Below, in pieces: positions 1 through 64,000 of a DNA stretch of 64,000 bases; position 1 is the stretch's first letter, and each line of letters begins with the position of its first letter. The translations under genes and the position numbers were made by a program. Source of the stretch: Labrys wisconsinensis (GTDB lineage Bacteria; Pseudomonadota; Alphaproteobacteria; Rhizobiales; Labraceae); the NCBI RefSeq assembly GCF_030814995.1, contig NZ_JAUSVX010000006.1, forward strand, positions 310,001-374,000. Reading direction: 5' to 3'. The notes beneath the pieces were generated by a model. That model was given only the letters and a program-made list of their open reading frames with translations. It made no database searches and was not told the DNA's origin.

Positions 1-1
1 C

Positions 2-619
2 TACGCCCTGAACGAGAAGCAGGCCGGCACCATCAACGGCCGGGCGACCGCCGAGCTGGTCAAGCAGCGCGGCATCGCGGTCGACCGCATCGCCATGGGC
101 AGCGGCGCGCCCGACCAGCCCTGGGCGCAGGAGCGCATGACCGGCTTCGAGGCCGGCTACAGGCAGGTCTTCCCCGATGCGAAGTTCTTCAACGACGCCA
201 AGCACGGCATCCCGACCGGCAAGAACTTCACCACCCAGGAGGTCCTCAACTCGGTGACGCCTTTCCTGACCGCCAATCCCGACATCACCCTGTTCTTCCA
301 CACCGACCAGGGCGTCGAGGGCGTCGGCAACGTCATCCGCAACCTCAACCTCGCCGGCAAGGTGTTCACGTCGGGCTTCAACGTCTCCGGCCCGATCCTC
401 GATTCCATCGCCGCCGGCACCACCCTCGTCACCATCGACCAGGGCTTCGACTACCAGGCGCAGGCCCCGGTCGAGCAATGCGCCCGCTTCCTCGCCAAGG
501 GCGAGGTGCCCGCCGACCCGCTGCAGTACCTCAAGCCCATCGTCATCACCAAGGCCGGCGGCGAGGGCGAGATCACCGTGGACGATGCCAAGGAGAGGCT
601 GCGCCAGGCCTCGAAGTGA
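2..619 (+). CDS. Sugar ABC transporter periplasmic binding protein (5'-truncated)
   Basis: C-terminal part of a periplasmic binding protein of the ribose/xylose type (Peripla_BP_4 family). The reading frame is open from base 2 to a TGA at 617-619, so the signal peptide and first lobe lie outside the window. Visible features are the alternating alpha/beta pattern of the second lobe and the line HTDQGVEGVGNVIRNLNL, which is typical of proteins that bind a sugar between two lobes and deliver it to an inner-membrane permease. It is followed 106 bases later by an RbsC-like permease and then a twin-ATPase, so it is the first visible gene of an uptake operon. The substrate cannot be read from the sequence; a sugar or nucleoside is likely. 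Confidence 0.85.
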   Translation, partial: YALNEKQAGTINGRATAELVKQRGIAVDRIAMGSGAPDQPWAQERMTGFEAGYRQVFPDAKFFNDAKHGIPTGKNFTTQEVLNSVTPFLTANPDITLFFHTDQGVEGVGNVIRNLNLAGKVFTSGFNVSGPILDSIAAGTTLVTIDQGFDYQAQAPVEQCARFLAKGEVPADPLQYLKPIVITKAGGEGEITVDDAKERLRQASK

Positions 620-725
620 CGGCCGGCCGATCCGGGGCGGCCATGCCGCCCCGGTCAATTCCCGCATGGCCCGACGCGCCATGCCCGCGCCCGCGACGGC
701 GCCACGCCCACGATCGGAAGGTAAG

Positions 726-1778
726 ATGCGGACCCGTTTCCTGCGCGCTCTCGGCACCCAGAGGGCGCTCAACAGCCTGAGAACCCTCGGCCTCTTCCTG
801 GCCATCCTGGTCATCGCCGCCATTGTCCAGTCGCAGCGGGCGGCCTTTCTCAGCTTCGAGAACCTGCTGACGCTGCTGCGCTCCATGGTCGCCCTCGGCA
901 TGGTCGCCTTCGCCCAGAAGCTGGTGATCCTGCTCGGCGAGATCGACCTCTCCGTCGGCGCCGTCTACGGCCTCAGCGCCATCGTCACCGCCACGCTCTG
1001 GCTCGGCGGCGGCAGCCTGCCCTTCACCACGCCGCTGATCCCGGCCCTGCTGGCGGCCGTCGCCATCGCCGTGCTGGTCGGCCTGCTCAACGGCTTCTTC
1101 ACCGTGCGGGCGGGGCTGCCCTCCTTCATCGCCACGCTCGGCATGCTCAACGTCGCCGAGAGCCTGCAGCTCCTGGTCAGCAACGCCTCGACCTTCACCC
1201 CGGCCTATAACGACCCGCTGCCGCCGGAGTGGGAGCTGTCCCTGTTCCACAATCTTGGCGGCGCGCTCCTGCCCTTCGGCATTCCGGTCGAGACGCTGTG
1301 GCTGGCGGCGGCCTTCGTCCTGTTCTGGGTGCTGCGCCATCGCACCGTGTTCGGCTTCCGCCTGGTGGCCATCGGCGGCAACCCGGATGCGGCGCGCATC
1401 GCCCGCCTGCCGGTGAAGAAGTACAAATACATCGTCTTCGTGCTCAGCAGCCTCATCGCGGCGATCGCCGGCATCATCGACTTCTCCTATGTCGGCTCGG
1501 TCGGGCCGAGCCAGTCCGGCTCGCTGCTGTTCTCCGTCATCGCCGCGGTGGTGATCGGTGGCGCCAGCCTCAACGGCGGCCGCGGCACCATCCTCGGCAC
1601 GCTGCTCGGCGCCGTCCTGCTGGCGCTGCTCAACAATGGGCTCGCCCTGCTCGGCGTCGGCTCCTTCGCCCAGCTCCTGTTCATCGGCCTGGTGACCATC
1701 GGCGCGGTCTGGCTCGACATCGCCTCGCAGAAGCTGATCCGCCATGCCGGGCAGCGCTCGGCCGAGCGCGCGGCATGA
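726..1778 (+). CDS. Sugar ABC transporter permease (RbsC-like)
   Basis: Inner-membrane permease of the BPD_transp_2 family, 350 residues. There are eight to ten hydrophobic helices; the conserved segment GEIDLSVGAVYGLSAI near the first third and the GGASLNGGRGTILGTLLGA block near the end are family hallmarks. The ATG at 726 is chosen because a purine-rich GGAAGG lies just upstream; the longer in-frame extension is an Arg/Pro-rich run unlike a permease N-terminus. The stop overlaps the ATPase start by four bases (ATGA), so the two are translationally coupled. It forms the channel for the substrate delivered by the preceding binding protein. Confidence 0.9.
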   Translation: MRTRFLRALGTQRALNSLRTLGLFLAILVIAAIVQSQRAAFLSFENLLTLLRSMVALGMVAFAQKLVILLGEIDLSVGAVYGLSAIVTATLWLGGGSLPFTTPLIPALLAAVAIAVLVGLLNGFFTVRAGLPSFIATLGMLNVAESLQLLVSNASTFTPAYNDPLPPEWELSLFHNLGGALLPFGIPVETLWLAAAFVLFWVLRHRTVFGFRLVAIGGNPDAARIARLPVKKYKYIVFVLSSLIAAIAGIIDFSYVGSVGPSQSGSLLFSVIAAVVIGGASLNGGRGTILGTLLGAVLLALLNNGLALLGVGSFAQLLFIGLVTIGAVWLDIASQKLIRHAGQRSAERAA

Positions 1779-3229
1779 TCACCCTCGACGTCCGCGGGGT
1801 GGCCAAGCGCTACGGCGCCACCCGGGCCCTGGACGGGCTCGACCTCGGCATCGCCGCCGGCGAGATCGTCGGCATCGCCGGTCCGAACGGCGCCGGCAAG
1901 TCGACGCTGATGCGCATGCTCGCCGGGGAGGAAATGCCGGACAGCGGCACCATCCGCCTGGTGCGCGACGGCCGCGAGGCGGCCGAGCCCTGGCGCTCGG
2001 TCGCGGTCGTGCACCAGGAGCCGCAGCTCTGGCCGAACATGACGGTGCGCGAGAACCTGGCGGTCGGGCGCGAGGCCCGCGCCCTCGGGCGCATGGAGGC
2101 GGCGCGGGACGTCGGACCGACGCTCGCCGCGCTCGGCATCGCCGCCTATGCCGACTACGCCCTGGCGGACCTGTCGCTCGCGGTGCAGCAGCGCGTCGAG
2201 ATCGCCCGGGCCATCCTGTGCGAGGCCGACGTCTTCCTGTTCGACGAGCCGAACTCGGCCCTGACGGAGGCCGAATCCCGCGCCCTCTTCGCCACGATGC
2301 GCGAGCTCGCCGACAGCGGCCGCATCGTCATCCTGATCACCCACAGGCTGAGCGACTTCGTGCGCTGCTGCCGCCGGGTGCTGATCCTGCGCGACGGGCG
2401 CATCCGCGGCGAGATCGCGGGGAGCGTGACCGAGGCGGGCATCGCCGCCGAGCTGACCATCGGCCTGGCTTCCGCCCAGGCCTGCGAGCCCGCCCCCGGG
2501 CCGGCGGCGCCGGCGGCCGTGACGCCGGCCCTGTCGCTGCGCGGCCTCGGCGACCCCGGCGGCCTGTTCCGCGACGTCTCGCTCGACCTTCCCGCCGGCG
2601 CCGTCACCGTCCTGGCGGGCGTGGAGGGATCGGGGGCGCGCGAGCTCGCCCAGGCGATCGGCGGCTTCCGGCGATCCGTCGGCGTCCTCGCCGGCCCTGG
2701 CGGTGGCAAGCCCCGCCCGGCCTATCTCGCCGCAAGCCGCCGGCAGACCGTCTTCCACAATCTCAGCGTCGGCGACAGCCTGGCGGCCCGCCTCGGCTGG
2801 CGCCGGCTCAGCGCGCCCTTCCCCCTTCTCGACCACGGCCGCATCGCCGAGATCGCTGCGCGCGGCATTGCCCGCTACACCATCAAGGCGGGCAGCCCGG
2901 ACCATCCGATCACCTCGCTCAGCGGCGGCAATCAGCAGAAGGTCGTGCTCGGCGCCGCGATCGAGGAGGATCCGGACATCCTCGTGGTCGAAGAGCCGAC
3001 GCGCGGCGTCGATGTCGCCAGCAAGCGCGACATCTACGCGCTGCTGCGCGCCTTCGCCCGCGGCGGACGGGCGGTCGTGCTGTTCTGCACCGAGGTGCCG
3101 GAGATGCACGAGGTCGCCGATGCGGTGATCGTGCTGGCGCGCGGCGACATCGCCGGCCGGGCGGTGCCGGGCGAGGCCGAGAGCCTGGCGGCCCTCGCCG
3201 CCGAGATCGCCACGCTCGAAGCGTCCTGA
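1775..3229 (+). CDS. Sugar ABC transporter twin ATP-binding protein (RbsA-like)
   Basis: Cytoplasmic ATPase with two fused ABC domains, 484 residues, as in RbsA/XylG/MglA. The first domain has Walker A GPNGAGKST (residues 36-44), a degenerate signature (LSLAVQQRVEIARA) and Walker B followed by DEPNSALTEAES. The second half, from about residue 250, has a degenerate Walker A (GVEGSGARE) but a canonical signature SLSGGNQQKV. This asymmetry is normal for the family. It energises the preceding permease, with which it overlaps by four bases. A hairpin immediately downstream probably ends the transcript. Confidence 0.9.
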   Translation: MITLDVRGVAKRYGATRALDGLDLGIAAGEIVGIAGPNGAGKSTLMRMLAGEEMPDSGTIRLVRDGREAAEPWRSVAVVHQEPQLWPNMTVRENLAVGREARALGRMEAARDVGPTLAALGIAAYADYALADLSLAVQQRVEIARAILCEADVFLFDEPNSALTEAESRALFATMRELADSGRIVILITHRLSDFVRCCRRVLILRDGRIRGEIAGSVTEAGIAAELTIGLASAQACEPAPGPAAPAAVTPALSLRGLGDPGGLFRDVSLDLPAGAVTVLAGVEGSGARELAQAIGGFRRSVGVLAGPGGGKPRPAYLAASRRQTVFHNLSVGDSLAARLGWRRLSAPFPLLDHGRIAEIAARGIARYTIKAGSPDHPITSLSGGNQQKVVLGAAIEEDPDILVVEEPTRGVDVASKRDIYALLRAFARGGRAVVLFCTEVPEMHEVADAVIVLARGDIAGRAVPGEAESLAALAAEIATLEAS

Positions 3230-3230
3230 G

Positions 3231-3334
3231 TCGAGAGCAAAGCGCGTTTCGATGGAAACGCTGCTTTGCTCTCATTCATTGTCCCGACGCGTCCTTGCGA
3301 TCCTCGGCGTTCCCGCCGAATTGCAAGACGCTTT
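3231..3334 (+). repeat. Dispersed intergenic repeat, copy A
   Basis: A stretch of about 100 bases between the ABC operon and the convergent gamma-glutamyltransferase gene that reappears in inverse orientation at 14158-14258. Bases 3254-3300 match the reverse complement of 14191-14237 at 42 of 47 positions, and weaker similarity extends on both sides. The left part folds into a hairpin (3233-3273). Neither copy is coding. It behaves like a short interspersed intergenic element. Confidence 0.75.
3233..3273 (+). terminator. Hairpin after the sugar ABC operon
   Basis: Inverted repeat with arms GAGAGCAAAGC (3233-3243) and GCTTTGCTCTC (3263-3273), extended inward by CGTTTC/GAAACG. It begins four bases after the ATPase stop codon. 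There is no clean T-run after it, so factor-independent termination is uncertain. The same hairpin is part of the dispersed repeat. Confidence 0.5.
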
Positions 3335-3346
3335 GGCGGCGCGGGG

Positions 3347-4939
3347 TCACACCCCCATCGCGCCGCCGTCGGCGCGCGGATCGTGCGCCGCCTCGACGCG
3401 GCCGTCGCGGCGGTGGCGCCGCAGGGCGCCGGCATGGCCGAACTGGTCGGCATAGGGCACGGCCTCGACCGCCACGGGGTGGCCGGCCCGCCCGAGGGCC
3501 TGGATCAGGGCCTCGTCGAAGCGGTTCTCCAGCCTCAGCACCACCTCCCGTTCGCCGGGCTGGCGGCCCAGCACGAAGCGCGGCGCATCGATCGCCTCGG
3601 CCAGGCTGAGGCCGAGGCGCACGCGCGAGAAGAGCTGCGCCAGGATCTGCGGCTGCGCCTCGCCGCCCATCGTGCCGAACGGCATCACGGCGCCGTCGTC
3701 GAACAGGGCCAGGGCCGGGTTGAGCGTGTGGAACGGCTTGCGCCCGGGGTGCAGCGGGTTGCGCGCCGACGGGTCGAGCGAGAAGGACAGGCCGCGGTTC
3801 TGCATCAGCACGCCGGTGCGCGGGAGCACCAGGCCCGAGCCGAAATCCCAGAACACCGACTGGATGAAGCTGACCGCCAGGCCGTCCTGGTCGACGGCGC
3901 CCATCCAGACCGTGTCGCCCTTGGCGTCGAGCGGCGGGGCGGGGGCGGCGCTGGTCCTGGAGATCGCGGCCGCCTGCCGGTCGAGGAAGGCCGGCGCCAG
4001 GAAAGCGGCGGGGTCCTCGGTCAGGTGGTCCGGATCCGTCACCACCCGGTCGCGCACCGCGGTGGCGCGCTTCACCGCCTCGATCAGCCCGTGGATGTGC
4101 TCGAAGCTCTCGGCGCGGCGCACGCCGAGCCGCTCGAACAGGCCGAGGCTCACCAGCGTCGACAGGCCCTGCGTCGGCGGCGGCGAGCCGTGCACCCGGC
4201 CGCCGGCGATCGGCAGCGACAGCGGCTGGCGCAGCCGGGCTTCATAGCGTTCGAGGTCGATGCGGGTCACCGGGCTGCCGAAGCGCTCCAGGTCCGCCGC
4301 CATCTCGCGCCCGACATCGCCGCGGTAGAAATCGGCGAGGCCGGCATGGGTGATCTGCTCCAGCGTGTCGGCCAGCGCCGCCTGCACCATCGGCGCACCG
4401 GCGGCGAGCGGCTGGCCCTCGCGCATGAACAGCGGCGCGAAGCCCGGCACCTCCCGCAGCGCCGCGAAGGCCTCCGGCGCCACCCGGGCCTGGGAGGCCG
4501 AGACCGGCACGCCCTCGCGCGCATGCCGGATGGCATCGCCCATGAGCATGTCGAGCGGCAGGCGGCCGCCGAAGGCTTTCGCCATCTCCAGCGCCAGCAT
4601 CCAGCCGCCGACCGTGCCGGGAACGGTGAGCGCCGCCAGGGGGCCACGCGGCGGGATGGTGTCGTGGCCGAGGTCGCGATAGGCCGGTATCCCCGCTCCG
4701 GCCCCGGCGGGCCCGCAGGCGTCGATGAAATGCACGCGCCGGGCCCGGTCCGCGACGAGCCAGAAGCCGTCGCCGCCGAGCGCATTGTTGTGGGGATAGA
4801 CCACGGCGATCGTCGCCGCCATCGCCACCATGGCCTCCAGCGCGTTGCCGCCCTGGATCAGGATGCGCTGCCCGGTCTCGGCCGCCAGGCGGTGCGGGGC
4901 GGCGACGGCGGCATGGGCGAACACCGGGGTCTCGATCAT
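3347..4939 (-). CDS. Gamma-glutamyltransferase family protein
   Basis: Ntn-hydrolase of the gamma-glutamyltranspeptidase family, 530 residues. Family members cleave gamma-glutamyl bonds such as that of glutathione after autoprocessing into two subunits. The predicted new N-terminal nucleophile is Thr343 in the context KGDTVWMGAVDQDG, followed by SFIQSV and a Gly-rich GTMGGEAQPQ segment. The start at 4939 is preceded by GGAG at good spacing. No signal peptide is visible, so this resembles the cytoplasmic YwrD-like branch rather than the periplasmic Ggt of E. coli. The substrate could be a gamma-glutamyl compound other than glutathione. It stands alone, convergent with the ABC operon. Confidence 0.85.
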   Translation of the reverse strand: MIETPVFAHAAVAAPHRLAAETGQRILIQGGNALEAMVAMAATIAVVYPHNNALGGDGFWLVADRARRVHFIDACGPAGAGAGIPAYRDLGHDTIPPRGPLAALTVPGTVGGWMLALEMAKAFGGRLPLDMLMGDAIRHAREGVPVSASQARVAPEAFAALREVPGFAPLFMREGQPLAAGAPMVQAALADTLEQITHAGLADFYRGDVGREMAADLERFGSPVTRIDLERYEARLRQPLSLPIAGGRVHGSPPPTQGLSTLVSLGLFERLGVRRAESFEHIHGLIEAVKRATAVRDRVVTDPDHLTEDPAAFLAPAFLDRQAAAISRTSAAPAPPLDAKGDTVWMGAVDQDGLAVSFIQSVFWDFGSGLVLPRTGVLMQNRGLSFSLDPSARNPLHPGRKPFHTLNPALALFDDGAVMPFGTMGGEAQPQILAQLFSRVRLGLSLAEAIDAPRFVLGRQPGEREVVLRLENRFDEALIQALGRAGHPVAVEAVPYADQFGHAGALRRHRRDGRVEAAHDPRADGGAMGV

Positions 4940-5050
4940 GGCTGCTGCTCCGACGGGTGCGCGTCGTCCGGACCGGCGCCGCACGCTGCGGCGTAGCAAA
5001 GCCGGCCGCCATGGTATAGAGGCTAGGACAGCCTCACGACGGACCAACTC

Positions 5051-5290
5051 ATGCCTGCCGACCGAACGATCAACTGGCCCAGCGTCACCACCATCCTTTC
5101 CGCCGCCATCCTGATCGGCACCGAGCTCATGGGCGCCGCCTGGGCCTCGGGCTGGGCGATCGCCGGCTGGTTCCAGCTCGGCTCGACCGTCGAGACCATT
5201 CTGCAGGTGGTGTTCGGCCTGGCGGCGCTGTTCGCCATCTTCGTGTTCGTGCGCGCCGCCTTCAGGGTCGAGCCGGCGTTCAAGCGATGA
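5051..5290 (+). CDS. Small two-helix membrane protein upstream of puuE
   Basis: Protein of 79 residues with two hydrophobic segments, about residues 12-35 and 47-68, separated by a short polar stretch; the C-terminus is basic (PAFKR). I do not recognise the family. Its stop overlaps the puuE start by four bases (ATGA), which implies co-translation with the allantoinase and makes it very likely to be a real gene. It may be a small accessory membrane protein of allantoin uptake or purine breakdown, but this rests on context only. Confidence 0.7.
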   Translation: MPADRTINWPSVTTILSAAILIGTELMGAAWASGWAIAGWFQLGSTVETILQVVFGLAALFAIFVFVRAAFRVEPAFKR

Positions 5291-6204
5291 TCGATCCCGC
5301 CGCGCCCTATCCCCGCGACCTCCGCGGCTATGGCCGCACGCCGCCGCAGCCGCAATGGCCGGGCGACGCGCGCGTCGCCGTGCAGTTCGTGCTCAACTAC
5401 GAGGAGGGCGGCGAGAACAACATCCTGCACGGCGATCCCTATTCGGAAGCCTTCCTGTCCGACATCATGGGTGCCGCCAACTGGCCGAACCAGCGCCACT
5501 GGAACATGGAGTCGATCTACGAATACGGCGCCCGTGCCGGCTTCTGGCGGCTCTGGCGCCTGTTCACCGGCCGCAAGGTGCCGCTGACCGTCTACGGCGT
5601 CGCCACCGCGCTGATGCGCAGTCCCGAGCAGGTTGCGGCCATGCGCGAGGCCGACTGGGAGATCGCCAGCCACGGCCTGAAATGGATCGAGTACAAGGAC
5701 GTGCCGCGCGACGTCGAGCGCCAGCACCTGGAGGAAGCCGTCCGCATGCACCGCGAGGTGACGGGCGAGCGGCCCTACGGCTTCTATCTCGGCCGCGCCT
5801 CGATGAACTCGGCCGACCTCGTCATGGAGGAGGGCGGCTTCCTCTATTCCTCCGACAGCTATGCCGACGACCTGCCCTACTGGGTGGCGGGACCCAGGGG
5901 CCCGCACCTGATCATCCCCTACACCCTCGAAGCCAACGACATGCGCTTCGCCACGGCGCAGGGCTTCAACACCGGCGAGCAGTTCTTCACCTATCTCAAG
6001 GACACGTTCGACGTGCTCTACCGCGAGGGCGCCGAGGGCAGCCCGAAGATGTTCTCGGTCGGCCTGCATTGCCGGCTCGTCGGCCGGCCCGGCAAGTCGG
6101 CCGGGCTGGAGCGCTTCGTCGACTATGTGCTCGGGCACGACAAGGTCTGGGTGACGCGCCGCGTCGACATCGCCCGGCACTGGCGCCGGGTGCGGCCGGC
6201 CTGA
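5287..6204 (+). CDS. puuE: Allantoinase PuuE (polysaccharide-deacetylase fold)
   Basis: Cofactor-independent allantoinase, 305 residues, the usual length for PuuE. It hydrolyses allantoin to allantoate in the ureide pathway of purine breakdown. The N-terminus YPRDLRGYGRTPP, the stretch VQFVLNYEEGGENNILHGD and the block WEIASHGLKWIEY are characteristic of the PuuE branch of the NodB-type deacetylase family, in contrast to the amidohydrolase-type allantoinase AllB. It is coupled by a four-base overlap to the preceding small membrane protein. Other pathway genes (urate oxidase, allantoicase) are not in the window. A general polysaccharide deacetylase is the less likely alternative. Confidence 0.87.
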   Translation: MIDPAAPYPRDLRGYGRTPPQPQWPGDARVAVQFVLNYEEGGENNILHGDPYSEAFLSDIMGAANWPNQRHWNMESIYEYGARAGFWRLWRLFTGRKVPLTVYGVATALMRSPEQVAAMREADWEIASHGLKWIEYKDVPRDVERQHLEEAVRMHREVTGERPYGFYLGRASMNSADLVMEEGGFLYSSDSYADDLPYWVAGPRGPHLIIPYTLEANDMRFATAQGFNTGEQFFTYLKDTFDVLYREGAEGSPKMFSVGLHCRLVGRPGKSAGLERFVDYVLGHDKVWVTRRVDIARHWRRVRPA

Positions 6205-6270
6205 GGGGTGGACTCGGTGGCGCTGCGTCGATAAGCCGGCAAAATAAGTCCGAGGAAGGGACGGAAGGCG

Positions 6271-6678
6271 ATGTTCGACACCAAGATCGCGATCGTCGTC
6301 CGCGACGATCTCGCCACCTGGCAGAAGCTGAACGTCACCGTCTTCCTGACCAGCGGCATCATCGGAGCGAATGGAGCGCTGCTCGGCGAGCCCTATGAGG
6401 ATGCCGCCGGCAACGGCTACAACCGGCTGCTGATCCAGCCCGCCATCGTCCTCGCCGCCGATGCCGACACCATCGCGGCGATCTATCGCCGGGCCATGGA
6501 GCGGGGCGTGCGCCTCTCCCTCTATATCGAGGACATGTTCCGCACCGGCCATGACGCGGCCAACCGGGAGACCGTCCGCGGACGTCGCCCGGAGGAGATG
6601 ACGGTGGTCGGGCTGGCGCTGCGCGAGGACCGGAAGCTGGTGGACAAGATCACCAAGGGCGCCCGCATGCATCCCTGA
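6271..6678 (+). CDS. DUF2000 family protein
   Basis: Protein of 135 residues that matches the DUF2000 pattern: an N-terminal KIAIVVRDDLATWQKLNVTVFL strand-helix unit, a central YNRLLIQPAIVLAAD and a C-terminal DKITKGARMHP. Members are small single-domain cytoplasmic proteins, structurally related to peptidyl-tRNA hydrolase-like folds, with no established function. An upstream GAGGAAGGGACGG gives a good ribosome binding site for the ATG at 6271. It follows puuE by 66 bases in the same orientation, so co-transcription is possible. Confidence 0.8.
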   Translation: MFDTKIAIVVRDDLATWQKLNVTVFLTSGIIGANGALLGEPYEDAAGNGYNRLLIQPAIVLAADADTIAAIYRRAMERGVRLSLYIEDMFRTGHDAANRETVRGRRPEEMTVVGLALREDRKLVDKITKGARMHP

Positions 6679-6745
6679 CGGGCGGCGGACCGCCGCCGTC
6701 CGGCGGAGGCCCCGCGCCGCCCGCAAGCCCACCCGCTGGTGCATG

Positions 6746-6763
6746 TGCATCAGTCCGGCTGAT
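6746..6763 (+). promoter_or_regulatory. Short palindromic motif upstream of csbD-like gene
   Basis: The 18-mer TGCATCAGTCCGGCTGAT lies about 95 bases upstream of the CsbD gene. It matches 17 of 18 bases of the centre of the perfect inverted repeat at 8723-8759 after the PAS-LuxR gene. It contains ATCAG/CTGAT as a small dyad and could be an operator or part of a hairpin. A function is inferred only from the recurrence. Confidence 0.35.
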
Positions 6764-6857
6764 CCGCCTGCATCTTTTGCGTGTCCCGGACCCAGCCTAG
6801 CGTCCTCGGCAGTCCGGCGTCGAACCTCGCCGGCCACCCCGATGTTGGAGACGAACC

Positions 6858-7043
6858 ATGGACAAGGACCGGATCGAAGGCGCGGCCAGGCAGGCGAAGG
6901 GGGCGATCAAGGAAGCGGTCGGCAAGGTCACCGGCGACGCCAGGACCGAGGCCGAGGGCAAGGCCGAGAAGGCTGCCGGCAAGGTGCAGAACGCCATCGG
7001 CGGCGCCAAGGACGCGGCGCGGGACGCCCTGAAGCGGCCGTAG
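6858..7043 (+). CDS. CsbD family stress protein
   Basis: Small hydrophilic protein of 61 residues, clearly CsbD-like: it opens MDKDRIEGAARQAKGAIKEA and continues with two alternating Lys/Glu/Ala-rich amphipathic stretches (VGKVTGDARTEAEGKAEKA, GKVQNAIGGAKD). CsbD proteins accumulate under general stress in many bacteria; their biochemical role is unknown. GGAG lies nine bases before the ATG. The gene sits just before a PAS-LuxR regulator and a HWE kinase, which fits a stress-response context, but I could not identify an EcfG-type GGAAC...CGTT promoter upstream. Confidence 0.9.
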   Translation: MDKDRIEGAARQAKGAIKEAVGKVTGDARTEAEGKAEKAAGKVQNAIGGAKDAARDALKRP

Positions 7044-7188
7044 CGCCGGCGTTCCCCGCGACCGGGCGGCGGCGATCGTCGCCCGGCCGCGCGCCGAGGC
7101 ACGCGCATGCCCGCGAGGGGCCTGTCCATTCCGGTGCGGAGCCCTATGCTCGCCGTCCGGTCTTCGAAGGCCGGGCGAGGGCAGGCCC

Positions 7189-8724
7189 ATGACCGAAACC
7201 ATCCCGGACGAGGCGATCTTGCGGCGCCAGGTCGACAGGCGGCAATTGCAGGAGATCATCGCCGGGCTCGGCGAGGGCATCCTGCTCGTCGACCCCGGCG
7301 CAGGCATCGTCTGGGCGAACGAGAGGGCGCTCGCCCTGCACCGCGCCGCGGATCTCGCCGGCCTCGGCGCCACCGCCTCGGGCTATCGCGAGCGCTTCCA
7401 GCTCACCTATCGCAACAAGCATCCGCTCACGGACGGCCAATATCCGCTGGACCGGCTGCTCGCCGGCGAAGCCTTCCAGGACATGGTGACGGAGGTGCGC
7501 GGCCTGGCGCCCAAGGAAGAAGCCTGGCGCGCCGTCCTGCAATGGCGCGGCTTTGCCCTGACCGATGCCAAGGGCCAGGCCGAATCCGGCGTTCTCGTCG
7601 TGCAGGACCTGACCGAGCGCTTCACCGCCGAGGAACGCTTCGAGCGCACCTTCGCGGCCAACCCGGCGCCCGCCATCATCTGCCGACGGTCCGACCTGCG
7701 CTACATCAAGGTCAACCAGGGGTTCCTTGAGCTGAGCGGCTTCTCGCGGCAGGACATTATCGGCCGCTCGACCTATGAGATCGACGTGCTGGCGGACGCG
7801 GCGAACAAGGATGCCGCCATCGCCGGCCTGCGTGAAGGCAGGACCATTCCCCAGATGGGGGCAAGGCTCCGGCTCGGCGACGGCGGATCCAGGAGCGTCA
7901 TCGTCGCCGGCCAGCCGCTGGAGGTCGGCGAGGAGGCCTGCATGCTCTTCACCTTCATGGACATGGAGCCGCGCCGGCGGGCCGAGGAGGCCCTGCGCCA
8001 GAGCGAGGAGCGCTTCGCCCGCTCGTTCCGCCTGACGCCGGTGCCGACCGTGCTGTCGACGCGGGAGGGCCTGCGTCCCCTCGACGTCAACGACGCCTTC
8101 GTGTCCGTGTTCGGCTATGCCAGGGAGGATCTGGTCGGGGACGGCCATGCCGACCTGCCGATCTGGACCGGCATGGCCGCGCGGCGTGATCTGGAGCGGG
8201 CCATCCTGCGCAACGGCAGCGTCCGCAGCGCCGAGATCCAGCTGCGCACCCGGCAGGGCGACATCCTGGATTGCCTGGTCTCGGCCGAGACGGTGAGCAT
8301 CGAGGATCAGGACTGTGTGCTGACCGTCATCCAGGACATCACCGAGCGCAAGCGCTCCGAGGAAGAATTGATCGCCGCCATCGAGGCAGTGATGCAGGAC
8401 ACGTCCTGGTTCAGCCGCACCGTGATCGAGAAGCTCGCCAATCTGCGCCATCCCGGCCGCACGGCGGCGCTGCCGGCCGGGCTGTCCGACCTGACGCCGC
8501 GCGAGATGGAGGTGCTCGGCCTGATGTGCCAGGGCCTCGGCGATGCCGAGATCGTCAAGGCCCTCGGCCTGACGCGCAACACGGTGCGCAACCACGTCGC
8601 CCGCATCTACAGCAAGGCCGGCGTGCACAGCCGGACGACCGCGGTGGTCTGGGCCCGCGAGCGCGGCTTCACCGGCGTGCCCGCCGGCAAGGCCAAGGCG
8701 CCGCCGCGGCCGACGCGCCGATGA
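7189..8724 (+). CDS. Triple-PAS LuxR-type transcriptional regulator
   Basis: Cytoplasmic regulator of 511 residues. Three PAS-like sensor domains occupy roughly residues 18-145, 146-275 and 280-395; the linkers contain the PAC-type endings VVQDLTERF, MEPRRRAEEAL and VIQDITERKRSEEEL. A LuxR/GerE helix-turn-helix sits at about residues 430-495 (LTPREMEVLGLMCQGLGDAEI, NTVRNHVARIYSKAG). There is no receiver domain and no transmembrane segment, so it senses an intracellular ligand or redox signal directly. It lies between a CsbD gene and a GAF-HWE kinase. The gene ends inside a long perfect inverted repeat. Confidence 0.85.
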   Translation: MTETIPDEAILRRQVDRRQLQEIIAGLGEGILLVDPGAGIVWANERALALHRAADLAGLGATASGYRERFQLTYRNKHPLTDGQYPLDRLLAGEAFQDMVTEVRGLAPKEEAWRAVLQWRGFALTDAKGQAESGVLVVQDLTERFTAEERFERTFAANPAPAIICRRSDLRYIKVNQGFLELSGFSRQDIIGRSTYEIDVLADAANKDAAIAGLREGRTIPQMGARLRLGDGGSRSVIVAGQPLEVGEEACMLFTFMDMEPRRRAEEALRQSEERFARSFRLTPVPTVLSTREGLRPLDVNDAFVSVFGYAREDLVGDGHADLPIWTGMAARRDLERAILRNGSVRSAEIQLRTRQGDILDCLVSAETVSIEDQDCVLTVIQDITERKRSEEELIAAIEAVMQDTSWFSRTVIEKLANLRHPGRTAALPAGLSDLTPREMEVLGLMCQGLGDAEIVKALGLTRNTVRNHVARIYSKAGVHSRTTAVVWARERGFTGVPAGKAKAPPRPTRR

Positions 8725-8759
8725 TCCACCTGCATCAGGCCGGCTGATGCAGGTGGATC
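8723..8759 (+). terminator. Perfect 15-bp inverted repeat at the end of the PAS-LuxR gene
   Basis: Arms GATCCACCTGCATCA (8723-8737) and its exact complement (8745-8759) flank a 7-base loop. The first arm starts inside the stop codon. No T-tract follows, so it may be a terminator, an operator, or both. Its centre shares 17 of 18 bases with the motif at 6746-6763. Confidence 0.6.
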
Positions 8760-8852
8760 TATGGCGTTCGGGGCGTGCCTTCTACTGTTGCAAGGCCGGG
8801 CGATGCGACGGATTCCGTCGGACGTGGCCCGGATCTCTCCTCAGGGCGTACA

Positions 8853-10052
8853 ATGGATCAGCCGGTCGCGGGGCCACGGGATGAACATCTGCATGTGCTG
8901 CAGCAGTACGAGGTGCTCGACACTCCGCCGGAACCGGCCTTCGACACCATCGCGGCCATGGCGGCCCTGCTGTTGAAGACGGCGGCCTGCGCCATCAATT
9001 TCATCGGCGCCGACCGGCAATGGACCAAGGCGGCCGTCGGCCTGCCAGCCGGCGCGCCGCCGCCGGGCGGCCTTTCCGAACTCTGCGCCCAGGCCGTGCT
9101 TCAGGATGACATCCTCGTCATCCCCGACATGGCCGGCGATCCGCGCTTTGCGCATCTGCTGCCGTCCGTCGCCGGGGCGGCGCTGCGCTTCTATGCCGGC
9201 GTGCCGCTCGAGACGCGCGAAGGCCGTCGCATCGGCGTGCTCTGCGTGCTCGATCCGCAGCCGCGCGCCCTCGCCGACGAGCACAGGATGCTGCTGCGCG
9301 CGCTCGCCCGCCAGGTGATGACCGAGCTCGACCTCAGGCGGTCCCTGGCGGCCGAGCGTGCCGCCAGGATGGAGGCCGAGAGGCTGCTCGTCGAGAAGGG
9401 CGAGCTCATCGCCCGCAACGACATGCTGATGCGCGAGGTCGACCATCGCGTGAAGAACTCGCTGCAGGTCGTCTCCAGCATGCTGCGCCTGCACGCCCGC
9501 CAGGTCGCCGACCAGGGCGCCGCAAGGGCCCTGGAGGAGGCGCAGCAGCGGATCGCCTCCATCGCCGCCGTGCACGAGCAGCTCTATCGCGCCTCGAACA
9601 GCGACGTCGTCGACATGGCGGTGTTCCTCCCCGGGCTGTGCCAGGCCCTGGCCGCCAACCGCCCGGCCCATGTCGAGGCGGTGACGGTCGCGGCCGAGCC
9701 GCTGATCCTCGATTCCGATCGCGCCATGAAGATGGGGCTACTCGCCGGCGAGCTCGTCAGCAATGCCTTCAAGCATGCCTATCCCGCCGACCGGCGCGGC
9801 TCGATCCACGTGGCGCTGGTCCGCGACGGCGGGACCGCCCGCCTCACCGTCGCCGATGACGGCGTCGGCCTGCCCGCCGGCTTCGCGGCGGACGCGGGTC
9901 ACGGGCTCGGCATGCGCCTCGTGCATGCCGTGCTCGGCCAGTATGGCGGCTTCGTCCGGGCCGAGACCGGGCCGGGCACCCGGTTCATCGCGGACATGCC
10001 GCTCGATGAGGCTCCGCGTGAGGGCCATAGTCCCGTCGGCCCCGGTCGCTGA
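8853..10052 (+). CDS. GAF-domain HWE-type sensor histidine kinase
   Basis: Soluble sensor kinase of 399 residues. A GAF domain fills about residues 20-160 (EYEVLDTPPEPAFDTI-like opening, then ETREGRRIGVLCVLDPQPR), followed by a HisKA_2/HWE phosphoacceptor segment with REVDHRVKNSLQVVSSMLRLHARQ, where the His of DHRVKN is the likely phosphorylation site. The ATPase domain has ELVSNAFKHAYP and GVGLP...GHGLGMRLVHAV. Such kinases are common in Alphaproteobacteria and often feed the general stress or light responses. ATG 8853 is preferred over an upstream in-frame ATG at 8775 because homologues begin close to MDQ. No response regulator with a receiver domain is adjacent. A hairpin follows. Confidence 0.87.
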   Translation: MDQPVAGPRDEHLHVLQQYEVLDTPPEPAFDTIAAMAALLLKTAACAINFIGADRQWTKAAVGLPAGAPPPGGLSELCAQAVLQDDILVIPDMAGDPRFAHLLPSVAGAALRFYAGVPLETREGRRIGVLCVLDPQPRALADEHRMLLRALARQVMTELDLRRSLAAERAARMEAERLLVEKGELIARNDMLMREVDHRVKNSLQVVSSMLRLHARQVADQGAARALEEAQQRIASIAAVHEQLYRASNSDVVDMAVFLPGLCQALAANRPAHVEAVTVAAEPLILDSDRAMKMGLLAGELVSNAFKHAYPADRRGSIHVALVRDGGTARLTVADDGVGLPAGFAADAGHGLGMRLVHAVLGQYGGFVRAETGPGTRFIADMPLDEAPREGHSPVGPGR

Positions 10053-10092
10053 CCGGTGCAGGGCGGGTGACGCTCGAACGCGCGGGCTTGCG

Positions 10093-10127
10093 CCAAGGGC
10101 CGATGAGTCAAGCTCATCGGCCCTTGG
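10093..10127 (+). terminator. Hairpin terminator after the HWE kinase
   Basis: Perfect inverted repeat with 15-base arms, CCAAGGGCCGATGAG (10093-10107) and its complement (10113-10127), around a 5-base loop. It starts 40 bases after the kinase stop codon and separates that gene from the phosphate transporter. It is followed by TATATTGG rather than a T-run. Confidence 0.7.
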
Positions 10128-10241
10128 TATATTGGCCGAAGGATCAGACTGTTACCGGTTCCGCAGGGGCCGACTGGTCATGCGAGGTTCATGGAAGGGG
10201 TCTAGCGTCCCGTTTCGAGAATATGCATGGGAGTTGGCGCC

Positions 10242-11846
10242 ATGGTTGATGTAGTCTCGAGCGAAGTTGGAATTCCGCGCGTCGAGCATCCGCTCGATCG
10301 GCCAAGTACCGTCGGCAAATGGTTCATGCCGGTGTTCGGCGCCGTCGTGCTGGCGGGGCTGGTCTATATCGGCTACGCCCTCGGGCAGGAGCTGACCGGC
10401 GCCGTCGCCGTGCCGTGGATCCTGCTCGGCCTCGCCCTGCTGATCGCGCTCGGCTTCGAGTTCGTCAACGGCTTCCACGACACGGCCAATGCGGTCGCCA
10501 CGGTGATCTACACCCACTCCCTGCCGGCCGAGCTGGCGGTGATGTGGTCGGGCTTCTTCAACTTCCTCGGCGTGCTGACCTCCACCGGCGCCGTCGCCTT
10601 CGGCATCATCTCGCTCCTGCCGGTGGAGCTGATCCTGCAGGTCAACTCCAGCGCCGGCCTCGCCATGGTGTTCGCGCTGCTGGTCGCCGCCATCATCTGG
10701 AACCTCGGCACCTGGTATCTCGGCCTGCCGGCCTCGAGCTCGCACACGCTGGTCGGCTCGATCATCGGCGTCGGCCTCGCCAACCAGTTCCTGGCTCCGG
10801 TCGGCACCGCCACCAGCGGCGTCGACTGGTCCCAGGCCACCAATGTCGGCATGTCGCTCCTGGTCTCGCCGGTCGTCGGCTTCTTCGCGGCGGCGCTGCT
10901 GCTGCTGGCGCTCAAGCTGGTGGTGAAGAACAAGGAGCTCTACGAGGCGCCGAAGTCCAATGCGCCGCCGCCGTTGTGGATCCGCGGCCTGCTGATCTTC
11001 ACCTGCACCGGCGTCAGCTTCGCCCACGGCTCCAATGACGGCCAGAAGGGCATGGGCCTGATCATGCTGATCCTGATCGGCGTGGTGCCCACCGCCTTCG
11101 CCCTCAACCGCACCCCCGACATCAACTATCTCGAGGCCTACAAGACCGCGGCCGTCTCGGTCGGGCAGGCCCTCGACAAGTATGCCAAGCCCGGCATCAC
11201 CGTCGCCGACCCCAAGGCGGTGGTGGGCGATGCCGTGCGCAACAAGACCTGGTCGGATGAGACCACGGTGGCGCTCAAGACCTATATCGCCGACACCTCG
11301 GCCAAGGTCGCGCCCTATGCGAGCGTCGAGAAGCTGCCGACCGACCTGGTCACCAACGCCCGCAACGACATCTACCTCATCGGCGAGGCGCTGAAGCTGA
11401 TCGACAAGAAGAAGCTGCTGCCGATGGAGGCGGCCGACCTGGCGGCGGTGACGAGCTACCACAAGGCGGTCGACAACGCGACCAAGTTCATTCCGCTCTG
11501 GGTCAAGGTGGCCGTGGCCCTCGCCCTCGGTCTCGGCACCATGGTCGGCTGGAGGCGCATCGTCGTCACGGTCGGCGAGAAGATCGGCAAGAGCCATCTG
11601 ACCTATGGCCAGGGCGCCTCGGCCGAGTTGGTGGCCATGGCCACCATCGGCGCCGCCGACTATATGGGCTTGCCGGTCTCCACCACCCATGTGCTGTCGT
11701 CGGGCGTCGCCGGCACCATGGCGGCCAACGGCTCCGGCCTGCAATGGTCGACCGTGCGCAACATGCTGATGGCCTGGGTGCTGACGCTGCCGGCGTCGAT
11801 CGCCCTGGCTTTCGTGCTGTTCGTCGTGCTCCGGCACGTCTTCTGA
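10242..11846 (+). CDS. PiT family inorganic phosphate transporter
   Basis: Low-affinity phosphate (metal-phosphate/H+ symport) transporter of 534 residues. Both PiT signatures are present: EFVNGFHDTANAVATVIYT in the N-terminal repeat and SFAHGSNDGQKGMGL in the C-terminal repeat. About ten hydrophobic helices are interrupted by a long hydrophilic loop at roughly residues 285-410, typical of the larger bacterial PiT proteins. The ATG at 10242 is preceded by GGGAG; an in-frame ATG at 10227 adds five residues only. No PhoU-like gene is adjacent. The gene has its own upstream region after a terminator hairpin. Confidence 0.92.
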   Translation: MVDVVSSEVGIPRVEHPLDRPSTVGKWFMPVFGAVVLAGLVYIGYALGQELTGAVAVPWILLGLALLIALGFEFVNGFHDTANAVATVIYTHSLPAELAVMWSGFFNFLGVLTSTGAVAFGIISLLPVELILQVNSSAGLAMVFALLVAAIIWNLGTWYLGLPASSSHTLVGSIIGVGLANQFLAPVGTATSGVDWSQATNVGMSLLVSPVVGFFAAALLLLALKLVVKNKELYEAPKSNAPPPLWIRGLLIFTCTGVSFAHGSNDGQKGMGLIMLILIGVVPTAFALNRTPDINYLEAYKTAAVSVGQALDKYAKPGITVADPKAVVGDAVRNKTWSDETTVALKTYIADTSAKVAPYASVEKLPTDLVTNARNDIYLIGEALKLIDKKKLLPMEAADLAAVTSYHKAVDNATKFIPLWVKVAVALALGLGTMVGWRRIVVTVGEKIGKSHLTYGQGASAELVAMATIGAADYMGLPVSTTHVLSSGVAGTMAANGSGLQWSTVRNMLMAWVLTLPASIALAFVLFVVLRHVF

Positions 11847-11922
11847 CCGGAATGTCGCAATCCCGGGGCGGTGCGGCGGATCGCTGCGCCGCCCCGTCCC
11901 GTTTCAGCCTGGACGCCGGACC

Positions 11923-12954
11923 ATGGTGGATGTCGCCAGCCTGCCTCTGCTCGCGCGCGATGCGCAGAGCCATGCCCCCGGGCTCGTCTGGGCCCTGCGC
12001 CTGCTGCCCGGCGGAGCGGCGCAACGCCTGACCGCCGCCGAGGCCGCGGCCGCCATCGGCGGCGCGGAAGCCGGTTGGCTATGGCTGCATGTCGACCTCC
12101 TCGACCGCCGCGCCCATGACTGGCTGCACCAGACCTGTTCTCTGCCGCCCGCCACCCGGGCGGTCCTGGACGGCCACGACGACGCCCTGATGCTCGGCTA
12201 CGAGGACGGCGTGGTGCACGGGGTCTGCGCCGATTTCCACGGCGAGCTCGGTGGCGTCGGCCAGACCCTCGGGCGCCTCACCTTCGCCGTCGGCGAGCAC
12301 ATGCTCGTCACCGGCCGGCGCCATCCGCTCGAGGCGACCGAAGCGGTCCGCCAGGCCGTGGAGTCCGGCAGCCTGCGACCGGCCACCGCCTTCGATGTCC
12401 TCGGCGACATCATCACCACCTTCTGCAAGGCGACGTCCCGGCATCTGTCCGCCATCGCGACGACGCTCGACCAGGTGGAGGACGTGCTCGTCACCGGACG
12501 GATCAACAACGAGCGGCGCCGGCTGATGGCGGCGCGCCGGCTCACCCTCGCCGTGCACCGGCCGGTGGCGGCGCTCGCCCATCTCTTCCAGGACGAGGAC
12601 TGCGAGACCTGGGACCTCTCCGAGGCCGGCCGCGGCGCTTTGCGCCGCCTGGGCGGCCGGCTCCAGGCGCTCGACCGCGACGTCATCATGGTCGGCGACC
12701 GGGCCAGGCTGCTGCACGAGGAGGTGACGACCGAGCTCGCCGACGAATCCAACCGCAGCCTCAGGGCGCTGGCCGTCATGAGCGCCCTGCTGCTGCCCGG
12801 CTCGCTGATCGCCGGCATCTTCGGCATGAACGTCAAGGGCCTGCCGCTCCTCGACACCGATGGCGGCTTCTGGATCGCCATGGCGGTGACGTCGCTGGCG
12901 ACCCTCATGTTCTACTGGGCGCTGCGGCGCGCCGGCCTCACCCTGCGCTTCTGA
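11923..12954 (+). CDS. CorA/ZntB-type metal transporter
   Basis: Divalent-cation transporter of the CorA superfamily, 343 residues. A long alpha/beta cytoplasmic domain (about residues 1-270) is followed by two C-terminal transmembrane helices, the first ending in the pore motif GMN (IFGMNVKGLP). The short periplasmic loop and a basic C-terminus fit the CorA topology. The loop after GMN does not carry the MPEL that marks Mg-selective CorA, so zinc efflux (ZntB-like) or another cation is possible. It lies 76 bases downstream of the phosphate transporter. A second, more classical CorA is at 26776-27741. Confidence 0.87.
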   Translation: MVDVASLPLLARDAQSHAPGLVWALRLLPGGAAQRLTAAEAAAAIGGAEAGWLWLHVDLLDRRAHDWLHQTCSLPPATRAVLDGHDDALMLGYEDGVVHGVCADFHGELGGVGQTLGRLTFAVGEHMLVTGRRHPLEATEAVRQAVESGSLRPATAFDVLGDIITTFCKATSRHLSAIATTLDQVEDVLVTGRINNERRRLMAARRLTLAVHRPVAALAHLFQDEDCETWDLSEAGRGALRRLGGRLQALDRDVIMVGDRARLLHEEVTTELADESNRSLRALAVMSALLLPGSLIAGIFGMNVKGLPLLDTDGGFWIAMAVTSLATLMFYWALRRAGLTLRF

Positions 12955-12976
12955 CGCCCGGCCTGCCGCCGGTGCC

Positions 12977-14137
12977 TCAGGTCGGATCTTCCCGATGCAG
13001 GTCGTGCACGGCGACGCCCGAGGCGCCGGCCGGCGGCACCAGCCATTGGCGATGGCGCAAGGTGCGTTGCGTGTCCTCCAGGCCGGCTTCCCAATGCTCG
13101 CGCATCGATGTGCCGGAGAACTCGTAGTCCTTGGCGTGGCCCTCGTAGTTCTTGTGCTGGTAGATGAGGTGCACGATGTTGACGAAGCCGGCCTTCGAGT
13201 AGTCTTGGATCAGCGCCTCCTCCTCCTTGGTCAGGAGGTCCTTGGGAAGGCGCTTCAAGGCGTCGAGCAGGTGCAGCTTCAGCCCGCGGAGCCGCTCGAA
13301 ATTGGTGGTGTTCTGGCGGGTGCGGCTCGAATACATGATGTCCTTGTGGCGGGACAGCACCTCCGGCATGCTGCGCGGCAGGGTGCCGCGGGCGCTGAAC
13401 AGGTCGACCTGGAACACCAGCGAGCTACGCTCCTCCTCCTGGTCGAGCAGATATTGCAGCGGCGTGTTGGAGACGATGCCGCCGTCCCAGTAATATTCGC
13501 CCTCGATGCGGACCGCCGGCAGCGCCGGCGGCAGCGCGCCGCTGGCCATGATGTGCTCGGGCCCGATACGCACATTGTCCGTGTCGAAATAGACGAAATT
13601 GCCGGTGCGCACGTTGACGGCGCCGACGCTGAGGCGCTTGTTGCCGTCGTTGAGCACGTCGAAGTCGATGACCTCCTCCAACGTCTCCTTCAGCTCGGCC
13701 GAGTCGTAGAAGCTGGTGGCGCCTTCGGCGCCCTGCGGCTGCAGCCAGGGGTTGGGGAAGCGCGGCTTGAAGAAGCCGGGCTGGCCCTGGGTCATGGTCA
13801 TCCACGAGCTGGTACGGTTGCGGATGTCGCGGAACATATCGCCTTCGGGCGTGTAGGCCCAGATCTTGCGGCCCGAGATCTTCTGCCAGAACTGCTCGAG
13901 GCGATGCAGCCGGTGACGCGGCTCGTTGCCGGCGATGATCGAGGCGTTGACCGCGCCGATCGACACGCCGGAGAGCCAGGTCGGCTCGCAGCCCGCATCG
14001 GCCAGCGCCTGGTAGACGCCGGCCTGGTAGGCGCCGAGGGCGCCGCCGCCCTGGAACACCAGGGCGACGCGGTCATAGAGCGCCGAGATCTCCTCGAGGG
14101 TGGCACGGGCCGCCTTCTGCGGATTGCGTTCGAGCAT
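12977..14137 (-). CDS. Patatin-like phospholipase with DUF3734 tail
   Basis: Lipid acyl hydrolase, 386 residues. The patatin oxyanion motif GGGALG (residues 30-35), the nucleophile Ser59 in GVSIG and the catalytic Asp218 in DGG form a complete Ser-Asp dyad. The C-terminal third (SRTRQNTTNFERLRGLKLHLLDAL...) is a DUF3734-type extension. ATG 14137 has GGAG seven bases upstream; the ORF extends further but through repeat sequence. Homologues in Hyphomicrobiales often sit near hydroxybutyrate/acetoacetate genes (from general knowledge), and here an acetoacetate decarboxylase gene is immediately upstream on the same strand. A role in poly-hydroxybutyrate or lipid turnover is inferred. Confidence 0.88.
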   Translation of the reverse strand: MLERNPQKAARATLEEISALYDRVALVFQGGGALGAYQAGVYQALADAGCEPTWLSGVSIGAVNASIIAGNEPRHRLHRLEQFWQKISGRKIWAYTPEGDMFRDIRNRTSSWMTMTQGQPGFFKPRFPNPWLQPQGAEGATSFYDSAELKETLEEVIDFDVLNDGNKRLSVGAVNVRTGNFVYFDTDNVRIGPEHIMASGALPPALPAVRIEGEYYWDGGIVSNTPLQYLLDQEEERSSLVFQVDLFSARGTLPRSMPEVLSRHKDIMYSSRTRQNTTNFERLRGLKLHLLDALKRLPKDLLTKEEEALIQDYSKAGFVNIVHLIYQHKNYEGHAKDYEFSGTSMREHWEAGLEDTQRTLRHRQWLVPPAGASGVAVHDLHREDPT

Positions 14138-14157
14138 TCTCGGTCTCCGACAGCCTG

Positions 14158-14258
14158 AAGCGTTCTGCGGTCCGGCGGAATCGCCAAGTCTCGCAAAGAC
14201 GCGTCGAAACAAAGAGTGAGAGCAAAGCAGCGTTTCCGCCCAAATGTGCTTTGCTCCG
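14158..14258 (-). repeat. Dispersed intergenic repeat, copy B
   Basis: Inverse-orientation relative of the element at 3231-3334. Bases 14191-14237 match the reverse complement of 3254-3300 at 42 of 47 positions. It contains the same hairpin arms (GAGCAAAGC at 14220-14228, GCTTTGCTC at 14248-14256). It lies between adc and the patatin gene, next to a second palindromic element. Confidence 0.75.
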
Positions 14259-14260
14259 AA

Positions 14261-14304
14261 GCATTTTCAAGCGGACCGGCACTCGGTTCGCGTGAAGAAA
14301 ATGC
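14261..14304. repeat. Interspersed palindrome of Hyphomicrobiales type
   Basis: Arms GCATTTTC (14261-14268) and GAAAATGC (14297-14304) flank a centre containing AAGCGGACCGG and CGGTTCGCGTGAA. Intergenic palindromes of this form (GAAAATGC ... GAACCGG ...) are, from memory, abundant in rhizobial genomes as mosaic elements. Only one copy is seen in this window. Family membership is recollection, not a search result. Confidence 0.5.
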
Positions 14305-14320
14305 GTAAAAAGGAAATAGA

Positions 14321-14355
14321 GAGCTTGATCGATTCAGTTTGAAGCGATCAAGCTC
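14321..14355 (-). terminator. Rho-independent terminator of adc
   Basis: Inverted repeat with 11-base arms (GAGCTTGATCG at 14321-14331, CGATCAAGCTC at 14345-14355) and a 13-base loop. Read on the minus strand it starts seven bases after the adc stop and is followed by TCTATTTCCTTTTT, a good T-rich tail. Confidence 0.75.
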
Positions 14356-14361
14356 CGGGTT

Positions 14362-15108
14362 TTATCGCGCCTCGGTGAGATAGTCGTAGACCACTTCGCC
14401 GAGGCCAAGCGTCAGGTCGGCCTTGAAGTGCAGGGCCGAAACCACCTCGACGACCGGCAGGCGGGCGACGTCGGCCATGACGTGCGGGCGCAGGTCGAGC
14501 GCCGCCGGCGCGGTCCAGGCCTCTTTCAGCGTCACGTCGGTGAGGTGATAGCGCACCAGCTCGCAGATGCGCATGCTGCCGTCGACATGCGGGATGATCT
14601 TGATCAGGAAGTTCGGCGCCCCCAGCGCCGCCAGCACCTGGTCCCGGTCGGCCGGCCGATGCTTGTAGCCCATGGTGCCGATGGCGCACAGGACGCTGCC
14701 GTAGTGCAGCGTGCCCACCACCACCTCGCCCTCGTGCACGATCTTCGGGCTGGCGAGCTTCTTGGGGAAGCCCCAGAGCTCGCGGCCGCCGGCGATCGGC
14801 GCGTCGTCGTCGAGATACATGGAGTGGACATAGACGCCATGCTCGCCGCGAAAGCGCACCGGGATCACCTGGCCGCTCTCGGTATAGTCGCCGAAGCCGG
14901 TGGAGTCCGGCATGCGGATGAACTCGTACTTGACCACCGGCTCGTCGATCTCGAGCGGCGCCGGCACCACCGCTTCCAGCGCCTCGCGCGTGGTGCGGTA
15001 GGTGATGATCACATATTCCCGGTCGAAGAAGCGGTAGGGACCGGGCGGGAAGGATGGGTTGGTCAGCGGCATGGCGCTGGCGCGCTTCAGGACGTCGGCG
15101 ATTTCCAA
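14362..15108 (-). CDS. adc: Acetoacetate decarboxylase (TTG start)
   Basis: Decarboxylates acetoacetate to acetone and CO2 through a Schiff base on lysine. The catalytic pair is visible as Lys116-Lys117 in [10 protein letters not shown], aligning with the Lys115-Lys116 pair of the clostridial enzyme. The TTG at 15108 is chosen: AGGGGAAG lies just upstream, the resulting N-terminus ([20 protein letters not shown]) matches family starts, and 248 residues is the normal length (clostridial Adc about 244); the upstream ATG at 15246 would add a Pro/Arg-rich tail. It lies upstream of the patatin-like gene on the same strand, separated by repeats and a terminator. Confidence 0.88.
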
Positions 15109-15439
15109 GCGGCTTCCCCTCTGGCAAACCAGTCGTGGTGACCTCGGCGTGATGTCGCATGGCGTCATGACAACGTCGTGTCGGCCGTCTCCTGGGGAAG
15201 CGGGGCGAGCGACGGGGCGCGGGACGAAACATGCATGTATTGGCATGATCTCCTGCTGCCAGGCTCCACGGCCTGCCGTGGGCGTCAGAGGCCCGCAGCC
15301 AAGTCAAATCGTCAAATGCCGGGACTTGCTCGGACAGAGCGAGTTAACCTGTTTTAAGCGAAACCCTTCCTAGATTGTCGCTCGACCAACAGCACGGGTT
15401 GCGAAGACGCCAGTGATCGCCGGCGAGGCCCTGAACGAC
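15109..15439. other. Intergenic region between adc and the GNAT-like gene
   Basis: Divergent upstream region of about 330 bases serving adc (minus) and the GNAT-like gene (plus). It holds ATGCATGTATTGGCAT, an imperfect dyad near 15231-15246, and GTTAACCTGTTTTAAG near 15344, where two TTAA boxes are six rather than seven bases apart. No convincing sigma-70 or sigma-54 promoter or further gene was found. Confidence 0.4.
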
Positions 15440-16558
15440 ATGGCGGATCCTTTGCTGATCGCGCGCGTTCGCGCCCTCTCGCCCCAGGACCTCGATGCCG
15501 TCTCCGACCTGTTCCTGAAGCTCTTCCGCCGGGGCCGTCCGCGGCGCAAGGACGTCCTGACCCACTATCTCAGCGAGCTTTTCTTCGGCGAGACGCAGCA
15601 GAAGGCCTTCCCGTCCGGACAGGTCTATACATCGCCGACCGGACGGCTCGCCGGCTTCATCGGCGGCATCAACCAGCCGATGGTGCTCGACGGCACGCCG
15701 ATGAGCGGCATGGTGGGCTGCGGCATGATGCTCGATCCCGGCCATGGCGATGCCCTCGCCCTGTTCCGGCTGCTGCGCGCCATCCTGCACCAGGGGCAGG
15801 GCTTTTCCTCCACCGACACGGCGGCGCCGATCTCGCGCGACGTGCTGGAGCGCGTCGGCGCGGTGCATCTGCCGCTGCATAGCCTCGACTGGCTGCTGGT
15901 GCTGAGCCGGGGCGCCTATCTCGCCGGCGTCTTCGCCGACCGGTTCCGCAACCGGACGGTGACGAACCTCCTCGGCGCGGCGGCGCAGGCCTTCCAGCCG
16001 CGGGCCGAGATCCGGCTGCCGCGCGGCGGGCAGGCGGCGCTGCGCTTCTTCGCCCCTTCCACCGACGAGCTCGCGGCCGCGCTGGCGCGCCTGTCGCGGC
16101 TCTACGCGCTGCGTCCGGACTGGTCGGCCGCCGATCCGCATCTGCGGGGCCGCCTGGCCGAGGCGGCGCGGCGCCGGCGCCACGGCGTGCTCAAGGCCAT
16201 GGTCGCCACCGATGCCGCCGGCGAGCCGCTCGCCTGCTGGCTGGCCTATCTCAGGCGAGGCGGCGTGGCCCAGCTCCTCCAGGTCCTGGCGGTGCCGCAG
16301 CATATGGATGCGGCGCTCGCCAATCTCGCGGCCACGGCGGCCGCGGCCGGTGCCGTCGCCGTGCGCGGCCGGGCCCAGCCCGAGCAGATCGCCGCGCTGA
16401 CGCGCATGAACGCCAGCTTCCGGCCGGTCTCCTCGACGCTGATCCATGCCGCGGACGCGCGGGTGCTGAGAGCCTGCCACGAGGCCTCGCACAATGCCCT
16501 GCTCACGGGCCTCGCCGGCGAATCCTGGACCCGCCTGATCGACGACGATTTCCGCTGA
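15440..16558 (+). CDS. GNAT-like acyltransferase family protein
   Basis: Protein of 372 residues (from ATG 15440) that looks like two tandem GNAT-type acyltransferase folds: an N-terminal module at about 5-150 opening VRALSPQDLDAVSDLFLKLFRRG, and a second at about 195-345 with LACWLAYLRRGGVAQLLQVLAVPQH. The acyl-CoA motif is weak, so the substrate and even activity are unknown. A GTG at 15413 is an alternative start adding nine residues. The distribution of Arg/Ala matches its neighbours, so there is no sign of recent transfer. The gene is probably monocistronic, convergent with the hydrolase at 16604. Confidence 0.55.
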   Translation: MADPLLIARVRALSPQDLDAVSDLFLKLFRRGRPRRKDVLTHYLSELFFGETQQKAFPSGQVYTSPTGRLAGFIGGINQPMVLDGTPMSGMVGCGMMLDPGHGDALALFRLLRAILHQGQGFSSTDTAAPISRDVLERVGAVHLPLHSLDWLLVLSRGAYLAGVFADRFRNRTVTNLLGAAAQAFQPRAEIRLPRGGQAALRFFAPSTDELAAALARLSRLYALRPDWSAADPHLRGRLAEAARRRRHGVLKAMVATDAAGEPLACWLAYLRRGGVAQLLQVLAVPQHMDAALANLAATAAAAGAVAVRGRAQPEQIAALTRMNASFRPVSSTLIHAADARVLRACHEASHNALLTGLAGESWTRLIDDDFR

Positions 16559-16603
16559 GCGCCCCTCGATCGGGGCGCCCCCGCTCCCGAGCCGGACCGG
16601 CGC

Positions 16604-17725
16604 TCAGGGCGAGCCCACCGTCGAACCCGCCGGTTGGGCGGGAACGGCGTCGTCGTTCTCCATGACGATGGCGCAGTCGCTCGCCTTGCGCTTGCACGGC
16701 TCGAGGGCGAGGGTGCGGGCGCGCTCAAGCGACGTCGCGCCAAACCCGTCCCAGAAGTTGTTCTGGCTCGGCGAATAGGCGAGCGCCTTGTACAGCGGCG
16801 CCGCAAAATAGCTCTCGATGAAGCCCCGGTTGCCTTTCTGCGCCCGGATCTTCGTGAGTATCGCGTCGACCTCGCCGAGCTGCCATGTCGGCAGCTTGAG
16901 ATAGCGCAGGAAGGCATCGAGCTCCCGCAGCCAGTCGTTGCGGCCGCTGGGCACCGAGAACAGGCTGTGGCCATCGGTCCCGATCGGATCGAACATCACC
17001 AGCTTGACGTCGGCGCCCCCGTCCAGGGCGGCGCTGCGCATGCGGTCGACCAGGTCGGGGCCGAAATAGCTGTCGTTGCGGGCATAGAGCCACAGCTGCG
17101 GCACCCGGCTCTGCGCGCCCAGGCTTTTCTCCGCGGCGACGAGGTTGTCCTGCCAGGCGGGGCAATTGTCCAGCCTCAGCCCGCCGGAAATGCTGACCAC
17201 ACCGAGAAGGCCGGCGGGATTGCGCGCGGACAGGGTGACGACATCCGCGCCGCCGGCCGAGACGCCGATGGCGATCACCCGGCTCGGGTCGGCGTCGGGC
17301 CGCTGCTTGACCAGCGCCAGGACGGCCTCGAGGTCGTCGGCATTGTCGGAGAAGCGGTGCAGCAGCGCGCCGACGTCGCAGCCAAGTGCGCCCGGCGGCA
17401 GCCCGTCGGACTGGCCAAAGCCGCGGTGCATCGGCACGACCGCCAGCCAGCCGCGCCCCGCCAGGTCCCGGGCCTGCTCTTCGACGGTGTTGGTGTGATG
17501 GCTCTGTACATCGCCGGTGTCGAGCGGCTTGCCGTGCACGACGAGGGCGATCGGCAGCCGGCCGGCGGCGTCGGAACGCTTGATGGTGAGGCCTTCGAGA
17601 CGCACCGGCTTGCCGCCGATGATGACGCGGAAATAGCTGTGATCCTCGACGAAGTCGGTGGCGCGGCCGGTCACGGGGAGCATGGCCAGAGGCACGGCAA
17701 CGAGGGCGGCGAAGAGGTTTCGCAA
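16604..17725 (-). CDS. Exported alpha/beta hydrolase (dienelactone-hydrolase-like)
   Basis: Secreted serine hydrolase of 373 residues. The nucleophile is Ser156 in GVSAGG; the strand before it (RVIAIGVSAGG), HGKPLD near residue 64 and a late Asp-Gly-His (GTDGHSLF) complete the alpha/beta-hydrolase pattern. The N-terminus RNLFAALVAVPLAMLPVTGRA is a good signal peptide. The TTG at 17725, with GGAG eight bases upstream, gives this peptide directly; the ATG at 17752 would place its AGGAG only two to three bases away and add nine residues. Two C-terminal cysteines (EPCKRKASDC) may form a disulfide in the periplasm. The substrate is unknown. Confidence 0.72.
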   Translation of the reverse strand: MRNLFAALVAVPLAMLPVTGRATDFVEDHSYFRVIIGGKPVRLEGLTIKRSDAAGRLPIALVVHGKPLDTGDVQSHHTNTVEEQARDLAGRGWLAVVPMHRGFGQSDGLPPGALGCDVGALLHRFSDNADDLEAVLALVKQRPDADPSRVIAIGVSAGGADVVTLSARNPAGLLGVVSISGGLRLDNCPAWQDNLVAAEKSLGAQSRVPQLWLYARNDSYFGPDLVDRMRSAALDGGADVKLVMFDPIGTDGHSLFSVPSGRNDWLRELDAFLRYLKLPTWQLGEVDAILTKIRAQKGNRGFIESYFAAPLYKALAYSPSQNNFWDGFGATSLERARTLALEPCKRKASDCAIVMENDDAVPAQPAGSTVGSP

Positions 17726-17933
17726 GGGATTTTCTCCGATCCTGCCCGGCATCCTCTCCTGGCCGGCAAAGACGGCGGATCTGTGGTGCCGCACGGGAAG
17801 CTGCGGTCATCCGGCGCCGGCTGACGGCGAGCGGCTTGGCAGGAGGCGGGGGCGGCTCGAGTGAGGCATGTTTCGCCGAGATCCGTCGTCCAGGACGATC
17901 GCCGCGCGGGTCTCGATGAGGATGCCGGCCATG

Positions 17934-18593
17934 TCAGGCGCCACGCCGGTCGAGCTGGGGGCCGGGCGTCAGCTCGTGCAGCCGGTGGATGCCGGGCATT
18001 TCGATGAAGCCTTCGAGGCCGCGGACCGCACGGGACCAGAGCCGGATCGTCGGGTAGGGATCGAGCGGGATGCCGCCGTCCGGCGCGAGCGCCACATAGG
18101 GGAAGCAGGCGATGTCGGCGACGGTCGGCCGGTCCGAGGCGAGGAACCGCATGCCGCGCAGGCGCTGCTCGACCAGGCCGGCCTCCAGCTCGCGAAGGGC
18201 GGCGATGCCCTGGCCCTGAAGGGCGCCGATATCGCCGGGGCGCAGCAGCATTTCGTGCAGGCGGGCGCCGCCGAGGCCGGCCGTCAGCCGGTGGGAGAAG
18301 CAGAGCCATTGCTGGATGCGCGCGGTCTCCGCCGGCGCGCCGCTGCCGAGCCATTCCGGCGCGCTGCGCGCCGCGAGATAAGCGAGCATGGCCGCGGATT
18401 CGGTCAGGACCAGGTCTCCGTCCTCGAGGATCGGGATCGAGCCCGCCGGGTTGAGCGCCGTCAGCTCGGGACCGCGATGCTCGGCGCCGGGATGGAAATC
18501 CACCGGCCGGAGCTCCAGCCGCACCCCGGCCAACGCCGCCATCAGGCGCACCTTGTAGCAGCTGGGCGAGAGCACGTAGTCGTAGAGCTTCAT
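17934..18593 (-). CDS. GST-like partner of a split Rieske oxygenase
   Basis: Glutathione S-transferase fold, 219 residues: thioredoxin-like N-terminal domain (KLYDYVLSPSCYKVRLMAALAGV, NPAGSIPILEDGDLVLTESAAMLAYLA) and a helical C-terminal domain (about 85-205). The start codon overlaps the stop of the preceding oxygenase subunit (ATGA), so it is translated with it. In the Pseudomonas putida N7-demethylase, the GST homologue NdmE is a structural partner of the Rieske-less oxygenase NdmC (known from the literature). By analogy this protein may hold the complex together rather than conjugate glutathione. An ordinary detoxifying GST is the alternative. Confidence 0.82.
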   Translation of the reverse strand: MKLYDYVLSPSCYKVRLMAALAGVRLELRPVDFHPGAEHRGPELTALNPAGSIPILEDGDLVLTESAAMLAYLAARSAPEWLGSGAPAETARIQQWLCFSHRLTAGLGGARLHEMLLRPGDIGALQGQGIAALRELEAGLVEQRLRGMRFLASDRPTVADIACFPYVALAPDGGIPLDPYPTIRLWSRAVRGLEGFIEMPGIHRLHELTPGPQLDRRGA

Positions 18594-19420
18594 TGCGCCA
18601 CCAGCTCGGCGCCGTAGGTGTAGCCGTGCCGCTTCAGCCAGCGCCGGTAGGCCACCGAGGTCAGGTCGGCGCGCGTCGGGATCTCCATGCCGGGATCGAG
18701 CGGGAGCAGGCGCGGGATCTGGTTTTCGAGGATCGAGCGGTCCTGCAGGAAGATCATCTGCTGGAAGTGGATGAGGTCGGTCATCGCCGTGGTGTCGTCG
18801 AACAGCGCCATCCACGGCCAGACGTCGCAGAGATCCTCGGCGAGGGGCTGGACGAACAGCGTGATGACGTCCCATTCGCCGGGCCGGGGCGGGCAGGTCT
18901 TGTAGAGGACCGAGCAGGTCGGCGCCGGCACGCGGTACATGTATTGCGTGGTGATGCCGCCGCTGGCGGACTTCGCCGCCTGCGGCTGGTAGAATTGCAC
19001 CTGGGTCGCCCAGACCTCATCCTCCGCCTCCCGGATCTCGACCTTGTAGTCCTGCACCTCCGTATGCGGTTCCGCGCCGAGGATATCGGTGTGCACGAAG
19101 GGGAAATGGGCGATGTCGAGGAAATTCTCCACCGCGCGCAGCGGCGAGCAGCGCACGCGGACCACGCCGACATCGACGAAGCGGCGGCCGGGCTGGTCGG
19201 CCTCGGGAATGGCGAAGAGAGCCTTGCGGGGCGCGCCGAGCGAGGACCAGACATGGCTGTAGCGCACGCAGACGGGCAGGGCGCGGCCGCTCGCATCGGT
19301 CACCTCGGCATTCCCCGCCGCATCGAGTCCGACCTCGATCGGCACGCCCATCAGGGCCGTCCGGCGTCCGGCCCGGCCGAGCTGACTGAAGAGGCCGACC
19401 GGATACCATTGGTCGGTCAT
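18590..19420 (-). CDS. Rieske-oxygenase catalytic subunit lacking the Rieske cluster segment
   Basis: Catalytic domain of a Rieske non-haem iron oxygenase, 276 residues. The iron triad is visible: Asn99/Asp102, His105 and His110 in ENFLDIAHFPFVH, with the third ligand Asp227 in QDRSILENQ. The protein begins WYPVGLFSQL and then LMGVPIEV, like the start of a full-length alpha subunit, but the CxH...CxxH cluster-binding segment is absent and the chain resumes at RYSHVWSSLG. Electrons must therefore come from another protein; the gene 12 bases upstream encodes a lone Rieske domain. This recalls NdmC. It is coupled to the GST-like gene downstream. The substrate is unknown: an N- or O-methyl aromatic or purine is a guess. 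Confidence 0.85.
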   Translation of the reverse strand: MTDQWYPVGLFSQLGRAGRRTALMGVPIEVGLDAAGNAEVTDASGRALPVCVRYSHVWSSLGAPRKALFAIPEADQPGRRFVDVGVVRVRCSPLRAVENFLDIAHFPFVHTDILGAEPHTEVQDYKVEIREAEDEVWATQVQFYQPQAAKSASGGITTQYMYRVPAPTCSVLYKTCPPRPGEWDVITLFVQPLAEDLCDVWPWMALFDDTTAMTDLIHFQQMIFLQDRSILENQIPRLLPLDPGMEIPTRADLTSVAYRRWLKRHGYTYGAELVAQ

Positions 19421-19431
19421 CGCGTTTCCCG

Positions 19432-20082
19432 TCACGACGCGATCTCCCCGCGCTGCAGCGCCTCGGCGCTGCGCCGCAGGCTCTCGACGGCCCGCGACGC
19501 GGCGATGCGCTCGGACCGGCTGCTGTCGCCAGCCACCAGCACGTGGATCAGCGTCCGCTCCTCCTCCTGCGCGACCAGCAGCAGGCGAAGAGGGTGCGAT
19601 GCCGGCGCCCGCCACATCAGGCCGTCCGGCCCCGCGGTGGAACCGGCGGCGGCCTCCAATGCGGCGATGCCGGCATGCGCCGTCAGCGAGCGCAGCGGCA
19701 GCCGGTCGAGGTGCGGAGGCCGCGCCGCGGCTTGCCCGGCCGCGACCCAGAGGATCCCGTCGCAGTCCTCGACGGCGTGCGTGTCGACGCGTATCGCAGC
19801 CGGTGGCGTGAGGTCCGGGTGTGCGGGAATGCGCAGGCAAGCCCCGGTCCGGTCATAGCTCCAGCCGTGATAGATGCAGGAGAGGGTCTCCCCGCGCACG
19901 AAGCCGTGGGAGAGGCGCATGCCGCGATGCGGACAACGGTCCGCGGCGGCCGCCGCCTGCCCCGACCGGCTCCGCCACAGGGCGATCGGCCCGGCGGGCG
20001 TGCGTGCCGGCATCACGGTCCCTGCCGGCAGGTCCGCGGAAAGGGCGACCGGTGTCCAGGAGCCCGTCGTGTCTGGCAGCAT
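19432..20082 (-). CDS. Stand-alone Rieske [2Fe-2S] protein
   Basis: Protein of 216 residues. Residues about 8-115 form a Rieske domain with ligands Cys50 and His52 (CPHRGM) and Cys69 and His72 (CIYHGW), spaced as in oxygenase-type Rieske domains. The remaining 100 residues show no flavin, NADH or plant-type ferredoxin motif, so it is not a reductase; they may be a docking module. It precedes the Rieske-less catalytic subunit by 11 bases and is probably its electron donor in trans. The reductase feeding it must be encoded elsewhere. Upstream of its start lies a 19-base motif shared with 30093-30111. Confidence 0.85.
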   Translation of the reverse strand: MLPDTTGSWTPVALSADLPAGTVMPARTPAGPIALWRSRSGQAAAAADRCPHRGMRLSHGFVRGETLSCIYHGWSYDRTGACLRIPAHPDLTPPAAIRVDTHAVEDCDGILWVAAGQAAARPPHLDRLPLRSLTAHAGIAALEAAAGSTAGPDGLMWRAPASHPLRLLLVAQEEERTLIHVLVAGDSSRSERIAASRAVESLRRSAEALQRGEIAS

Positions 20083-20157
20083 GCTTCGACGTTCCGAACG
20101 ATGCGAACAGCCTTTCGGGCAGGCGCATCGTCGGCCTGCCGATCAGCGTCGCCACGC

Positions 20158-20176
20158 TTGCACAATGTTTCTGCAC
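20158..20176 (-). promoter_or_regulatory. Candidate operator upstream of the split Rieske operon
   Basis: The 19-mer TTGCACAATGTTTCTGCAC lies 76 bases upstream of the Rieske protein start. It matches 16 of 19 bases of TTGCACAACATTTGTGCAC at 30093-30111, and in both places GCAAGAA follows within a few bases. The TGCA...TGCA arms suggest a dimeric DNA-binding site. This is inferred from recurrence only. Confidence 0.4.
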
Positions 20177-20237
20177 GAGCAAGAATGATAAAAAAACGGG
20201 CAGAAGAGGCCTGCAGAAAAACAGGAGTCTGCTCGGC

Positions 20238-20507
20238 TCAGCCGGTCTCGCCATCGATCGGTGAACGATGGATGGTCTCGACCCAGACGTCGATGGGCCC
20301 GAGCGAGCAGCCCATCTCCATCATGTCGATCAGCGCCGTCGGACCGGCGAGCTCGAGCTCGATCCGGCCGGTGCTGGTGTGGCTCACCGCCTGCGAGAGC
20401 CCGAGCCTGGCGGCATGGCGCCGGATCCAGGGGAGGAACGAGGCGGCGTCGACGTCGCCGAGGATCGTCATCCGTTCCCGCGAGGCGCTGTGATGGGGCT
20501 CGGTCAT
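20238..20507 (-). CDS. Degenerate acylphosphatase-like protein
   Basis: Protein of 89 residues (77 if it starts at the second ATG, 20471). It follows the acylphosphatase layout: a first strand (TILGDVDAASFLPWIRRHAARLGL), then the GRIELELAGP strand, a helix and a final VWVETIH strand. Both catalytic positions look lost: the active-site Arg of the FxR motif is replaced (SFLPW) and the Asn of the WVxN motif is not present (AVSH). It is therefore probably not an acylphosphatase enzyme but a small binding or structural protein. It lies 50 bases downstream of a P-loop ATPase gene on the same strand. Confidence 0.6.
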   Translation of the reverse strand: MTEPHHSASRERMTILGDVDAASFLPWIRRHAARLGLSQAVSHTSTGRIELELAGPTALIDMMEMGCSLGPIDVWVETIHRSPIDGETG

Positions 20508-20557
20508 GAAGGGGCGGGATGCTCCGGCCTTGCCGCTGATCCCGCCACAGTAGGCCG

Positions 20558-21118
20558 TCATGTGCCGCAGGCAAACGGAAGGTGCGCCCTGACGAAGGCG
20601 AGGCGGGCCTCGACCGGCGCCAGCGGCAGCTCGACCAGCTCGTAGCCAAGCTCGCCATAGATCGCGGCCATCGCCGCATGGGTGCGCACCGCCTCGTCGA
20701 AATCCTGCCGGCGTTCCGCATCCTGCCCGAAGATCGCCGGCCAGGGCGGGGCGATGAACACGAGCCGGTTGTAGCGGACCGTTTCCGCGGCCCGCTGCAT
20801 GTGCCCGGGCACCGGCAGGCCCGTCAGGGCGAGATAGCCCGGCACGTCCGGGACGCCGCGGTCGAAGAACACGGGGCCGGGCGCGGCGCCCGCCATGGCG
20901 TGGGAGCGCATGTCGAGGCCCAGCATCAGCTCGGCGAAGGCGGCGGGATCGCGCCAGGGCAGCGCCGGGCCGTCGATGCGCATCTGGTCCTGGATGACGG
21001 CGCGCCCAGCCTCGGGCATGCAGGCATGGCCGGCGCGCTCCAGGGCCGCGATCAGGGTGCTCTTGCCGGAGCCGGGGCCGCCGGTGAGCACGAAGAATCG
21101 ATCGGTTTGCGCGGACAT
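20558..21118 (-). CDS. P-loop ATPase (AAA_28/NadR-like)
   Basis: Small nucleotide-binding protein of 186 residues. Walker A is GGPGSGKST (residues 13-21), followed by EAGRAVI and PVFFDRGVPDVPGYL, typical of the AAA_28 group, which resembles the NadR kinase domain and is annotated as ATPase/kinase of unknown substrate. Late residues (ELVELPLAPVEARLAFV) complete the kinase-like fold. The start at 21118 has AGGAGGATTGTC upstream. It probably forms an operon with the acylphosphatase-like gene. A nucleoside or sugar kinase role is possible but unproven. Confidence 0.75.
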   Translation of the reverse strand: MSAQTDRFFVLTGGPGSGKSTLIAALERAGHACMPEAGRAVIQDQMRIDGPALPWRDPAAFAELMLGLDMRSHAMAGAAPGPVFFDRGVPDVPGYLALTGLPVPGHMQRAAETVRYNRLVFIAPPWPAIFGQDAERRQDFDEAVRTHAAMAAIYGELGYELVELPLAPVEARLAFVRAHLPFACGT

Positions 21119-21236
21119 GACAATCCTCCTGTGGATGAAGCACGCGTCGAGCCGCGCGGCCGAAGGCGCGCGGCATCGATGTCTGAACGAATGGGAAGGG
21201 GCGCGGTGAGCCGCCCGGCTCGCGACGAGCCCGCCG

Positions 21237-22220
21237 TCAGGCGACGGGATAGGGGCCTTCGGCGAAGGTTTCCGCGTGATAGCCCTTGCTGCCGACCGCG
21301 CGGGCCAGCGGGCTGCGGAAGTCCTCGTCCCGGCGCAGGCTTTCGAGCACGGCGGCGAAATCATAGCGGGGCCGCCAGCCGAGCTCAACCCGCGCCCGCC
21401 GGTTGACATAGACGCGGTCGATGCGCGGGGCGAGGCTCCAGCCGCGGGCGGCGAACAGGGCCGCGCAGTCCGGGAACAGGCGGTGCACCACGGCCGGCGC
21501 GTCCTGGCGCAGGCCCGCCAGGTCGTCCTCGGTGAAGGGCGTCGTCGCCGACACGATGTAGCGGCCGAAGCCGAGCGCAGGCGCCCTCTCGACCGCCAGC
21601 AGGTGGGCCGAGACCACGTCCGCGATGTCGACCCGGCGATGCAGCATCTCGTTGGCCTGGGCATTGGCGAGCGCGTAGCGTCCACGGACGCCCGCGTCGT
21701 CGTCCGCCTCCGGGAAGAAGCGCGAGGTTCGCAGCACCACCGCCGGCAGGCGCCGCCGACGGGCGAACAATTCGCACAGGCTCTCGGCGGCCACCTTGGT
21801 CACGCCGTAGATGTTCCTGGCGATCGGCGCGACCGCCTCCGTCACCCAGGCCGCCGGCTCGCCCTCGGCAGGCGTCAGGGCCGCGCCGAAGGCGCTGGTG
21901 GTGCTGGTGAAGACGAAGGCGGCGACGCCGGCCGCGGACGCCGCCTCCAGCAGGACCAGCGTGCCCGTGACGTTGGTGTCGACGAAGGCCTGTTCGCCAT
22001 GGGTGGCGACATGCGGCTTGTGCAGCGTCGCCGCATGGATCACGGCGCTGACGCCCGCCATGCAGTCCCGGACGAAGTCCCGGTCGCCGATCGGGCCGAC
22101 CCGGTCTGTGAAGGGCGAGGGCTTGATGTCGAGGCCGAGGGCCGGTCGTCCGGCTGCGCGAAGGCTGCGCATCAGCGCCTCGCCGAGATGGCCGGCGCTG
22201 CCGGTGACGAGAATGGTCAT
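21237..22220 (-). CDS. NAD-dependent epimerase/dehydratase family protein
   Basis: Extended short-chain dehydrogenase of 327 residues. The N-terminus MTILVTGSAGHLGEAL carries the TGxxGxxG dinucleotide motif, and YGVTK supplies the catalytic Tyr and Lys at about residue 140. FTSTTSAFG contributes the active-site Ser/Thr. The C-terminal part (VYVNRRARVELGWRPRYDF) is typical of sugar-nucleotide epimerases/dehydratases, but no sugar biosynthesis genes surround it, so the substrate is open. ATG 22220 begins exactly at the Rossmann strand. It lies 81 bases downstream of the XRE gene and may share its transcript. Confidence 0.82.
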   Translation of the reverse strand: MTILVTGSAGHLGEALMRSLRAAGRPALGLDIKPSPFTDRVGPIGDRDFVRDCMAGVSAVIHAATLHKPHVATHGEQAFVDTNVTGTLVLLEAASAAGVAAFVFTSTTSAFGAALTPAEGEPAAWVTEAVAPIARNIYGVTKVAAESLCELFARRRRLPAVVLRTSRFFPEADDDAGVRGRYALANAQANEMLHRRVDIADVVSAHLLAVERAPALGFGRYIVSATTPFTEDDLAGLRQDAPAVVHRLFPDCAALFAARGWSLAPRIDRVYVNRRARVELGWRPRYDFAAVLESLRRDEDFRSPLARAVGSKGYHAETFAEGPYPVA

Positions 22221-22301
22221 GGCGGGGCTCCTGTCGCGGCAGCGCAGGCTACCCCCGCCGGAGGAGGGCGGGCGAGGCATAAAATATGCGCGGATGCCCG
22301 C

Positions 22302-22880
22302 TCAGGCGATGGCGGTGACCAGCCGTCCGGCGCTGCCGTCGGCAAGCAGGATGCGCTCCCACAGGACGCGGCCCGGCGGGATCGGCAGCAGCGCATCGCC
22401 ATTGGCGCCGGTATCGAGGGCGAGGCAGGCGAGCCGGTCCTCGTGCCAGCCGCGCTCTGCCAGCGTCGCCTCCGCGGCCAGGATCTCGGGCGAGGCATAG
22501 GCGATGAGGGGGCGGCCCAGCAGCTCGGCGATGTCGAGGCGCCACTCGGCCCGGCGTGCCGGCGAGGCGGCGAGCAGCCGGTGCGTCCGGTCGCAGATCA
22601 GGTGCACCTTGGCGGCGGAGGATTCCACCAACCGCCGCAGCGCGGCGTCCCCGGCCGGGCCGGCGGCGAGCCTGCGCTCGACAGCCGCTTCCTGGGCGGC
22701 CGAGAGCGGCAGGAGGCCGCGCTCCCAGCGCGACACCGTGCCCTGGCTGACGCCGACGAGCTCGGCGAGATGGCTCTGCTTCATGCCGCGCAGGCGCCGC
22801 AGCCGCCGCAACGCCGGGCCGGGATGGGGCGTTGCGGCGCCATCCCGCCGGATCGGCAGCGACGGCGCCGGTCCGCTCAT
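22302..22880 (-). CDS. XRE-family regulator with C-terminal sensor-like domain
   Basis: Transcription factor of 192 residues. The helix-turn-helix is at about residues 23-60 (LRRLRGMKQSHLAELVGVSQGTVSRWERG). The C-terminal 110 residues (KVHLICDRTHRLLAASPARRAEWR..., ending ERILLADGSAGRL) form a compact alpha/beta domain that resembles a PAS-like ligand domain. Its ATG overlaps the stop of the upstream GST gene (ATGA), so regulator and GST are translated together. It may control this GST or the downstream epimerase. Confidence 0.75.
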   Translation of the reverse strand: MSGPAPSLPIRRDGAATPHPGPALRRLRRLRGMKQSHLAELVGVSQGTVSRWERGLLPLSAAQEAAVERRLAAGPAGDAALRRLVESSAAKVHLICDRTHRLLAASPARRAEWRLDIAELLGRPLIAYASPEILAAEATLAERGWHEDRLACLALDTGANGDALLPIPPGRVLWERILLADGSAGRLVTAIA

Positions 22881-23581
22881 GGCCGCGCGGGGATCGCCAG
22901 GCCGCGCTGCACCGCAGGCCGCGCCAGGCAGCGCTCGAGCCAGGCCGGCACGCGCTTCAGCGTGTCGAACTCGACGAGGTTGCCGGCGCCATAGAAGCCG
23001 ATCAGGTTGCGCACCCAGCCGAGGAGCGAGATGTCGGCGATGGTGTAGTCTTCGCCCATGATCCAGTCGCGGCCCTCCAGCCGCGTCTCCAGCACGCCGA
23101 GCAGGCGCTTGGATTCGGCCTGGTAGCGCTGCAGCGGCCGCTTGTCCTCGATCTCCCGGCCGGCGAACTTGTAGAAGAAGCCGACCTGGCCGAACATCGG
23201 TCCCACCGCCGCCATCTGGAAGAACACCCACTGGATGGTCTCGTAGCGCCGTGCCGGGTCGGCCGACATGAGCTGGCCGGTCTTCTCGGCGAGATAGACC
23301 AGGATCGCGCCGGATTCGAACAGCCCGAGCGGCTTGCCGCCGGGGCCGTCGGGATCGATGATGGCCGGGATCTTGCCGTTCGGGTTGAGGGAGAGGAACT
23401 CGGGGGTCCAGCTCTCGTTCTTGCCGATGTCGATGGTGTGCGGCTCGTAGGGCAGCCTGATCTCCTCCAGCGCGATCGAGACCTTGACGCCGTTGGGCGT
23501 CGGCAGGGAATAGAGCTGCAGCCGGTCGGGGTGCTGGGCCGGCCAGCGCCGGGTGATCGGGAAAGCGGACAGGTCTGACAT
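22877..23581 (-). CDS. Glutathione S-transferase (YfcG/nu-class-like)
   Basis: Cytoplasmic GST of 234 residues. The thioredoxin domain contains the TPNG-K signature (LYSLPTPNGVKVSIAL) typical of YfcG/Ure2-like enzymes, which act as disulfide-bond reductases with bound glutathione, and NPNGKIPAI plus ESGAILVYLAEKTG. The helical domain ends with DYTIADISLLGWV. The start at 23581 is preceded by CGAAGGAGCC reading on the minus strand. It is coupled to the XRE regulator by an ATGA overlap. Confidence 0.9.
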   Translation of the reverse strand: MSDLSAFPITRRWPAQHPDRLQLYSLPTPNGVKVSIALEEIRLPYEPHTIDIGKNESWTPEFLSLNPNGKIPAIIDPDGPGGKPLGLFESGAILVYLAEKTGQLMSADPARRYETIQWVFFQMAAVGPMFGQVGFFYKFAGREIEDKRPLQRYQAESKRLLGVLETRLEGRDWIMGEDYTIADISLLGWVRNLIGFYGAGNLVEFDTLKRVPAWLERCLARPAVQRGLAIPARP

Positions 23582-23677
23582 CGAAGGCTCCTCGGCGCGA
23601 TCGCCTGCTCCGGCTTGGCTCAATCGCCGCCGCGGCGCAAGCATCGCCGTCGTCACAGGGCGGTGAGCGGCGCCGGC

Positions 23678-25642
23678 TCAGCCGCCGTCGAGCGGCCGGG
23701 GCGCACCGGCCGTGCCGGGCACGGCCGAGGTCCGGTTCATCACCTCGTCGATCCGGTCGCGGCGGCGCTTGAACTGCTCGAGCGCGGCATCGGCGAGGTC
23801 CATGGTCTGCGGCAGCTTGATGCGCATGGGGTCGACGAAATTGCCGTTGATCTTCACCTCGTAATGCACGTGCGGCCCGGTGGAAAAGCCGGTCATGCCG
23901 ATATAGCCGACGATCTGGCCCATCTTGACCCGCTTGCCGACGACGATGCCGGGACCGAAGCCGCCCATGTGCGAATAGGTCGTGACATAGCCGTTGGCGT
24001 GCTGGACCTCGACATGGCGCCCGTAGCCGCCGGTGGTGGTGATCTTCACCACCATGCCGTCGCCCGTCGCACGGATCGGCGTGCCGAGCTTGTCGGCGAT
24101 GTCGACACCGGTATGCATGCGGCCGACGCCGAAGATCGGGTGCCGGCGATAGCCGAAGGGCGAGGTGATCACGCCGGCCTCGAGCGGCTTGCGCAGCAGC
24201 AGCCGGTGGATGGAGTGGCCGTCCTCGTCGAAGAAATCGCCGCTCTCCTGGCCGGCCGGCCTGTACCAGTAGCACCGCCTCAACTCGCCGCCGACGCCGA
24301 GCGCGGCATAGCGGATGCCTTCATGGCCGCTGCCCTCCTGGTAGAACAGCTCCATGGTGTCGCCGGGCCGGACCGGGGCCGAGAGATCGGTGACATCGGC
24401 GAAGGCGCGCACGAGATCCGGGATGACGGCCTCCGGCACCTGCTGCTTGAGGGCGGTCTCGTAGATCGACTGGTAGAGGCTCATGGTCGTGGCGTCGCCC
24501 GCGGCCACCGCATCGCCGCCGTCGTCGGGATTGACGCCGGGCGCCTGCACCTCGACGAAGCCGCCATCGTCGGCGAGCGCCACCGCGCCCTCGATGGCAT
24601 CGCCCGTATAGACCGCCACCCGCACGGGGCGACGCGGCTCTCCGGGGCCCGGTGCCACGATCGCGACGCGCAGCCGCTGCCCCTCCTGGAGGTTGCCGGC
24701 GTCGCCGAGGGCCGTGGCGGCGGCCTTGGCGTCGTCCGGCGAGGAGCCGAGCCGCTGCAGGATCGAGGCCAGCGTCTCCCCCGCCTTGACCGGCACGGTC
24801 GTCTCCGAGGACGAGAGGCTCTCGGCCGAAGGGGTCTTGCCGACCTGAGTGACGTTCTCGGGGGCGATGCGGATGTCGATGGTCGAGGAATCCGCCGCAT
24901 CCGGCGGTGCATAGGCGAGGCTGTCCGGCGCATCGTCCTGCTGGGCCAGGAACTGCGGCGGGAAGGCGGCGGGGCCGGCGTCGCCGTCGGCGCTCGCCGC
25001 CGCTCGCGCTCCGGCGGCGACCTGATCCGCCGTCAGGGTCGGGCCGCTGTCCGGTCCGACCGGCTCGTCGCCGATCGGGTGGGTCTTGATCGACACCTCG
25101 CCCTCGTCCGGATCCGGCGCTGGCGTCGCCGCAGCCGGCTCGGGATCGGGGTTGCGGTTGATCGAGGCGAAGGACGGCACCCGTGAAGCCTCCTCGCCGT
25201 GCTGGAGCACCAGATTGGCGATCACCCGCGAGAACGGCTCGACCTTGATGACCTCGTGGTCGCCGAGCTTGGTGGCGGTCGACAGCCGCAGCACCTGGTG
25301 GCCGCTGGCGGCGTCGTAGGTCTGCAGGAGCTTATCGCCCATGCGCGCCACATTGGCGCCGGTCGCCGCCGCGTCGATCGGCGGCGGGCTGGCGAATTGC
25401 GGCCGCGAGACCGTCGTGCCCTGGTCGCTCGTGCTGACGACGACGGCCGTCATCAGGCCCGCGCCTGTCGATCCCGCCAGGATCGTCGCCGCCAGCCAGC
25501 GCAGGTTGATCGCCCGCTTGGCCGGCGCCGAGCCCTGGCCGACATAGAGCGGGGGCTCGCTTCCCCACCGATGCGGCGGCGGCTGGAGCGAAACGCTGCC
25601 CGCATTGCCGTCGAGGCTGGAGAAGGTGTGCTGGGCGCGCAA
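23678..25642 (-). CDS. M23 family metallopeptidase with LysM-like domain
   Basis: Membrane-anchored peptidoglycan endopeptidase of about 654 residues. One transmembrane segment near residues 45-65 (LRWLAATILAGSTGAGLMTAVVV) is followed by an acidic linker, a LysM/OapA-like segment (VPVKAGETLASILQRLG, NLQEGQRLRVAI) and a C-terminal M23 domain with zinc ligands in RMHTGVDI and GPHVHYEV. It is expected to cleave cell-wall cross-links in the periplasm. The start is uncertain: the TTG at 25642, with GGAG upstream, opens RAQHTFSSLDG, as in homologues; the frame stays open further upstream without coding character. It stands alone after a long non-coding stretch. Confidence 0.82.
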   Translation of the reverse strand: MRAQHTFSSLDGNAGSVSLQPPPHRWGSEPPLYVGQGSAPAKRAINLRWLAATILAGSTGAGLMTAVVVSTSDQGTTVSRPQFASPPPIDAAATGANVARMGDKLLQTYDAASGHQVLRLSTATKLGDHEVIKVEPFSRVIANLVLQHGEEASRVPSFASINRNPDPEPAAATPAPDPDEGEVSIKTHPIGDEPVGPDSGPTLTADQVAAGARAAASADGDAGPAAFPPQFLAQQDDAPDSLAYAPPDAADSSTIDIRIAPENVTQVGKTPSAESLSSSETTVPVKAGETLASILQRLGSSPDDAKAAATALGDAGNLQEGQRLRVAIVAPGPGEPRRPVRVAVYTGDAIEGAVALADDGGFVEVQAPGVNPDDGGDAVAAGDATTMSLYQSIYETALKQQVPEAVIPDLVRAFADVTDLSAPVRPGDTMELFYQEGSGHEGIRYAALGVGGELRRCYWYRPAGQESGDFFDEDGHSIHRLLLRKPLEAGVITSPFGYRRHPIFGVGRMHTGVDIADKLGTPIRATGDGMVVKITTTGGYGRHVEVQHANGYVTTYSHMGGFGPGIVVGKRVKMGQIVGYIGMTGFSTGPHVHYEVKINGNFVDPMRIKLPQTMDLADAALEQFKRRRDRIDEVMNRTSAVPGTAGAPRPLDGG

Positions 25643-26445
25643 GACCGCTCCGACGAAGAACAGGCGGCGGACAAATGCCCACCGGTGGATGCGCCCCCAA
25701 GCGCCCACGCTGATCGCCCATCCCTGCGACGAAGATGTGGCGCAGCGCGTTTCGATAGCCGAGGAGGCCCCCCGCCGCAACAAATGTCGGGTCACATTTT
25801 GCAAGTCCGGCGGGCGGCGCCTCGCAATCCGCCGCCTAAGCCTTTGGCAGGACACCGTTTCCGGCGCTGCGCACCGCAGGCGCCGTCTCGGGCGCGTCCC
25901 GGTGGCCGGTCCCGGCCGAAATCCCTGCGCAGGCCCACGGCATGCAGCGGCGGCGATTCGTATCGGGCGCCGGGATCCGGGGAACTGCCGGTTGCATGGC
26001 GACGCAGCGTCGCCTGCGCCCCCGCCGGCCGGGGCGAGGCAAAATCCGGTCGTCGAAGCGGCGCGGCGCGGTATCGCCCGGCCATTCGTGCGGGAAGACG
26101 CGCATTCGCCGCGGCCGCGGCATCTGCAATACCAGAGCATACTGTCGAATCCGGCGCGAATGCCTGTCGAGATGGACGGTTTCGGTGGGCCTGGCTGCTC
26201 CGTTGCGCGACATTCACGCAATACCCTTACGTCAATAAGTCCGGTTGAATGCAAGCAATGCCTACAAGCTCGGCCGGAAGCACGGCGCGCCGAGGGCAAG
26301 TGTTCCCTGTGTTACACCCGCGTTACAGGTTTTGCCGGCGTGTGCCCGATCGCACAGTATGGCCAAGACGAATGGGTTATTGACGGTATATTGATGGCGT
26401 CGCGGCGCATGGCTCGCCGCTACGCTTCCCGGGGGGAGGAAGGCC
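25643..26445. other. Long intergenic region upstream of the M23 peptidase
   Basis: About 800 bases between the divergently transcribed M23 peptidase and a small gene at 26446. All open frames here are Arg/Ala-rich and have no credible ribosome binding sites or recognisable domains. The right end is less GC-rich than the rest (around 26210-26400, with GTTACACCCGCGTTACAG). I see no RNA gene or clear terminator; promoters for both flanking genes must lie here. Confidence 0.4.
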
Positions 26446-26748
26446 ATGATCGATTCAGCGTCTCTTGATGCGATCGCCGAGGATGCCGACGAGGTCGGAG
26501 AGGCTATGGCGCAGCTGCATCGCGCCTATCTCGTCTCGATCCGCCAGCATCGGGACCTTGTCGGCGACCTGCACGCCACGCTGCTGCGCCTCGAGGCTGC
26601 GCTCGACGCGGCTTCGATCGACCCGGGCGAGCGCCAGGCGCTCACCGCCGGGATCGAGAAGCATGTCGACACGGCGCGGGCCATCGTCTCTCGCATCGAC
26701 GGCGCCCTGGTTTCCGCGGCCGTCGGCCCGACCGCCGGCTTCCACTGA
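26446..26748 (+). CDS. Small hypothetical helical protein
   Basis: Protein of 100 residues preceded by a very strong GGGGGGAGGAAGG ribosome binding site, so it is probably real. It is acidic and almost fully alpha-helical by its heptad pattern (LHRAYLVSIRQHRDLVGDLHATLLRLEAALDAAS, IEKHVDTARAIVSRIDGALV). It has no membrane segment, cysteine or known motif. It is convergent with corA. I do not recognise the family. Confidence 0.6.
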   Translation: MIDSASLDAIAEDADEVGEAMAQLHRAYLVSIRQHRDLVGDLHATLLRLEAALDAASIDPGERQALTAGIEKHVDTARAIVSRIDGALVSAAVGPTAGFH

Positions 26749-26775
26749 AGCCTTGCGACGGCCGCCGCGCCGGCG

Positions 26776-27741
26776 TCAGAGCCAGCGCTTCCACTTGAAA
26801 TAGAGATAGGGCAGTGCCCCGGCGAACGCCATCACCGCCAGGGCGGCGGGATAGCCCCAGCTCCAGTCCAGCTCCGGCATGACCTTGAAGTTCATGCCGT
26901 AGATCGAGGCGACCAGCGTCGGCGGCATCAGCACCACCGACAGCACGGCGAAGATCTTGATGATGTTGTTCTGCTCGATCGACACCATGCCGACCACCGC
27001 GTCGAGCAGCAGCTGGGCCTTGCTGGTGAGATAGTCGGCGTGCAGCGCCAGCGATTCGACGTCGCGCCGCATGGTGCGCACGTCCGCCTGCAGGGTGCGC
27101 ACCGGCGCGGCGCCTTCGATGTCGGCCGTCAGGAACAGGAGCAGGCGCGCCAGCGAGACCAGGCTTTCGCGCGCCTTGGAGATCAGGTCCGCCCGGCGGC
27201 CGAGCGCGCGCATGTCCTCCTTGTAGAAGCGGGCGTGGTCGTCGCTGTCCGGCGCGAACACCGAGCGCGACAGGGCGTCGAGGTCGTCGCCCACCTTCTC
27301 CAGGATGTCGGCCAGCCGGTCGACGATCGTGTCCAGCAGCCCGCCGAGCACGGCCTCGCCGGTGGCGCCGGTCGAATCGGGCTTGGCCGCCCGGGCGCAG
27401 TAGAGCGCGAAGGGCTTGGGATCGTCGTAGCGCACGGTCACCAGCGCGTCGCCGTGCAGGATGAAGGTGACGGCCGTCACCGACGGGACGCCGGTGTCGG
27501 TCTTCATCACCAGCACGGCGGTGAGGAAGCGCGAGCCGTTCTCGACATAGAGCCGGCTCGACGGCTCGATCTCGCGCATTTCCTCGCGGGTCGGCACCTC
27601 GACGCCGATCGATGCCTCGACCAGCTTCTCCTCCTCCCGCGTCGGCGAGACCAGGTCGATCCACACGGCCCGCCGGACGGCAGCCGCGTCGTTGCCGATC
27701 GGCGTCAGCGCGCCGCCCTCGGCGCCATAGGCGGACAGCAT
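26776..27741 (-). CDS. corA: Magnesium/cobalt transporter CorA
   Basis: Inner-membrane magnesium channel of 321 residues. The cytoplasmic funnel domain fills residues 1-255; the two transmembrane helices end the protein, and the first ends in YGMNFKVMPELDW, carrying both the GMN pore motif and the MPEL loop that mark true CorA. The basic tail YFKWKRWL is usual. The ATG at 27741 is supported by length. It is divergent from the LysE-type exporter 70 bases away. It differs clearly from the CorA-superfamily protein at 11923-12954, which lacks MPEL. Confidence 0.92.
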   Translation of the reverse strand: MLSAYGAEGGALTPIGNDAAAVRRAVWIDLVSPTREEEKLVEASIGVEVPTREEMREIEPSSRLYVENGSRFLTAVLVMKTDTGVPSVTAVTFILHGDALVTVRYDDPKPFALYCARAAKPDSTGATGEAVLGGLLDTIVDRLADILEKVGDDLDALSRSVFAPDSDDHARFYKEDMRALGRRADLISKARESLVSLARLLLFLTADIEGAAPVRTLQADVRTMRRDVESLALHADYLTSKAQLLLDAVVGMVSIEQNNIIKIFAVLSVVLMPPTLVASIYGMNFKVMPELDWSWGYPAALAVMAFAGALPYLYFKWKRWL

Positions 27742-27810
27742 GTCGATCCCTGCTTGCTGTGGCGACGGGGGTCGAGTAGCACGGCCTCCCGCCTCCGTCA
27801 CTGCGTCGCC

Positions 27811-28434
27811 ATGCCCTCCATCGTCGAAGCCTTCGCCACCGGGTTCCTGGTCGGAGCCGGGCTGATCGTCGCCATCGGCGCCCAGAACGCCTTCGTGCTG
27901 CGCCAGGGGCTGCTGCGCCGCCACGTGCTGCCGGTGGTCGCCATCTGCGCCGCCGCGGATGCGGCGCTGATCGCGGCGGGCGTCGCCGGGCTCGGCAGCC
28001 TGGTGACCGCCTCGCCGCTGCTGCTGGCTCTGGCGCGCCTTGGCGGCGCGCTGTTTCTCGCCGCCTATGGGCTGATGGCGTTGCGCCGCGCCTTCCGGTC
28101 CGAGAGCCTGCGCGGGGAGGGGGAGGCGGCGCCGACTCTCGGCGCGGCGCTGGCGGCATGCCTCGCCTTCACCTTCCTCAATCCGCATGTCTATCTCGAC
28201 ACGGTGGTGCTGATCGGCGCGCTGTCCGGCCGCTTCGCCGGGACGGCGAAGCTCGCCTATGGCCTCGGCGCGGCGACCGCTTCGCTCGTCTGGTTCTCCG
28301 CCCTCGGCTTCGGCGCCCGCCTGCTGGCCCCGGTCTTCGCCCGGCCGCTCGCCTGGCGCATCCTCGACCTCGCCGTCGCCGCGATCATGCTGCTGATCGC
28401 CGCGCGCCTCGCGGCCGAGGCGATGGCCGCGTAA
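27811..28434 (+). CDS. LysE/ArgO-type amino acid exporter
   Basis: Inner-membrane exporter of 207 residues with six predicted helices. VGAGLIVAIGAQNAFVLRQGLLRRHV is the LysE/ArgO signature, and FTFLNPHVYLDTVVLIG is the conserved central segment. Members export lysine, arginine or related basic amino acids. No LysG/ArgP-type regulator is adjacent. It is followed 43 bases later by a tiny gene in the same direction. Confidence 0.88.
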   Translation: MPSIVEAFATGFLVGAGLIVAIGAQNAFVLRQGLLRRHVLPVVAICAAADAALIAAGVAGLGSLVTASPLLLALARLGGALFLAAYGLMALRRAFRSESLRGEGEAAPTLGAALAACLAFTFLNPHVYLDTVVLIGALSGRFAGTAKLAYGLGAATASLVWFSALGFGARLLAPVFARPLAWRILDLAVAAIMLLIAARLAAEAMAA

Positions 28435-28477
28435 AGCCGTTCATGGTATGATCCCACCGTTTCCGGTGGAGGTTGGC

Positions 28478-28612
28478 ATGCGCGCCTTCATGACCATCCT
28501 GTCGGGCTTCCTGGCCTGGCTGTGCAGGGCCTTCGAAGTCAGGCCCGAGACCATCGCCGACGGCCGGCGCGGCAACCTGCCGCCGCCCTCCGGCGGCATC
28601 GCCTCGTTCTAG
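28478..28612 (+). CDS. Small hypothetical protein (44 residues)
   Basis: Open frame of 44 codons starting MRAFMTILSGFLAWLCRAFEV, with GGAGG at ideal spacing (five bases) before the ATG and a TAG stop at 28610-28612. The N-terminal half is a hydrophobic amphipathic helix and the C-terminal half is Gly/Pro-rich. It follows the exporter in the same direction and may share its transcript. The strong ribosome binding site is the main evidence; there is no homology that I recognise. Confidence 0.5.
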   Translation: MRAFMTILSGFLAWLCRAFEVRPETIADGRRGNLPPPSGGIASF

Positions 28613-29001
28613 CGTCGTGCTTTGGTTCCTGACCATTGTCTCGGAAGCACAACACAACGCATTGAACCGGCCCGGAACCCTGGAGGCCGTCGCGCCTCTC
28701 GGAGAGGGGCGTCACGCTGCCGATGTCGAGGCCGGCTCGGACCCGGCCAGGCGCGCCTGCAATCGCCGTCCGGATCCGGACCGTGCCGGCCGCCGGGCGG
28801 ATCGCGGCGCAGCGGGGGCGTGACGCGGACCGGCCATATTGCGTTGAATCCATGTCACAGTTCCGCATTTTTGCCGCACTCTCATTGACTCCAGGTCCCT
28901 CGCAACCCTTGGTTAACCGTGGCTATGCACGGTGCGTTAACGGCTGCGGCCGTGGCGGAAGGCCGGCCTCCCATCTGCCGGCGTCGATTGAGAGGTTTGC
29001 A
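28613..29001. other. Intergenic region upstream of the L,D-transpeptidase
   Basis: About 390 bases with no credible gene. Close to the downstream gene it contains GGTTAACCGTG and GCGTTAACGG (about 28910-28943), two TTAAC-type boxes 23 bases apart, which are wrongly spaced for a CtrA site. The open frames on both strands are Arg/Gly-rich shadows. Confidence 0.4.
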
Positions 29002-29589
29002 ATGAACTGGCTTCGCATGGCGGTGGTGGCCGCCGCCTGTGTCACGCTCGGGGCCTGCGCCTATGACACCACGCCCGATCCGGTGCTGTCTTCTCGCGAC
29101 GCCGAGTTCATGGCGCTGATCCCCAAGGCGACGCCGGACAAGTTCTATTCGCGCTACATGGTCGACAATCCCACCGGCGAGCCGGCGGGCACCATCGTGG
29201 TCGAGACCAAGCAGCGGCTGCTCTACTTCACCATGCCCGACGGCAAGGCGATGCGTTACGGCGTGGCGCTCGGCCGCGACGGCTATGGCTGGACCGGCGA
29301 GGCGGTGGTGCACCACAAGGCGGAATGGCCGGATTGGAACCCGCCGGCCGACATGATGGCCCGCTGGCCGCAGGTGCGGCCGACCAAGGGGGGCTGGACC
29401 AATCCGCTGGGGGCCCGGGCGCTCTATCTCTACCAGGACGGCAAGGACACGATGTTCCGCATCCACGGCACCAACGAGCCGGAGAAGATCGGCCGTGGCG
29501 TGTCGTCCGGCTGCATCCGCATGCTGAACATCGACGTGATCGACCTCTACAACCGCGTGCCCGCCGGCACCCGCGTCATCGTGCGCTGA
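29002..29589 (+). CDS. L,D-transpeptidase lipoprotein (YkuD domain)
   Basis: Periplasmic cell-wall cross-linking enzyme of 195 residues. A lipoprotein signal ends in the lipobox LGAC with Cys19. The YkuD domain (about 60-195) shows IVVETKQRLLYF, catalytic-site His155 in FRIHGTNEP and Cys171 in SSGCIRM, then a C-terminal VPAGTRVIV. Such enzymes form 3-3 peptide cross-links or attach outer-membrane proteins to peptidoglycan, a widespread feature of Hyphomicrobiales. AGAGG precedes the ATG. It is monocistronic and followed by tandem repeats. Confidence 0.92.
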   Translation: MNWLRMAVVAAACVTLGACAYDTTPDPVLSSRDAEFMALIPKATPDKFYSRYMVDNPTGEPAGTIVVETKQRLLYFTMPDGKAMRYGVALGRDGYGWTGEAVVHHKAEWPDWNPPADMMARWPQVRPTKGGWTNPLGARALYLYQDGKDTMFRIHGTNEPEKIGRGVSSGCIRMLNIDVIDLYNRVPAGTRVIVR

Positions 29590-29755
29590 CCGCAGGGCGT
29601 TTCACGCGGCACGACGGCCGGCCTTCCCGGTCCGGGGCGGGCATGCCCGGCGCCCGGGGGGGCATTCAGCACAGGCGGCGCGGTCCTCGCGGCTGCGTCG
29701 GCACGGTCAGGACGGCCGTCGCGGCCGTTCAGGCAGCGTCATCACCAAGGCTCGC

Positions 29756-29843
29756 GCCGCCCTTCGGGCTGCGCGATCGTCACGGATGACGCCGCCCTTC
29801 GGGCTGCGCGATCGTCACAGATGACGCTGCCCTTCGGGCTGCG
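29756..29843. repeat. Tandem 35-bp repeats (about 2.5 copies)
   Basis: Two adjacent 35-base units (29756-29790 and 29791-29825) differ at one position; a third partial unit (29826-29843) has one further change. Each unit opens with GCCGCCCTTCGGGCTGCG, where GCCC-TTC-GGGC is a small hairpin, followed by CGATCGTCAC. No spacer pattern or leader is present, so it is not a CRISPR array. It lies between the L,D-transpeptidase and the convergent small gene and might form clustered hairpins in RNA. Confidence 0.85.
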
Positions 29844-29869
29844 TCGGGGAGCGGCCGGAGCCTTCTGCC

Positions 29870-30055
29870 TCACGACTGGGCGTCGATCTGCGTCCAGTGC
29901 GGGGTCTCCGCGCTCATCTGGCGCGGCTCCTTGCTCTTGTCCTTGACGCTCACCGCGGCTGCCACTGCCGCCAGGCCGATTTTTCTGTAACGATCCTCCA
30001 GTTTCTCGCGCGGCGGCGCCGGCGGCGGCTGGAGACGCGATCTGTCCTCATCCAT
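29870..30055 (-). CDS. Small paralogous protein 1 (LExxYRxIG motif)
   Basis: Protein of 61 residues. Its centre, REKLEDRYRKIGLAAVAAAV, matches REQLERLYREIGIPAVAAAA in the protein at 31256-31453, so the two are paralogues sharing a motif of the form RE-LE--YR-IG--AVAAA. The N-terminus is Pro-rich and acidic, and the tail is polar; no membrane segment is evident. The ATG at 30055 is used because both relatives then have similar lengths. Upstream lies a concentric palindrome. No known family is recognised. Confidence 0.65.
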   Translation of the reverse strand: MDEDRSRLQPPPAPPREKLEDRYRKIGLAAVAAAVSVKDKSKEPRQMSAETPHWTQIDAQS

Positions 30056-30077
30056 CGAACTGGTATCCTCAAGTCTT

Positions 30078-30124
30078 GTTCTTGTCGCTGCATTGCACAA
30101 CATTTGTGCACTGGTGGCAAGAAC
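30078..30124 (-). promoter_or_regulatory. Concentric palindrome upstream of small paralogue 1
   Basis: Outer arms GTTCTTG (30078-30084) and CAAGAAC (30118-30124) surround inner arms TGCACAA (30094-30100) and TTGTGCA (30104-30110); the two dyads are centred within one base of each other. It ends 23 bases before the start codon of the gene it would control. The inner part recurs at 20158-20176. It could be an operator for a dimeric or tetrameric repressor, or an mRNA hairpin. Confidence 0.5.
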
Positions 30125-30187
30125 TTAGGCATAATTCTACATGGAAATCGGCGTTTTATGTGACGCAAATGCGACAATTACGCATCC

Positions 30188-31084
30188 TCACGCGACGGCA
30201 GGCGCGCCGCCGAGCCGGACCAGGGTGATCTCCGGCGGGACGCCGAAGCGCATCGGCAGGATGCTCATGCCGAGCCCGGCCGAGACCACGAGGTCGCGGT
30301 CACCTTCCCGATAATGACCATGCACATAGGCGCGCTGGCCGGGGAGGGAGGGCCGGACCAGCGGTCCGACCACCGGCAGCCGCACCTGGCCGCCATGGGT
30401 ATGGCCGGACAGGGTGAGCGCGATGCGCGATGGCACGCGCGGGAAGACGAACGGCTCGTGCGCCAGCAGGATCGCCGGGGCGCCGTCGCCGATCTGGGCC
30501 AGCGTTGCCGGCAGGTCGTCGGCACCGAGCCAGCGCCCGCGCACCCGGCGCACGCATTGGTCGCCGAGGCCGAGCAGCCAGAACGGCCGGCCGTCCTTGG
30601 CGAGGCGCGCCGCCCGGTTCTCCAGCAGCGGTATGCCGTTGGCGGCGAAGGCGGCGCGCACGTCGCGGGCGCCATGCGCCCACATGTCGTGGTTGCCGAG
30701 CACGGCATGGACCCCGAGCGGCGCCTTGAGCGTGGCGAGGGCGGCGGCGCAGTCGCTCATGGCGACCTTGCGCGTGATGCCGCCGAGGCTTTCCAGGCCG
30801 GTCTCGTAGTCGCCGGCCAGCAGCACCAGGTCGGCACCGAGCGTGTTGGTGAAGGCGGCGATCGCGGCGATGCGCTCGGCGCTCATCCACGGCTCGATCG
30901 CATGCACGTCGGCGACGATGGCGATGCTGAGGGGCAGGTCGGCCGGCCAGGCCCTCGGCGCGATGGCGTGGTCGGCGACGGTCAGCCGCAGGATCGGCTC
31001 GACGCCGAAGGCATAGCCGCCGAGCCCGAGGCCAGCGCCTGCCGCAGCGCCGGCGCCGATCAGGAATTGACGGCGGGTGAGCAT
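30188..31084 (-). CDS. Tat-exported metallophosphoesterase
   Basis: Calcineurin-like phosphoesterase of 298 residues. The N-terminus TRRQFLIGAGAAAGAGLGLGG has the twin-arginine motif followed by a hydrophobic stretch, so export as a folded metalloprotein is likely. The metal-binding motifs are in order: DVH (about residue 60), GDYE, GNHD, H in AHEPF, and GHTHGGQ. This is the YaeI/YkoQ type, some of which act on UDP-diacylglucosamine or other phospholipid substrates. It lies between two paralogous small genes, all on the minus strand. Confidence 0.88.
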   Translation of the reverse strand: MLTRRQFLIGAGAAAGAGLGLGGYAFGVEPILRLTVADHAIAPRAWPADLPLSIAIVADVHAIEPWMSAERIAAIAAFTNTLGADLVLLAGDYETGLESLGGITRKVAMSDCAAALATLKAPLGVHAVLGNHDMWAHGARDVRAAFAANGIPLLENRAARLAKDGRPFWLLGLGDQCVRRVRGRWLGADDLPATLAQIGDGAPAILLAHEPFVFPRVPSRIALTLSGHTHGGQVRLPVVGPLVRPSLPGQRAYVHGHYREGDRDLVVSAGLGMSILPMRFGVPPEITLVRLGGAPAVA

Positions 31085-31255
31085 TCCAGGCCGGTCTCCG
31101 CAGTGGGTGGCCGCAGGCACCGGCGGCACGTTTCAGTCGGCTTCCCCCGCGGGCGCAGCGCCCTGCTGCTCTGCCTGCGGGAAGCGTCCCGGCTCGATCC
31201 GGGACGGCTGCGGCTCGAAGCCCTGTCTCGGCGACGGGGCCCGGCAGGTGCCCTG

Positions 31256-31453
31256 TCAGGCGGCCTGGCTGTCGTCGCGAAGGCAGAAGGGCAGCTCGTG
31301 CCGGGGCTTCTCCACCGTCTTCTCCTTGCGGGCGACCTGCGCTGCCGCCGCGGCGACGGCGGGGATGCCGATCTCGCGATAGAGGCGCTCCAGCTGCTCG
31401 CGGGCGCCGGAGCGCTGGTGGGAGGGGGTACGCGGGTTGTGATACTCGGACAT
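31256..31453 (-). CDS. Small paralogous protein 2 (LExxYRxIG motif)
   Basis: Protein of 65 residues with GGAG seven bases before the ATG. The core REQLERLYREIGIPAVAAAAAQVARKEK is the counterpart of the core in the protein at 29870-30055. The N-terminus (SEYHNPRTPS) is polar and the tail contains PRHELPFCLRDD. There is no membrane segment or known domain. It lies 171 bases upstream of the metallophosphoesterase, same strand, so the three genes may be expressed together. Function unknown. Confidence 0.65.
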   Translation of the reverse strand: MSEYHNPRTPSHQRSGAREQLERLYREIGIPAVAAAAAQVARKEKTVEKPRHELPFCLRDDSQAA

Positions 31454-31788
31454 TGTCTACTCCATGACGCAGGGCCTCTGCAGGCATCGGCCCCGGCGCT
31501 TTGTTCGCCGCCAATTGCAGCATCGAAAAGGCGGACTTGTGAAATGGCGGCGGCGATCGAAATACGCCGCCGGACTGTGGCAAAGTTAGCGAAAGCCTGA
31601 TGAATGTCGGATTAACCGCCCCTTCATGTCAGCCCATATTGGGACGGATACCGCCGGGCGATCGGCAAGGACTGTGCCATGCGGCACAGACATGCCGGCC
31701 CGAGGCGGCAGGGCCGGCGCGGCGTGCGGAGCATCTGGGCCTTTCCATGCCGGCTGCGGGCGGCCATCATGGCGAGGGAGGTTCCACC
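31454..31788. other. Intergenic region upstream of the ZIP-like transporter
   Basis: Divergent region of about 335 bases between small paralogue 2 and the ZIP-like gene. It contains a CtrA-like arrangement TTAA-N7-TTCA at 31612-31626 with one mismatch in the second box. Open frames here are Arg/Ala-rich and lack ribosome binding sites. No other element was recognised. Confidence 0.4.
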
Positions 31789-32481
31789 ATGCCGGCTTCC
31801 GCCTGGATGATCGCCCTGGTCCCGGTCGTCGCAGCCGTCATCGGTGCGGCGGTGGCGACCCGTCTGCGCCCCGGCCCGGTGGTGGTCAGCGCCATCCAGC
31901 ATTTCGCCGCCGGTGTCGTCTTCGCCGCGGCGGCCGGCGAGATCCTGCCCGACGTCATGCATGGCGGTTCGCCCGTCGCCACGGTGGTGGGCGGCGCGGC
32001 CGGCGTCGCTGCCATGCTGCTGGTCGGCCGGCTGGAGGAGCGCGTCGCCGGCCCGGTCGGCCTGCTGGCCGCAGCCGGTCTCGACATCCTGATCGATGGC
32101 CTCGTGCTCGGCATCGCCTTCGTCGCCGGCGCCAGGGCAGGCCTGCTCCTGACCCTCGCCCTGACGCTGGAAGTGCTGTTTCTCGGCCTGACCGTGGCGA
32201 ACGAGCTCGGCGAGACCGTGACGTCGCGCCTGCGCATCGTCGCGATCACCACCGGCCTGGCGCTGCTGCTGCCGGTCGGCGTGCTGATCGCCGCGCCCGT
32301 CGCAGCCTTGCCCGGCCCGGTGCTGACCGGCTTCTTCGCCTTCGGCCTGATCGCGCTGCTCTATCTCGTCACCGAGGAGCTGCTGGTGGAGGCGCACCGC
32401 ACGCCCGACCGGCCCTGGGTGACGGCAATGTTCTTCGCCGGCTTCCTCATCCTCCTGGTGCTGGAGGAGGTGGCCGGCTGA
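31789..32481 (+). CDS. ZIP-like metal transporter
   Basis: Inner-membrane protein of 230 residues with seven or eight hydrophobic helices. The line HFAAGVVFAAAAGEILPDV and, later, DILIDGLVLGIAF resemble the metal-site helices of ZIP (zinc/iron permease) proteins, although the His-rich loop of classical ZIPs is absent. GGGAGG at good spacing supports ATG 31789. Metal uptake is inferred from these two segments only. It is convergent with the ECF41 sigma factor gene. Confidence 0.7.
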   Translation: MPASAWMIALVPVVAAVIGAAVATRLRPGPVVVSAIQHFAAGVVFAAAAGEILPDVMHGGSPVATVVGGAAGVAAMLLVGRLEERVAGPVGLLAAAGLDILIDGLVLGIAFVAGARAGLLLTLALTLEVLFLGLTVANELGETVTSRLRIVAITTGLALLLPVGVLIAAPVAALPGPVLTGFFAFGLIALLYLVTEELLVEAHRTPDRPWVTAMFFAGFLILLVLEEVAG

Positions 32482-32497
32482 AGGGCGCCCACCGTCC

Positions 32498-33403
32498 TCA
32501 GGTCGGCGGCTCGATGTGCCGGAGCTTGTCGGGGTTGCGGACGATGTGGATGGCGACGATCCGGCCCTCCGCGACGTCGAGGGTGGTGGTCTGCAGCGTG
32601 CCGTCGGGCCAGCGCTGCACCAGGCCGGGCGAGCCGTTGATCCAGCGCATCCGCATCGCCGGCGAGCCCAGCCCGTGCCCCGCGATCTTCTCGGCGACGC
32701 TGAGGAAGAAGCGTTGGACCTTGTCGCGTCCGGCGATCGGGTTGAGCAGCGCCAGCACCTTGCCGCCGCCGTCGGAGGTCAGGACCACGCCCTCGGCGAG
32801 GATGCGGGCGAGCGTGCCGGCATCGCCGCTGACCGTCGCCTGGTGGAAGGCCCGGGCGATGCGCTCACCCTCGTCCGAGGCCACGGCGAAGCGCGGCCGG
32901 GCCTCGCGCACATGGCGCCGGGCGCGGGCCGCCATCTGCCGGCAGGCCACGGGCGTGCGTCCGATCGCTGCCGCGACCTCCTCGAAGCTCGCATCGAACA
33001 CGTCGTGCAGCAGGAACGCCGCCCGCTCCAGCGGCGACAGGCGCTCGAGGGCCAGCATCAGCGTCACGGAGAGGTCGAGCCCGGCCTCGCCGGCCGCCTG
33101 GTCCGCGGTGCCGGCTGCCTCGATCAGCGGCTCCGGCAGCCACGGCCCGACATAGGTCTCACGCCGGGCCTGGGCGGATTTGAGCTGGTCGAGGCAGAGC
33201 CGCGTCACGGTGCGGGCGAGGAAGGCGCCGGCATTGGCGACGACGGCGCGGTCGGCCGCCTGCCAGCGCAGCCAGGCCTCCTGCACCGCGTCCTGGGCGT
33301 CCGCCACCGAGCCGAGCATGCGGTAGGCGAGGCGGAACAGCCGCGGCCGGTGCGGCTCGAACGCCGCGGTGCCGTCCGCGTCCGCCATGGCCCGCGCGCT
33401 CAT
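32498..33403 (-). CDS. ECF41-family RNA polymerase sigma factor
   Basis: Extracytoplasmic-function sigma factor of 301 residues with a fused C-terminal SnoaL-like regulatory domain. Region 2 is at about 17-80 (FRLAYRMLGSVADAQDAVQEAWLRW) and region 4 at about 115-165. Three motifs that define ECF41 are present: WLPEP (88-92), DGGGK (211-215) and NPDKL (290-294). In this group no separate anti-sigma factor is used; the C-terminal domain modulates activity, and the target is usually an adjacent COE (carboxymuconolactone decarboxylase, oxidoreductase or epimerase) gene. Here that gene lies immediately upstream and overlaps the start by four bases. Confidence 0.93.
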   Translation of the reverse strand: MSARAMADADGTAAFEPHRPRLFRLAYRMLGSVADAQDAVQEAWLRWQAADRAVVANAGAFLARTVTRLCLDQLKSAQARRETYVGPWLPEPLIEAAGTADQAAGEAGLDLSVTLMLALERLSPLERAAFLLHDVFDASFEEVAAAIGRTPVACRQMAARARRHVREARPRFAVASDEGERIARAFHQATVSGDAGTLARILAEGVVLTSDGGGKVLALLNPIAGRDKVQRFFLSVAEKIAGHGLGSPAMRMRWINGSPGLVQRWPDGTLQTTTLDVAEGRIVAIHIVRNPDKLRHIEPPT

Positions 33404-33858
33404 GCCGCCTTCGCCGTCTCGACCGGATGCACCGAGCGCGACGCGATGGCGAGGCGGTTCCAGCCGTTGATGGTGACGACCAGCACCGAGAGCCTCACCG
33501 TCTCGGCCTCCGTGAAATGGCGGCGCGCCTCGTCATAGACTTCGTCCGGCGCATGAGTCTGCGCGATCAGCGTCAGCGCCTCGGTCCAGGCGAGGGCGGC
33601 GCGCTCACGGTCGGAATAGAGCGGCGATTCGCGCCAGGCGCTCAAGAGGTAGAGGCGCTGCTCGCTCTCGCCGTCCTTGCGGGCCTCCTTGGAATGCATG
33701 TCGACGCAATAGGCGCAGCCGTTGATCTGCGAGGCGCGCATCTTGACGAGATGGATCAGCGAGGGCTCCAGCCCGCAGCCGCGCACATAGGTCTCCAGCC
33801 CGAGCATCGCCTTGAAGGCGTCGGGGGCGACGGTGAAGGGGTCCAGACGGGGCGTCAT
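33400..33858 (-). CDS. AhpD-like carboxymuconolactone decarboxylase family protein
   Basis: Alkylhydroperoxidase-type protein of 152 residues. The redox motif is Cys48-x-x-Cys51 with His55 (CAYCVDMH), as in AhpD-like peroxidases, and the C-terminal helix LVVTINGWNRLAIA is typical of this group. It is the expected target gene of the ECF41 sigma factor downstream, with which it overlaps by ATGA. A promoter matching the ECF41 consensus lies 45 bases upstream of the start codon. The physiological substrate of these proteins is not established. Confidence 0.9.
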   Translation of the reverse strand: MTPRLDPFTVAPDAFKAMLGLETYVRGCGLEPSLIHLVKMRASQINGCAYCVDMHSKEARKDGESEQRLYLLSAWRESPLYSDRERAALAWTEALTLIAQTHAPDEVYDEARRHFTEAETVRLSVLVVTINGWNRLAIASRSVHPVETAKAA

Positions 33859-33902
33859 GATCTCTCTCCTCAGCGGCCGGAACCGCCCGGCCTCGAACAC
33901 AG

Positions 33903-33929
33903 GACGAGATGGCGGGCCTGTGTGTGACA
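33903..33929 (-). promoter_or_regulatory. ECF41-type promoter
   Basis: On the minus strand TGTCACA (33929-33923) is followed after exactly 16 bases by CGTC (33906-33903). This is the promoter form reported for ECF41 sigma factors. It is located 44 bases before the AhpD-like gene start, so it would drive that gene and the sigma factor in an autoregulated operon. Confidence 0.8.
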
Positions 33930-34051
33930 CGAGGGGGAGAGAAAATTCGCAGCGGCCGGGCCGGTGGCGCGAGGAGGCGTGCTAGCCGGCAGGCCACGCA
34001 GGCGCCGGCGAGCCACCGCCGCGGCCTGGCCGCGGGGGGCGGGCCCGTCTC

Positions 34052-35083
34052 TCAGAGCTTGATCTGGAGCTTGACGTCGCCGGGCCGGCCTTCTGCGGCG
34101 CGCTCGAAGGCGGCGATGCTGTCCTGGAAGGCGAAGGTGTGGCTGATCAGCGGCTTGAGGTCGACCTTGCCCGAGGAGATCATCGCCAGCGCCCGGTCGA
34201 ACACGTTGGCATAGCGGAAGATCGTCTCGATGCGGATCTCCTTGGCCGCGGCCGAGACCACGTCGAAGGCGACCGGCTCCACCGGCATGCCGACCAGCAC
34301 CAGGCAGCCGCCCGGCCTGGGCAGGGCGAAGATGCCCTCGAAGGCGCGCGGGCTGCCGCTGGCCTCGAACACCACGTCGGCGCCCCAGCCGCCGGTCTCG
34401 CGCGCCACCGCGTCGGCGAGCGCCTCCCGGCGGATGTTGACCGGGGTGATGCCGGGATAGCGCCCGGCGATCGCCAGCTTCTCGTCGACGAGGTCGGCGA
34501 TAACAGCCCGGCTGCAGCCCCCCGCCAGGGCCGCCAGGGCGACCATGATGCCGATCGGCCCGGCGCCGATCACCACGGCGACGTCGCCCGGGGCGATCCG
34601 CGCCTTGGCCGCCGCCTGCAGGCCGACGGCGAAGGGCTCGACCATCGCTCCTTCCGCGAAGGAGACGTTGTCCGGCAGCTTGAACGTGAAGGCGGCCGGA
34701 TGCACCACCTCCGGCGTCAGGCAGCCATGCACCGGCGGCGTCGCCCAGAACACCACGCTCGGGTCGACATTGTAGAGGCCGAGCTTGGAGGCGCGCGAGG
34801 TCAGGTCCGGGATGCCCGGCTCCATGCACACCCGGTCGCCCGGCCGGAAGCCGGTGACGGTGCTGCCGACCTCCACCACCGTGCCGGCCGCCTCGTGGCC
34901 GAGCACCATCGGCTCGTTGACGATGAACGGGCCGATCCGCCCATGCGTGTAATAGTGCACGTCGCTGCCGCACACGCCCACCGTGTCGATGCGGATCCTC
35001 AGGTCCCCCGGCCCGACCGCCAGGGGCAGGTCGATGTCGCGCAGCGACAGCTCCCGAATCCGTTCCAGCACCAGCGCGCGCAT
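34052..35083 (-). CDS. Zinc-type polyol (xylitol/sorbitol) dehydrogenase
   Basis: Medium-chain NAD-dependent dehydrogenase, 343 residues. The catalytic zinc site shows Cys in [17 protein letters not shown] and the GHEAAG segment; the NAD fold has [10 protein letters not shown]. The usual four-cysteine structural zinc lobe is missing: [18 protein letters not shown] replaces the EPG-x-x-C-x-x-C pattern, as in some sorbitol/xylitol dehydrogenases of this order. It is the last gene of a polyol ABC transporter cluster, 87 bases after the ATPase gene, so it probably oxidises the imported polyol to a ketose. Confidence 0.87.
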
Positions 35084-35170
35084 CGGCGGTCCTCCATTCT
35101 CGGCGTGGCCGCCCCTCGGACGGGCGCACGTGTCTCGTTGGGTCGTGTCGTGCGTCCGGCGCGGCCCCGG

Positions 35171-36241
<1,071 letters not shown>

Positions 36242-36314
36242 CGCGCCGCTCCCCGGGGATGGCGGGGGAGGGGCCGGCGCATCGCCGCGCCCTTGCGCAG
36301 GCTGGCAGACAGGA

Positions 36315-37136
36315 TCACTTGGTGGCTCCCATGGTGAGGCCGCGCACCATGTGGCGCGACACCAGGATTGCGAAGATGGTGACGGGCAGAACGATGACGG
36401 TGCCCGTGGCCATGATCTTGCCCCAGGGCAATTCGTAGCCCGACATGAAGCTCGTCGCCACGACAGGCGCGGTCTGGACGTCGCGCCGCGTCAGGATCAG
36501 GGCGTAGAGCAGCTCGTTCCAGGAGAAGATGAAGCCGAAGATCGCGGAGACCGCGATGCCGGGCAGGCCGAGCGGCAGGTAGATCCGCCAGAAGATGGTG
36601 AACTGGTTGGCGCCTTCGAGCCGCGCCGCCTCCTCCAGATCCTTGGGAATCGAGCGGAACTGGTCGGTCGAGATCCACACCACGATCGGCAGGATGAAGG
36701 TGATGTAGACCAGGATCAGCACCAGATGCGTGTCGAGGATGCCGAGGTTCCGCGCCAGGATGTAGATCGGCAGGGCGAGGACGATCGGGCTGATGAAGCG
36801 GTTGGAGATGAACCAGAACCACAGGTCCGCCTTGCCGCGGAACTCGTAGCGGGCCAGCGCGAAGGCCGCGGGCGTGCCGAGCGCGACCGACAGGCCCGTG
36901 CTGCACAGCGCCACGATCAGCGAGTTGATCACCGCGTTCACCACCTTCTGGTCGGCGAACACGTCGGCATAGTTGGCGAGCGTCGGGCTGAACAGCCAGA
37001 GCGGCGGGGAGGCCAGCAGGTCGTTCTGCGTCTTGAACGAGGAGGAGACCATCCAATAGAACGGGAAGACCGTGACCGCGAAGACGACGAGGAGGCCGAG
37101 CCCGTGCAGGAGCCGGCCGGGGGTGCGCAGGGACAT
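36315..37136 (-). CDS. Sugar/polyol ABC transporter permease (MalG type)
   Basis: Inner-membrane permease, 273 residues, six predicted helices. The EAA loop that docks to the ATPase is EEAARLEGANQFTIFWRIYLPLGLPGI. Its ATG shares one base with the stop codon of the preceding permease (TGATG). It pairs with the MalF-type permease at 37136-38044. Confidence 0.92.
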   Translation of the reverse strand: MSLRTPGRLLHGLGLLVVFAVTVFPFYWMVSSSFKTQNDLLASPPLWLFSPTLANYADVFADQKVVNAVINSLIVALCSTGLSVALGTPAAFALARYEFRGKADLWFWFISNRFISPIVLALPIYILARNLGILDTHLVLILVYITFILPIVVWISTDQFRSIPKDLEEAARLEGANQFTIFWRIYLPLGLPGIAVSAIFGFIFSWNELLYALILTRRDVQTAPVVATSFMSGYELPWGKIMATGTVIVLPVTIFAILVSRHMVRGLTMGATK

Positions 37137-38044
37137 CACTCGATCTCCCGGTAGAAGAAGCGGATGTAGAGGCGGGCCAGGACGATGGTGATGACCAGGA
37201 GCAGCAGCGCCTGCGCCGACGCCAGCCCGAGGTCGAACACGCGGAAGCCGACGCGCTGGATGTAGATCGAGATCAGCTCCGTCGCCGCGCCGGGGCCGCC
37301 GCGCGTCATGGTGAACACCACGTCGAACAGCTTCAGCACGTCGGCCGAGCGCAGGATCAGCATGGCGGTGAAGCCGGGCAGGAGATAGGGCATCTGCACA
37401 TGGGTGAGCAGCGCCCATTTGCTCCCCGTCTCCAGCCGCGCCGCTTCCTCGATCTCCACCGGCACCATCGAGAGCCCGGAGAGGAAGATCAGGGCGCAGA
37501 AGGGCGTCCATTGCCAGATGTCCATGACGCAGATGGCGGCGAAGGCGCCGGAGACGTCGCCGAGCCAGTCGAAGGAGGGAAAGCCGAACAGGTTGATCAG
37601 GCTGTTGGCGACGCCGAAGTCGCGGTTGAACACCAGCCTTCCCAGGAGCCCGACCACCGCATAGGTCGTCGCCAGCGGGATGACGAGCGAGACGCGCGCC
37701 AACGCCTTGAGGAAGCCGAAGCCGGGCCGGTGCAGCAGCAAGGCGACGCACAGGCCGAGGGCCACTTCGAAGGGCATCACCACGCAGAAGAAGCCGGCCG
37801 TGCGGCCGAGCGTCTGCCAGAAGGTCGGGTCGGACAGAACCTGCACATAGTTGGCCAGCCCGACGAAGGGGAAGCCCTCGCGCACGCGGGTGAGGTTGTA
37901 CTGGCGCAGGGACGTCACCAGCGCGAACAGGGTCGGGTAGATCCCGATCGCGAACAGCACCAGCACCGCCGGCGCCAGGAACCAGAACGGCGTCCACTTG
38001 CTGGTGCCGGGGCGGGAACGGGGCGGGGCGGGTGCGTCGGTCAC
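37136..38044 (-). CDS. Sugar/polyol ABC transporter permease (MalF type)
   Basis: Inner-membrane permease, 302 residues, six helices. The EAA loop is EIEEAARLETGSKWALLTHVQMPYLLP. A short proline-rich N-terminus precedes the first helix. It follows the binding-protein gene by 125 bases and is coupled by TGATG overlap to the second permease. Confidence 0.92.
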   Translation of the reverse strand: MTDAPAPPRSRPGTSKWTPFWFLAPAVLVLFAIGIYPTLFALVTSLRQYNLTRVREGFPFVGLANYVQVLSDPTFWQTLGRTAGFFCVVMPFEVALGLCVALLLHRPGFGFLKALARVSLVIPLATTYAVVGLLGRLVFNRDFGVANSLINLFGFPSFDWLGDVSGAFAAICVMDIWQWTPFCALIFLSGLSMVPVEIEEAARLETGSKWALLTHVQMPYLLPGFTAMLILRSADVLKLFDVVFTMTRGGPGAATELISIYIQRVGFRVFDLGLASAQALLLLVITIVLARLYIRFFYREIE

Positions 38045-38169
38045 GGAAGGTCCGGGGCAGGGGAGGCGGCTCGCCCGTCCCGGTCGCCGAAGCCGGGGAT
38101 GGGCAAAACGGATCGGCCGGACGCGGGCGCAAGGCCCGCGGCCGGCTGCGACGAGGTCAGAAGCGCCGC

Positions 38170-39522
38170 TTACTGCAGCAGCTTCTTCTTGCCGTCATAG
38201 TAACCTTCCTTCTGCAGGATGGTCTCCATGCGGGTGCCGATTTCCTTGGAGCCTTCCTCCACGGAGAGCTGGCCCAGCATCATCTTCGAGCCGAATTCCG
38301 CGATGATCTCGGAGATGGCGGGCCAGGCCGGGAAGCGCGGCCGGAACTCCGGCACGCCCTTCTGCCAGGAGGCGACCATCGGCTCGACGAACGTGTAGGT
38401 CGCCTTCACCTGCGGGTCGTCATAGACCGCCATGCGCCCGGAGACGCCGCCGGCTTCGACATAGGATTTGGCGATGGCCTCCGAGGTCGCCCACTGGATG
38501 AAGATCCAGGCTGCCTTCTGCTCGGCTTCCGGCGCCTGCGAGGCGACCGCGAGCGAGAAGCCGCCGAGGGCGGGCAGCCGGCCGGCCGGGCCGGCCGGCT
38601 CGGGCGCGACGCCGAGGCAGTCGCCGATCTTCGAAGTCTTGGGGTCGGTGAGCGTGGGATAGAAGGCAGACCATTCGGTGATCATCGCCACCTGGCCCTG
38701 CGCCAGGCCGTTGACGGCCTCCGCATGGTCCCAGCTGACGATGCCGGGCGGCATGTCTTTCATCAGCTTCTGGCGGTTGGCGAGGCCTTCCTGGCTCTCC
38801 TTGCTCATCAGGTTGGAATGGAAGCTCTTGTCGAGCAGCGAGCCGCCGAAGGGCCACAGGAAGCGCATGAAGCTGTCGGCGGACTGCGTCTCGCCGCGCA
38901 GCGACTGGAGCGCGTAGCCGTATTGCTTCTTCTCCGGGTTGGTCAGCTTCGGGGCGTAGACGTTCATCAACTCGTCCCACGTCTGCGGAGGCTTGTCGAA
39001 GCCCGCATCCTTGAGCATGCACTTGTTGTAGAACAGGAGGCCGGAATAATTGTCGAAGGGCAGGCCGTAGGTGACGCCGCCCCAGGTGCCGAAGGCGTCG
39101 AGCAGCAGCGGGAAGAAGCCCTTGAGGTTCAGGTTCGGGTCGGTGATCGAGGCATCGCCGGCGAACTTGTCGATCGGCTGGATCCAGCCGTTCTCGGCGA
39201 ACTCGCCGATCCAGACGAGGTCGACGAGCGCGATCGACAGGTCGCCCTGGCTGTTGAAGTTGAGCACTTCCTTCTCGCGGGTGTTCTCGTAGGGCACGAT
39301 CTCGTAGTTGATCTTGATGCCCGTCGCCTTCTCGAACTCCGGCAGGAGCTTGATGATGGCGCGGTAGCCCGGCCGATCGAGGAAGATGACATGCAGCTCC
39401 GTGCCCTTGTAGGGCTCGGCCGCCTTGGCGATGTCCCAGGCCTCGGCCTTGGCCTGCGGCGATCCGGCTGTGACGGCGAGTGCCAGCGCAAGGGCGCTGA
39501 CGGTGTTGCGAAGCAGACTCAT
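38170..39522 (-). CDS. Sugar/polyol ABC transporter substrate-binding protein
   Basis: Periplasmic binding protein of family 1, 450 residues. A signal peptide covers about residues 1-26 ([22 protein letters not shown]). The chain then shows [37 protein letters not shown] and, in the hinge, [22 protein letters not shown], typical of sorbitol/mannitol or oligosaccharide binders. It is the first gene of the cluster and likely the most strongly expressed. The AraC-type gene upstream reads in the same direction and probably regulates it. Confidence 0.9.
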
Positions 39523-39748
39523 GTCGTCCTCCCGTTGATATTCTTATGCAGCTCGCCGTCGCGTGTCCCCGAATGTCCGCCCGCCGTGGCGCTGCCGGAC
39601 CTCGCGCCGGACGCAGCGAGCCGCTCCGATTCGTCGTGGCCGGGTCGCATTTCCCACCACCAGCCCCGAGATCGATGTCTCGCTGCGGTGTCGACATTAA
39701 GCGCGAACGGCCCGGGGTCTAGCGGCAATGAAGCGCCGAATCTGTACT

Positions 39749-39803
39749 TTGTTGCGTTGTGCGGCGCAGCAAGCCGGCTGTCGCGAGCTTCCTTCCGCAA
39801 CAA
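39749..39803. promoter_or_regulatory. Inverted repeat between araC-type gene and transporter operon
   Basis: Arms TTGTTGCG (39749-39756) and CGCAACAA (39796-39803) are separated by 39 bases. The element lies just after the AraC-type stop and upstream of the transporter operon. It could be the terminator base of the regulator gene or a pair of operator half-sites. The long loop makes a terminator less likely. Confidence 0.35.
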
Positions 39804-39807
39804 GGCA

Positions 39808-40749
39808 TCAGCGCGGGGCGACGGGTGGAGCGAGGCCGGCGGTGCGCTGGGCCGCCGAGATGACCCGGTGCTTGGCGAGGCGCCGGTAGGCCGAGGGGGT
39901 CATGCCGCGGCGAGCGCGGAAGACGCGGTTGAAGTTGGAGACGTTGGAATAGCCGACCTCGAAGCAGATGTCGGTGATCGGCAGGTCCGAATCCGCCAGG
40001 AGCTTGCAGGCTTCGCTGATGCGCAGCATCGTCAGGTATTCGGAGAAGCTGTTGCCACTGTTCTTCTTGAAGAAACGCGAGCAGGCCCATTCGCTCATAT
40101 CCATCAACCTCGCCAGGTCGGTGAGGCGGATGTCGTGCCGGAAATTGTCGACGATGAAGACGAGCGCCCTGCTGATCGAATCCATCGCATGCTGCGCGGT
40201 ATCGGGCGCGAAATCCTCCGAGGACAGCACTTGATGCTCGCCGCTGGTCGCCAGCAGGCACAGGAGCTGCAGGAACAGGGCCAGACGCTCCAGCCCGCTC
40301 ACCTCCCCCATCGCCTCCATGAGGGCGGCACCCCGCCGGCGCGTCTCGCCATGGAAGGCGAGGCCGCGCATGGCGAGGGCCAGGAAAGGTTCGAGCTTGG
40401 CGATCTCGGGAAAGGCCATGCCGGCCTGGCGCAGCCGGTCCGGATGGAACTGCACGACGATGTCGCGGCCGCGGATGAGCTCGCCCGGCTGGGTGGAGGT
40501 GACCCAATCGTGCGGCAGGCCGCTGCCGACAATGGTGAGATGGCCCGGCTCGAACGAGCCGATATGATCGCCGACCAGTGCGATGCCGGCGGCGTTGCGG
40601 ACGAGATGGATCTCGTATTCGGGGTGGATGTTCCAGACGTTGCGCTCCCAGGGATAATCGTCGAGCCGCCACAGGAACGTCTCCTCGTCGTCCGTGACGA
40701 TATGCTCGAACACCGGATGCTTGCCCGGTAGCTTGGCTTGTCGGCGCAT
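39808..40749 (-). CDS. AraC-family transcriptional regulator of the polyol operon
   Basis: Regulator of 313 residues with an N-terminal cupin-like sensor domain (about 20-150, HPEYEIHLVRNAAGIALVGDHIGSFEPGHLTIV) and a C-terminal AraC DNA-binding domain (about 205-300) showing both helix-turn-helix units (LTDLARLMDMSEWACSRFFKK and PITDICFEVGYSNVSNFNRVFR). The position directly upstream of the polyol transporter suggests that it activates that operon when the polyol binds the sensor domain. No second transport system is nearby. Confidence 0.9.
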   Translation of the reverse strand: MRRQAKLPGKHPVFEHIVTDDEETFLWRLDDYPWERNVWNIHPEYEIHLVRNAAGIALVGDHIGSFEPGHLTIVGSGLPHDWVTSTQPGELIRGRDIVVQFHPDRLRQAGMAFPEIAKLEPFLALAMRGLAFHGETRRRGAALMEAMGEVSGLERLALFLQLLCLLATSGEHQVLSSEDFAPDTAQHAMDSISRALVFIVDNFRHDIRLTDLARLMDMSEWACSRFFKKNSGNSFSEYLTMLRISEACKLLADSDLPITDICFEVGYSNVSNFNRVFRARRGMTPSAYRRLAKHRVISAAQRTAGLAPPVAPR

Positions 40750-40904
40750 CGGCGGGCCTTGCGATCTGGCGCGCGCCTCGTGCGCTGCCGGGCGAAGATG
40801 GCACGCGATCCGGCGGTCGCGTCAAGCCGGGTCGAACCAGGCTGGAAGCCTGCACGCCGGACGGGAGGGCCGCTGCGCCGGGGCCCGTCCTCCCGTCTCA
40901 CCCG

Positions 40905-43370
40905 TCAGAGGACGAAGTCGCTCGCCTGGATCGCGGCGATGCCGTTGACCTGCACGGAGATGTCGGCCTTGCCGTCACCGTCGATGTCGCCATAGACGTA
41001 GACGTTGCCGTTCACCGCGGCGAAGCGCAGCTCGCCGCTCCGATGGCTGAAGGCCGCGCTGCCGATGAAGGTGAAGGCCTGGTCGCCGGCAACGTCGGTG
41101 CGCGCGTCGATGGCGGCAAGGGAGATCTTGTCGCCCTGCGCGGCGCTGAAGTCGAGGATCTGGTCGCGGCCGCTGGTCTGGTTGCTGTCGGCCGCCGAGG
41201 TGAAGATGAAGGTATCGGCGTTGGTGCCGCCGGTCAGCTTGTCGGCGCCGAGCCCGCCGGTGAGCCTGTCCGCCCCCGAGCCGCCGACCAGCGTGTCGTT
41301 GCCGCCGAGGCCGTTGAGGTCGTCGGCCCCGGCGCCGCCGTCGAGGACGTTGGCGCCGGCATTGCCGGTGATGGTTTGGGCGAAGCCGTTGCCGGTGAGG
41401 TTGAGGGCGGTGGTGGCGGCCGGGGATTTCGCCGCCAGCACTTCGACCGCCGCGGCCGCGGCGAGCGTATAGCTCACGGAGGCGTAGACCGTGTCGGTCC
41501 CGCCGCCGGCCACCTCCTCGATCGCGTCGCCGGCATTGTCGACGTAATAAATGTCGTTGCCGCCGAGGCCGCGCATCGTGTCGGCGCCGCCGCCGCCGTC
41601 GAGAACATTGGCGCCGGCATTGCCGATCAGCGTCTGCGCCAGGGCGTTGCCGGTGAGGGCGAGGGCGGAGGTCGACGTCGCGACCTTGGCCGCCAGCGTC
41701 TCGATCGCCTGCCCCGCCGCCAGGGCGTAGCTCACCGTGGTGTAGACGATGTCGGTGCCGCCGCCGGCCGCCTCGCGCACGACGTCGCCGGCATTGTCGA
41801 CATAATAGGTGTCGTTGCCGCCGAGGCCGCGCATGTCGTCCGCGCCGCCGCCGCCGTCGAGGACATTGTCGCCGGCATTGCCGGTGATCGCCTGGGCGAA
41901 GCCGTTGCCGATGAGGGCGAGCGGCGTGGTGGTGGAGGCGCTGCGAACCGCCAGCACCTCGATCTCCTGGCCGGCCGCCAGGGTGAAGCTCACCGTGGTG
42001 TAGACCTTGTCTGTGCCGGCGCCGGCGGCCTCGACCACCTTGTCGCCGGCCTCGTCGACGTAATAGACGTCGTCGCCGGCGCCGCCGCGCATCGTGTCGG
42101 CGCCGGCGCCGCCGTCGAGCACATCCTTGCCGCCATTGCCGATCAGGATGTCGTTGCCGCCGAGGCCGCGCAGCCGGTCGTCGCCGCCGCCGCCATAGAG
42201 GTACTCGGCGCTCGCCGTGCCGGCGAGGTCGAGGTCGGGGATGGCGTCGGCGAGGACGTGGCCCTGGTTCTCCCCGAGCACGGTCCCGACCGGCACGTCC
42301 CCGTCCGCGCCGATCACCGTGCGGTCGCGCAGGTCGGGCAGGGCGAAGGTGGTCCGCCCGTCGCCGCCATACATGGTGCCGAGGAGCGAGAACAGCGCCT
42401 GGTTCTGGGCGATCGACAGGATCTGGCCCTCGGCCTTGACCCAGCCGCGCGGCGCGAAGTCCCCGGCGAAGATGGCGATCTGGCCGAGATAAGGCTCGTC
42501 GAACGGCGCGCTCCCGCCGTTCCCGTCCCGCGTGGGGAACAGGCCCTGCACGGCGATCATGTAGGTCATCGCCACGCCCGGCCCCTGATTGTCGAAAGCC
42601 TCGCCCCGGCCGCCCATCTCGGTCGGCAGCGCGTCATTGGTGACGACCACGCTCGGCGTGCCGAGGATGGTGCCGACCGGGGTGTCGGCCGAGGCCCCCA
42701 CCACGTTGCGGCCGCGAAGGTCGGGCAGGGCGAAGGTCGTCACGCCGTCGCCGCCATAGGTGGTGCCGATGAGGTCGAACAGGTCCTGGTGGTCGGCGAT
42801 GGTCAGGAGCTGCCCTGCCGCCGCCATGAAGCCGACCGGCACGAAATTGCCGGCGAACTTGACGATCTCGCCGATGAAGGTGACGCCGCCGCCGCTGGTC
42901 TCGCTCGGCACGGTGCCGCTGGTGCGGATCAGCATGGTGGTCGGCTGGGACGGCTCGAGATTGTCGAACGGTGCGCTGGCGCCCCCGAGCCTTCTCGGCA
43001 GCCCGGCTTCGGTGAGGTCGACGCCGGCCGTGCCCGCGGTTTCGCCGAGGACGTGATCGGTGAGGCCCGGCCCCTGGCCCGCGCCGATCGCCGTGTGCGC
43101 CTGCATGTCGGGCAGGGCGAAGGTCGTCCGTCCGTCGCCGCCATAGGTTGTGCCGAACAGGCTGAACAGCGCCATGTTCCGGGCGATGGAGAGCAATTGT
43201 CCGTCGGCGTCGGGGCCCCCGCCGGGCCCGAAATTGCCGGCGAAGGTGAGGATCGCGCCGAGCGGGGTATAGCCCACGCCCACGCCCTCGCGGGCGGGAA
43301 AGATGCCCTGCAGCGGGACCCATTCGGTCATCGCCAGGGATTCCTGATAATTGTCGATCGGCGTCGCCAT
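40905..43370 (-). CDS. Large secreted tail-collar/RTX repeat protein
   Basis: Protein of 821 residues. Three phage tail-collar (Mdp-like) modules come first (about 17-120, 145-240, 285-380), each with a GQ(I/L)LSI/TIA--x-LF-L-GT-YGGDG-TTFALPD pattern. Then come four blocks of about 90 residues with RTX nonapeptides (GGxGxD...), the linker VYTTVSYTLAAGQ-IE-LA and the LTGNGFAQTITGNAG motif, and finally an M10-type C-terminal domain ending ASDFVL, the usual end of a type I secretion signal. It is therefore probably exported by a type I system and binds calcium at the surface. No ABC/HlyD exporter genes lie nearby. ATG 43370 has GAGGAG upstream. Confidence 0.85.
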   Translation of the reverse strand: MATPIDNYQESLAMTEWVPLQGIFPAREGVGVGYTPLGAILTFAGNFGPGGGPDADGQLLSIARNMALFSLFGTTYGGDGRTTFALPDMQAHTAIGAGQGPGLTDHVLGETAGTAGVDLTEAGLPRRLGGASAPFDNLEPSQPTTMLIRTSGTVPSETSGGGVTFIGEIVKFAGNFVPVGFMAAAGQLLTIADHQDLFDLIGTTYGGDGVTTFALPDLRGRNVVGASADTPVGTILGTPSVVVTNDALPTEMGGRGEAFDNQGPGVAMTYMIAVQGLFPTRDGNGGSAPFDEPYLGQIAIFAGDFAPRGWVKAEGQILSIAQNQALFSLLGTMYGGDGRTTFALPDLRDRTVIGADGDVPVGTVLGENQGHVLADAIPDLDLAGTASAEYLYGGGGDDRLRGLGGNDILIGNGGKDVLDGGAGADTMRGGAGDDVYYVDEAGDKVVEAAGAGTDKVYTTVSFTLAAGQEIEVLAVRSASTTTPLALIGNGFAQAITGNAGDNVLDGGGGADDMRGLGGNDTYYVDNAGDVVREAAGGGTDIVYTTVSYALAAGQAIETLAAKVATSTSALALTGNALAQTLIGNAGANVLDGGGGADTMRGLGGNDIYYVDNAGDAIEEVAGGGTDTVYASVSYTLAAAAAVEVLAAKSPAATTALNLTGNGFAQTITGNAGANVLDGGAGADDLNGLGGNDTLVGGSGADRLTGGLGADKLTGGTNADTFIFTSAADSNQTSGRDQILDFSAAQGDKISLAAIDARTDVAGDQAFTFIGSAAFSHRSGELRFAAVNGNVYVYGDIDGDGKADISVQVNGIAAIQASDFVL

Positions 43371-43539
43371 CGCGCTCCTCCGGCACTCGCGGCGCGGCCA
43401 CCGCGGCGGTGAGCGGCGCCCCGGGGACCGCCGGCCTGCTGCCCTCGCGGGAGGACATGGGGAACGGCCGGACCCGAGTTGTCCTAACGGAAGGCTGGGA
43501 CGATAAGCCGTGCGGCCGGCACGTGCAAGGGCGGCGCGG

Positions 43540-43989
43540 CTACGGCGCCTTGGGCGGCGTCCACGGCGCGGCGCTGGTGATGGTCCAGCCGGCATCGTCG
43601 CCCTGGCAGGCATGGCCCTGGTACCAGTGCGTGTCGGCGCCTTCCACCAGCGTGGCGATGAAGGCCTTGCAGGTGCGATTGGCCTCGGCGAACGCGCCGG
43701 CGATCGGGGTCACCGCGCCCTTGAGGCCGGTCTCGGGATTGTCCCAGGGCACCGCCTTGCCGGCATTGGCGGGGTCGAAGGCGGCCTGCACCGCGCTCTT
43801 GGTCCGGGCCCAGTCGGCATCGCTCATGTTGCGGGAGAAGCGCCCGTCGCGCGGGGCGATCGAGCCGGTGACGTCGTCCTCGCCGGAGCCGAAGATCGGC
43901 CCGAGCGGCATGGAGACGGCGCATCCTCCGAGGCAGAGCGCTGCGACGGCGAGGAGGGTTATGCACCTCGCCCTTCGGGCGCTATACAC
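43540..43989 (-). CDS. Lipoprotein of the RT0821/Lpp0805 surface-protein type
   Basis: Outer-membrane or periplasmic lipoprotein of about 149 residues. After a basic N-terminus (YSARRARC) comes a hydrophobic stretch ending in LGGC, the lipobox. The mature part ([38 protein letters not shown]... and [10 protein letters not shown]) resembles the small surface antigens RT0821/Lpp0805. The GTG at 43989 avoids overlap with divergent pdxH; an ATG at 44040 is in frame but would overlap the pdxH start. Function unknown. Confidence 0.65.
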
Positions 43990-44031
43990 GGCTTCGAGAA
44001 CGGATACGCAAGACACGCTGGAGCCGATCCT

Positions 44032-44694
44032 ATGACCCAATTGCCGCCGGATGGTGCGGGAGCCACGTTAACGGAAGGTGACTCGCGTCCGGATTCCGCC
44101 GATTTCACCGCCGCCACCGAGCCGTTCCGGCTGTTCGCCGCCTGGATGGCGGAGGCCAAGGCGCACGAGCCCAACGATCCCAACGCCATGGCGCTCGCCA
44201 CCGTCGACGACGCCGGCCTGCCCGACGTGCGCATGGTGCTGCTCAAGGGCTTCGACGAGCACGGCTTCGTGTTCTACACCAACACCGAGAGCGCCAAGGG
44301 CCGCGAGCTTGCGGCCACGATGAAGGCTGCGCTGCTGTTCCACTGGAAGAGCCTCACCCGTCAGGTGCGCATTCGCGGCCCAGTGGAACACGTCACCGCT
44401 GCCGAGGCGGACGACTATTATGCGAGCCGCCCGCGCGGCAGCCGTATCGGCGCCTGGGCCTCGCAGCAGTCCCGTCCGCTCGAGAGCCGCTTCGCCCTGG
44501 AGAAGGCCGTGGCCGCCTATACCGCCCGCTATGCCATCGGCGACATTCCGCGTCCGCCGCACTGGAGCGGCTTCCGTGTCCTGCCCGAGCAGATCGAGTT
44601 CTGGCACGACCGGCCCTTCCGCCTGCACGATCGGGTGGTATTCCGCCGCAGCGCGCCGGGCGCGGCCTGGACGAAGCAGCGTCTCTACCCCTGA
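44032..44694 (+). CDS. pdxH: Pyridoxamine 5'-phosphate oxidase
   Basis: FMN-dependent enzyme that oxidises pyridoxine or pyridoxamine phosphate to pyridoxal phosphate (vitamin B6 pathway), 220 residues, the normal length. Conserved segments are [22 protein letters not shown] (FMN binding), [17 protein letters not shown] and the C-terminal signature [19 protein letters not shown]. The gene stands alone between the lipoprotein gene (divergent) and flgL (convergent); the context is not informative. Confidence 0.95.
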
Positions 44695-44708
44695 GCGAGG
44701 TCGCCGGC

Positions 44709-45611
44709 TCAGCGCAGATAGTCGACGAGGTTGAGGCCCTGGATCTTCGACAGCGCGGAATAGGAGGCCTGGAGCTGCGCGGTGTAGTCGGAGACCTTGG
44801 CGGTGACGGCGGCGACGTCGACATCGTTGATGTCGCTGATCTGCGATGCGGCGAAGCTCTGATAGTCGCTCTGCGCGGTCGCCGCGCGCTGCAGCGTGCT
44901 GGAAGCGAGGCCTGTCTGGCTCTGCAGCCCCGTCACCCCGTCGAGCGCCGCGAGGGTGAGCGAGCTCGCCTGGCTGATGGTCTGCGACGAGACGGAGCTG
45001 CCGCCGCTCGCCACCAGGTTGAGCGCCCGGAACAGCTGCTCGAAGGCGGGATTGTCTGCCGTCACGCCATAGCTCACCGTCTGCTCGGCGGAGACGCGTA
45101 CCGAGGCGGCGGCACCATTGCCCTTGTAATAGGCCGTATCCGCCGTCGACGCGGAGGGCGTGGCGGAGAGGGCGGTCACATCGACCGGCGCCGTGGTGGT
45201 GGCGCTGCCGGCGAAGAGGTAGCGGCCCTCGTACTGGGTGTTGAGGGTGGCCTGCGCATCCTGCAGCAAGGTCTGCGCCGTGGCCGCCAGGCCGCTGGTG
45301 CCGTCCGCGCCGCTGGCGCCGACGAGATCGGACCGGAACTGGCTGATCAGGTCCGACAGGGTGGAGAGGCCGGTGCTCATCGCCTGGGTCCGGCCGTTGG
45401 CCTCGTTGGCCGCGGCCTCGTAGGCGTTGGAACGGGTGACCGAGACCTGCAGGCTGACATAGCGGCCGGCCTGGCTGCCGAGCCCGCCGAAATCGCCGGA
45501 GACCGAGCCGGAGGCCTCCTGGAGCTGCGCGCTGGCGAGCTTGGCCTGGGTGCGCATCGCGCCGGCCAGCATCTCGTCGTTCATGGCGAAGGTGGCAACG
45601 CGTGTCAGCAT
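44709..45611 (-). CDS. flgL: Flagellar hook-associated protein FlgL
   Basis: Hook-filament junction protein, 300 residues. The N-terminus MLTRVATFAMNDEMLAGAMRTQAKLASAQ and the C-terminal coiled segment DVDVAAVTAKVSDYTAQLQASYSALSKIQGLNLVDYL are those of the flagellin/FlgL family, which pack as terminal coiled coils, around a Ser/Thr/Ala-rich middle. It is exported by the flagellar type III system. It is the last gene of the hook cluster, 11 bases after flgK. Confidence 0.92.
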   Translation of the reverse strand: MLTRVATFAMNDEMLAGAMRTQAKLASAQLQEASGSVSGDFGGLGSQAGRYVSLQVSVTRSNAYEAAANEANGRTQAMSTGLSTLSDLISQFRSDLVGASGADGTSGLAATAQTLLQDAQATLNTQYEGRYLFAGSATTTAPVDVTALSATPSASTADTAYYKGNGAAASVRVSAEQTVSYGVTADNPAFEQLFRALNLVASGGSSVSSQTISQASSLTLAALDGVTGLQSQTGLASSTLQRAATAQSDYQSFAASQISDINDVDVAAVTAKVSDYTAQLQASYSALSKIQGLNLVDYLR

Positions 45612-45622
45612 CGGCGGGCCCG

Positions 45623-47395
45623 TCAGGTGGTGGAGACGGCTGACATCAGCGCGTCGAACATCTTGTTGACCGTGGCCAGCACCTGGCCGGCGCCGGAATA
45701 GATGTTCTGCAGCTGGGAGAGGCGTGCGACCTCCTGGTCGACATTGACGCCGGTCTCGGAGCTGAGGCTCGCGGCCAGGGCCGACTGCGCGCTGGTCTTG
45801 GTCGTCAGGGCGCCGGAGGCCTGCGCCGCGGCCATGGCGATGGTCGAGACGATGTCGGATGCATAGTCGGCGAAGGATGTCTTGGTCAGGCCGAGCGATC
45901 CGGCGGCGGCGAAGGTGCGGCTGCCCGTCATCGCCGAGGCCAGCGCCGTGGCGATGGTGCTGGAGCCGCTGGTGATCACCTGGCTTCCCGTCGCGGGCTT
46001 GCCCGTCGCCGAGAGGCTCGCCGTCGCCATCAGGCTCGGTGTCGCGAGGATGTCCGCCCGCACCGCGACGTCGCTCGCGCCGGTGCCGGTCAGCAGGTCG
46101 TTGAGGCCGAACCAGTCGGAGAATCCCTGGCCCGCCGAGCCGACCGTATCGCCCGACCCGGCGATGGAGACGCCGTCCGCGGCGTTGGTCGAGGAGATGG
46201 TGAGCCGGCCAAGCGAATCGATCGAGGCGCTCAGGCCCGAGATGCCGTTGATGGCGCCGACGAGGTCCCCGACCGTGGCGTAGGCCGACAGGTCGAGGTC
46301 GCCGGAGGAGACGAGGTTGCCGCTGCTGTCCGTGACGGCGAGGCGCACCGTGCCGCTGCCGGAGAAGGCGGCGGAGGCCGAGGTCGTCGTCGTGCCGGTG
46401 AGCGAGGTGGGTGCCGGCACGGCGGTGCCCTGATTGTGCGCGGCGTTGAGGGCGCCGATCAGCCCCTGCGCCAGCGTGTCGAGCTGGTCCTGCGCCGCCG
46501 GCAGCACGCTGTCGCGCTGGGTGATCAGCGCGCCGATGTCGCCGGAGCGGATCTGGCCGGTGATATCCGTGCCGTCCACCGTGACGGCGCTGATCCCGGA
46601 GCTGGCGGCCCCCGCGGCATAGCTGGTGTCGGCGGTGACGGTGGCCGCGGCGGCGTAGGAGAGCTCGTGGACCTGGCCGTCGAGCAGGGGCTGGCCGCCG
46701 CTGGTGTAGACCTTCATCTGGTCGTTGCCGTCGACGTAGTAGGCGACGTCCATCTTCGTGGCGATGTCCTGCAGCGCCGTGTTGCGCTGGTCTTCCAGGT
46801 CGGCGGTCGGATCGCCGCGCGCGGCGGCCTGGGCGATGGCGCCGTTGAGGTCGTGGATGGTGGCGAGGTCGTCGTTGACGGTGCCGACGTCGCTGGCGAT
46901 CGTGGCATCGGCGTCGCCGCGCAGCCCCTGGATGCCGGCCGAGGTGCTGCGCAGCTGCGCGGCGACCGCGTCCACGGCCTGGACGGCCTGCGCCTTCAGC
47001 GTGTCGCTCTCCGGCGTGTCGGCGAGCTGGCCGAGCGCCGTCTCCAGGGCGGCGATGGTGTTGGCGAGCGAGGTGCCGGTGCCGCCCGTGCCGTCCGTGG
47101 TGCTGCCGAGCAGGCTCTGGAGCTGGTCGGCATAGCTCTCGGTCGCGGTCGCGGCGCCGAGCTGCGTCGTCGCCCCGACCAGCGACTTGAGCAGGAGACG
47201 ATCGACATTGCCGGTGATGCCGGTGATGGCCGTGCCGCTGCTGGAGCCGCCCGTAACCAGCGAGACCTGCGTGGCGGTCTTGCGGGTGTACCCGGCCGTA
47301 TCGGCATTGGCGATGTTGGCGGAGGCGAGGTCGAGCTGGACCTGCGTCGTCAACAGCGCCGAGGTGGCGATCGAGCTGGCGGCCTGCAGCGACAT
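45623..47395 (-). CDS. flgK: Flagellar hook-associated protein FlgK
   Basis: First hook-filament junction protein, 590 residues. The N-terminus SLQAASSIATSALLTTQVQLDLASANIANADTAGY is the rod/hook-type signature, and the C-terminus SSETGVNVDQEVARLSQLQNIYSGAGQVLATVNKMFDAL is the FlgK-type coiled coil. The central half is Ser/Thr/Ala-rich as usual. GGAAGGGGGAG precedes the start. It is cotranscribed with flgL, and the FlgN-like gene lies directly upstream. Confidence 0.93.
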   Translation of the reverse strand: MSLQAASSIATSALLTTQVQLDLASANIANADTAGYTRKTATQVSLVTGGSSSGTAITGITGNVDRLLLKSLVGATTQLGAATATESYADQLQSLLGSTTDGTGGTGTSLANTIAALETALGQLADTPESDTLKAQAVQAVDAVAAQLRSTSAGIQGLRGDADATIASDVGTVNDDLATIHDLNGAIAQAAARGDPTADLEDQRNTALQDIATKMDVAYYVDGNDQMKVYTSGGQPLLDGQVHELSYAAAATVTADTSYAAGAASSGISAVTVDGTDITGQIRSGDIGALITQRDSVLPAAQDQLDTLAQGLIGALNAAHNQGTAVPAPTSLTGTTTTSASAAFSGSGTVRLAVTDSSGNLVSSGDLDLSAYATVGDLVGAINGISGLSASIDSLGRLTISSTNAADGVSIAGSGDTVGSAGQGFSDWFGLNDLLTGTGASDVAVRADILATPSLMATASLSATGKPATGSQVITSGSSTIATALASAMTGSRTFAAAGSLGLTKTSFADYASDIVSTIAMAAAQASGALTTKTSAQSALAASLSSETGVNVDQEVARLSQLQNIYSGAGQVLATVNKMFDALMSAVSTT

Positions 47396-47419
47396 CGGCT
47401 CCCCCTTCCCGGCGGACGG

Positions 47420-47911
47420 TCAGGCCCGCAGGCCGGCCTTCAGGTTGACCGGCCGGGTGCCGGCGAGCCGCTGCGTGCCGTCGCTGCCGTAGACGGCGGG
47501 CGGGGCGAGCTGCTCGCGGATCGCCGACATGATCGCCTCGACCCGGTGGCGGCTGGCGGCGATCGCCGTCTGCAGCCGGTCGAGGTTCTCGTCCATCGCC
47601 TGGCGCAGCACGGCGGTGCGGTCGACGAGGCGGGCGTGCCGCGGTCCCCTGGCCGCCGCGATGTCGAGCTCGCGGCTGCGGATGCGGCGGACATGCTGCT
47701 CGAAGCTGTCGGCGAGGACCTGCTTGCGGCCGCTCACCGTCGACAGGCTCGCCGGCAGGCCGCAGGCCAGGATGCGGTTCTCCTCGCTGATCACGTCGAT
47801 GAGCTCTTCGACCAGGGCGATCACGCTCTCGATCTCGGCGCCGGGGTCGAAGGCGGCGGCCGGCACCATGGCGGTCGGGTGGACGTCGTGCGGGGTGGGG
47901 GGGCTCGTCAC
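47420..47911 (-). CDS. FlgN-like flagellar export chaperone (putative)
   Basis: Helical protein of 163 residues with two long heptad stretches (IESVIALVEELIDVISEENRILA and LVDRTAVLRQAMDENLDRLQTAIAASRHRVEAIMSAIREQL), which is the architecture of FlgN, the export chaperone of FlgK and FlgL. It lies immediately upstream of flgK, the usual position. Sequence signals of FlgN are otherwise weak, so the call rests on fold pattern and position. Confidence 0.6.
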   Translation of the reverse strand: MTSPPTPHDVHPTAMVPAAAFDPGAEIESVIALVEELIDVISEENRILACGLPASLSTVSGRKQVLADSFEQHVRRIRSRELDIAAARGPRHARLVDRTAVLRQAMDENLDRLQTAIAASRHRVEAIMSAIREQLAPPAVYGSDGTQRLAGTRPVNLKAGLRA

Positions 47912-47924
47912 GGCCGTGGTCTCC

Positions 47925-48185
47925 TCATGTCAGTCGGGCGGTGCGCCGATAGCTGGCGCAGGCGCGCAGGCTGTGCGACACGCCCGCGAGCTCGCGGCCG
48001 ACCTCGGCGGCGCGGCGGTCGAGCTCCCGGCGCAGGGCCGCCAGGTCGTCGAGCAGGCTCGCGAGCCTGCGCCGATCCGCCTCGGCCAGGTCCGGGCGGC
48101 TGCCGGCGAGCCGGCGCGCCGCGGCGGCAATGCGCCGCGCCTCGCGCCCGAGATGCTCGTCGCTTGCTTCCTCCGGGCGCGCCAT
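47925..48185 (-). CDS. Small hypothetical coiled-coil protein in the flagellar cluster
   Basis: Protein of 86 residues, highly charged and helical (REARRIAAAARRLAGSRPDLAEADRRRLASLLDDLAALRRELDRRAAEV). The ATG at 48185 lies two bases after the flgE stop region, and its end is 13 bases before the FlgN-like gene, so it is embedded in the operon. It may be a second small chaperone or a regulator of export. No known family is recognised. Confidence 0.55.
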   Translation of the reverse strand: MARPEEASDEHLGREARRIAAAARRLAGSRPDLAEADRRRLASLLDDLAALRRELDRRAAEVGRELAGVSHSLRACASYRRTARLT

Positions 48186-48187
48186 GG

Positions 48188-49453
48188 TCAGCGCACCGCG
48201 GTGATCAGCGTGTCGAACATGCTCTTGGCGGTGGTGATCACCTGCGCCGCCGCCGAATAGGCCTGCTGGGAGGCCATCATCGTGCTGAACTCGTGGTTGG
48301 TGTCGGTGGTGCTCTCCTCGAGCTCGCCGCCTTCGACGGCGCCGGCCCCGCCGGTGCCGGCGACGTGCAGGGTCGCCGTGCCCGAGGCGTCGGTCAGCGC
48401 GTAGGTGCCGCCGCTCAGCGCAGTGAGCGCGTCCGGGTCCATGAAGGTGGCGACCGGGATCTTGTAGAGCGCGATCGACTGGCCGTTGTCGTATTTGCCG
48501 TAGAGCGTGCCGTCGGTGCTGTCGACATAGATGCTGGCGAGCGAGCCCGCGGCAACGCCGTCCTGGTTGACCGTGAGGCTGACGCCGAGCGTCGAATCCG
48601 TGCTGGCATATTGGCTGAGGCCCGAGGCCGCGCCCGTCGTGCCGAGGTTGAGGGCGATCGAGCTGTTGGCCGCGCCGGTCGTCCATCCCGTCAGCGTCAG
48701 GCTGGGCGGGGAGGGCGAGGTGCTGGCAAGCGTCCCGTCGCTGTTGAAGGTCACCGTGACGGTGCCGCTGGTGACGGTGGCCGCCGTGGTCGCCGCATTC
48801 GAGGCCAGAGTCGGGTTGGCGAAGCTCGCCGTCCAGGTGTTGTCGCCGGTCTTGGTCCAGGTGACGGTGCTGTTGGCGGCATTGCCGAGGGAATCGTAGA
48901 GGTTGAAGGTGCTGGTGAAGCTCTGGCCGACCGTGGCGTTGGCCGGCAGGTTGCCGACCAGCGAGGCCGTGGTCGTCGGCTTGGCCGCGGTGGCGAGCAC
49001 GCCGGTGTCGATCAGGGAGAGGTCGTTGGTGGTGGTGCCGCCGCTGATGTTGCCCTGGGCGTCGGTCTTCCAGCCCATGAGATAGACGCCGTCATTCTCG
49101 AGATAGCCGTTCTTGTCGACCGTGAACTGGCCGTCGCGGGTATATTCCAGGTCGCTGCCGGTCGTGCCGTCGCTGACGACGAAGAAGCCGTCGCCGTTGA
49201 TCGCCATGTTGCTGGACGTGTCCGACGCGGCGAGGATGCCCTGCGCCGTGACGTTGGTGCGCGTCGCCACGGTGACGCCGCCGGAATTGTAGGATGTGTC
49301 CGTGGGGTCGACCAGCATGCTGTCGAAGCTCCCATAGGTGGTCTTGTAGCCGTAGGTCGAGGAGTTCGCGAGATTGTCGCTGACCATCGACAGCACCTGG
49401 CTCTGGGCGTTGAGCGCGGTGACGGCGGAATCGATCGCTCCGAGCAGGCTCAT
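48188..49453 (-). CDS. flgE: Flagellar hook protein FlgE
   Basis: Hook subunit of 421 residues. The N-terminus MSLLGAIDSAVTALNAQSQVLSMVSDNLANSSTYGYK and the C-terminus TTDTNHEFSTMMASQQAYSAAAQVITTAKSMFDTLI are the conserved rod/hook terminal regions; the VDKNGYLENDGVYLMGW stretch is the FlgE-specific D1 segment. It lies 12 bases downstream of the flgD stop. Its length is normal for Alphaproteobacteria. Confidence 0.93.
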   Translation of the reverse strand: MSLLGAIDSAVTALNAQSQVLSMVSDNLANSSTYGYKTTYGSFDSMLVDPTDTSYNSGGVTVATRTNVTAQGILAASDTSSNMAINGDGFFVVSDGTTGSDLEYTRDGQFTVDKNGYLENDGVYLMGWKTDAQGNISGGTTTNDLSLIDTGVLATAAKPTTTASLVGNLPANATVGQSFTSTFNLYDSLGNAANSTVTWTKTGDNTWTASFANPTLASNAATTAATVTSGTVTVTFNSDGTLASTSPSPPSLTLTGWTTGAANSSIALNLGTTGAASGLSQYASTDSTLGVSLTVNQDGVAAGSLASIYVDSTDGTLYGKYDNGQSIALYKIPVATFMDPDALTALSGGTYALTDASGTATLHVAGTGGAGAVEGGELEESTTDTNHEFSTMMASQQAYSAAAQVITTAKSMFDTLITAVR

Positions 49454-49465
49454 GGTCGCCGCTCC

Positions 49466-49735
49466 TCAGACCACGATGCCGAGGCCGCTCGCCACCGTCT
49501 TCACGGTGGTGGTCAGCGTGTCGAGCTTGGTGTTGGTGAGCTCCTCCTGCCCATAGCTGGCGTAGGCCATCATCTGGTTCATCAGCGTGCTGGGGTCGGT
49601 CGGGCTGGTCGGATCCTGGTCCTTGAGCTGCTCGACCAGGAGGTTCAGGAACTGGGTGTTGTCGAGCGTGCTGTTCGAGGAGGTGGTGCTGGCCGTCGAG
49701 GCCGTGCTCGTCGAGGAAAGGGCTGAGACACTCAT
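49466..49735 (-). CDS. flgD: Very short flagellar hook-assembly protein FlgD
   Basis: Hook-cap scaffold protein reduced to 89 residues. Only the N-terminal part is present: a Ser/Thr-rich leader followed by LDNTQFLNLLVEQLKDQDPTSPTDPSTLMNQMMAYASYGQEELTNTKLDTL, the conserved FlgD motif. The tudor/Ig-like C-terminal domains of enteric FlgD (about 230 residues in total) are missing; the stop is clean and flgE follows directly, so this is not an obvious frameshift. Shorter FlgD proteins are known in Rhizobiales, but this one looks minimal. Confidence 0.85.
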   Translation of the reverse strand: MSVSALSSTSTASTASTTSSNSTLDNTQFLNLLVEQLKDQDPTSPTDPSTLMNQMMAYASYGQEELTNTKLDTLTTTVKTVASGLGIVV

Positions 49736-50067
49736 GGGCAGGGTCCGTCTCTATGCCCGCTCAGACGTTCGGGCTTGGCGCGGGCCAGGCTCTTGCCGTG
49801 GCCTTGCTGTTGAAACGGACGAGACGAAGGTTCCAGGCGCAGCTTCGTGCCCGAGGCGCCAAGATAATTTTGCGTATGGACTGGCCTGCGACGCTCGAAG
49901 ATTAACCTTGCATTGACGGGTCTGCTCGGCAGACCACGAGAATGCTTTGCAGCTCGGCAGGAATGACCATGCGGTGGGAAGATCTTGCCGGGTGTGCCAT
50001 CAGGCGCCGGCCTCATGGCCGCGGCGATGGCGGCCCGTCGCGCTACGTCATCGGCCCGGGGCGATCC
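49736..50067. promoter_or_regulatory. Promoter region of the flgD-flgE-flgK-flgL operon with CtrA-like box
   Basis: About 330 bases without a gene between flgD and the upstream anti-sigma-like gene, both on the minus strand. It contains TTAA-N7-TTGAC at 49902-49917, one mismatch from the CtrA consensus TTAA-N7-TTAAC, 167 bases before the flgD start. The part from about 49740 to 49930 is less GC-rich than the genes. A sigma-54 type GG...GC element was not found. Confidence 0.5.
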
Positions 50068-50499
50068 TCAGGGCGCGGCGACGTCCGCGGCCGCGTCGAT
50101 CGGCAGCCCGGCCGCCGTCATGCCGTCGTCGGGAAGAGACGCGCCGAACAAGAGGCCGGTGGAGAAGCCCATGATCAGGAGGGCGAGGATGGCGATCACC
50201 GGCAGCGACACGCCGAAGCCCGACAGGCGCTTGTCGCCCGGCTCCGGCTGTTCGGCGGCGCGGCCGGACTGCTCGTCCGTCATCGCCTTCCAGACGATGC
50301 GGTCGGCGAGGCCGATTGCGGGCGCGGGCGACGGGGTGGCGGCGAAGGCGGCGCGCATGCGCCTTGCGGCCTCCAGGCGCGCTGCAGCATCCGGCGATGT
50401 GCGCAGGAGCGCCTCCGCCGCGTCGCGCTGCGCGGCCGGCCAGCCCGGCACGTCGTCGCCGAGCCGGTCCAGCAGGTCCTGGAATTCGTCGATGCTCAC
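50068..50499 (-). CDS. Putative anti-sigma-like membrane protein
   Basis: Protein of 143 residues from the GTG at 50499, with GGAG just upstream. The N-terminal part (DEFQDLLDRLGDDVPGWPAAQRDAAEALLRTSPDAAARLEAARRMRAAF) and PAPAIGLADRIVWKA follow a pattern I know from small proteins encoded next to ECF sigma factors in Hyphomicrobiales. One transmembrane helix follows (VSLPVIAILALLIMGFSTGLLFG) and a short periplasmic tail. It lies between fliS and flgD; the nearest sigma gene is at 53750. An anti-sigma role is inferred. Confidence 0.5.
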   Translation of the reverse strand: MSIDEFQDLLDRLGDDVPGWPAAQRDAAEALLRTSPDAAARLEAARRMRAAFAATPSPAPAIGLADRIVWKAMTDEQSGRAAEQPEPGDKRLSGFGVSLPVIAILALLIMGFSTGLLFGASLPDDGMTAAGLPIDAAADVAAP

Positions 50500-50601
50500 G
50501 AACGCTCCGGACAGTCCCCCTTGTCGACGGACAAGTGCCCCCGGGACCTCCTCCAGATACCGGCCGCGACTCCGCCAAGTCAAGCGGGGGAACCGTCCGG
50601 T

Positions 50602-50994
50602 CTATGCGCCGCCGTTGACCTTCTGGGCCACGACCGCCCAGGCCTCGCGCAGATCGCGCAGGCCGACCAGCAGCTTGCGGTAGCGCTCCGGCGCGTCCGG
50701 CGTGCCGAAGGAGCTGTGCAGGGCGACGATCTGCGCCGTGTACATGCGCGAGAGCTGCTCGGCCAGCGCGCCGCCGCGCCGGCTGTCGATGCAGCCGCGC
50801 AGGCCCTTGAGGATGTTCGAGGCGCGGGTGATCAGCTTGTGGCTCTCCTCGATTCGGCGCGCCTCCATCGCTGCGACGGCCTGGGTGGTGAGCAGGATGA
50901 CCTTGTCGTAGAGGCGGACCACCGCCATGGTCGGCGAAACTGTGGAAGCGGCCTGGCGATAGGCGATGGCGGCCTGGGAATGGCTGGGTGTCAT
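50602..50994 (-). CDS. fliS: Flagellar export chaperone FliS
   Basis: Cytoplasmic chaperone that binds the flagellin C-terminus, 130 residues. AIAYRQAASTVSPTMAVVRLYDKVILLTTQAV at the start and the four-helix pattern (ASNILKGLRGCID, LSRMYTAQIVALHSSFG) match FliS. Its ATG overlaps the fliD stop (ATGA). FliS has its usual neighbours FliD and flagellin. Confidence 0.9.
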   Translation of the reverse strand: MTPSHSQAAIAYRQAASTVSPTMAVVRLYDKVILLTTQAVAAMEARRIEESHKLITRASNILKGLRGCIDSRRGGALAEQLSRMYTAQIVALHSSFGTPDAPERYRKLLVGLRDLREAWAVVAQKVNGGA

Positions 50995-52709
50995 GCCGAT
51001 GAGCTGCTGTTCTGGGCTGCGAGGAGGGCGGTGAGATAGGTCTTGGTGTTCTCGGCGGCGGCGATCTGGGCCTGGATGGTGGCGTAGCGATTGGTCAGCG
51101 TCGTCTTGTAGGCGTCCGCATCGCTCTTGATCTGGTCGCTCTGGGACTGCAGCGAGTTGTCGTTGCTCTGCAGCAGCTGGATCTCCTGCGTCAGCGTGCC
51201 GGAGGTGCTGTCCGTCGCGCCTTCCGCGGTCTGGTAGAGCTGCTCGGCCAGGCCGGACGACACCGAGACGTCGATGGATTGCGCCGTGTTGCCGGTATAG
51301 ACGAAGGAATAGCCGGCATAGGCGGTGCCGGCATTGCCGACGATGGTCGCCCCGCGGATGGTGAACAGCGAGGAATCCCCGCCGACCGAGGCGCCGGAGA
51401 GGTTGCCATCGGCGTCGACGGAGACGTCGAGGGTGAAGGAGGCCGGCGCGCCGGTGCCGCGATCGAGCAGCTTGAGGTCGCTCGAGGAGGACGTCATCTG
51501 GAAGTTCAGCAGCGACTGCACGGCGTCGAGATTGTTGAGGATGGCGTTGTCGAGCGTGCTGGTGTCGAGCGTCAGGTTGTTGGTGGTGTCGAAGGACAGG
51601 CCGAGATCGGCCATGGAATAGCCGTCGACCTCGGAGGACAGCGTGTCCTGCAGAGTGCTGGAAATATTGCGCAGCAGGCCGTCCCCGAACAGCGCCGAGT
51701 TCGTGCCGTCGCTTTGCGTCACCGATTGCTGGCCGTAGGCGAAGGCGCGCACCGCATTGTAGGCGGTCACCAGGCTCTGCACCGCCGTTTCCACCGTGCT
51801 GAGATTGGTGCCGACGTCGGCGGTGATCGAGGTGCCGGAGGGCGTGGCGCCGTAGAGGTGGAAGGTGACGCCGCTGACCACGTCGCTGATATCGTTGGTG
51901 GCGCGCGTCACCTGGACGCCGTCCACCGTCATGATCGCGCTCTGCGCGGCCTGGAGCTGGTCGGCGAAGGCGCCGGTGCCGTCGGTCACGCCGAGCTTCT
52001 GGAGCACGTCGTCGCCCGAGCCGGCGCTGGCCGTGATGGTCTGCCCGGTGGAGGTGGTGGAGAGGATCATCTCGTAGGACGAGCTCGTCACCTGCAGGAT
52101 CGAGGCCTGCACGCCGGTGGTGCTGGACTGGTTGTTGACGGCATCGACGATGTCGGCCAGCGACATGGTCGCGGTGACGGCGATGCTGGCGGAGGAACCG
52201 TCGGCGGTGCCGATGCTGAAGCTGCCGGCATAGCCGAGGGCGGTGGTGGCGCTGGACTGGGCCGAGCTGCCGAGCTTCTCGGCCGTGGCCAGCTGGCTCA
52301 CGGTGATGGAATGGCTGCCGATCTGCGCGCCGTTCTCGGTTGTGACCGAAAGCGTGTTCGTCGTGTCGACATTGCCGACCGGCGTGAGATAGGCGGTGCG
52401 GCTCTGGAAGGCGTCGGCGGCGGTGTTCGAGGTGCCGGACGGGGCGCGCAGCGCGTTCGCCGCCGTCTGGAGCGTGGACAGCAGCGAGGACAGCGACTGA
52501 TAGGCGCTGACCTGGGCCTGGTTGGCGGTGATCTTGGCGTCGATCGTGTCGGCGGGCGCGAGACGCTGGGCGACCGCGGCCTCGATGATGGCATTCCAGT
52601 CGATATTGGAGATGTCGCTCGTGCCGAGGCTGGCCGTGCTCGTCGTGCTCGATGTGCTGGTCGTGGACGTCGTGGTCGGGGTCGTGCCGGTGGAACTGAC
52701 CGTGGTCAT
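50991..52709 (-). CDS. fliD: Flagellar filament cap protein FliD
   Basis: Cap protein of 572 residues. After a Thr/Ser-rich leader comes IDWNAIIEAAVAQRLAPADTIDAKITANQAQVSAYQSLSSLLSTLQ, the FliD N-terminal coiled coil, then the Ser/Thr-rich D2-D3 region and a C-terminal heptad segment (IKSDADAYKTTLTNRYATIQAQIAAAENTKTYL). The end overlaps fliS. FliD caps the growing filament outside the cell and promotes flagellin folding. Confidence 0.9.
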   Translation of the reverse strand: MTTVSSTGTTPTTTSTTSTSSTTSTASLGTSDISNIDWNAIIEAAVAQRLAPADTIDAKITANQAQVSAYQSLSSLLSTLQTAANALRAPSGTSNTAADAFQSRTAYLTPVGNVDTTNTLSVTTENGAQIGSHSITVSQLATAEKLGSSAQSSATTALGYAGSFSIGTADGSSASIAVTATMSLADIVDAVNNQSSTTGVQASILQVTSSSYEMILSTTSTGQTITASAGSGDDVLQKLGVTDGTGAFADQLQAAQSAIMTVDGVQVTRATNDISDVVSGVTFHLYGATPSGTSITADVGTNLSTVETAVQSLVTAYNAVRAFAYGQQSVTQSDGTNSALFGDGLLRNISSTLQDTLSSEVDGYSMADLGLSFDTTNNLTLDTSTLDNAILNNLDAVQSLLNFQMTSSSSDLKLLDRGTGAPASFTLDVSVDADGNLSGASVGGDSSLFTIRGATIVGNAGTAYAGYSFVYTGNTAQSIDVSVSSGLAEQLYQTAEGATDSTSGTLTQEIQLLQSNDNSLQSQSDQIKSDADAYKTTLTNRYATIQAQIAAAENTKTYLTALLAAQNSSSSA

Positions 52710-52765
52710 CGCCGCCCTCTCGCCGTCGGACGGCGGGCCCGCCGGGGCGGACCCGCCTCAAGCCG

Positions 52766-53608
52766 TCACTGCATCAGCTTGAGCAGCGCCTGCGTCATCT
52801 GGTTGGCCTGGCTGGCGGCGGCCACCGCGGCCTGGGTCTTGACCTGCGCGGAAGCGAGCTTGGCCTCCTCGGCGGCGACGTCGGTGTCGGCGATCGCCGA
52901 ATTGGCCGACTGCAGGTTCTGCGTCGAGGTGGCGATGGTGGCGGCGCGGAACTGGAAGCGCGATTCCTGGGCGCCGATATTGGCGCGGGCGCTCGACACC
53001 GAATCGATCGCGGTGTCGAGGGCAGTCAGCGCCGAGGTCGCGCCCGACTGGGTCGAGACGTTGAGGCTGTTGATGCCGAGCGTCGTCGTGTCGAGCTTGG
53101 AGAGCTGGATGTTGATCGTGTCGGAGGCGGACTGGCCGACGATGACAGCCACGCCGCCGGAGCCGGTGTAGTCGACCGTGCCGGAGGCGCCGGCAGCCAG
53201 CAGCGAGGAGCCGTCATAGGTGGTGCTGGTGGCGGTGCCGTCGATTTCGGACGAAAGCGCGGAGAATTCCTGGTTGATATAGGTGCGCTCGGAGGTGCCG
53301 ACCGTGCCGGAGGCGGCTTCCGTCGCCAGCGATTTCATGCGCTGCAGGATGTCGCTGATGCTGGCGGCGCCGCCGTCGGCGGTCTGCAGGATGGCGACCG
53401 CGTGCGAGGTGTTGGTCGAGGCCTGCTCCAGCGAGGTGATGTCGGAGGACAGGCGCGTCGAGATGGCGAGGCCCGCCGCGTCGTCGGAGGCCTCGGTGAT
53501 GCGCGAGCCGCTCGCCAGCTTCGACAGCGACGAGGTCTCGGCGGCCGAGTTCATGTTGAGGTAGCGCACCGCGGAGTTGGCGGCGATATTGGTGGAGATC
53601 ACGGGCAT
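52766..53608 (-). CDS. fliC: Flagellin FliC
   Basis: Filament subunit of 280 residues. The N-terminal D0/D1 (PVISTNIAANSAVRYLNMNSAAETSSLSKLASGSRI, DDAAGLAISTRL) and C-terminal D1/D0 (SRFQFRAATIATSTQNLQSANSAIADTDVAAEEAKLA) are well conserved; the variable centre is very short, so this is a compact flagellin. It is the first gene of the filament unit and is presumably highly expressed. It lies 141 bases downstream of an ECF sigma gene, not the usual FliA-type arrangement. Confidence 0.95.
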   Translation of the reverse strand: MPVISTNIAANSAVRYLNMNSAAETSSLSKLASGSRITEASDDAAGLAISTRLSSDITSLEQASTNTSHAVAILQTADGGAASISDILQRMKSLATEAASGTVGTSERTYINQEFSALSSEIDGTATSTTYDGSSLLAAGASGTVDYTGSGGVAVIVGQSASDTINIQLSKLDTTTLGINSLNVSTQSGATSALTALDTAIDSVSSARANIGAQESRFQFRAATIATSTQNLQSANSAIADTDVAAEEAKLASAQVKTQAAVAAASQANQMTQALLKLMQ

Positions 53609-53749
53609 CGGATGCTGCTCCCGGCAGGATGGGGTGGACCGGCCCGGCTCGCGGGCGGAAGGGCGGAACGCGGAAGCATCCGCGTCTTGGATTGCACGGG
53701 GAGGGGCCGAATTGCCGGGCGCTCGATCGGGCCCCGGCCTCGTTTATGG

Positions 53750-53765
53750 TTAACGATCCCTGAAC
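53750..53765 (-). promoter_or_regulatory. CtrA-like box upstream of flagellin
   Basis: TTAA-N7-TGAA on the plus strand (equivalently TTCA-N7-TTAAC on the minus strand), overlapping the stop codon of the ECF sigma gene, 142 bases before the flagellin start. One position differs from the CtrA consensus. Functional relevance is inferred from similar boxes at 49902 and 59445. Confidence 0.35.
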
Positions 53766-54427
53766 GACTGCAGGATGTCGCCCCTGACCTCGGCCAGGAT
53801 CTCGCGCAGCTGCTGGCGCCCGCGCTTCAGGAGCGACTCGACCGCCGTCACCGTGGTTTCCAGGACCTCGGCGATCTCCGCGTTCGACATGTTCTCATGA
53901 TAGGAGAAGATCAGCGCGATGCGCTGCTGGTCGGGCAGGCGGTTCATTGCCGCCTCGAGCATGTCGGTGATGGCGTTCTGCTGCATCCGGTCGAGGGCGT
54001 CGGGGCTGGCATCGGGCATGTCCGGCGCGCGCTCCATGTCCTCGGTCCGCGGCAGGCGGCGCAGGTCGATGCAGCGGTTGGTGACGACGCGGTAGAGCCA
54101 GGTCGAGAACTTGGCCTTGCCGCTGGTCCAGCGCCCGCGATGCGTCCACACTTTCAGCAGCGTGTCCTGCACCACGTCCTCGGCGTCGGAGGCGTTGCGC
54201 AGGATGCGCAGCGCCACGCCATAGGCGCGGTCGGCGTGCCGCTGGACCAGCCTGCGGAAGGCGCCCTGGTCGCTCTGGGCAATGCGCTCCAGGAGGTCGT
54301 CGTCGCTGTCGGGGCCCTGGTCCACCGTTCGTGCCGCCCTGATCGGCCGCTCCTGCGCGAAGGCAGGCGATGCTGCGGCTTGGACGACATTCGCCCCGTT
54401 ATCAAGAGCGAGCGATGCATGGCTCAT
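53750..54427 (-). CDS. ECF-type RNA polymerase sigma factor upstream of flagellin
   Basis: Sigma factor of 225 residues. Region 2 (LLERIAQSDQGAFRRLVQRHADRAYGVALRILRNASDAEDVVQDTLLKVW) and region 4 (LPDQQRIALIFSYHENMSNAEIAEVLETTVTAVESLLKRGRQQL) are intact; the N-terminal 45 residues are a variable extension. Its gene directly precedes fliC, fliD and fliS on the same strand, and the putative anti-sigma gene lies after fliS. This suggests that an ECF factor controls this flagellar unit or that the unit responds to envelope stress. A degenerate paralogue is at 59531-60130. Confidence 0.88.
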   Translation of the reverse strand: MSHASLALDNGANVVQAAASPAFAQERPIRAARTVDQGPDSDDDLLERIAQSDQGAFRRLVQRHADRAYGVALRILRNASDAEDVVQDTLLKVWTHRGRWTSGKAKFSTWLYRVVTNRCIDLRRLPRTEDMERAPDMPDASPDALDRMQQNAITDMLEAAMNRLPDQQRIALIFSYHENMSNAEIAEVLETTVTAVESLLKRGRQQLREILAEVRGDILQSFRDR

Positions 54428-54909
54428 CTGGACGGCCCCCGGCTGTCGACCGGGCGGGACGGATCGCCTGCCGCTGCCTGGTCTCCGTCAGTTGAACGGG
54501 ACGCTTGAGATAACCAGGCGTGACTTTTGAAATAAATTTTTGAACTTTTGAAGTTTTTTACTCGGCAATTTCTGCCTGGTGCTAGGAAAACATTGCCTAT
54601 CATTGAGATTATAGATGTAATGACTTGAGTTTTTGTTCTCCGTACAAAATAGATTGCTGGGAATTTTTCTCCGATGTCGAAGTATTTCTTTGGACCGAAA
54701 AATTCTTTAACAGCCCGGCTTCACGCCGCGACCCCGGATATCCCTGTCCGGGCCGTGGAGGCCGCGCCGCATCGCCCGCCGGACGCGGGCAAGTCGGGCG
54801 GCGTTCCGGGCGGGATCTCTGATTCGCCTGCTCCGCCCGCGGCGTTCTGCTTGCGCCGGAAATTGCCCGCCGCGCCGTTCAGGGAGCAGGACGACGAAGG
54901 AGAACCGGC
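54428..54909. other. AT-rich island between sigma gene and HAD gene
   Basis: Divergent intergenic region of 482 bases. Bases about 54500-54720 are visibly AT-rich in an otherwise very GC-rich window, with the repeated string TTTTGAA (three times near 54527-54560), several A/T runs and an inverted pair GGCAAT/ATTGCC (near 54566 and 54592). The short open frames lack ribosome binding sites and domain patterns. It could be a silencer/H-NS-like (MucR, Ros) binding region or foreign DNA. Confidence 0.6.
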
Positions 54910-57336
54910 GTGGATATCCGATCCCTCACAGCGATGCTCGCGACCGCCGCCGCCGAGGGCGTCGCGACGGTCTCGGTCGACATCTTCGACACCCTGCTGC
55001 TGCGCCGCTGCACCGCTCCGGACGGGGTCTTCGAGCAGACCTTCCTGGCGCTGTTCGGCGCCGCGGCGCCGGCGCCGGCGGAGCACTGGGTGCAGCATCG
55101 CCAGCTCGCCGAGCGCGCGGCGCGGCGGCGGGCCGGCGAGGGGCGCGGCTCGCCCGAGGTGACCATCGAGGAGATCTATGCCGAATTCCCGTTCCGCCTG
55201 TTCGGGCTCGAGCGACGGGATCTCGATCGGCTCGTCGCGGCGGAATTCGAGGCCGAGCTTGGCCTCTGCCACATCAATCCCGACGTCGCGGCCCTGATCG
55301 CCCACCTGCGCGCGGCCGGGATGGCGACCGGCTTCATCTCCGACACCTATTGGAGCGCCGCCCGGCTCCAGCGGCTGCTGCACCATTGTCAGCCCGATCT
55401 CGACTGGGATTTCCTGCTGGCCTCCTGCGACCATCGCCGGGCCAAGGCGGACGGGCTGTTCCCGATCTTCCTGGCGGCTCGCGGCATCGCGCCGGCCGAT
55501 GCCGTCCATTTCGGCGACAACCCGCGCGCCGACGTCGCCGGCGCGCTGGCGGCCGGCATGCGCGGCCTGCACTACACGCTCGGCTCGGCCGCCCTCGCCC
55601 TGGTGGTGCAGCAGGAGCGGGAGGCGGCACGGCTGGCGATGCCCGGTCATGCCGATACCCGTCTCGACGACGGCCTCTCCGCCTTGCGCCGACGCGTGTC
55701 CGGCACCGCGGACCGGGAGAGCGCCGCCGCGCTCGGCGCCGAGGTGATCGGCCCGCTGATGCTCACCTTCGACCACTTCGTCGCCGACGCGGTGGAGCGG
55801 CTCGAGGCCGCCGGCGGGCGCGTGGCGGTGGTGTTCCTCGCCCGCGACGGGCTGCTGCCGCTGCAGGTCTGGCGCCAGATGCGCCGGCGCCCGGCCGACT
55901 ATCTCGAGATCAACCGGCGTCTGGCCCTGGTCGGCTCCGCCACCTCGGCCGAGCCGCTGACCGCCTTCTTCCGCGAGATCCGCGCCGTGGACGAGGCCGG
56001 GCTCGGCACGATCCTCAAGACCAACGTCTCGCGGGTGCGCTCCTTCTTCTCCAGCCACCCCGGCGGCATCGCTTCCGGCACCGAGCTGGTCGAGGCGCTG
56101 CAGCAGCTCTGGGACGAGGGCGACGTGCCCGCCGGTGCCGCCACGGCGCGCGACGACGTGCTGCGCTATTTCCGGCGCACCATCGCCGCCTTCGACGCCT
56201 GCACCGACCTGGTCCTGGTCGATCTCGGCTATGCCGGCTCGGTGCAGAAGGCCATCCGCGCCATGTTCGACACCGCCGGCATCGCCACGCGGCTGCACGG
56301 CGTCTACCTCCTCTCCTCCGACGACAAGCTCGAGGTGATCGGCGGCGGCGACACGGCGGTGGGGATGATCTCGGACCGGGTGGTGACGCCCCACGCCAAG
56401 CGGATCCTTCTGCGCAACATCGCCGTGCTGGAGCAGATCTGCAGCGCGCCGGAAGGGTCGATCGCCGGCTTCGACGGCGAGCGCATCCTGCGCGAACCCG
56501 ATCCGCGCTCGCAGGCGCAGCTCGCGCTCTGCCGCGAGATCCGCGCCGGCGCGCTCGATTTCGTCCGCTTCGCCGCAGCGGCGGAAGAGGAGGCCCCGTT
56601 TGTCGGCGAGGCCGCGATCCGCCGCGCCGCGGCGATCCTCGCCCGGCTGCTGCTGCTGCCCGGTTCTGCGGAGATCGCGCTGTTCGACTCCGTGTGCCAC
56701 GACGTCAACATGGGCACGCAGATCGCCCGGCCGCTGGTCGAGCCCGATCTCGCAGCCAGGCTCTGCGCCGGGCTCGCCCTGCCGCTCGCCTTCGGCGCCG
56801 GCGATCCGCCGATGTGGCCGGCCGCGAGCATGGCGGCGCTGTCGCGCGGCCATGGCCATCTCTATGCCACCGCCAGCGCCCGCGGCCTGCCCGGCTCCCT
56901 GTTCGGCGACGTCAAGGAGGGCTCGCTGGTCGTCGGCCTCTATACCGGCGCCGGCGAGATCCCGATCGAAGTCTCCCGCTTCCGCATGCCGACCGGCGAG
57001 ATCCGCGTGCGCGTGCCGATCGACCAGCGCCGCGGCATCGCCGGCGTGTCGGTGCCGCTCACCGCGGTGGCGGCCGCGGGCGAGCTGCGCGAGGTGGTGG
57101 TGCAGTCCGGCGCCGGCGTCGAGGCGGCGATGACCAGCTTCGAAGTGACGCGCCTGCCCGACAACCATTTCGACATGTCGGCCTTCGGCGGCACGCGCCA
57201 CTACGGCCCGGGCGGCCAGGGCCGGCTTCTGGTGGCGCTGCCGCGCCTGGCGGGGGACATCCTTGTGCTCACCCTGGTCATCGCGCCGTCGGCAGCGGCG
57301 TCGGTGGCCGTCCTGCCTCTCGCTGCGACGGCCTGA
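54910..57336 (+). CDS. Double HAD-superfamily protein
   Basis: Protein of 808 residues from a GTG at 54910 with AAGGAG upstream. The first HAD-like domain (about 1-250) has the nucleophile motif DIFDTLLLRR and the late acidic motif HFGDNPRADVAGA. A second HAD-like region starts near 295 (VAVVFLARDGLLPLQVW) and has VLVDLGYAGSVQKAI. The C-terminal 200 residues are unassigned and beta-rich. Proteins of this COG5610-like type occur in surface-polysaccharide and flagellar glycosylation loci. Here it is divergent from the flagellar cluster, so a role in flagellin or surface-glycan modification is conceivable but not shown. Confidence 0.7.
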   Translation: MDIRSLTAMLATAAAEGVATVSVDIFDTLLLRRCTAPDGVFEQTFLALFGAAAPAPAEHWVQHRQLAERAARRRAGEGRGSPEVTIEEIYAEFPFRLFGLERRDLDRLVAAEFEAELGLCHINPDVAALIAHLRAAGMATGFISDTYWSAARLQRLLHHCQPDLDWDFLLASCDHRRAKADGLFPIFLAARGIAPADAVHFGDNPRADVAGALAAGMRGLHYTLGSAALALVVQQEREAARLAMPGHADTRLDDGLSALRRRVSGTADRESAAALGAEVIGPLMLTFDHFVADAVERLEAAGGRVAVVFLARDGLLPLQVWRQMRRRPADYLEINRRLALVGSATSAEPLTAFFREIRAVDEAGLGTILKTNVSRVRSFFSSHPGGIASGTELVEALQQLWDEGDVPAGAATARDDVLRYFRRTIAAFDACTDLVLVDLGYAGSVQKAIRAMFDTAGIATRLHGVYLLSSDDKLEVIGGGDTAVGMISDRVVTPHAKRILLRNIAVLEQICSAPEGSIAGFDGERILREPDPRSQAQLALCREIRAGALDFVRFAAAAEEEAPFVGEAAIRRAAAILARLLLLPGSAEIALFDSVCHDVNMGTQIARPLVEPDLAARLCAGLALPLAFGAGDPPMWPAASMAALSRGHGHLYATASARGLPGSLFGDVKEGSLVVGLYTGAGEIPIEVSRFRMPTGEIRVRVPIDQRRGIAGVSVPLTAVAAAGELREVVVQSGAGVEAAMTSFEVTRLPDNHFDMSAFGGTRHYGPGGQGRLLVALPRLAGDILVLTLVIAPSAAASVAVLPLAATA

Positions 57337-57344
57337 CGCCGCCG

Positions 57345-57414
57345 GCGACGGCATTCTGCCGCGCTGGCGACAGCATTCTGCCGCGCCGGGGCGACGGCAT
57401 TCTGCCGCGCTGGG
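57345..57414. repeat. Three tandem copies of a 22-24 bp sequence
   Basis: Units beginning GCGACGGCATTCTGCCGCG start at 57345, 57367 and 57391 and differ at one or two bases. They fill the gap between the convergent HAD and DUF5666 genes and touch the DUF5666 stop codon. The content is probably slipped-strand expansion; each unit contains the small dyad CGGCA/TGCCG. Confidence 0.75.
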
Positions 57415-58533
57415 CTAATGCGATCGGGGCCCTGACTGGGAGGGGCCGGGGCGGCCGCCCTGCCGCCCGCCGGGGCCGTGCGGTCCGCCGGGGCCGGGCG
57501 GGCTACCGCCGGGCCCTTTGCCGCCGCCCGGTCCGCCCGGACCATGGCCGGGGCCGTGCCCCGGTCCCGGGCCTGGCCCAGGCCCGGGACGGCTGCCGGG
57601 CGGGCCACGGTCGCGGTGGTGCATGCGCACGACGTGGAAGCTGCCGCCCGGGCTCTTCTCGATCTCGGCGACGACATGGCCCTCGTCCGGCCCGGTCAGG
57701 GCGGAGGCCGCCCAGGACCCGGCGATGCTGAGGCCCGAGCCGAAGCGCAGCCCGCCAGCCACGGGGGCGACATAGGCTTCGACCGAGGCGCGCACCGTCG
57801 CCGGGTCGTCCAGCAAGGCGGTGTCGCCCCGGCTCGTGTCGGCCCGGAAAACGCCGCCGGCGAGCCTCCCGGTCAGCACGACGCGCCCGGTCGGCGCTGC
57901 ATCGAGGCCGGCGACGGCGAGGCTGCCGATGCGTGGCACCCCGTCGAGGCCGGCCGTCACCGGGCCGGCGACCTGCAGGGAAGCGCCGGCGCGGCGTTCG
58001 ATCAGGCTGGCGATGATGGTGCCGTCCAGCCGTCGCAGGCCGGACACGGCCACGAGCTCGCCCGGGTGCAGGCCCGCGGGAGCGGCGTCCGTCTCGACCG
58101 CCTGGCCCAGCACCGTGAGCCGGCCGGGCGCGAGCACTTCGACCGGCCCCACCACTTCGCTGGTGACGGTGATATGCCCGGTGGCGAGACGCTCGCCCTG
58201 CCGACGGGCCACCACCTGGACCACGTGCCCGATGCGCAGGGCGGCGGCGGTGGCGGGATGGCCGTCGATGGTGACGCCCACCGTCTCGGGATAGGTGATG
58301 CGCAGATCGTTGACGATGATGCTGCCGAAGCGCCGGATGGTGCCGGTGACGCCGGTGCCGCCGATGCCCTTGTCCCGGCTGGGCTTGTTGCCGGAGGCAG
58401 GGATGGGCGGCTCGCCGCCGTCCGGTTCCGGCGGATCGAGCGAGCCGGCGGCCGCCGGGCTGCCCAGGGTGGCGGCGAGGCCGGCGAGGAGCCGGGTGAG
58501 GCCGCGGCGGGTGAGAACGAGAGGGGGCCTCAC
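57415..58533 (-). CDS. DUF5666 domain protein with Gly/Pro-rich tail
   Basis: Exported protein of 372 residues. A GTG start at 58533 overlaps the stop of the preceding gene by four bases. A Tat/Sec-like signal (TRRGLTRLLAGLAATLGSPAAAG) precedes three or more repeats of a small beta domain (TGTIRRFGSIIVND; VTSEVVGPVEV; SLQVAGPVTAG; FRADTS) typical of DUF5666. The last 65 residues are almost entirely Gly, Pro and His. Members are secreted or envelope proteins of unknown function. It is coupled with the DUF6502 gene. Confidence 0.82.
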   Translation of the reverse strand: MRPPLVLTRRGLTRLLAGLAATLGSPAAAGSLDPPEPDGGEPPIPASGNKPSRDKGIGGTGVTGTIRRFGSIIVNDLRITYPETVGVTIDGHPATAAALRIGHVVQVVARRQGERLATGHITVTSEVVGPVEVLAPGRLTVLGQAVETDAAPAGLHPGELVAVSGLRRLDGTIIASLIERRAGASLQVAGPVTAGLDGVPRIGSLAVAGLDAAPTGRVVLTGRLAGGVFRADTSRGDTALLDDPATVRASVEAYVAPVAGGLRFGSGLSIAGSWAASALTGPDEGHVVAEIEKSPGGSFHVVRMHHRDRGPPGSRPGPGPGPGPGHGPGHGPGGPGGGKGPGGSPPGPGGPHGPGGRQGGRPGPSQSGPRSH

Positions 58534-59411
58534 GGCGCCTCCTCGCCGCCGGTCGGCGGTGCATCCGGTCCCGGAGCCTCGTCCGGCACTTCCTCGGAAA
58601 AGACGTAGATGCCGAAGCTCCAGCGCCAGTTGCCGCCGGGCTCGCGCTCGCTGGCCACATAGGCGTCGCGATTGGCATTCTGCAGCGCGGTCTTGGCCAG
58701 GGCGCGGGAGCGCTTCTCGAGCCGCCGCGCCACCTCTTCGGAAAGGCCGTCGTAATGCACCGCCCGCTCCAGGAAGGCGGGCGCCTGGGCGGTGACGTTG
58801 CTCACCGCCGCGGCGATGTGGTCGTGCAGGTTGCGCCCGAAATAGTAGAGCTGCTGGTCGTCGCCGCCGCGCGGCAGGAAGGCGGCCTCCAGCAGGCTGA
58901 CGCGGTTCTCCGCGTCGATGGCGACGATCCTGCGGTCCAGCCATTCGTCGAGCACCGCCCGCGGCCGCACGTCCTTGGTCACCGAGCTGACCAGCGCATC
59001 GAAGGATGGGCCGGGGGCTTCGCTCGATCGCGGCAGGGGCAGGGGATTGCCCTCTGCGTCGGTATAGTCGGGGGCCGCGAGCCAGCGTGCGAGGATGGCG
59101 CTGGTGCGCGACAGGCCGGTCGGCACCTCGGCGACCGGCGCGCCGGCGCCCCTGAGGCGGCGGACCTCCTTGCGGTGGATGCCGGTGAGCAGGCTGACCC
59201 GGCTGTCGGTCTGCTCCTTGCCGGGCAGGGTGAATTCCCGCTCGGCGACATTGACGTAGAGTTCGCGCAGCAGATCCACGATGACGGGAAAGGTGATGCC
59301 GCTGCGCACGAACAGGCGCACGAGCGGGCGCAACAGCCGGGCGACCGGCCGGTGCAACCTCGCTGGATCTGGCAGGGGGGCGCCCGTCTCCCGATTCATA
59401 TGGCCGATCAT
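58530..59411 (-). CDS. DUF6502 family protein
   Basis: Cytoplasmic protein of about 293 residues. RPLVRLFVRSGITFPVIVDLLRELYVNVAEREF at the start, followed by SRVSLLTGIHRKEVRRL, is the DUF6502 pattern, which looks like a winged-helix/helical DNA-binding region. The C-terminus is acidic and Pro-rich. The start is uncertain: 59411 (used here), 59399 or a GTG at 59438. It overlaps the DUF5666 gene by four bases and is divergent from a degenerate ECF sigma gene. Role unknown, regulatory by guess. Confidence 0.72.
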   Translation of the reverse strand: MIGHMNRETGAPLPDPARLHRPVARLLRPLVRLFVRSGITFPVIVDLLRELYVNVAEREFTLPGKEQTDSRVSLLTGIHRKEVRRLRGAGAPVAEVPTGLSRTSAILARWLAAPDYTDAEGNPLPLPRSSEAPGPSFDALVSSVTKDVRPRAVLDEWLDRRIVAIDAENRVSLLEAAFLPRGGDDQQLYYFGRNLHDHIAAAVSNVTAQAPAFLERAVHYDGLSEEVARRLEKRSRALAKTALQNANRDAYVASEREPGGNWRWSFGIYVFSEEVPDEAPGPDAPPTGGEEAP

Positions 59412-59444
59412 AACGCCGGGAAGGTCGGAGACAATCACACAGGG

Positions 59445-59460
59445 TTAACCGATCGTTGAC
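59445..59460 (+). promoter_or_regulatory. CtrA-like box in the DUF6502/sigma divergent region
   Basis: TTAA-N7-TTGAC, one mismatch to the CtrA consensus, in the 119-base divergent promoter between the DUF6502 gene and the degenerate sigma gene. The same form occurs upstream of flgD at 49902. Confidence 0.35.
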
Positions 59461-59530
59461 GACGCACAGGAATCGTCTTAACCAGACATATGTGGGATAT
59501 TTTCCCGCATAAGTCGGTGGAGAGCCTTCC

Positions 59531-60130
59531 ATGCATGCGGTCCGGGCCGGGCGCTCCTTCAGCAGGCCTCGCGCCCTCGGCGAGGCGGCCGAGAGGCTGT
59601 GGCGATCCCTGGCCGGCGAGGCGGAGCCGGCGCGCACGGCGGCGCAGGACGTCGATCCGCTGCTGCTCGACATGATTGCCGGCGGAGACATGGCGGCCTT
59701 CCGCACGCTGACGGAGCGCCATGCCGACCGGGGCTACGGCCTCGCCTTGCGTATCCTGCGCAGCCAGCCGGCGGCCGAGGCCGTGGTCCAGGACGCGATG
59801 CTGGCTGTGTGGACCAGCCGCGCCAAGGCGGTGGGCGACCGCGGCGCCTTCGCGGCCTGGCTGCGCGGCGCCGTCGTCGCGGGCTGCCTGGAGGCGCTCA
59901 GGGCCGGGCACGACGGAGCAGGGGAGACGGCGGACGATGCCGCCGCGACGCCGCCCGAGCGCGCCCTGGCCGCGCTGCCCGGCGATCAGCGCATCGCCAT
60001 GGTTCTCGCCTATCACGAGGGCCTGGACAATGCCGGCATCGCCGGCGCGATGCGGCTGCCGCAGGAAGCGGTGGAGGCCTTGCTCAAGGCCGGCCGCATG
60101 GCGGCGCGCGAGGCCCTGCACGGCGGGTGA
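59531..60130 (+). CDS. Degenerate ECF sigma-like protein
   Basis: Protein of 199 residues clearly related to the sigma factor at 53750-54427: LLLDMIAGGDMAAFRTLTERHADRGYGLALRIL and LPGDQRIAMVLAYHEGLDNAGIAGAMRLPQEAVEALLKAGR align with its regions 2 and 4. Key positions in region 2.2-2.4 are altered (AEDVVQDTL becomes AEAVVQDAM; the FSTWLYRVVTNRCID block becomes FAAWLRGAVVAGCLE), and the helix-turn-helix is weak. It may be an inactive sigma, a competitor for core polymerase or a decaying duplicate. GGAGAG precedes the ATG. Confidence 0.75.
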   Translation: MHAVRAGRSFSRPRALGEAAERLWRSLAGEAEPARTAAQDVDPLLLDMIAGGDMAAFRTLTERHADRGYGLALRILRSQPAAEAVVQDAMLAVWTSRAKAVGDRGAFAAWLRGAVVAGCLEALRAGHDGAGETADDAAATPPERALAALPGDQRIAMVLAYHEGLDNAGIAGAMRLPQEAVEALLKAGRMAAREALHGG

Positions 60131-60329
60131 CCGGCTCCGCCGCCGGTGGGGCGGGGCTCGCTCCCCGGCGGCTGCCGGCGATACCCCGTCGGGTGTGTCG
60201 ATTCGCACAGCGTCAGCCGTGCACCTCTCCTACAGACGTCCGGCGCCGGGCCTCTCGGCGCATCACCCCGAATTCCTTGGAGGCCGATGCCGCGCCCGCG
60301 GCCCGGCCCGCCTTTTGTGCGCGCCTGTC

Positions 60330-60980
60330 ATGCTCGAAAGCTTCCTGCAGAACGGTCTCGTCCACGTCGCTGCGCTGATCGGCGTCGCCGCCATGACGTT
60401 CCGGAGCCAGCTCCTGTTGCGCGGCCTGCTCCTGGCGAGCACCATGCTCTATATCGTCTACTACCTCGCCGTGCCGCCGGTGCCGATGTGGGCGCCGATC
60501 TTCTGGAGCGCCGTGACCGTCGCCATCAACGGCACGATGATGGCGCGCATCGTGCTCGACCGGACGCAGTTCCGGCTGACGCTGGACGAGCAGCGCCTGC
60601 AGGCCGAGCTCGGCGACACGCTCTCGCCCGGCGCCTTCCGCCGGCTGATGGCGCTCGCCAGCTGGCGGACGGCCGAGTCCCCGCGGATCCTGACGCGGGA
60701 GGGCGCGCCGGTGGAGAGCCTGTTCTACGTGGTCGACGGTGCGCTCGGCATCACCAAGTCCGGCAAGTCCTTTCCGATCGCCGCCGGGACCTTCATCGGC
60801 GAGGTCGCCTTCCTGCGTGGCACGCCGGCCTCGGCCACCGCCACGCTGCAGCCGGGCGCGCGCTATGTCGAATGGCCGGCCGCGGCCCTCGGCCGCCTGC
60901 TCGACGGCAATCCCAGCCTGCGCACCGCCTTCGGCTCGCTGCTCAACGAGGACATGGCTGCCAAGGTCGCCAACGCCTGA
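60330..60980 (+). CDS. Bacterial Popeye-like membrane protein
   Basis: Protein of 216 residues. Three hydrophobic helices (about 8-25, 30-47, 50-75) are followed by a cyclic-nucleotide-binding-like beta domain (about 100-205) with VESLFYVVDGALGITKSGKSF, FIGEVAFLRG and VEWPAAALGRLLDGNPSLRTAF. This layout and the last segment resemble the Popeye-domain proteins of animals, which are three-helix membrane proteins that bind cAMP. It may sense a cyclic nucleotide at the inner membrane. The ATG at 60330 begins just before the first helix. No partner gene is adjacent. Confidence 0.75.
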   Translation: MLESFLQNGLVHVAALIGVAAMTFRSQLLLRGLLLASTMLYIVYYLAVPPVPMWAPIFWSAVTVAINGTMMARIVLDRTQFRLTLDEQRLQAELGDTLSPGAFRRLMALASWRTAESPRILTREGAPVESLFYVVDGALGITKSGKSFPIAAGTFIGEVAFLRGTPASATATLQPGARYVEWPAAALGRLLDGNPSLRTAFGSLLNEDMAAKVANA

Positions 60981-61113
60981 GGACGACGAGGACCGGCCAC
61001 GCCGACGAGATGTCGGTCCAATCGTTCGATTGAGGCGAATGGTTCGAGCTATATAATGCGTTGGATCGATTGATCCGACCTTGCGATCGTCCGCCGGGAC
61101 AGGAGAGACCGGC

Positions 61114-62166
61114 ATGAGCATGATCGCCAGAACCGTCAGCCGCCCGGCGGCCCTCGCCGGCTCGACGCCCACGCCGATCCACGCCGGCGTGCTGCCCGGC
61201 CTTGCCCTGACCGCGGCCGTCGCCGGTCTCGCCTTCGCGCTGCGGCAGCTGCCGGGCCTTGCCGCCTTCAGCCCGATGATCCTGGCGATCGTCATCGGCA
61301 TGGCCTTCCACAATCTCTGGGGCACGCCGGCCCGCGCCAGGCCGGGCGTGGTCTTGTCGCTGCGCAAGCTGCTGCGCCTCGCCATCGTGCTGCTCGGGCT
61401 GCAGCTCACGGCCCAGCAGGTTGCCGCCGTCGGCGGCACCGGCATCGGCGTCATCGCCCTGACGCTGCTGGCGACCTTCCTGTTCACCACGGCGCTCGGC
61501 CGGCTGCTCGGGGTCGAGCGCGGCCTCGTCGAGCTGATCGCCGCCGGCACCTCGATCTGCGGCGCTTCGGCGGTCATCGCCACCAACACGGTCACGGGCG
61601 CCCGGGACGAGGACGTCGCCTACGCCGTCGCCTGCGTCACCGTGTTCGGCTCCGTGGCGATGTTCATCTATCCCCTGCTGCCGAGGCTGCTCGATCTCGA
61701 CGCCCATGCCTATGGCCTGTGGGCGGGCGCTTCGATCCACGAGATCGCACAGGTCGTCGCCGCCACCTTCCAGAACGGGCGCGAGGCCGGCGAGTTCGGC
61801 ACCATCGCCAAGCTCTCCCGTGTGATGATGCTGGCGCCGACCGTGATCGTGCTCGCGCTGGCCGCGGCCCGCCGCGCGCGTCGCACGGGAACGGCCGAAG
61901 TCGCGGCCAGGTCGCCCATGCCCTGGTTCGTGCTCGGCTTCGTCGCGCTCGTCGGTCTCAACAGCCTGGTGACGCTGCCCGCCGGCCTGAAGGCCGACAT
62001 CGCCACCACCGCGACGGTGCTGCTCACCATGGCACTGGCGGCGATGGGCCTGGAGACGGATATTCGCAAGCTGCGTGCCCGGGGCATGCGGCCGCTGGTG
62101 CTGGGGTTCGCGGCCTTCCTGTTCATCGCCGGCTTCAGCCTCGCGCTGGTGAAGATGACGACATGA
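61114..62166 (+). CDS. YeiH family putative sulfate/sulfonate exporter
   Basis: Inner-membrane protein of 350 residues (UPF0324), nine or ten hydrophobic helices. The conserved segments are [36 protein letters not shown] and the central [21 protein letters not shown] precedes the ATG at 61114. Family members are linked to export or transport of small sulfur compounds and are commonly encoded beside LysR regulators, as here; the overlap with the following gene is ATGA. Confidence 0.88.
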
Positions 62167-63050
62167 CGCTGGAACAGCTGCGGATCTTCGTTGCGGTCGC
62201 CGAGCAGGAGCATGTCACCCGGGGCGCGCGCGACCTCAACCTGACCCAGTCGGCGACGAGCGCGGCCATCGCCGCGCTCGAAGCACGTTATGCCACGAGG
62301 CTGTTCGACCGGGTGGGACGGCGCATCGTGCTGACCGAGGCCGGGCGCCTGTTCCTGGTCGAGGCCCGCGCCGTCCTGGCCAGGGCAGGCGCGGCGGAGA
62401 CGGTGCTGGCCGACCTCGCCGGTCTCAGGCGCGGCTCGCTGGCTCTCGCCGCCAGCCAGACCGTCGGCAATTACTGGCTGCCGCGCCTGATCCACCGCTA
62501 TCGCATCCGTCATCCCGGCATCGCCGTGACGTTGTCGATCGGCAACACCACCACGGTGGCGGCCATGGTACGCGAGGGCGAGGCGCATGTCGGCATCGTC
62601 GAGGGCGAGGTCGACGATGCCGCGCTCGCCGTCGATGCCGTGGCCGAGGACCGCCTCGTCCTGGTGGTGGCGCCCGACCATCCCTGGGCGGCGCGGGCGC
62701 CCGAGCCGCCGGACGCCTTCGCCACGGCGCGCTGGGTGCTGCGCGAGCGCGGCTCGGGCACCCGCGCCGTGCTCGAGGCGGTGCTGCGGGCCCTCGCCGT
62801 CAGGCCCGACACGCTCGACATCGCCCTGGAGCTGCCCTCGAACGAGGCCGTGCGGGCTGCCGTGGAGGCGGGCGCCGGGGCGACGGTGATCTCGGAGCTG
62901 GTGGTTGCCTCTTCGCTGAAGGCCGGCACGCTGGCCGCCGTCGACATCGCGCTGCCGCAGCGCCGCTTCTTCGCCCTGCGCCACAAGGAGCGCTATCGCA
63001 CCCAGGCCGAGCGCGAGCTCTACCGTCTCCTCGGCGAGCCGACGGGTTGA
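62163..63050 (+). CDS. LysR-family regulator of the YeiH exporter
   Basis: LysR-type regulator of 295 residues. The winged helix is at residues 1-60 ([48 protein letters not shown]) and the co-inducer domain follows from about 90, with [24 protein letters not shown] as in CysL/CbbR-like proteins. It overlaps the YeiH stop by ATGA, so the two are co-expressed; it probably regulates its own operon in response to a sulfur compound. Confidence 0.92.
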
Positions 63051-63108
63051 CCCTTGTGGCCTGCCGATCCGTCTCCGACCTTGCTACTGTCCCGCCCGGG
63101 AGAGCGGC

Positions 63109-64000
63109 ATGGACGGCGTCATCATCAGGCCCGTGGAAGAGGAAGACGGCGATCGCGGCGCCATCGCGACCTTCCCCTATGATCGCGCCCTGGTCGAGCG
63201 CTTCCGCGCTGCCTTCCCGCAGGCGCGCTGGCGCAATGACGAGCGTGCCTGGTTCGTGCCGGGCGTGCGGGCGGCGCAGCGCCTCGCCCGCTGGTTCGCT
63301 GGCGAGGTCGAGGCTGGCGAAGCCCATGTCGATGACCGCGGGCGCGATGCCTTCGCCTTCGATCCGATCGACAGCCCTTATCTCGAGCCGGCCGAGGACC
63401 TGCGCATCCGCACGCCCTACTCCAGGACGGTGGTGGAGCAATTGCGGGAGGTGCCATGGGCGTATTGGGACGAGGATATGCGGGTCTGGCGCGTGCCGTT
63501 CCGCTCCTATGACGAGCTCAGGCGGCGCTGGCCGACGATCGAGGCGGCGGCCCGCCGCAACGAGCCGGCGGAAAGGCAGCGCCGCCGGCGGGAAGCCGAG
63601 GGGGCGGTCCGGCAGCCGCAAGCCGCGCGGCTGGCGGCCGAACGCCGGCGCCGGCGTTATCCCGTCGCCGCCGATGCCCTGCCGCCGCCGAACCAGCCGG
63701 TGATGACGGCCGGCTACGGCATCGTCGTCTTCGTCGATACGGCCGGCGAGATCGTCGACCCCGCCGTCGCAGCCGCGTTCTATCCCCACGCGGACCGGGA
63801 CGATCTCGACTTCGTCTGGGCGGACTGGCGCGTGCCGAGCCTGGCGGAGCTGATCGCGGCATGGCCGGCGCGCCATCCTCCCGGCGAGCCCGAGCGGGCC
63901 CGCGGCTGGTGGCAGCCCGGCCGCGACGACCTCAGGCAGGCGCGGCGGACCGCGCGAGCTCGCGAGCGGGCGGCGGCCCGCCGCATGGGCGGAGCCGAGG
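63109..64000 (+). CDS. Hypothetical protein with HARP-like repeats (3'-truncated)
   Basis: The frame starting at the ATG at 63109 runs to the end of the window without a stop (297 codons seen), so the gene is incomplete. An AGAG sits before the start. Two related segments of about 40 residues occur, one near residues 22-62 (FPYDRALVERFRAAFPQARW...RAWFVPG) and one near 101-142 (TPYSRTVVEQLREVPWAYWDEDMRVWRVP). They resemble the HARP/SMARCAL1-type motif in which a peptide is compared with its 'cooked' value (RxW...W.vP). The rest is Arg-rich. Function unknown; a DNA- or RNA-related role is only a guess. Confidence 0.6.
   Translation, partial: MDGVIIRPVEEEDGDRGAIATFPYDRALVERFRAAFPQARWRNDERAWFVPGVRAAQRLARWFAGEVEAGEAHVDDRGRDAFAFDPIDSPYLEPAEDLRIRTPYSRTVVEQLREVPWAYWDEDMRVWRVPFRSYDELRRRWPTIEAAARRNEPAERQRRRREAEGAVRQPQAARLAAERRRRRYPVAADALPPPNQPVMTAGYGIVVFVDTAGEIVDPAVAAAFYPHADRDDLDFVWADWRVPSLAELIAAWPARHPPGEPERARGWWQPGRDDLRQARRTARARERAAARRMGGAE

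Follow-up and report, generated by a model that had tools for sequence, protein, structure and literature searches.

The closest described system to the locus treated here is NdmCDE of Pseudomonas putida CBB5, a 7-methylxanthine N7-demethylase. NdmCDE is reported to be a 3:3:3 complex specific for 7-methylxanthine, with NdmC insoluble without its partners (PMC10380055). NdmC has no Rieske cluster of its own, while NdmE is a GST-like subunit that is thought to be structural, and a review also mentions that homologues of ndmCDE without known function occur, for the most part in Sinorhizobium and Mesorhizobium (PMC4408171). As of 2026 the NdmCDE structure was referred to as unsolved (PMC13237722). 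In ordinary Rieske oxygenases (ROs) the Rieske cluster feeds the iron of the neighbouring subunit, at a distance of about 12 Å as opposed to about 45 Å within a subunit, and a conserved Asp bridges the two centres (PMC12445004). In SxtT, SxtDIOX, NdmA and NdmB a single chain carries both centres. Three-component ring-hydroxylating oxygenases, e.g., carbazole dioxygenase with CarAc, use a small Rieske protein as electron donor, and their alpha subunit has its own Rieske cluster.

The gene block in Labrys wisconsinensis

The window, i.e., the whole 64-kb stretch of DNA analysed, carries on its minus strand an acylphosphatase-like ORF followed by genes for a Rieske protein (Rsk), an oxygenase subunit (Cat) and a glutathione-transferase-like protein (GST), and by the start of an amidohydrolase gene (AmiH):

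20238..20507, minus strand: small ORF resembling acylphosphatase, about 89 aa with the start chosen here; opens the block that rhizobia share
19432..20082, minus strand: Rsk, stand-alone Rieske [2Fe-2S] protein, 216 aa
18590..19435, minus strand: Cat, Rieske-less oxygenase alpha subunit, GTG start with an alternative ATG at 19420
17934..18593, minus strand: GST, NdmE-like glutathione-transferase-fold protein, 219 aa
17807..17932, minus strand: AmiH start remnant (41-codon ORF), in whose translation homology to rhizobial AmiH stops near 17883

The stop codon of Rsk overlaps the start of Cat by 4 bp (GTGA), as does the stop of Cat the start of GST (ATGA), so that the three coupled minus-strand genes of a preliminary description of this DNA are confirmed. 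Its coordinates were right for these three; the acylphosphatase-like gene upstream (20507-20238) and the truncated amidohydrolase gene downstream had been missed. The former is 74% identical over 77 aa to the Rhizobium johnstonii gene and has a weak PF00708 match at 20247-20495 (26.8 bits, cut-off 22.5).

Two chains with one metal centre each

Residues 1-118 of Rsk are a Rieske domain of the RO alpha type (PF00355, E 4e-21) with the ligands C50, H52, C69 and H72, and residues 119-216 form a tail. The ligands are exactly those described beforehand, and so is the separate small protein without a reductase domain, as no fusion is found in its 216 aa. The domain aligns to SxtT residues 10-124 (E 2.2e-24, against 1.4e-7 for the ferredoxin CarAc), and since RO alpha domains are its best matches Rsk is not of the ferredoxin type in sequence. 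Among 105 collected homologues all ligands were retained except Cys69, which was found in 104.

Cat matches VanA_C (PF19112, E 3.2e-20, 73.5 bits against a cut-off of 23.5) and aligns to residues 109-333 of SxtT/SxtDIOX (SxtDIOX E 6.8e-22). The iron-site residues D102, H105, H110 and D227 (numbered from the ATG at 19420) and the lack of a Rieske segment had been given correctly, and the alignment to Rieske-bearing oxygenases (SxtT, NdmA) places Cat in a family with a Rieske history. All four residues were retained in 110/110 Cat homologues; the 114 rows collected had been pre-filtered for absence of the CxH...CxxH motif, and four of them (two fragments and two that were parts of full-length oxygenases) were left out. 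In the window Cat the CxH..CxxH motif is likewise absent. The N-terminal approximately 75 aa are a Rieske-fold shell without the cluster finger, and the remainder is a VanA_C-type catalytic domain. Residues 1-80 (from the GTG) match full ROs with E 1.2e-14 and a score of 88, against at most 15.5 in 20 shuffles, and a gap of about 48 columns lies over the CPHR...YHGW finger. With the ligand finger missing, Cat is not an RO alpha subunit with a Rieske cluster on its own chain. Rsk thus aligns with the front part of SxtT and Cat with its rear part; the catalytic domain type is shared with SxtT/SxtDIOX and NdmA/NdmB, and the distribution of the two centres over two chains differs. Three-component oxygenases likewise have a small Rieske protein, but Rsk is of the alpha type and Cat has no cluster.

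The third protein is GST-like, as had been stated, with both N and C domains present, as PF02798 (GST_N, E 2e-15) and PF13410 are both above cut-off. An E-S motif, presumably the glutathione-site motif, is found in the window-type GST, whereas 13 of the 22 GST rows from other loci have D-A instead.

Rieske-less Cats form one clade with 100/100 support (33 Cat rows against 22 full ROs; L156_3377, L110_1979 and surplus rhizobial rows were dropped). Within it the Cat of the window branches inside the rhizobial Cats (98/97) and falls in a 100/100 group that includes Qingshengfaniella; the clade also takes in loci that carry NdmD-type fusions. As NdmC and NdmE of CBB5 are absent from the collections searched, the kinship of Cat to NdmC is drawn through these proxy loci. 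The Rsk tree is poorly resolved (12/45 inner branches starred).

The cluster-less shell of Cat and the tail of Rsk evolve faster than the functional parts. Between the window and 80 rhizobia the median identity is 67% for Cat residues 1-75 against 94% for the rest, and 53% for the Rsk tail against 75% for the Rieske domain. In a first profile comparison the tail had no significant match to Cats (E 0.029, probability 0.9%) or full ROs (E 0.054). In a cleaned comparison the cut was shifted by two residues and rows were dropped from the full ROs (L149_RO12849), the Cats (L156_3377, L110_1979, L154_9710) and the Rsks (L151_6784, L164_8106); the tail then matched the catalytic part of Cat over 21 columns (E 1.4e-4, probability 52%, score 32.1, against at most 11.7 in 20 column shuffles and 13.1 reversed), and the match to full ROs was still not significant (score 13.7, reversed 14.1). 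The view that the tail is a catalytic vestige hinges on this one short match from the second attempt. Tail and shell together hint that Rsk and Cat could be two alpha paralogues after reciprocal decay, with both segments as vestiges; gene fission followed by later extension is a possible alternative origin of the split.

A conserved rhizobial operon

A scan of named genomes gave 198 stretches with relatives of Cat, and the best 80 of the 198 were examined. These loci, from rhizobia and their kin or from records labelled Rhizobiales or bacterium, are 85-89% identical, and each of them carries Rsk, Cat, GST and AmiH (80/80). The acylphosphatase-like gene and a BMP binding protein were each found in 79/80. 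At the locus without BMP (L054) the contig stops inside AmiH, and the ABC matches there belong to a weaker paralogue. Cat and GST overlap by 4 bp in 80/80 loci, Rsk and Cat in 64/80 by the chosen starts. On pRL10 of R. johnstonii 3841, where Cat and GST are 88% and 82% identical to those of the window, the annotated order is acylphosphatase, Rieske, oxygenase, GST, amidohydrolase, BMP binding protein, ATPase and two permeases. The block from acylphosphatase to AmiH was also present in four further genomes of the same order (G540, G380, G440, G519). This operon with its AmiH and BMP importer had been overlooked in the preliminary description, as had the vestiges and the truncation in the window.

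The rhizobial AmiH is 8-oxoguanine-deaminase-like, below the cut-off (371.6 bits against 532), and the closest solved chain is labelled 8-oxoguanine deaminase and hydroxydechloroatrazine ethylaminohydrolase. AmiH of two other loci (L153 and L158) was above this cut-off (582.5 and 573.1, respectively) and that of L152 below. In the 80 rhizobial stretches (12.7-20.8 kb) no match of at least 80 bits was found to VanB-type or NdmD-type reductase, FrmA, NCS2, HpxO or partial AllB, and a search of the 64-kb window for reductases, FrmA, NCS2, HpxO and AllB returned a single match, to FrmA (30% identity, 57 bits). No report on the function of the rhizobial operon was found in the open-licence literature searched; what two rhizobial papers say on Rieske proteins refers to another protein.

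Relatives in other bacteria

A profile of eight Cats matched 24 of 398 genomes of the phylum, and by our own reading 15 of these have Rieske-less Cats and nine full-length oxygenases. At the class level 12/289 genomes matched, six with Rieske-less Cats; a weak partial Cat-like match of 88 residues in G079, equally good to a full RO and with no Rsk or GST nearby, was left uncounted. Among plasmids 306 records matched Cat, and six of the 60 matches listed were opened together with two records chosen by accession.

Outside the rhizobial set 25 Cat loci were compared; L155, which is of the rhizobial type, and L159, which repeats L158, were left out. Their neighbours were scored in stretches of 5-25 kb, and the loci are not all independent, as they include three congeners and other near relatives. 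Gene order varies between loci, and yet Rsk and GST were present in 25/25. BMP was found in 16 loci and NCS2 in three (either one in 19/25), FrmA in eight and AmiH in four. An NdmD-type fusion was found in 11/25 and a VanB-type reductase, fusions included, in 15/25. Twenty regions of 20 kb, drawn from six genomes of which five have a Cat locus, served as controls; GST was found in one of them, and Rsk, Cat, FrmA and BMP or NCS2 in none. With kinship among the loci ignored, BMP (Fisher p 4e-6) and FrmA (p 0.006) were enriched over controls; for AmiH (p 0.12) and NCS2 (p 0.24) no difference was seen between the 25 loci and the 20 regions. A chance neighbourhood of Rsk, Cat and GST can be rejected, as their co-occurrence at every locus of the gene-context survey (80/80 and 25/25) is far above chance.

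At eleven loci Rsk forms the N-terminus of a larger protein that also contains reductase and plant-type ferredoxin parts; one of these, L110 (G193), has Cat, a Rieske-reductase fusion of 574 aa and a GST that is truncated where the contig ends. The fusion encoded by pPPUT-Tik1-1, a plasmid of P. putida, has a match in 6icm_D, the solved ferredoxin chain of NdmD (E 8.5e-35), and its neighbours are Cat, GST, the urate hydroxylase HpxO and an NCS2 symporter, which is above the xanthine-permease cut-off. The kombucha plasmid pKNA08 carries two unfused Rsk-Cat-GST sets near homologues of NdmA (E 4.4e-167) and NdmB (E 3.1e-129). In the first set, which has a separate VanB-type reductase, Cat is divergent and Cys69 of Rsk is replaced by Gly; in the other all ligands are kept.

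The window set resembles NdmCDE in its Rieske-less catalytic subunit with an iron triad, its Rieske cluster on a separate chain, its GST-like third subunit and, as seen in its relatives, nearby genes that serve purine transport and the removal of formaldehyde. It differs in that Rsk is unfused, with no match to an NdmD-type reductase in the window or the 80 rhizobial loci, in that intact relatives of the block carry AmiH and a BMP importer, and in that the window-type GST keeps E-S. The parallel to NdmC/NdmE plus NdmD drawn beforehand thus holds in outline, through the fusion loci and the 6icm_D match, but the NdmD-type fusion itself is missing here. As far as sequence can say, the window set would be a widespread unfused variant that works like NdmCDE, outside NdmCDE in the strict sense by the lack of the fusion. 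To call it a new system was too strong, as rhizobial ndmCDE homologues of unknown function have been mentioned in review (PMC4408171); what is new is that Rsk is unfused, that the operon is conserved and that reciprocal decay is proposed. The unfused Rieske genes may already be described in the primary NdmCDE paper (Summers et al., 2013).

State and origin of the window copy

In the window AmiH is readable for about 17 codons past GST before homology is lost. At the DNA level, homology to the 80 rhizobial loci extends no further than 17883, a position reached in 27/80, and no BMP importer adjoins. In four congeners the neighbouring epimerase is conserved (4/4) and the block is not beside it; three of them carry a different version with two tandem Cats, an NdmD-type fusion, GST and a BMP importer, and one has none. 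These features suggest that a rhizobial-type block was gained that lost, or never had, AmiH and the importer.

It is conceivable, if on the unlikely side, that the window copy is a decaying leftover of such a transferred operon with no useful role. The cut AmiH, the importer that does not adjoin and the situation in the congeners agree with this. The same applies to pN/pS, which against six rhizobia was 0.30-0.42 for Rsk (0.31 in one rhizobial pair), 0.15-0.29 for GST (0.12) and 0.13-0.19 for Cat (0.16), so that in most comparisons Rsk and GST are slightly less constrained than in the rhizobial pair. On the other hand all values are well below 1, and the window Rsk, Cat and GST look to be under constraint. 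Furthermore, the three ORFs are all open with every ligand kept, the G+C content of the block is close to that of the window (70.3 vs. 70.1%), and AmiH-like (41%) and BMP-like (40%) genes are present elsewhere in the genome.

Proposed mechanism and substrate

The gene set, its motifs and their conservation, the clade and the gene context lead us to infer that Rsk, Cat and GST probably form an NdmCDE-like split N-demethylase for an N-methylated purine, with an unlinked reductase as electron donor. One terminal oxygenase would be spread over three chains, with Rsk providing the Rieske cluster, Cat the 2-His-1-Asp iron site and GST a scaffold, as proposed for NdmE. A reductase whose gene lies elsewhere would relay electrons from NAD(P)H to the cluster of Rsk. 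From there they would cross the interface between the two proteins by way of Asp102 and reach the iron of Cat, which would activate O2 and hydroxylate the N-methyl group of a purine-like substrate with release of formaldehyde. Such a split should be workable because ordinary ROs already transfer the electron between adjacent subunits. The reductase is placed elsewhere because none was found in the window or the 80 rhizobial stretches, and the genome of L. wisconsinensis holds a VanB-type candidate (38% identity). FrmA belongs to the glutathione-dependent formaldehyde route, and N-demethylation is deduced from kinship together with the FrmA and purine-transporter neighbours of the relatives. 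Points that speak against this reading are the rhizobial stretches themselves, in which reductase, FrmA, NCS2, HpxO and AllB found no match of at least 80 bits, the window copy with neither a complete AmiH nor an adjoining importer, and the loss of Cys69 in one kombucha Rsk. Where the rhizobial operon is intact, the BMP-type importer would bring in the substrate and AmiH would deaminate it; this pair of genes suggests an N-methylated guanine or 8-oxoguanine as the rhizobial-type substrate.

The same split oxygenase might instead hydroxylate the ring or a side chain of a purine or related heterocycle in the manner of HpxD, which we regard as rather unlikely. AmiH and its relatives, being 8-oxoguanine-deaminase-like with a nearest solved chain so labelled, would suit such a reaction, as would the absence of FrmA from 80/80 rhizobial stretches, and proteins annotated as HpxD are distant homologues of Cat (26.7-31.3%). 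However, FrmA stands beside 8/25 relatives, NdmA/NdmB homologues lie close to the unfused sets, and Cat clusters with the loci carrying NdmD-type fusions and not with the 22 sampled full ROs.

That Rsk is an ordinary Rieske ferredoxin for another oxygenase, with Cat an unrelated inactive relic, is very improbable. Small Rieske proteins are often ferredoxins, and Rsk has weak matches to HcaC (22.9 bits) and PRK09965 (35.9 bits), but the far better match to SxtT than to CarAc and the triad kept in every Cat led to its rejection, and the constant Cat-GST overlap of the rhizobial loci also speaks against it. A frameshifted ordinary RO gene, whether pseudogene or assembly error, would make two adjoining ORFs jointly cover one RO, but is refuted by conservation of the same split in 80/80 and most of the 25 other loci (the remainder being reductase fusions), by the overlap in homology of Rsk and Cat, which both match the SxtT 109-124 junction, by the N-terminal shell that Cat has of its own and by gene orders that are unlike between loci.

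A more specific and speculative form of the split N-demethylase may be put forward, which for now we think doubtful as a whole. Rsk and Cat would descend from two full oxygenase alpha paralogues through reciprocal decay, in which one gave up its iron site and the other its cluster finger, so that today they would function only together, with GST holding the pair. In rhizobia the enzyme would serve catabolism by N7-demethylating methylated guanines that arise in RNA/DNA turnover (7-methylguanine or 7-methyl-8-oxoguanine), and GST would have the capacity to bind glutathione and to capture the formaldehyde. In the open-licence literature searched no paper was found that links 7-methylguanine to a Rieske protein or describes bacterial catabolism of methylated guanines by such a route.

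With each centre on its own chain, separately mutable, titratable and swappable, the split N-demethylase would offer a natural test of the inter-subunit electron rule, and the small unfused Rsk-Cat-GST sets may prove easier to study than NdmCDE. Plasmid pKNA08 is a possible caffeine-degradation plasmid of a kombucha bacterium, and the conserved gene block points to a widespread purine-related operon in rhizobia.

Genes around the split oxygenase

Three further genes lie near the split oxygenase, i.e., the block of stand-alone Rieske protein, Rieske-less catalytic subunit (Cat) and glutathione-transferase-like protein (GST):
window 14362-15246, acetoacetate-decarboxylase-family protein
window 20238-20507, acylphosphatase-like small protein (also L104:14225-14491, another Cat locus), accompanying the split oxygenase
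window 22877-23656, another GST, for which models of disulfide-bond oxidoreductases are the closest

Of the 80 rhizobial loci, 79 have the acylphosphatase-like gene alongside the split oxygenase. Acylphosphatases carry a catalytic Arg and a catalytic Asn, and as both seem to be missing in the alignment, the small protein may lack catalytic activity.

Related loci in other bacteria

On pSymA of S. meliloti 1021 (L150:9965-20840) one NdmD-type Rieske-reductase fusion and one GST accompany three Cat genes, and a BMP ABC importer and FrmA adjoin the cluster. Tandem Cat-Cat pairs with a single fusion and a GST (L157, L161, L162, L185, L186, and L187) perhaps represent two substrate specificities sharing one relay. 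Comparison of L154:9681-12992 with L163:5892-9206 showed that a Rieske-reductase fusion of genome G521 corresponds to two overlapping reading frames in Cupriavidus sp. EM10, where Cat and GST are likewise in pieces, reflecting either decay or sequencing error. Full-length Rieske oxygenases of related type occur in tandem or clustered (L113:7768-9779 and L112:5765-14648), those of L112 surrounding a BMP ABC importer.

In Qingshengfaniella (L152:17649-20813) the genes that directly follow the rhizobial-type operon fit a purine theme: they encode a YcaQ-type DNA glycosylase, a flavin reductase and allantoinase. One region was listed as a candidate for caffeine degradation:
L151:4905-16970, Komagataeibacter nataicola plasmid pKNA08, from kombucha

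It holds two unfused Rieske-Cat-GST sets, one Rieske protein having lost a ligand, along with NdmA and NdmB homologues, a VanB-type reductase and an FrmA fragment, and it is possible that this plasmid region serves to degrade caffeine.
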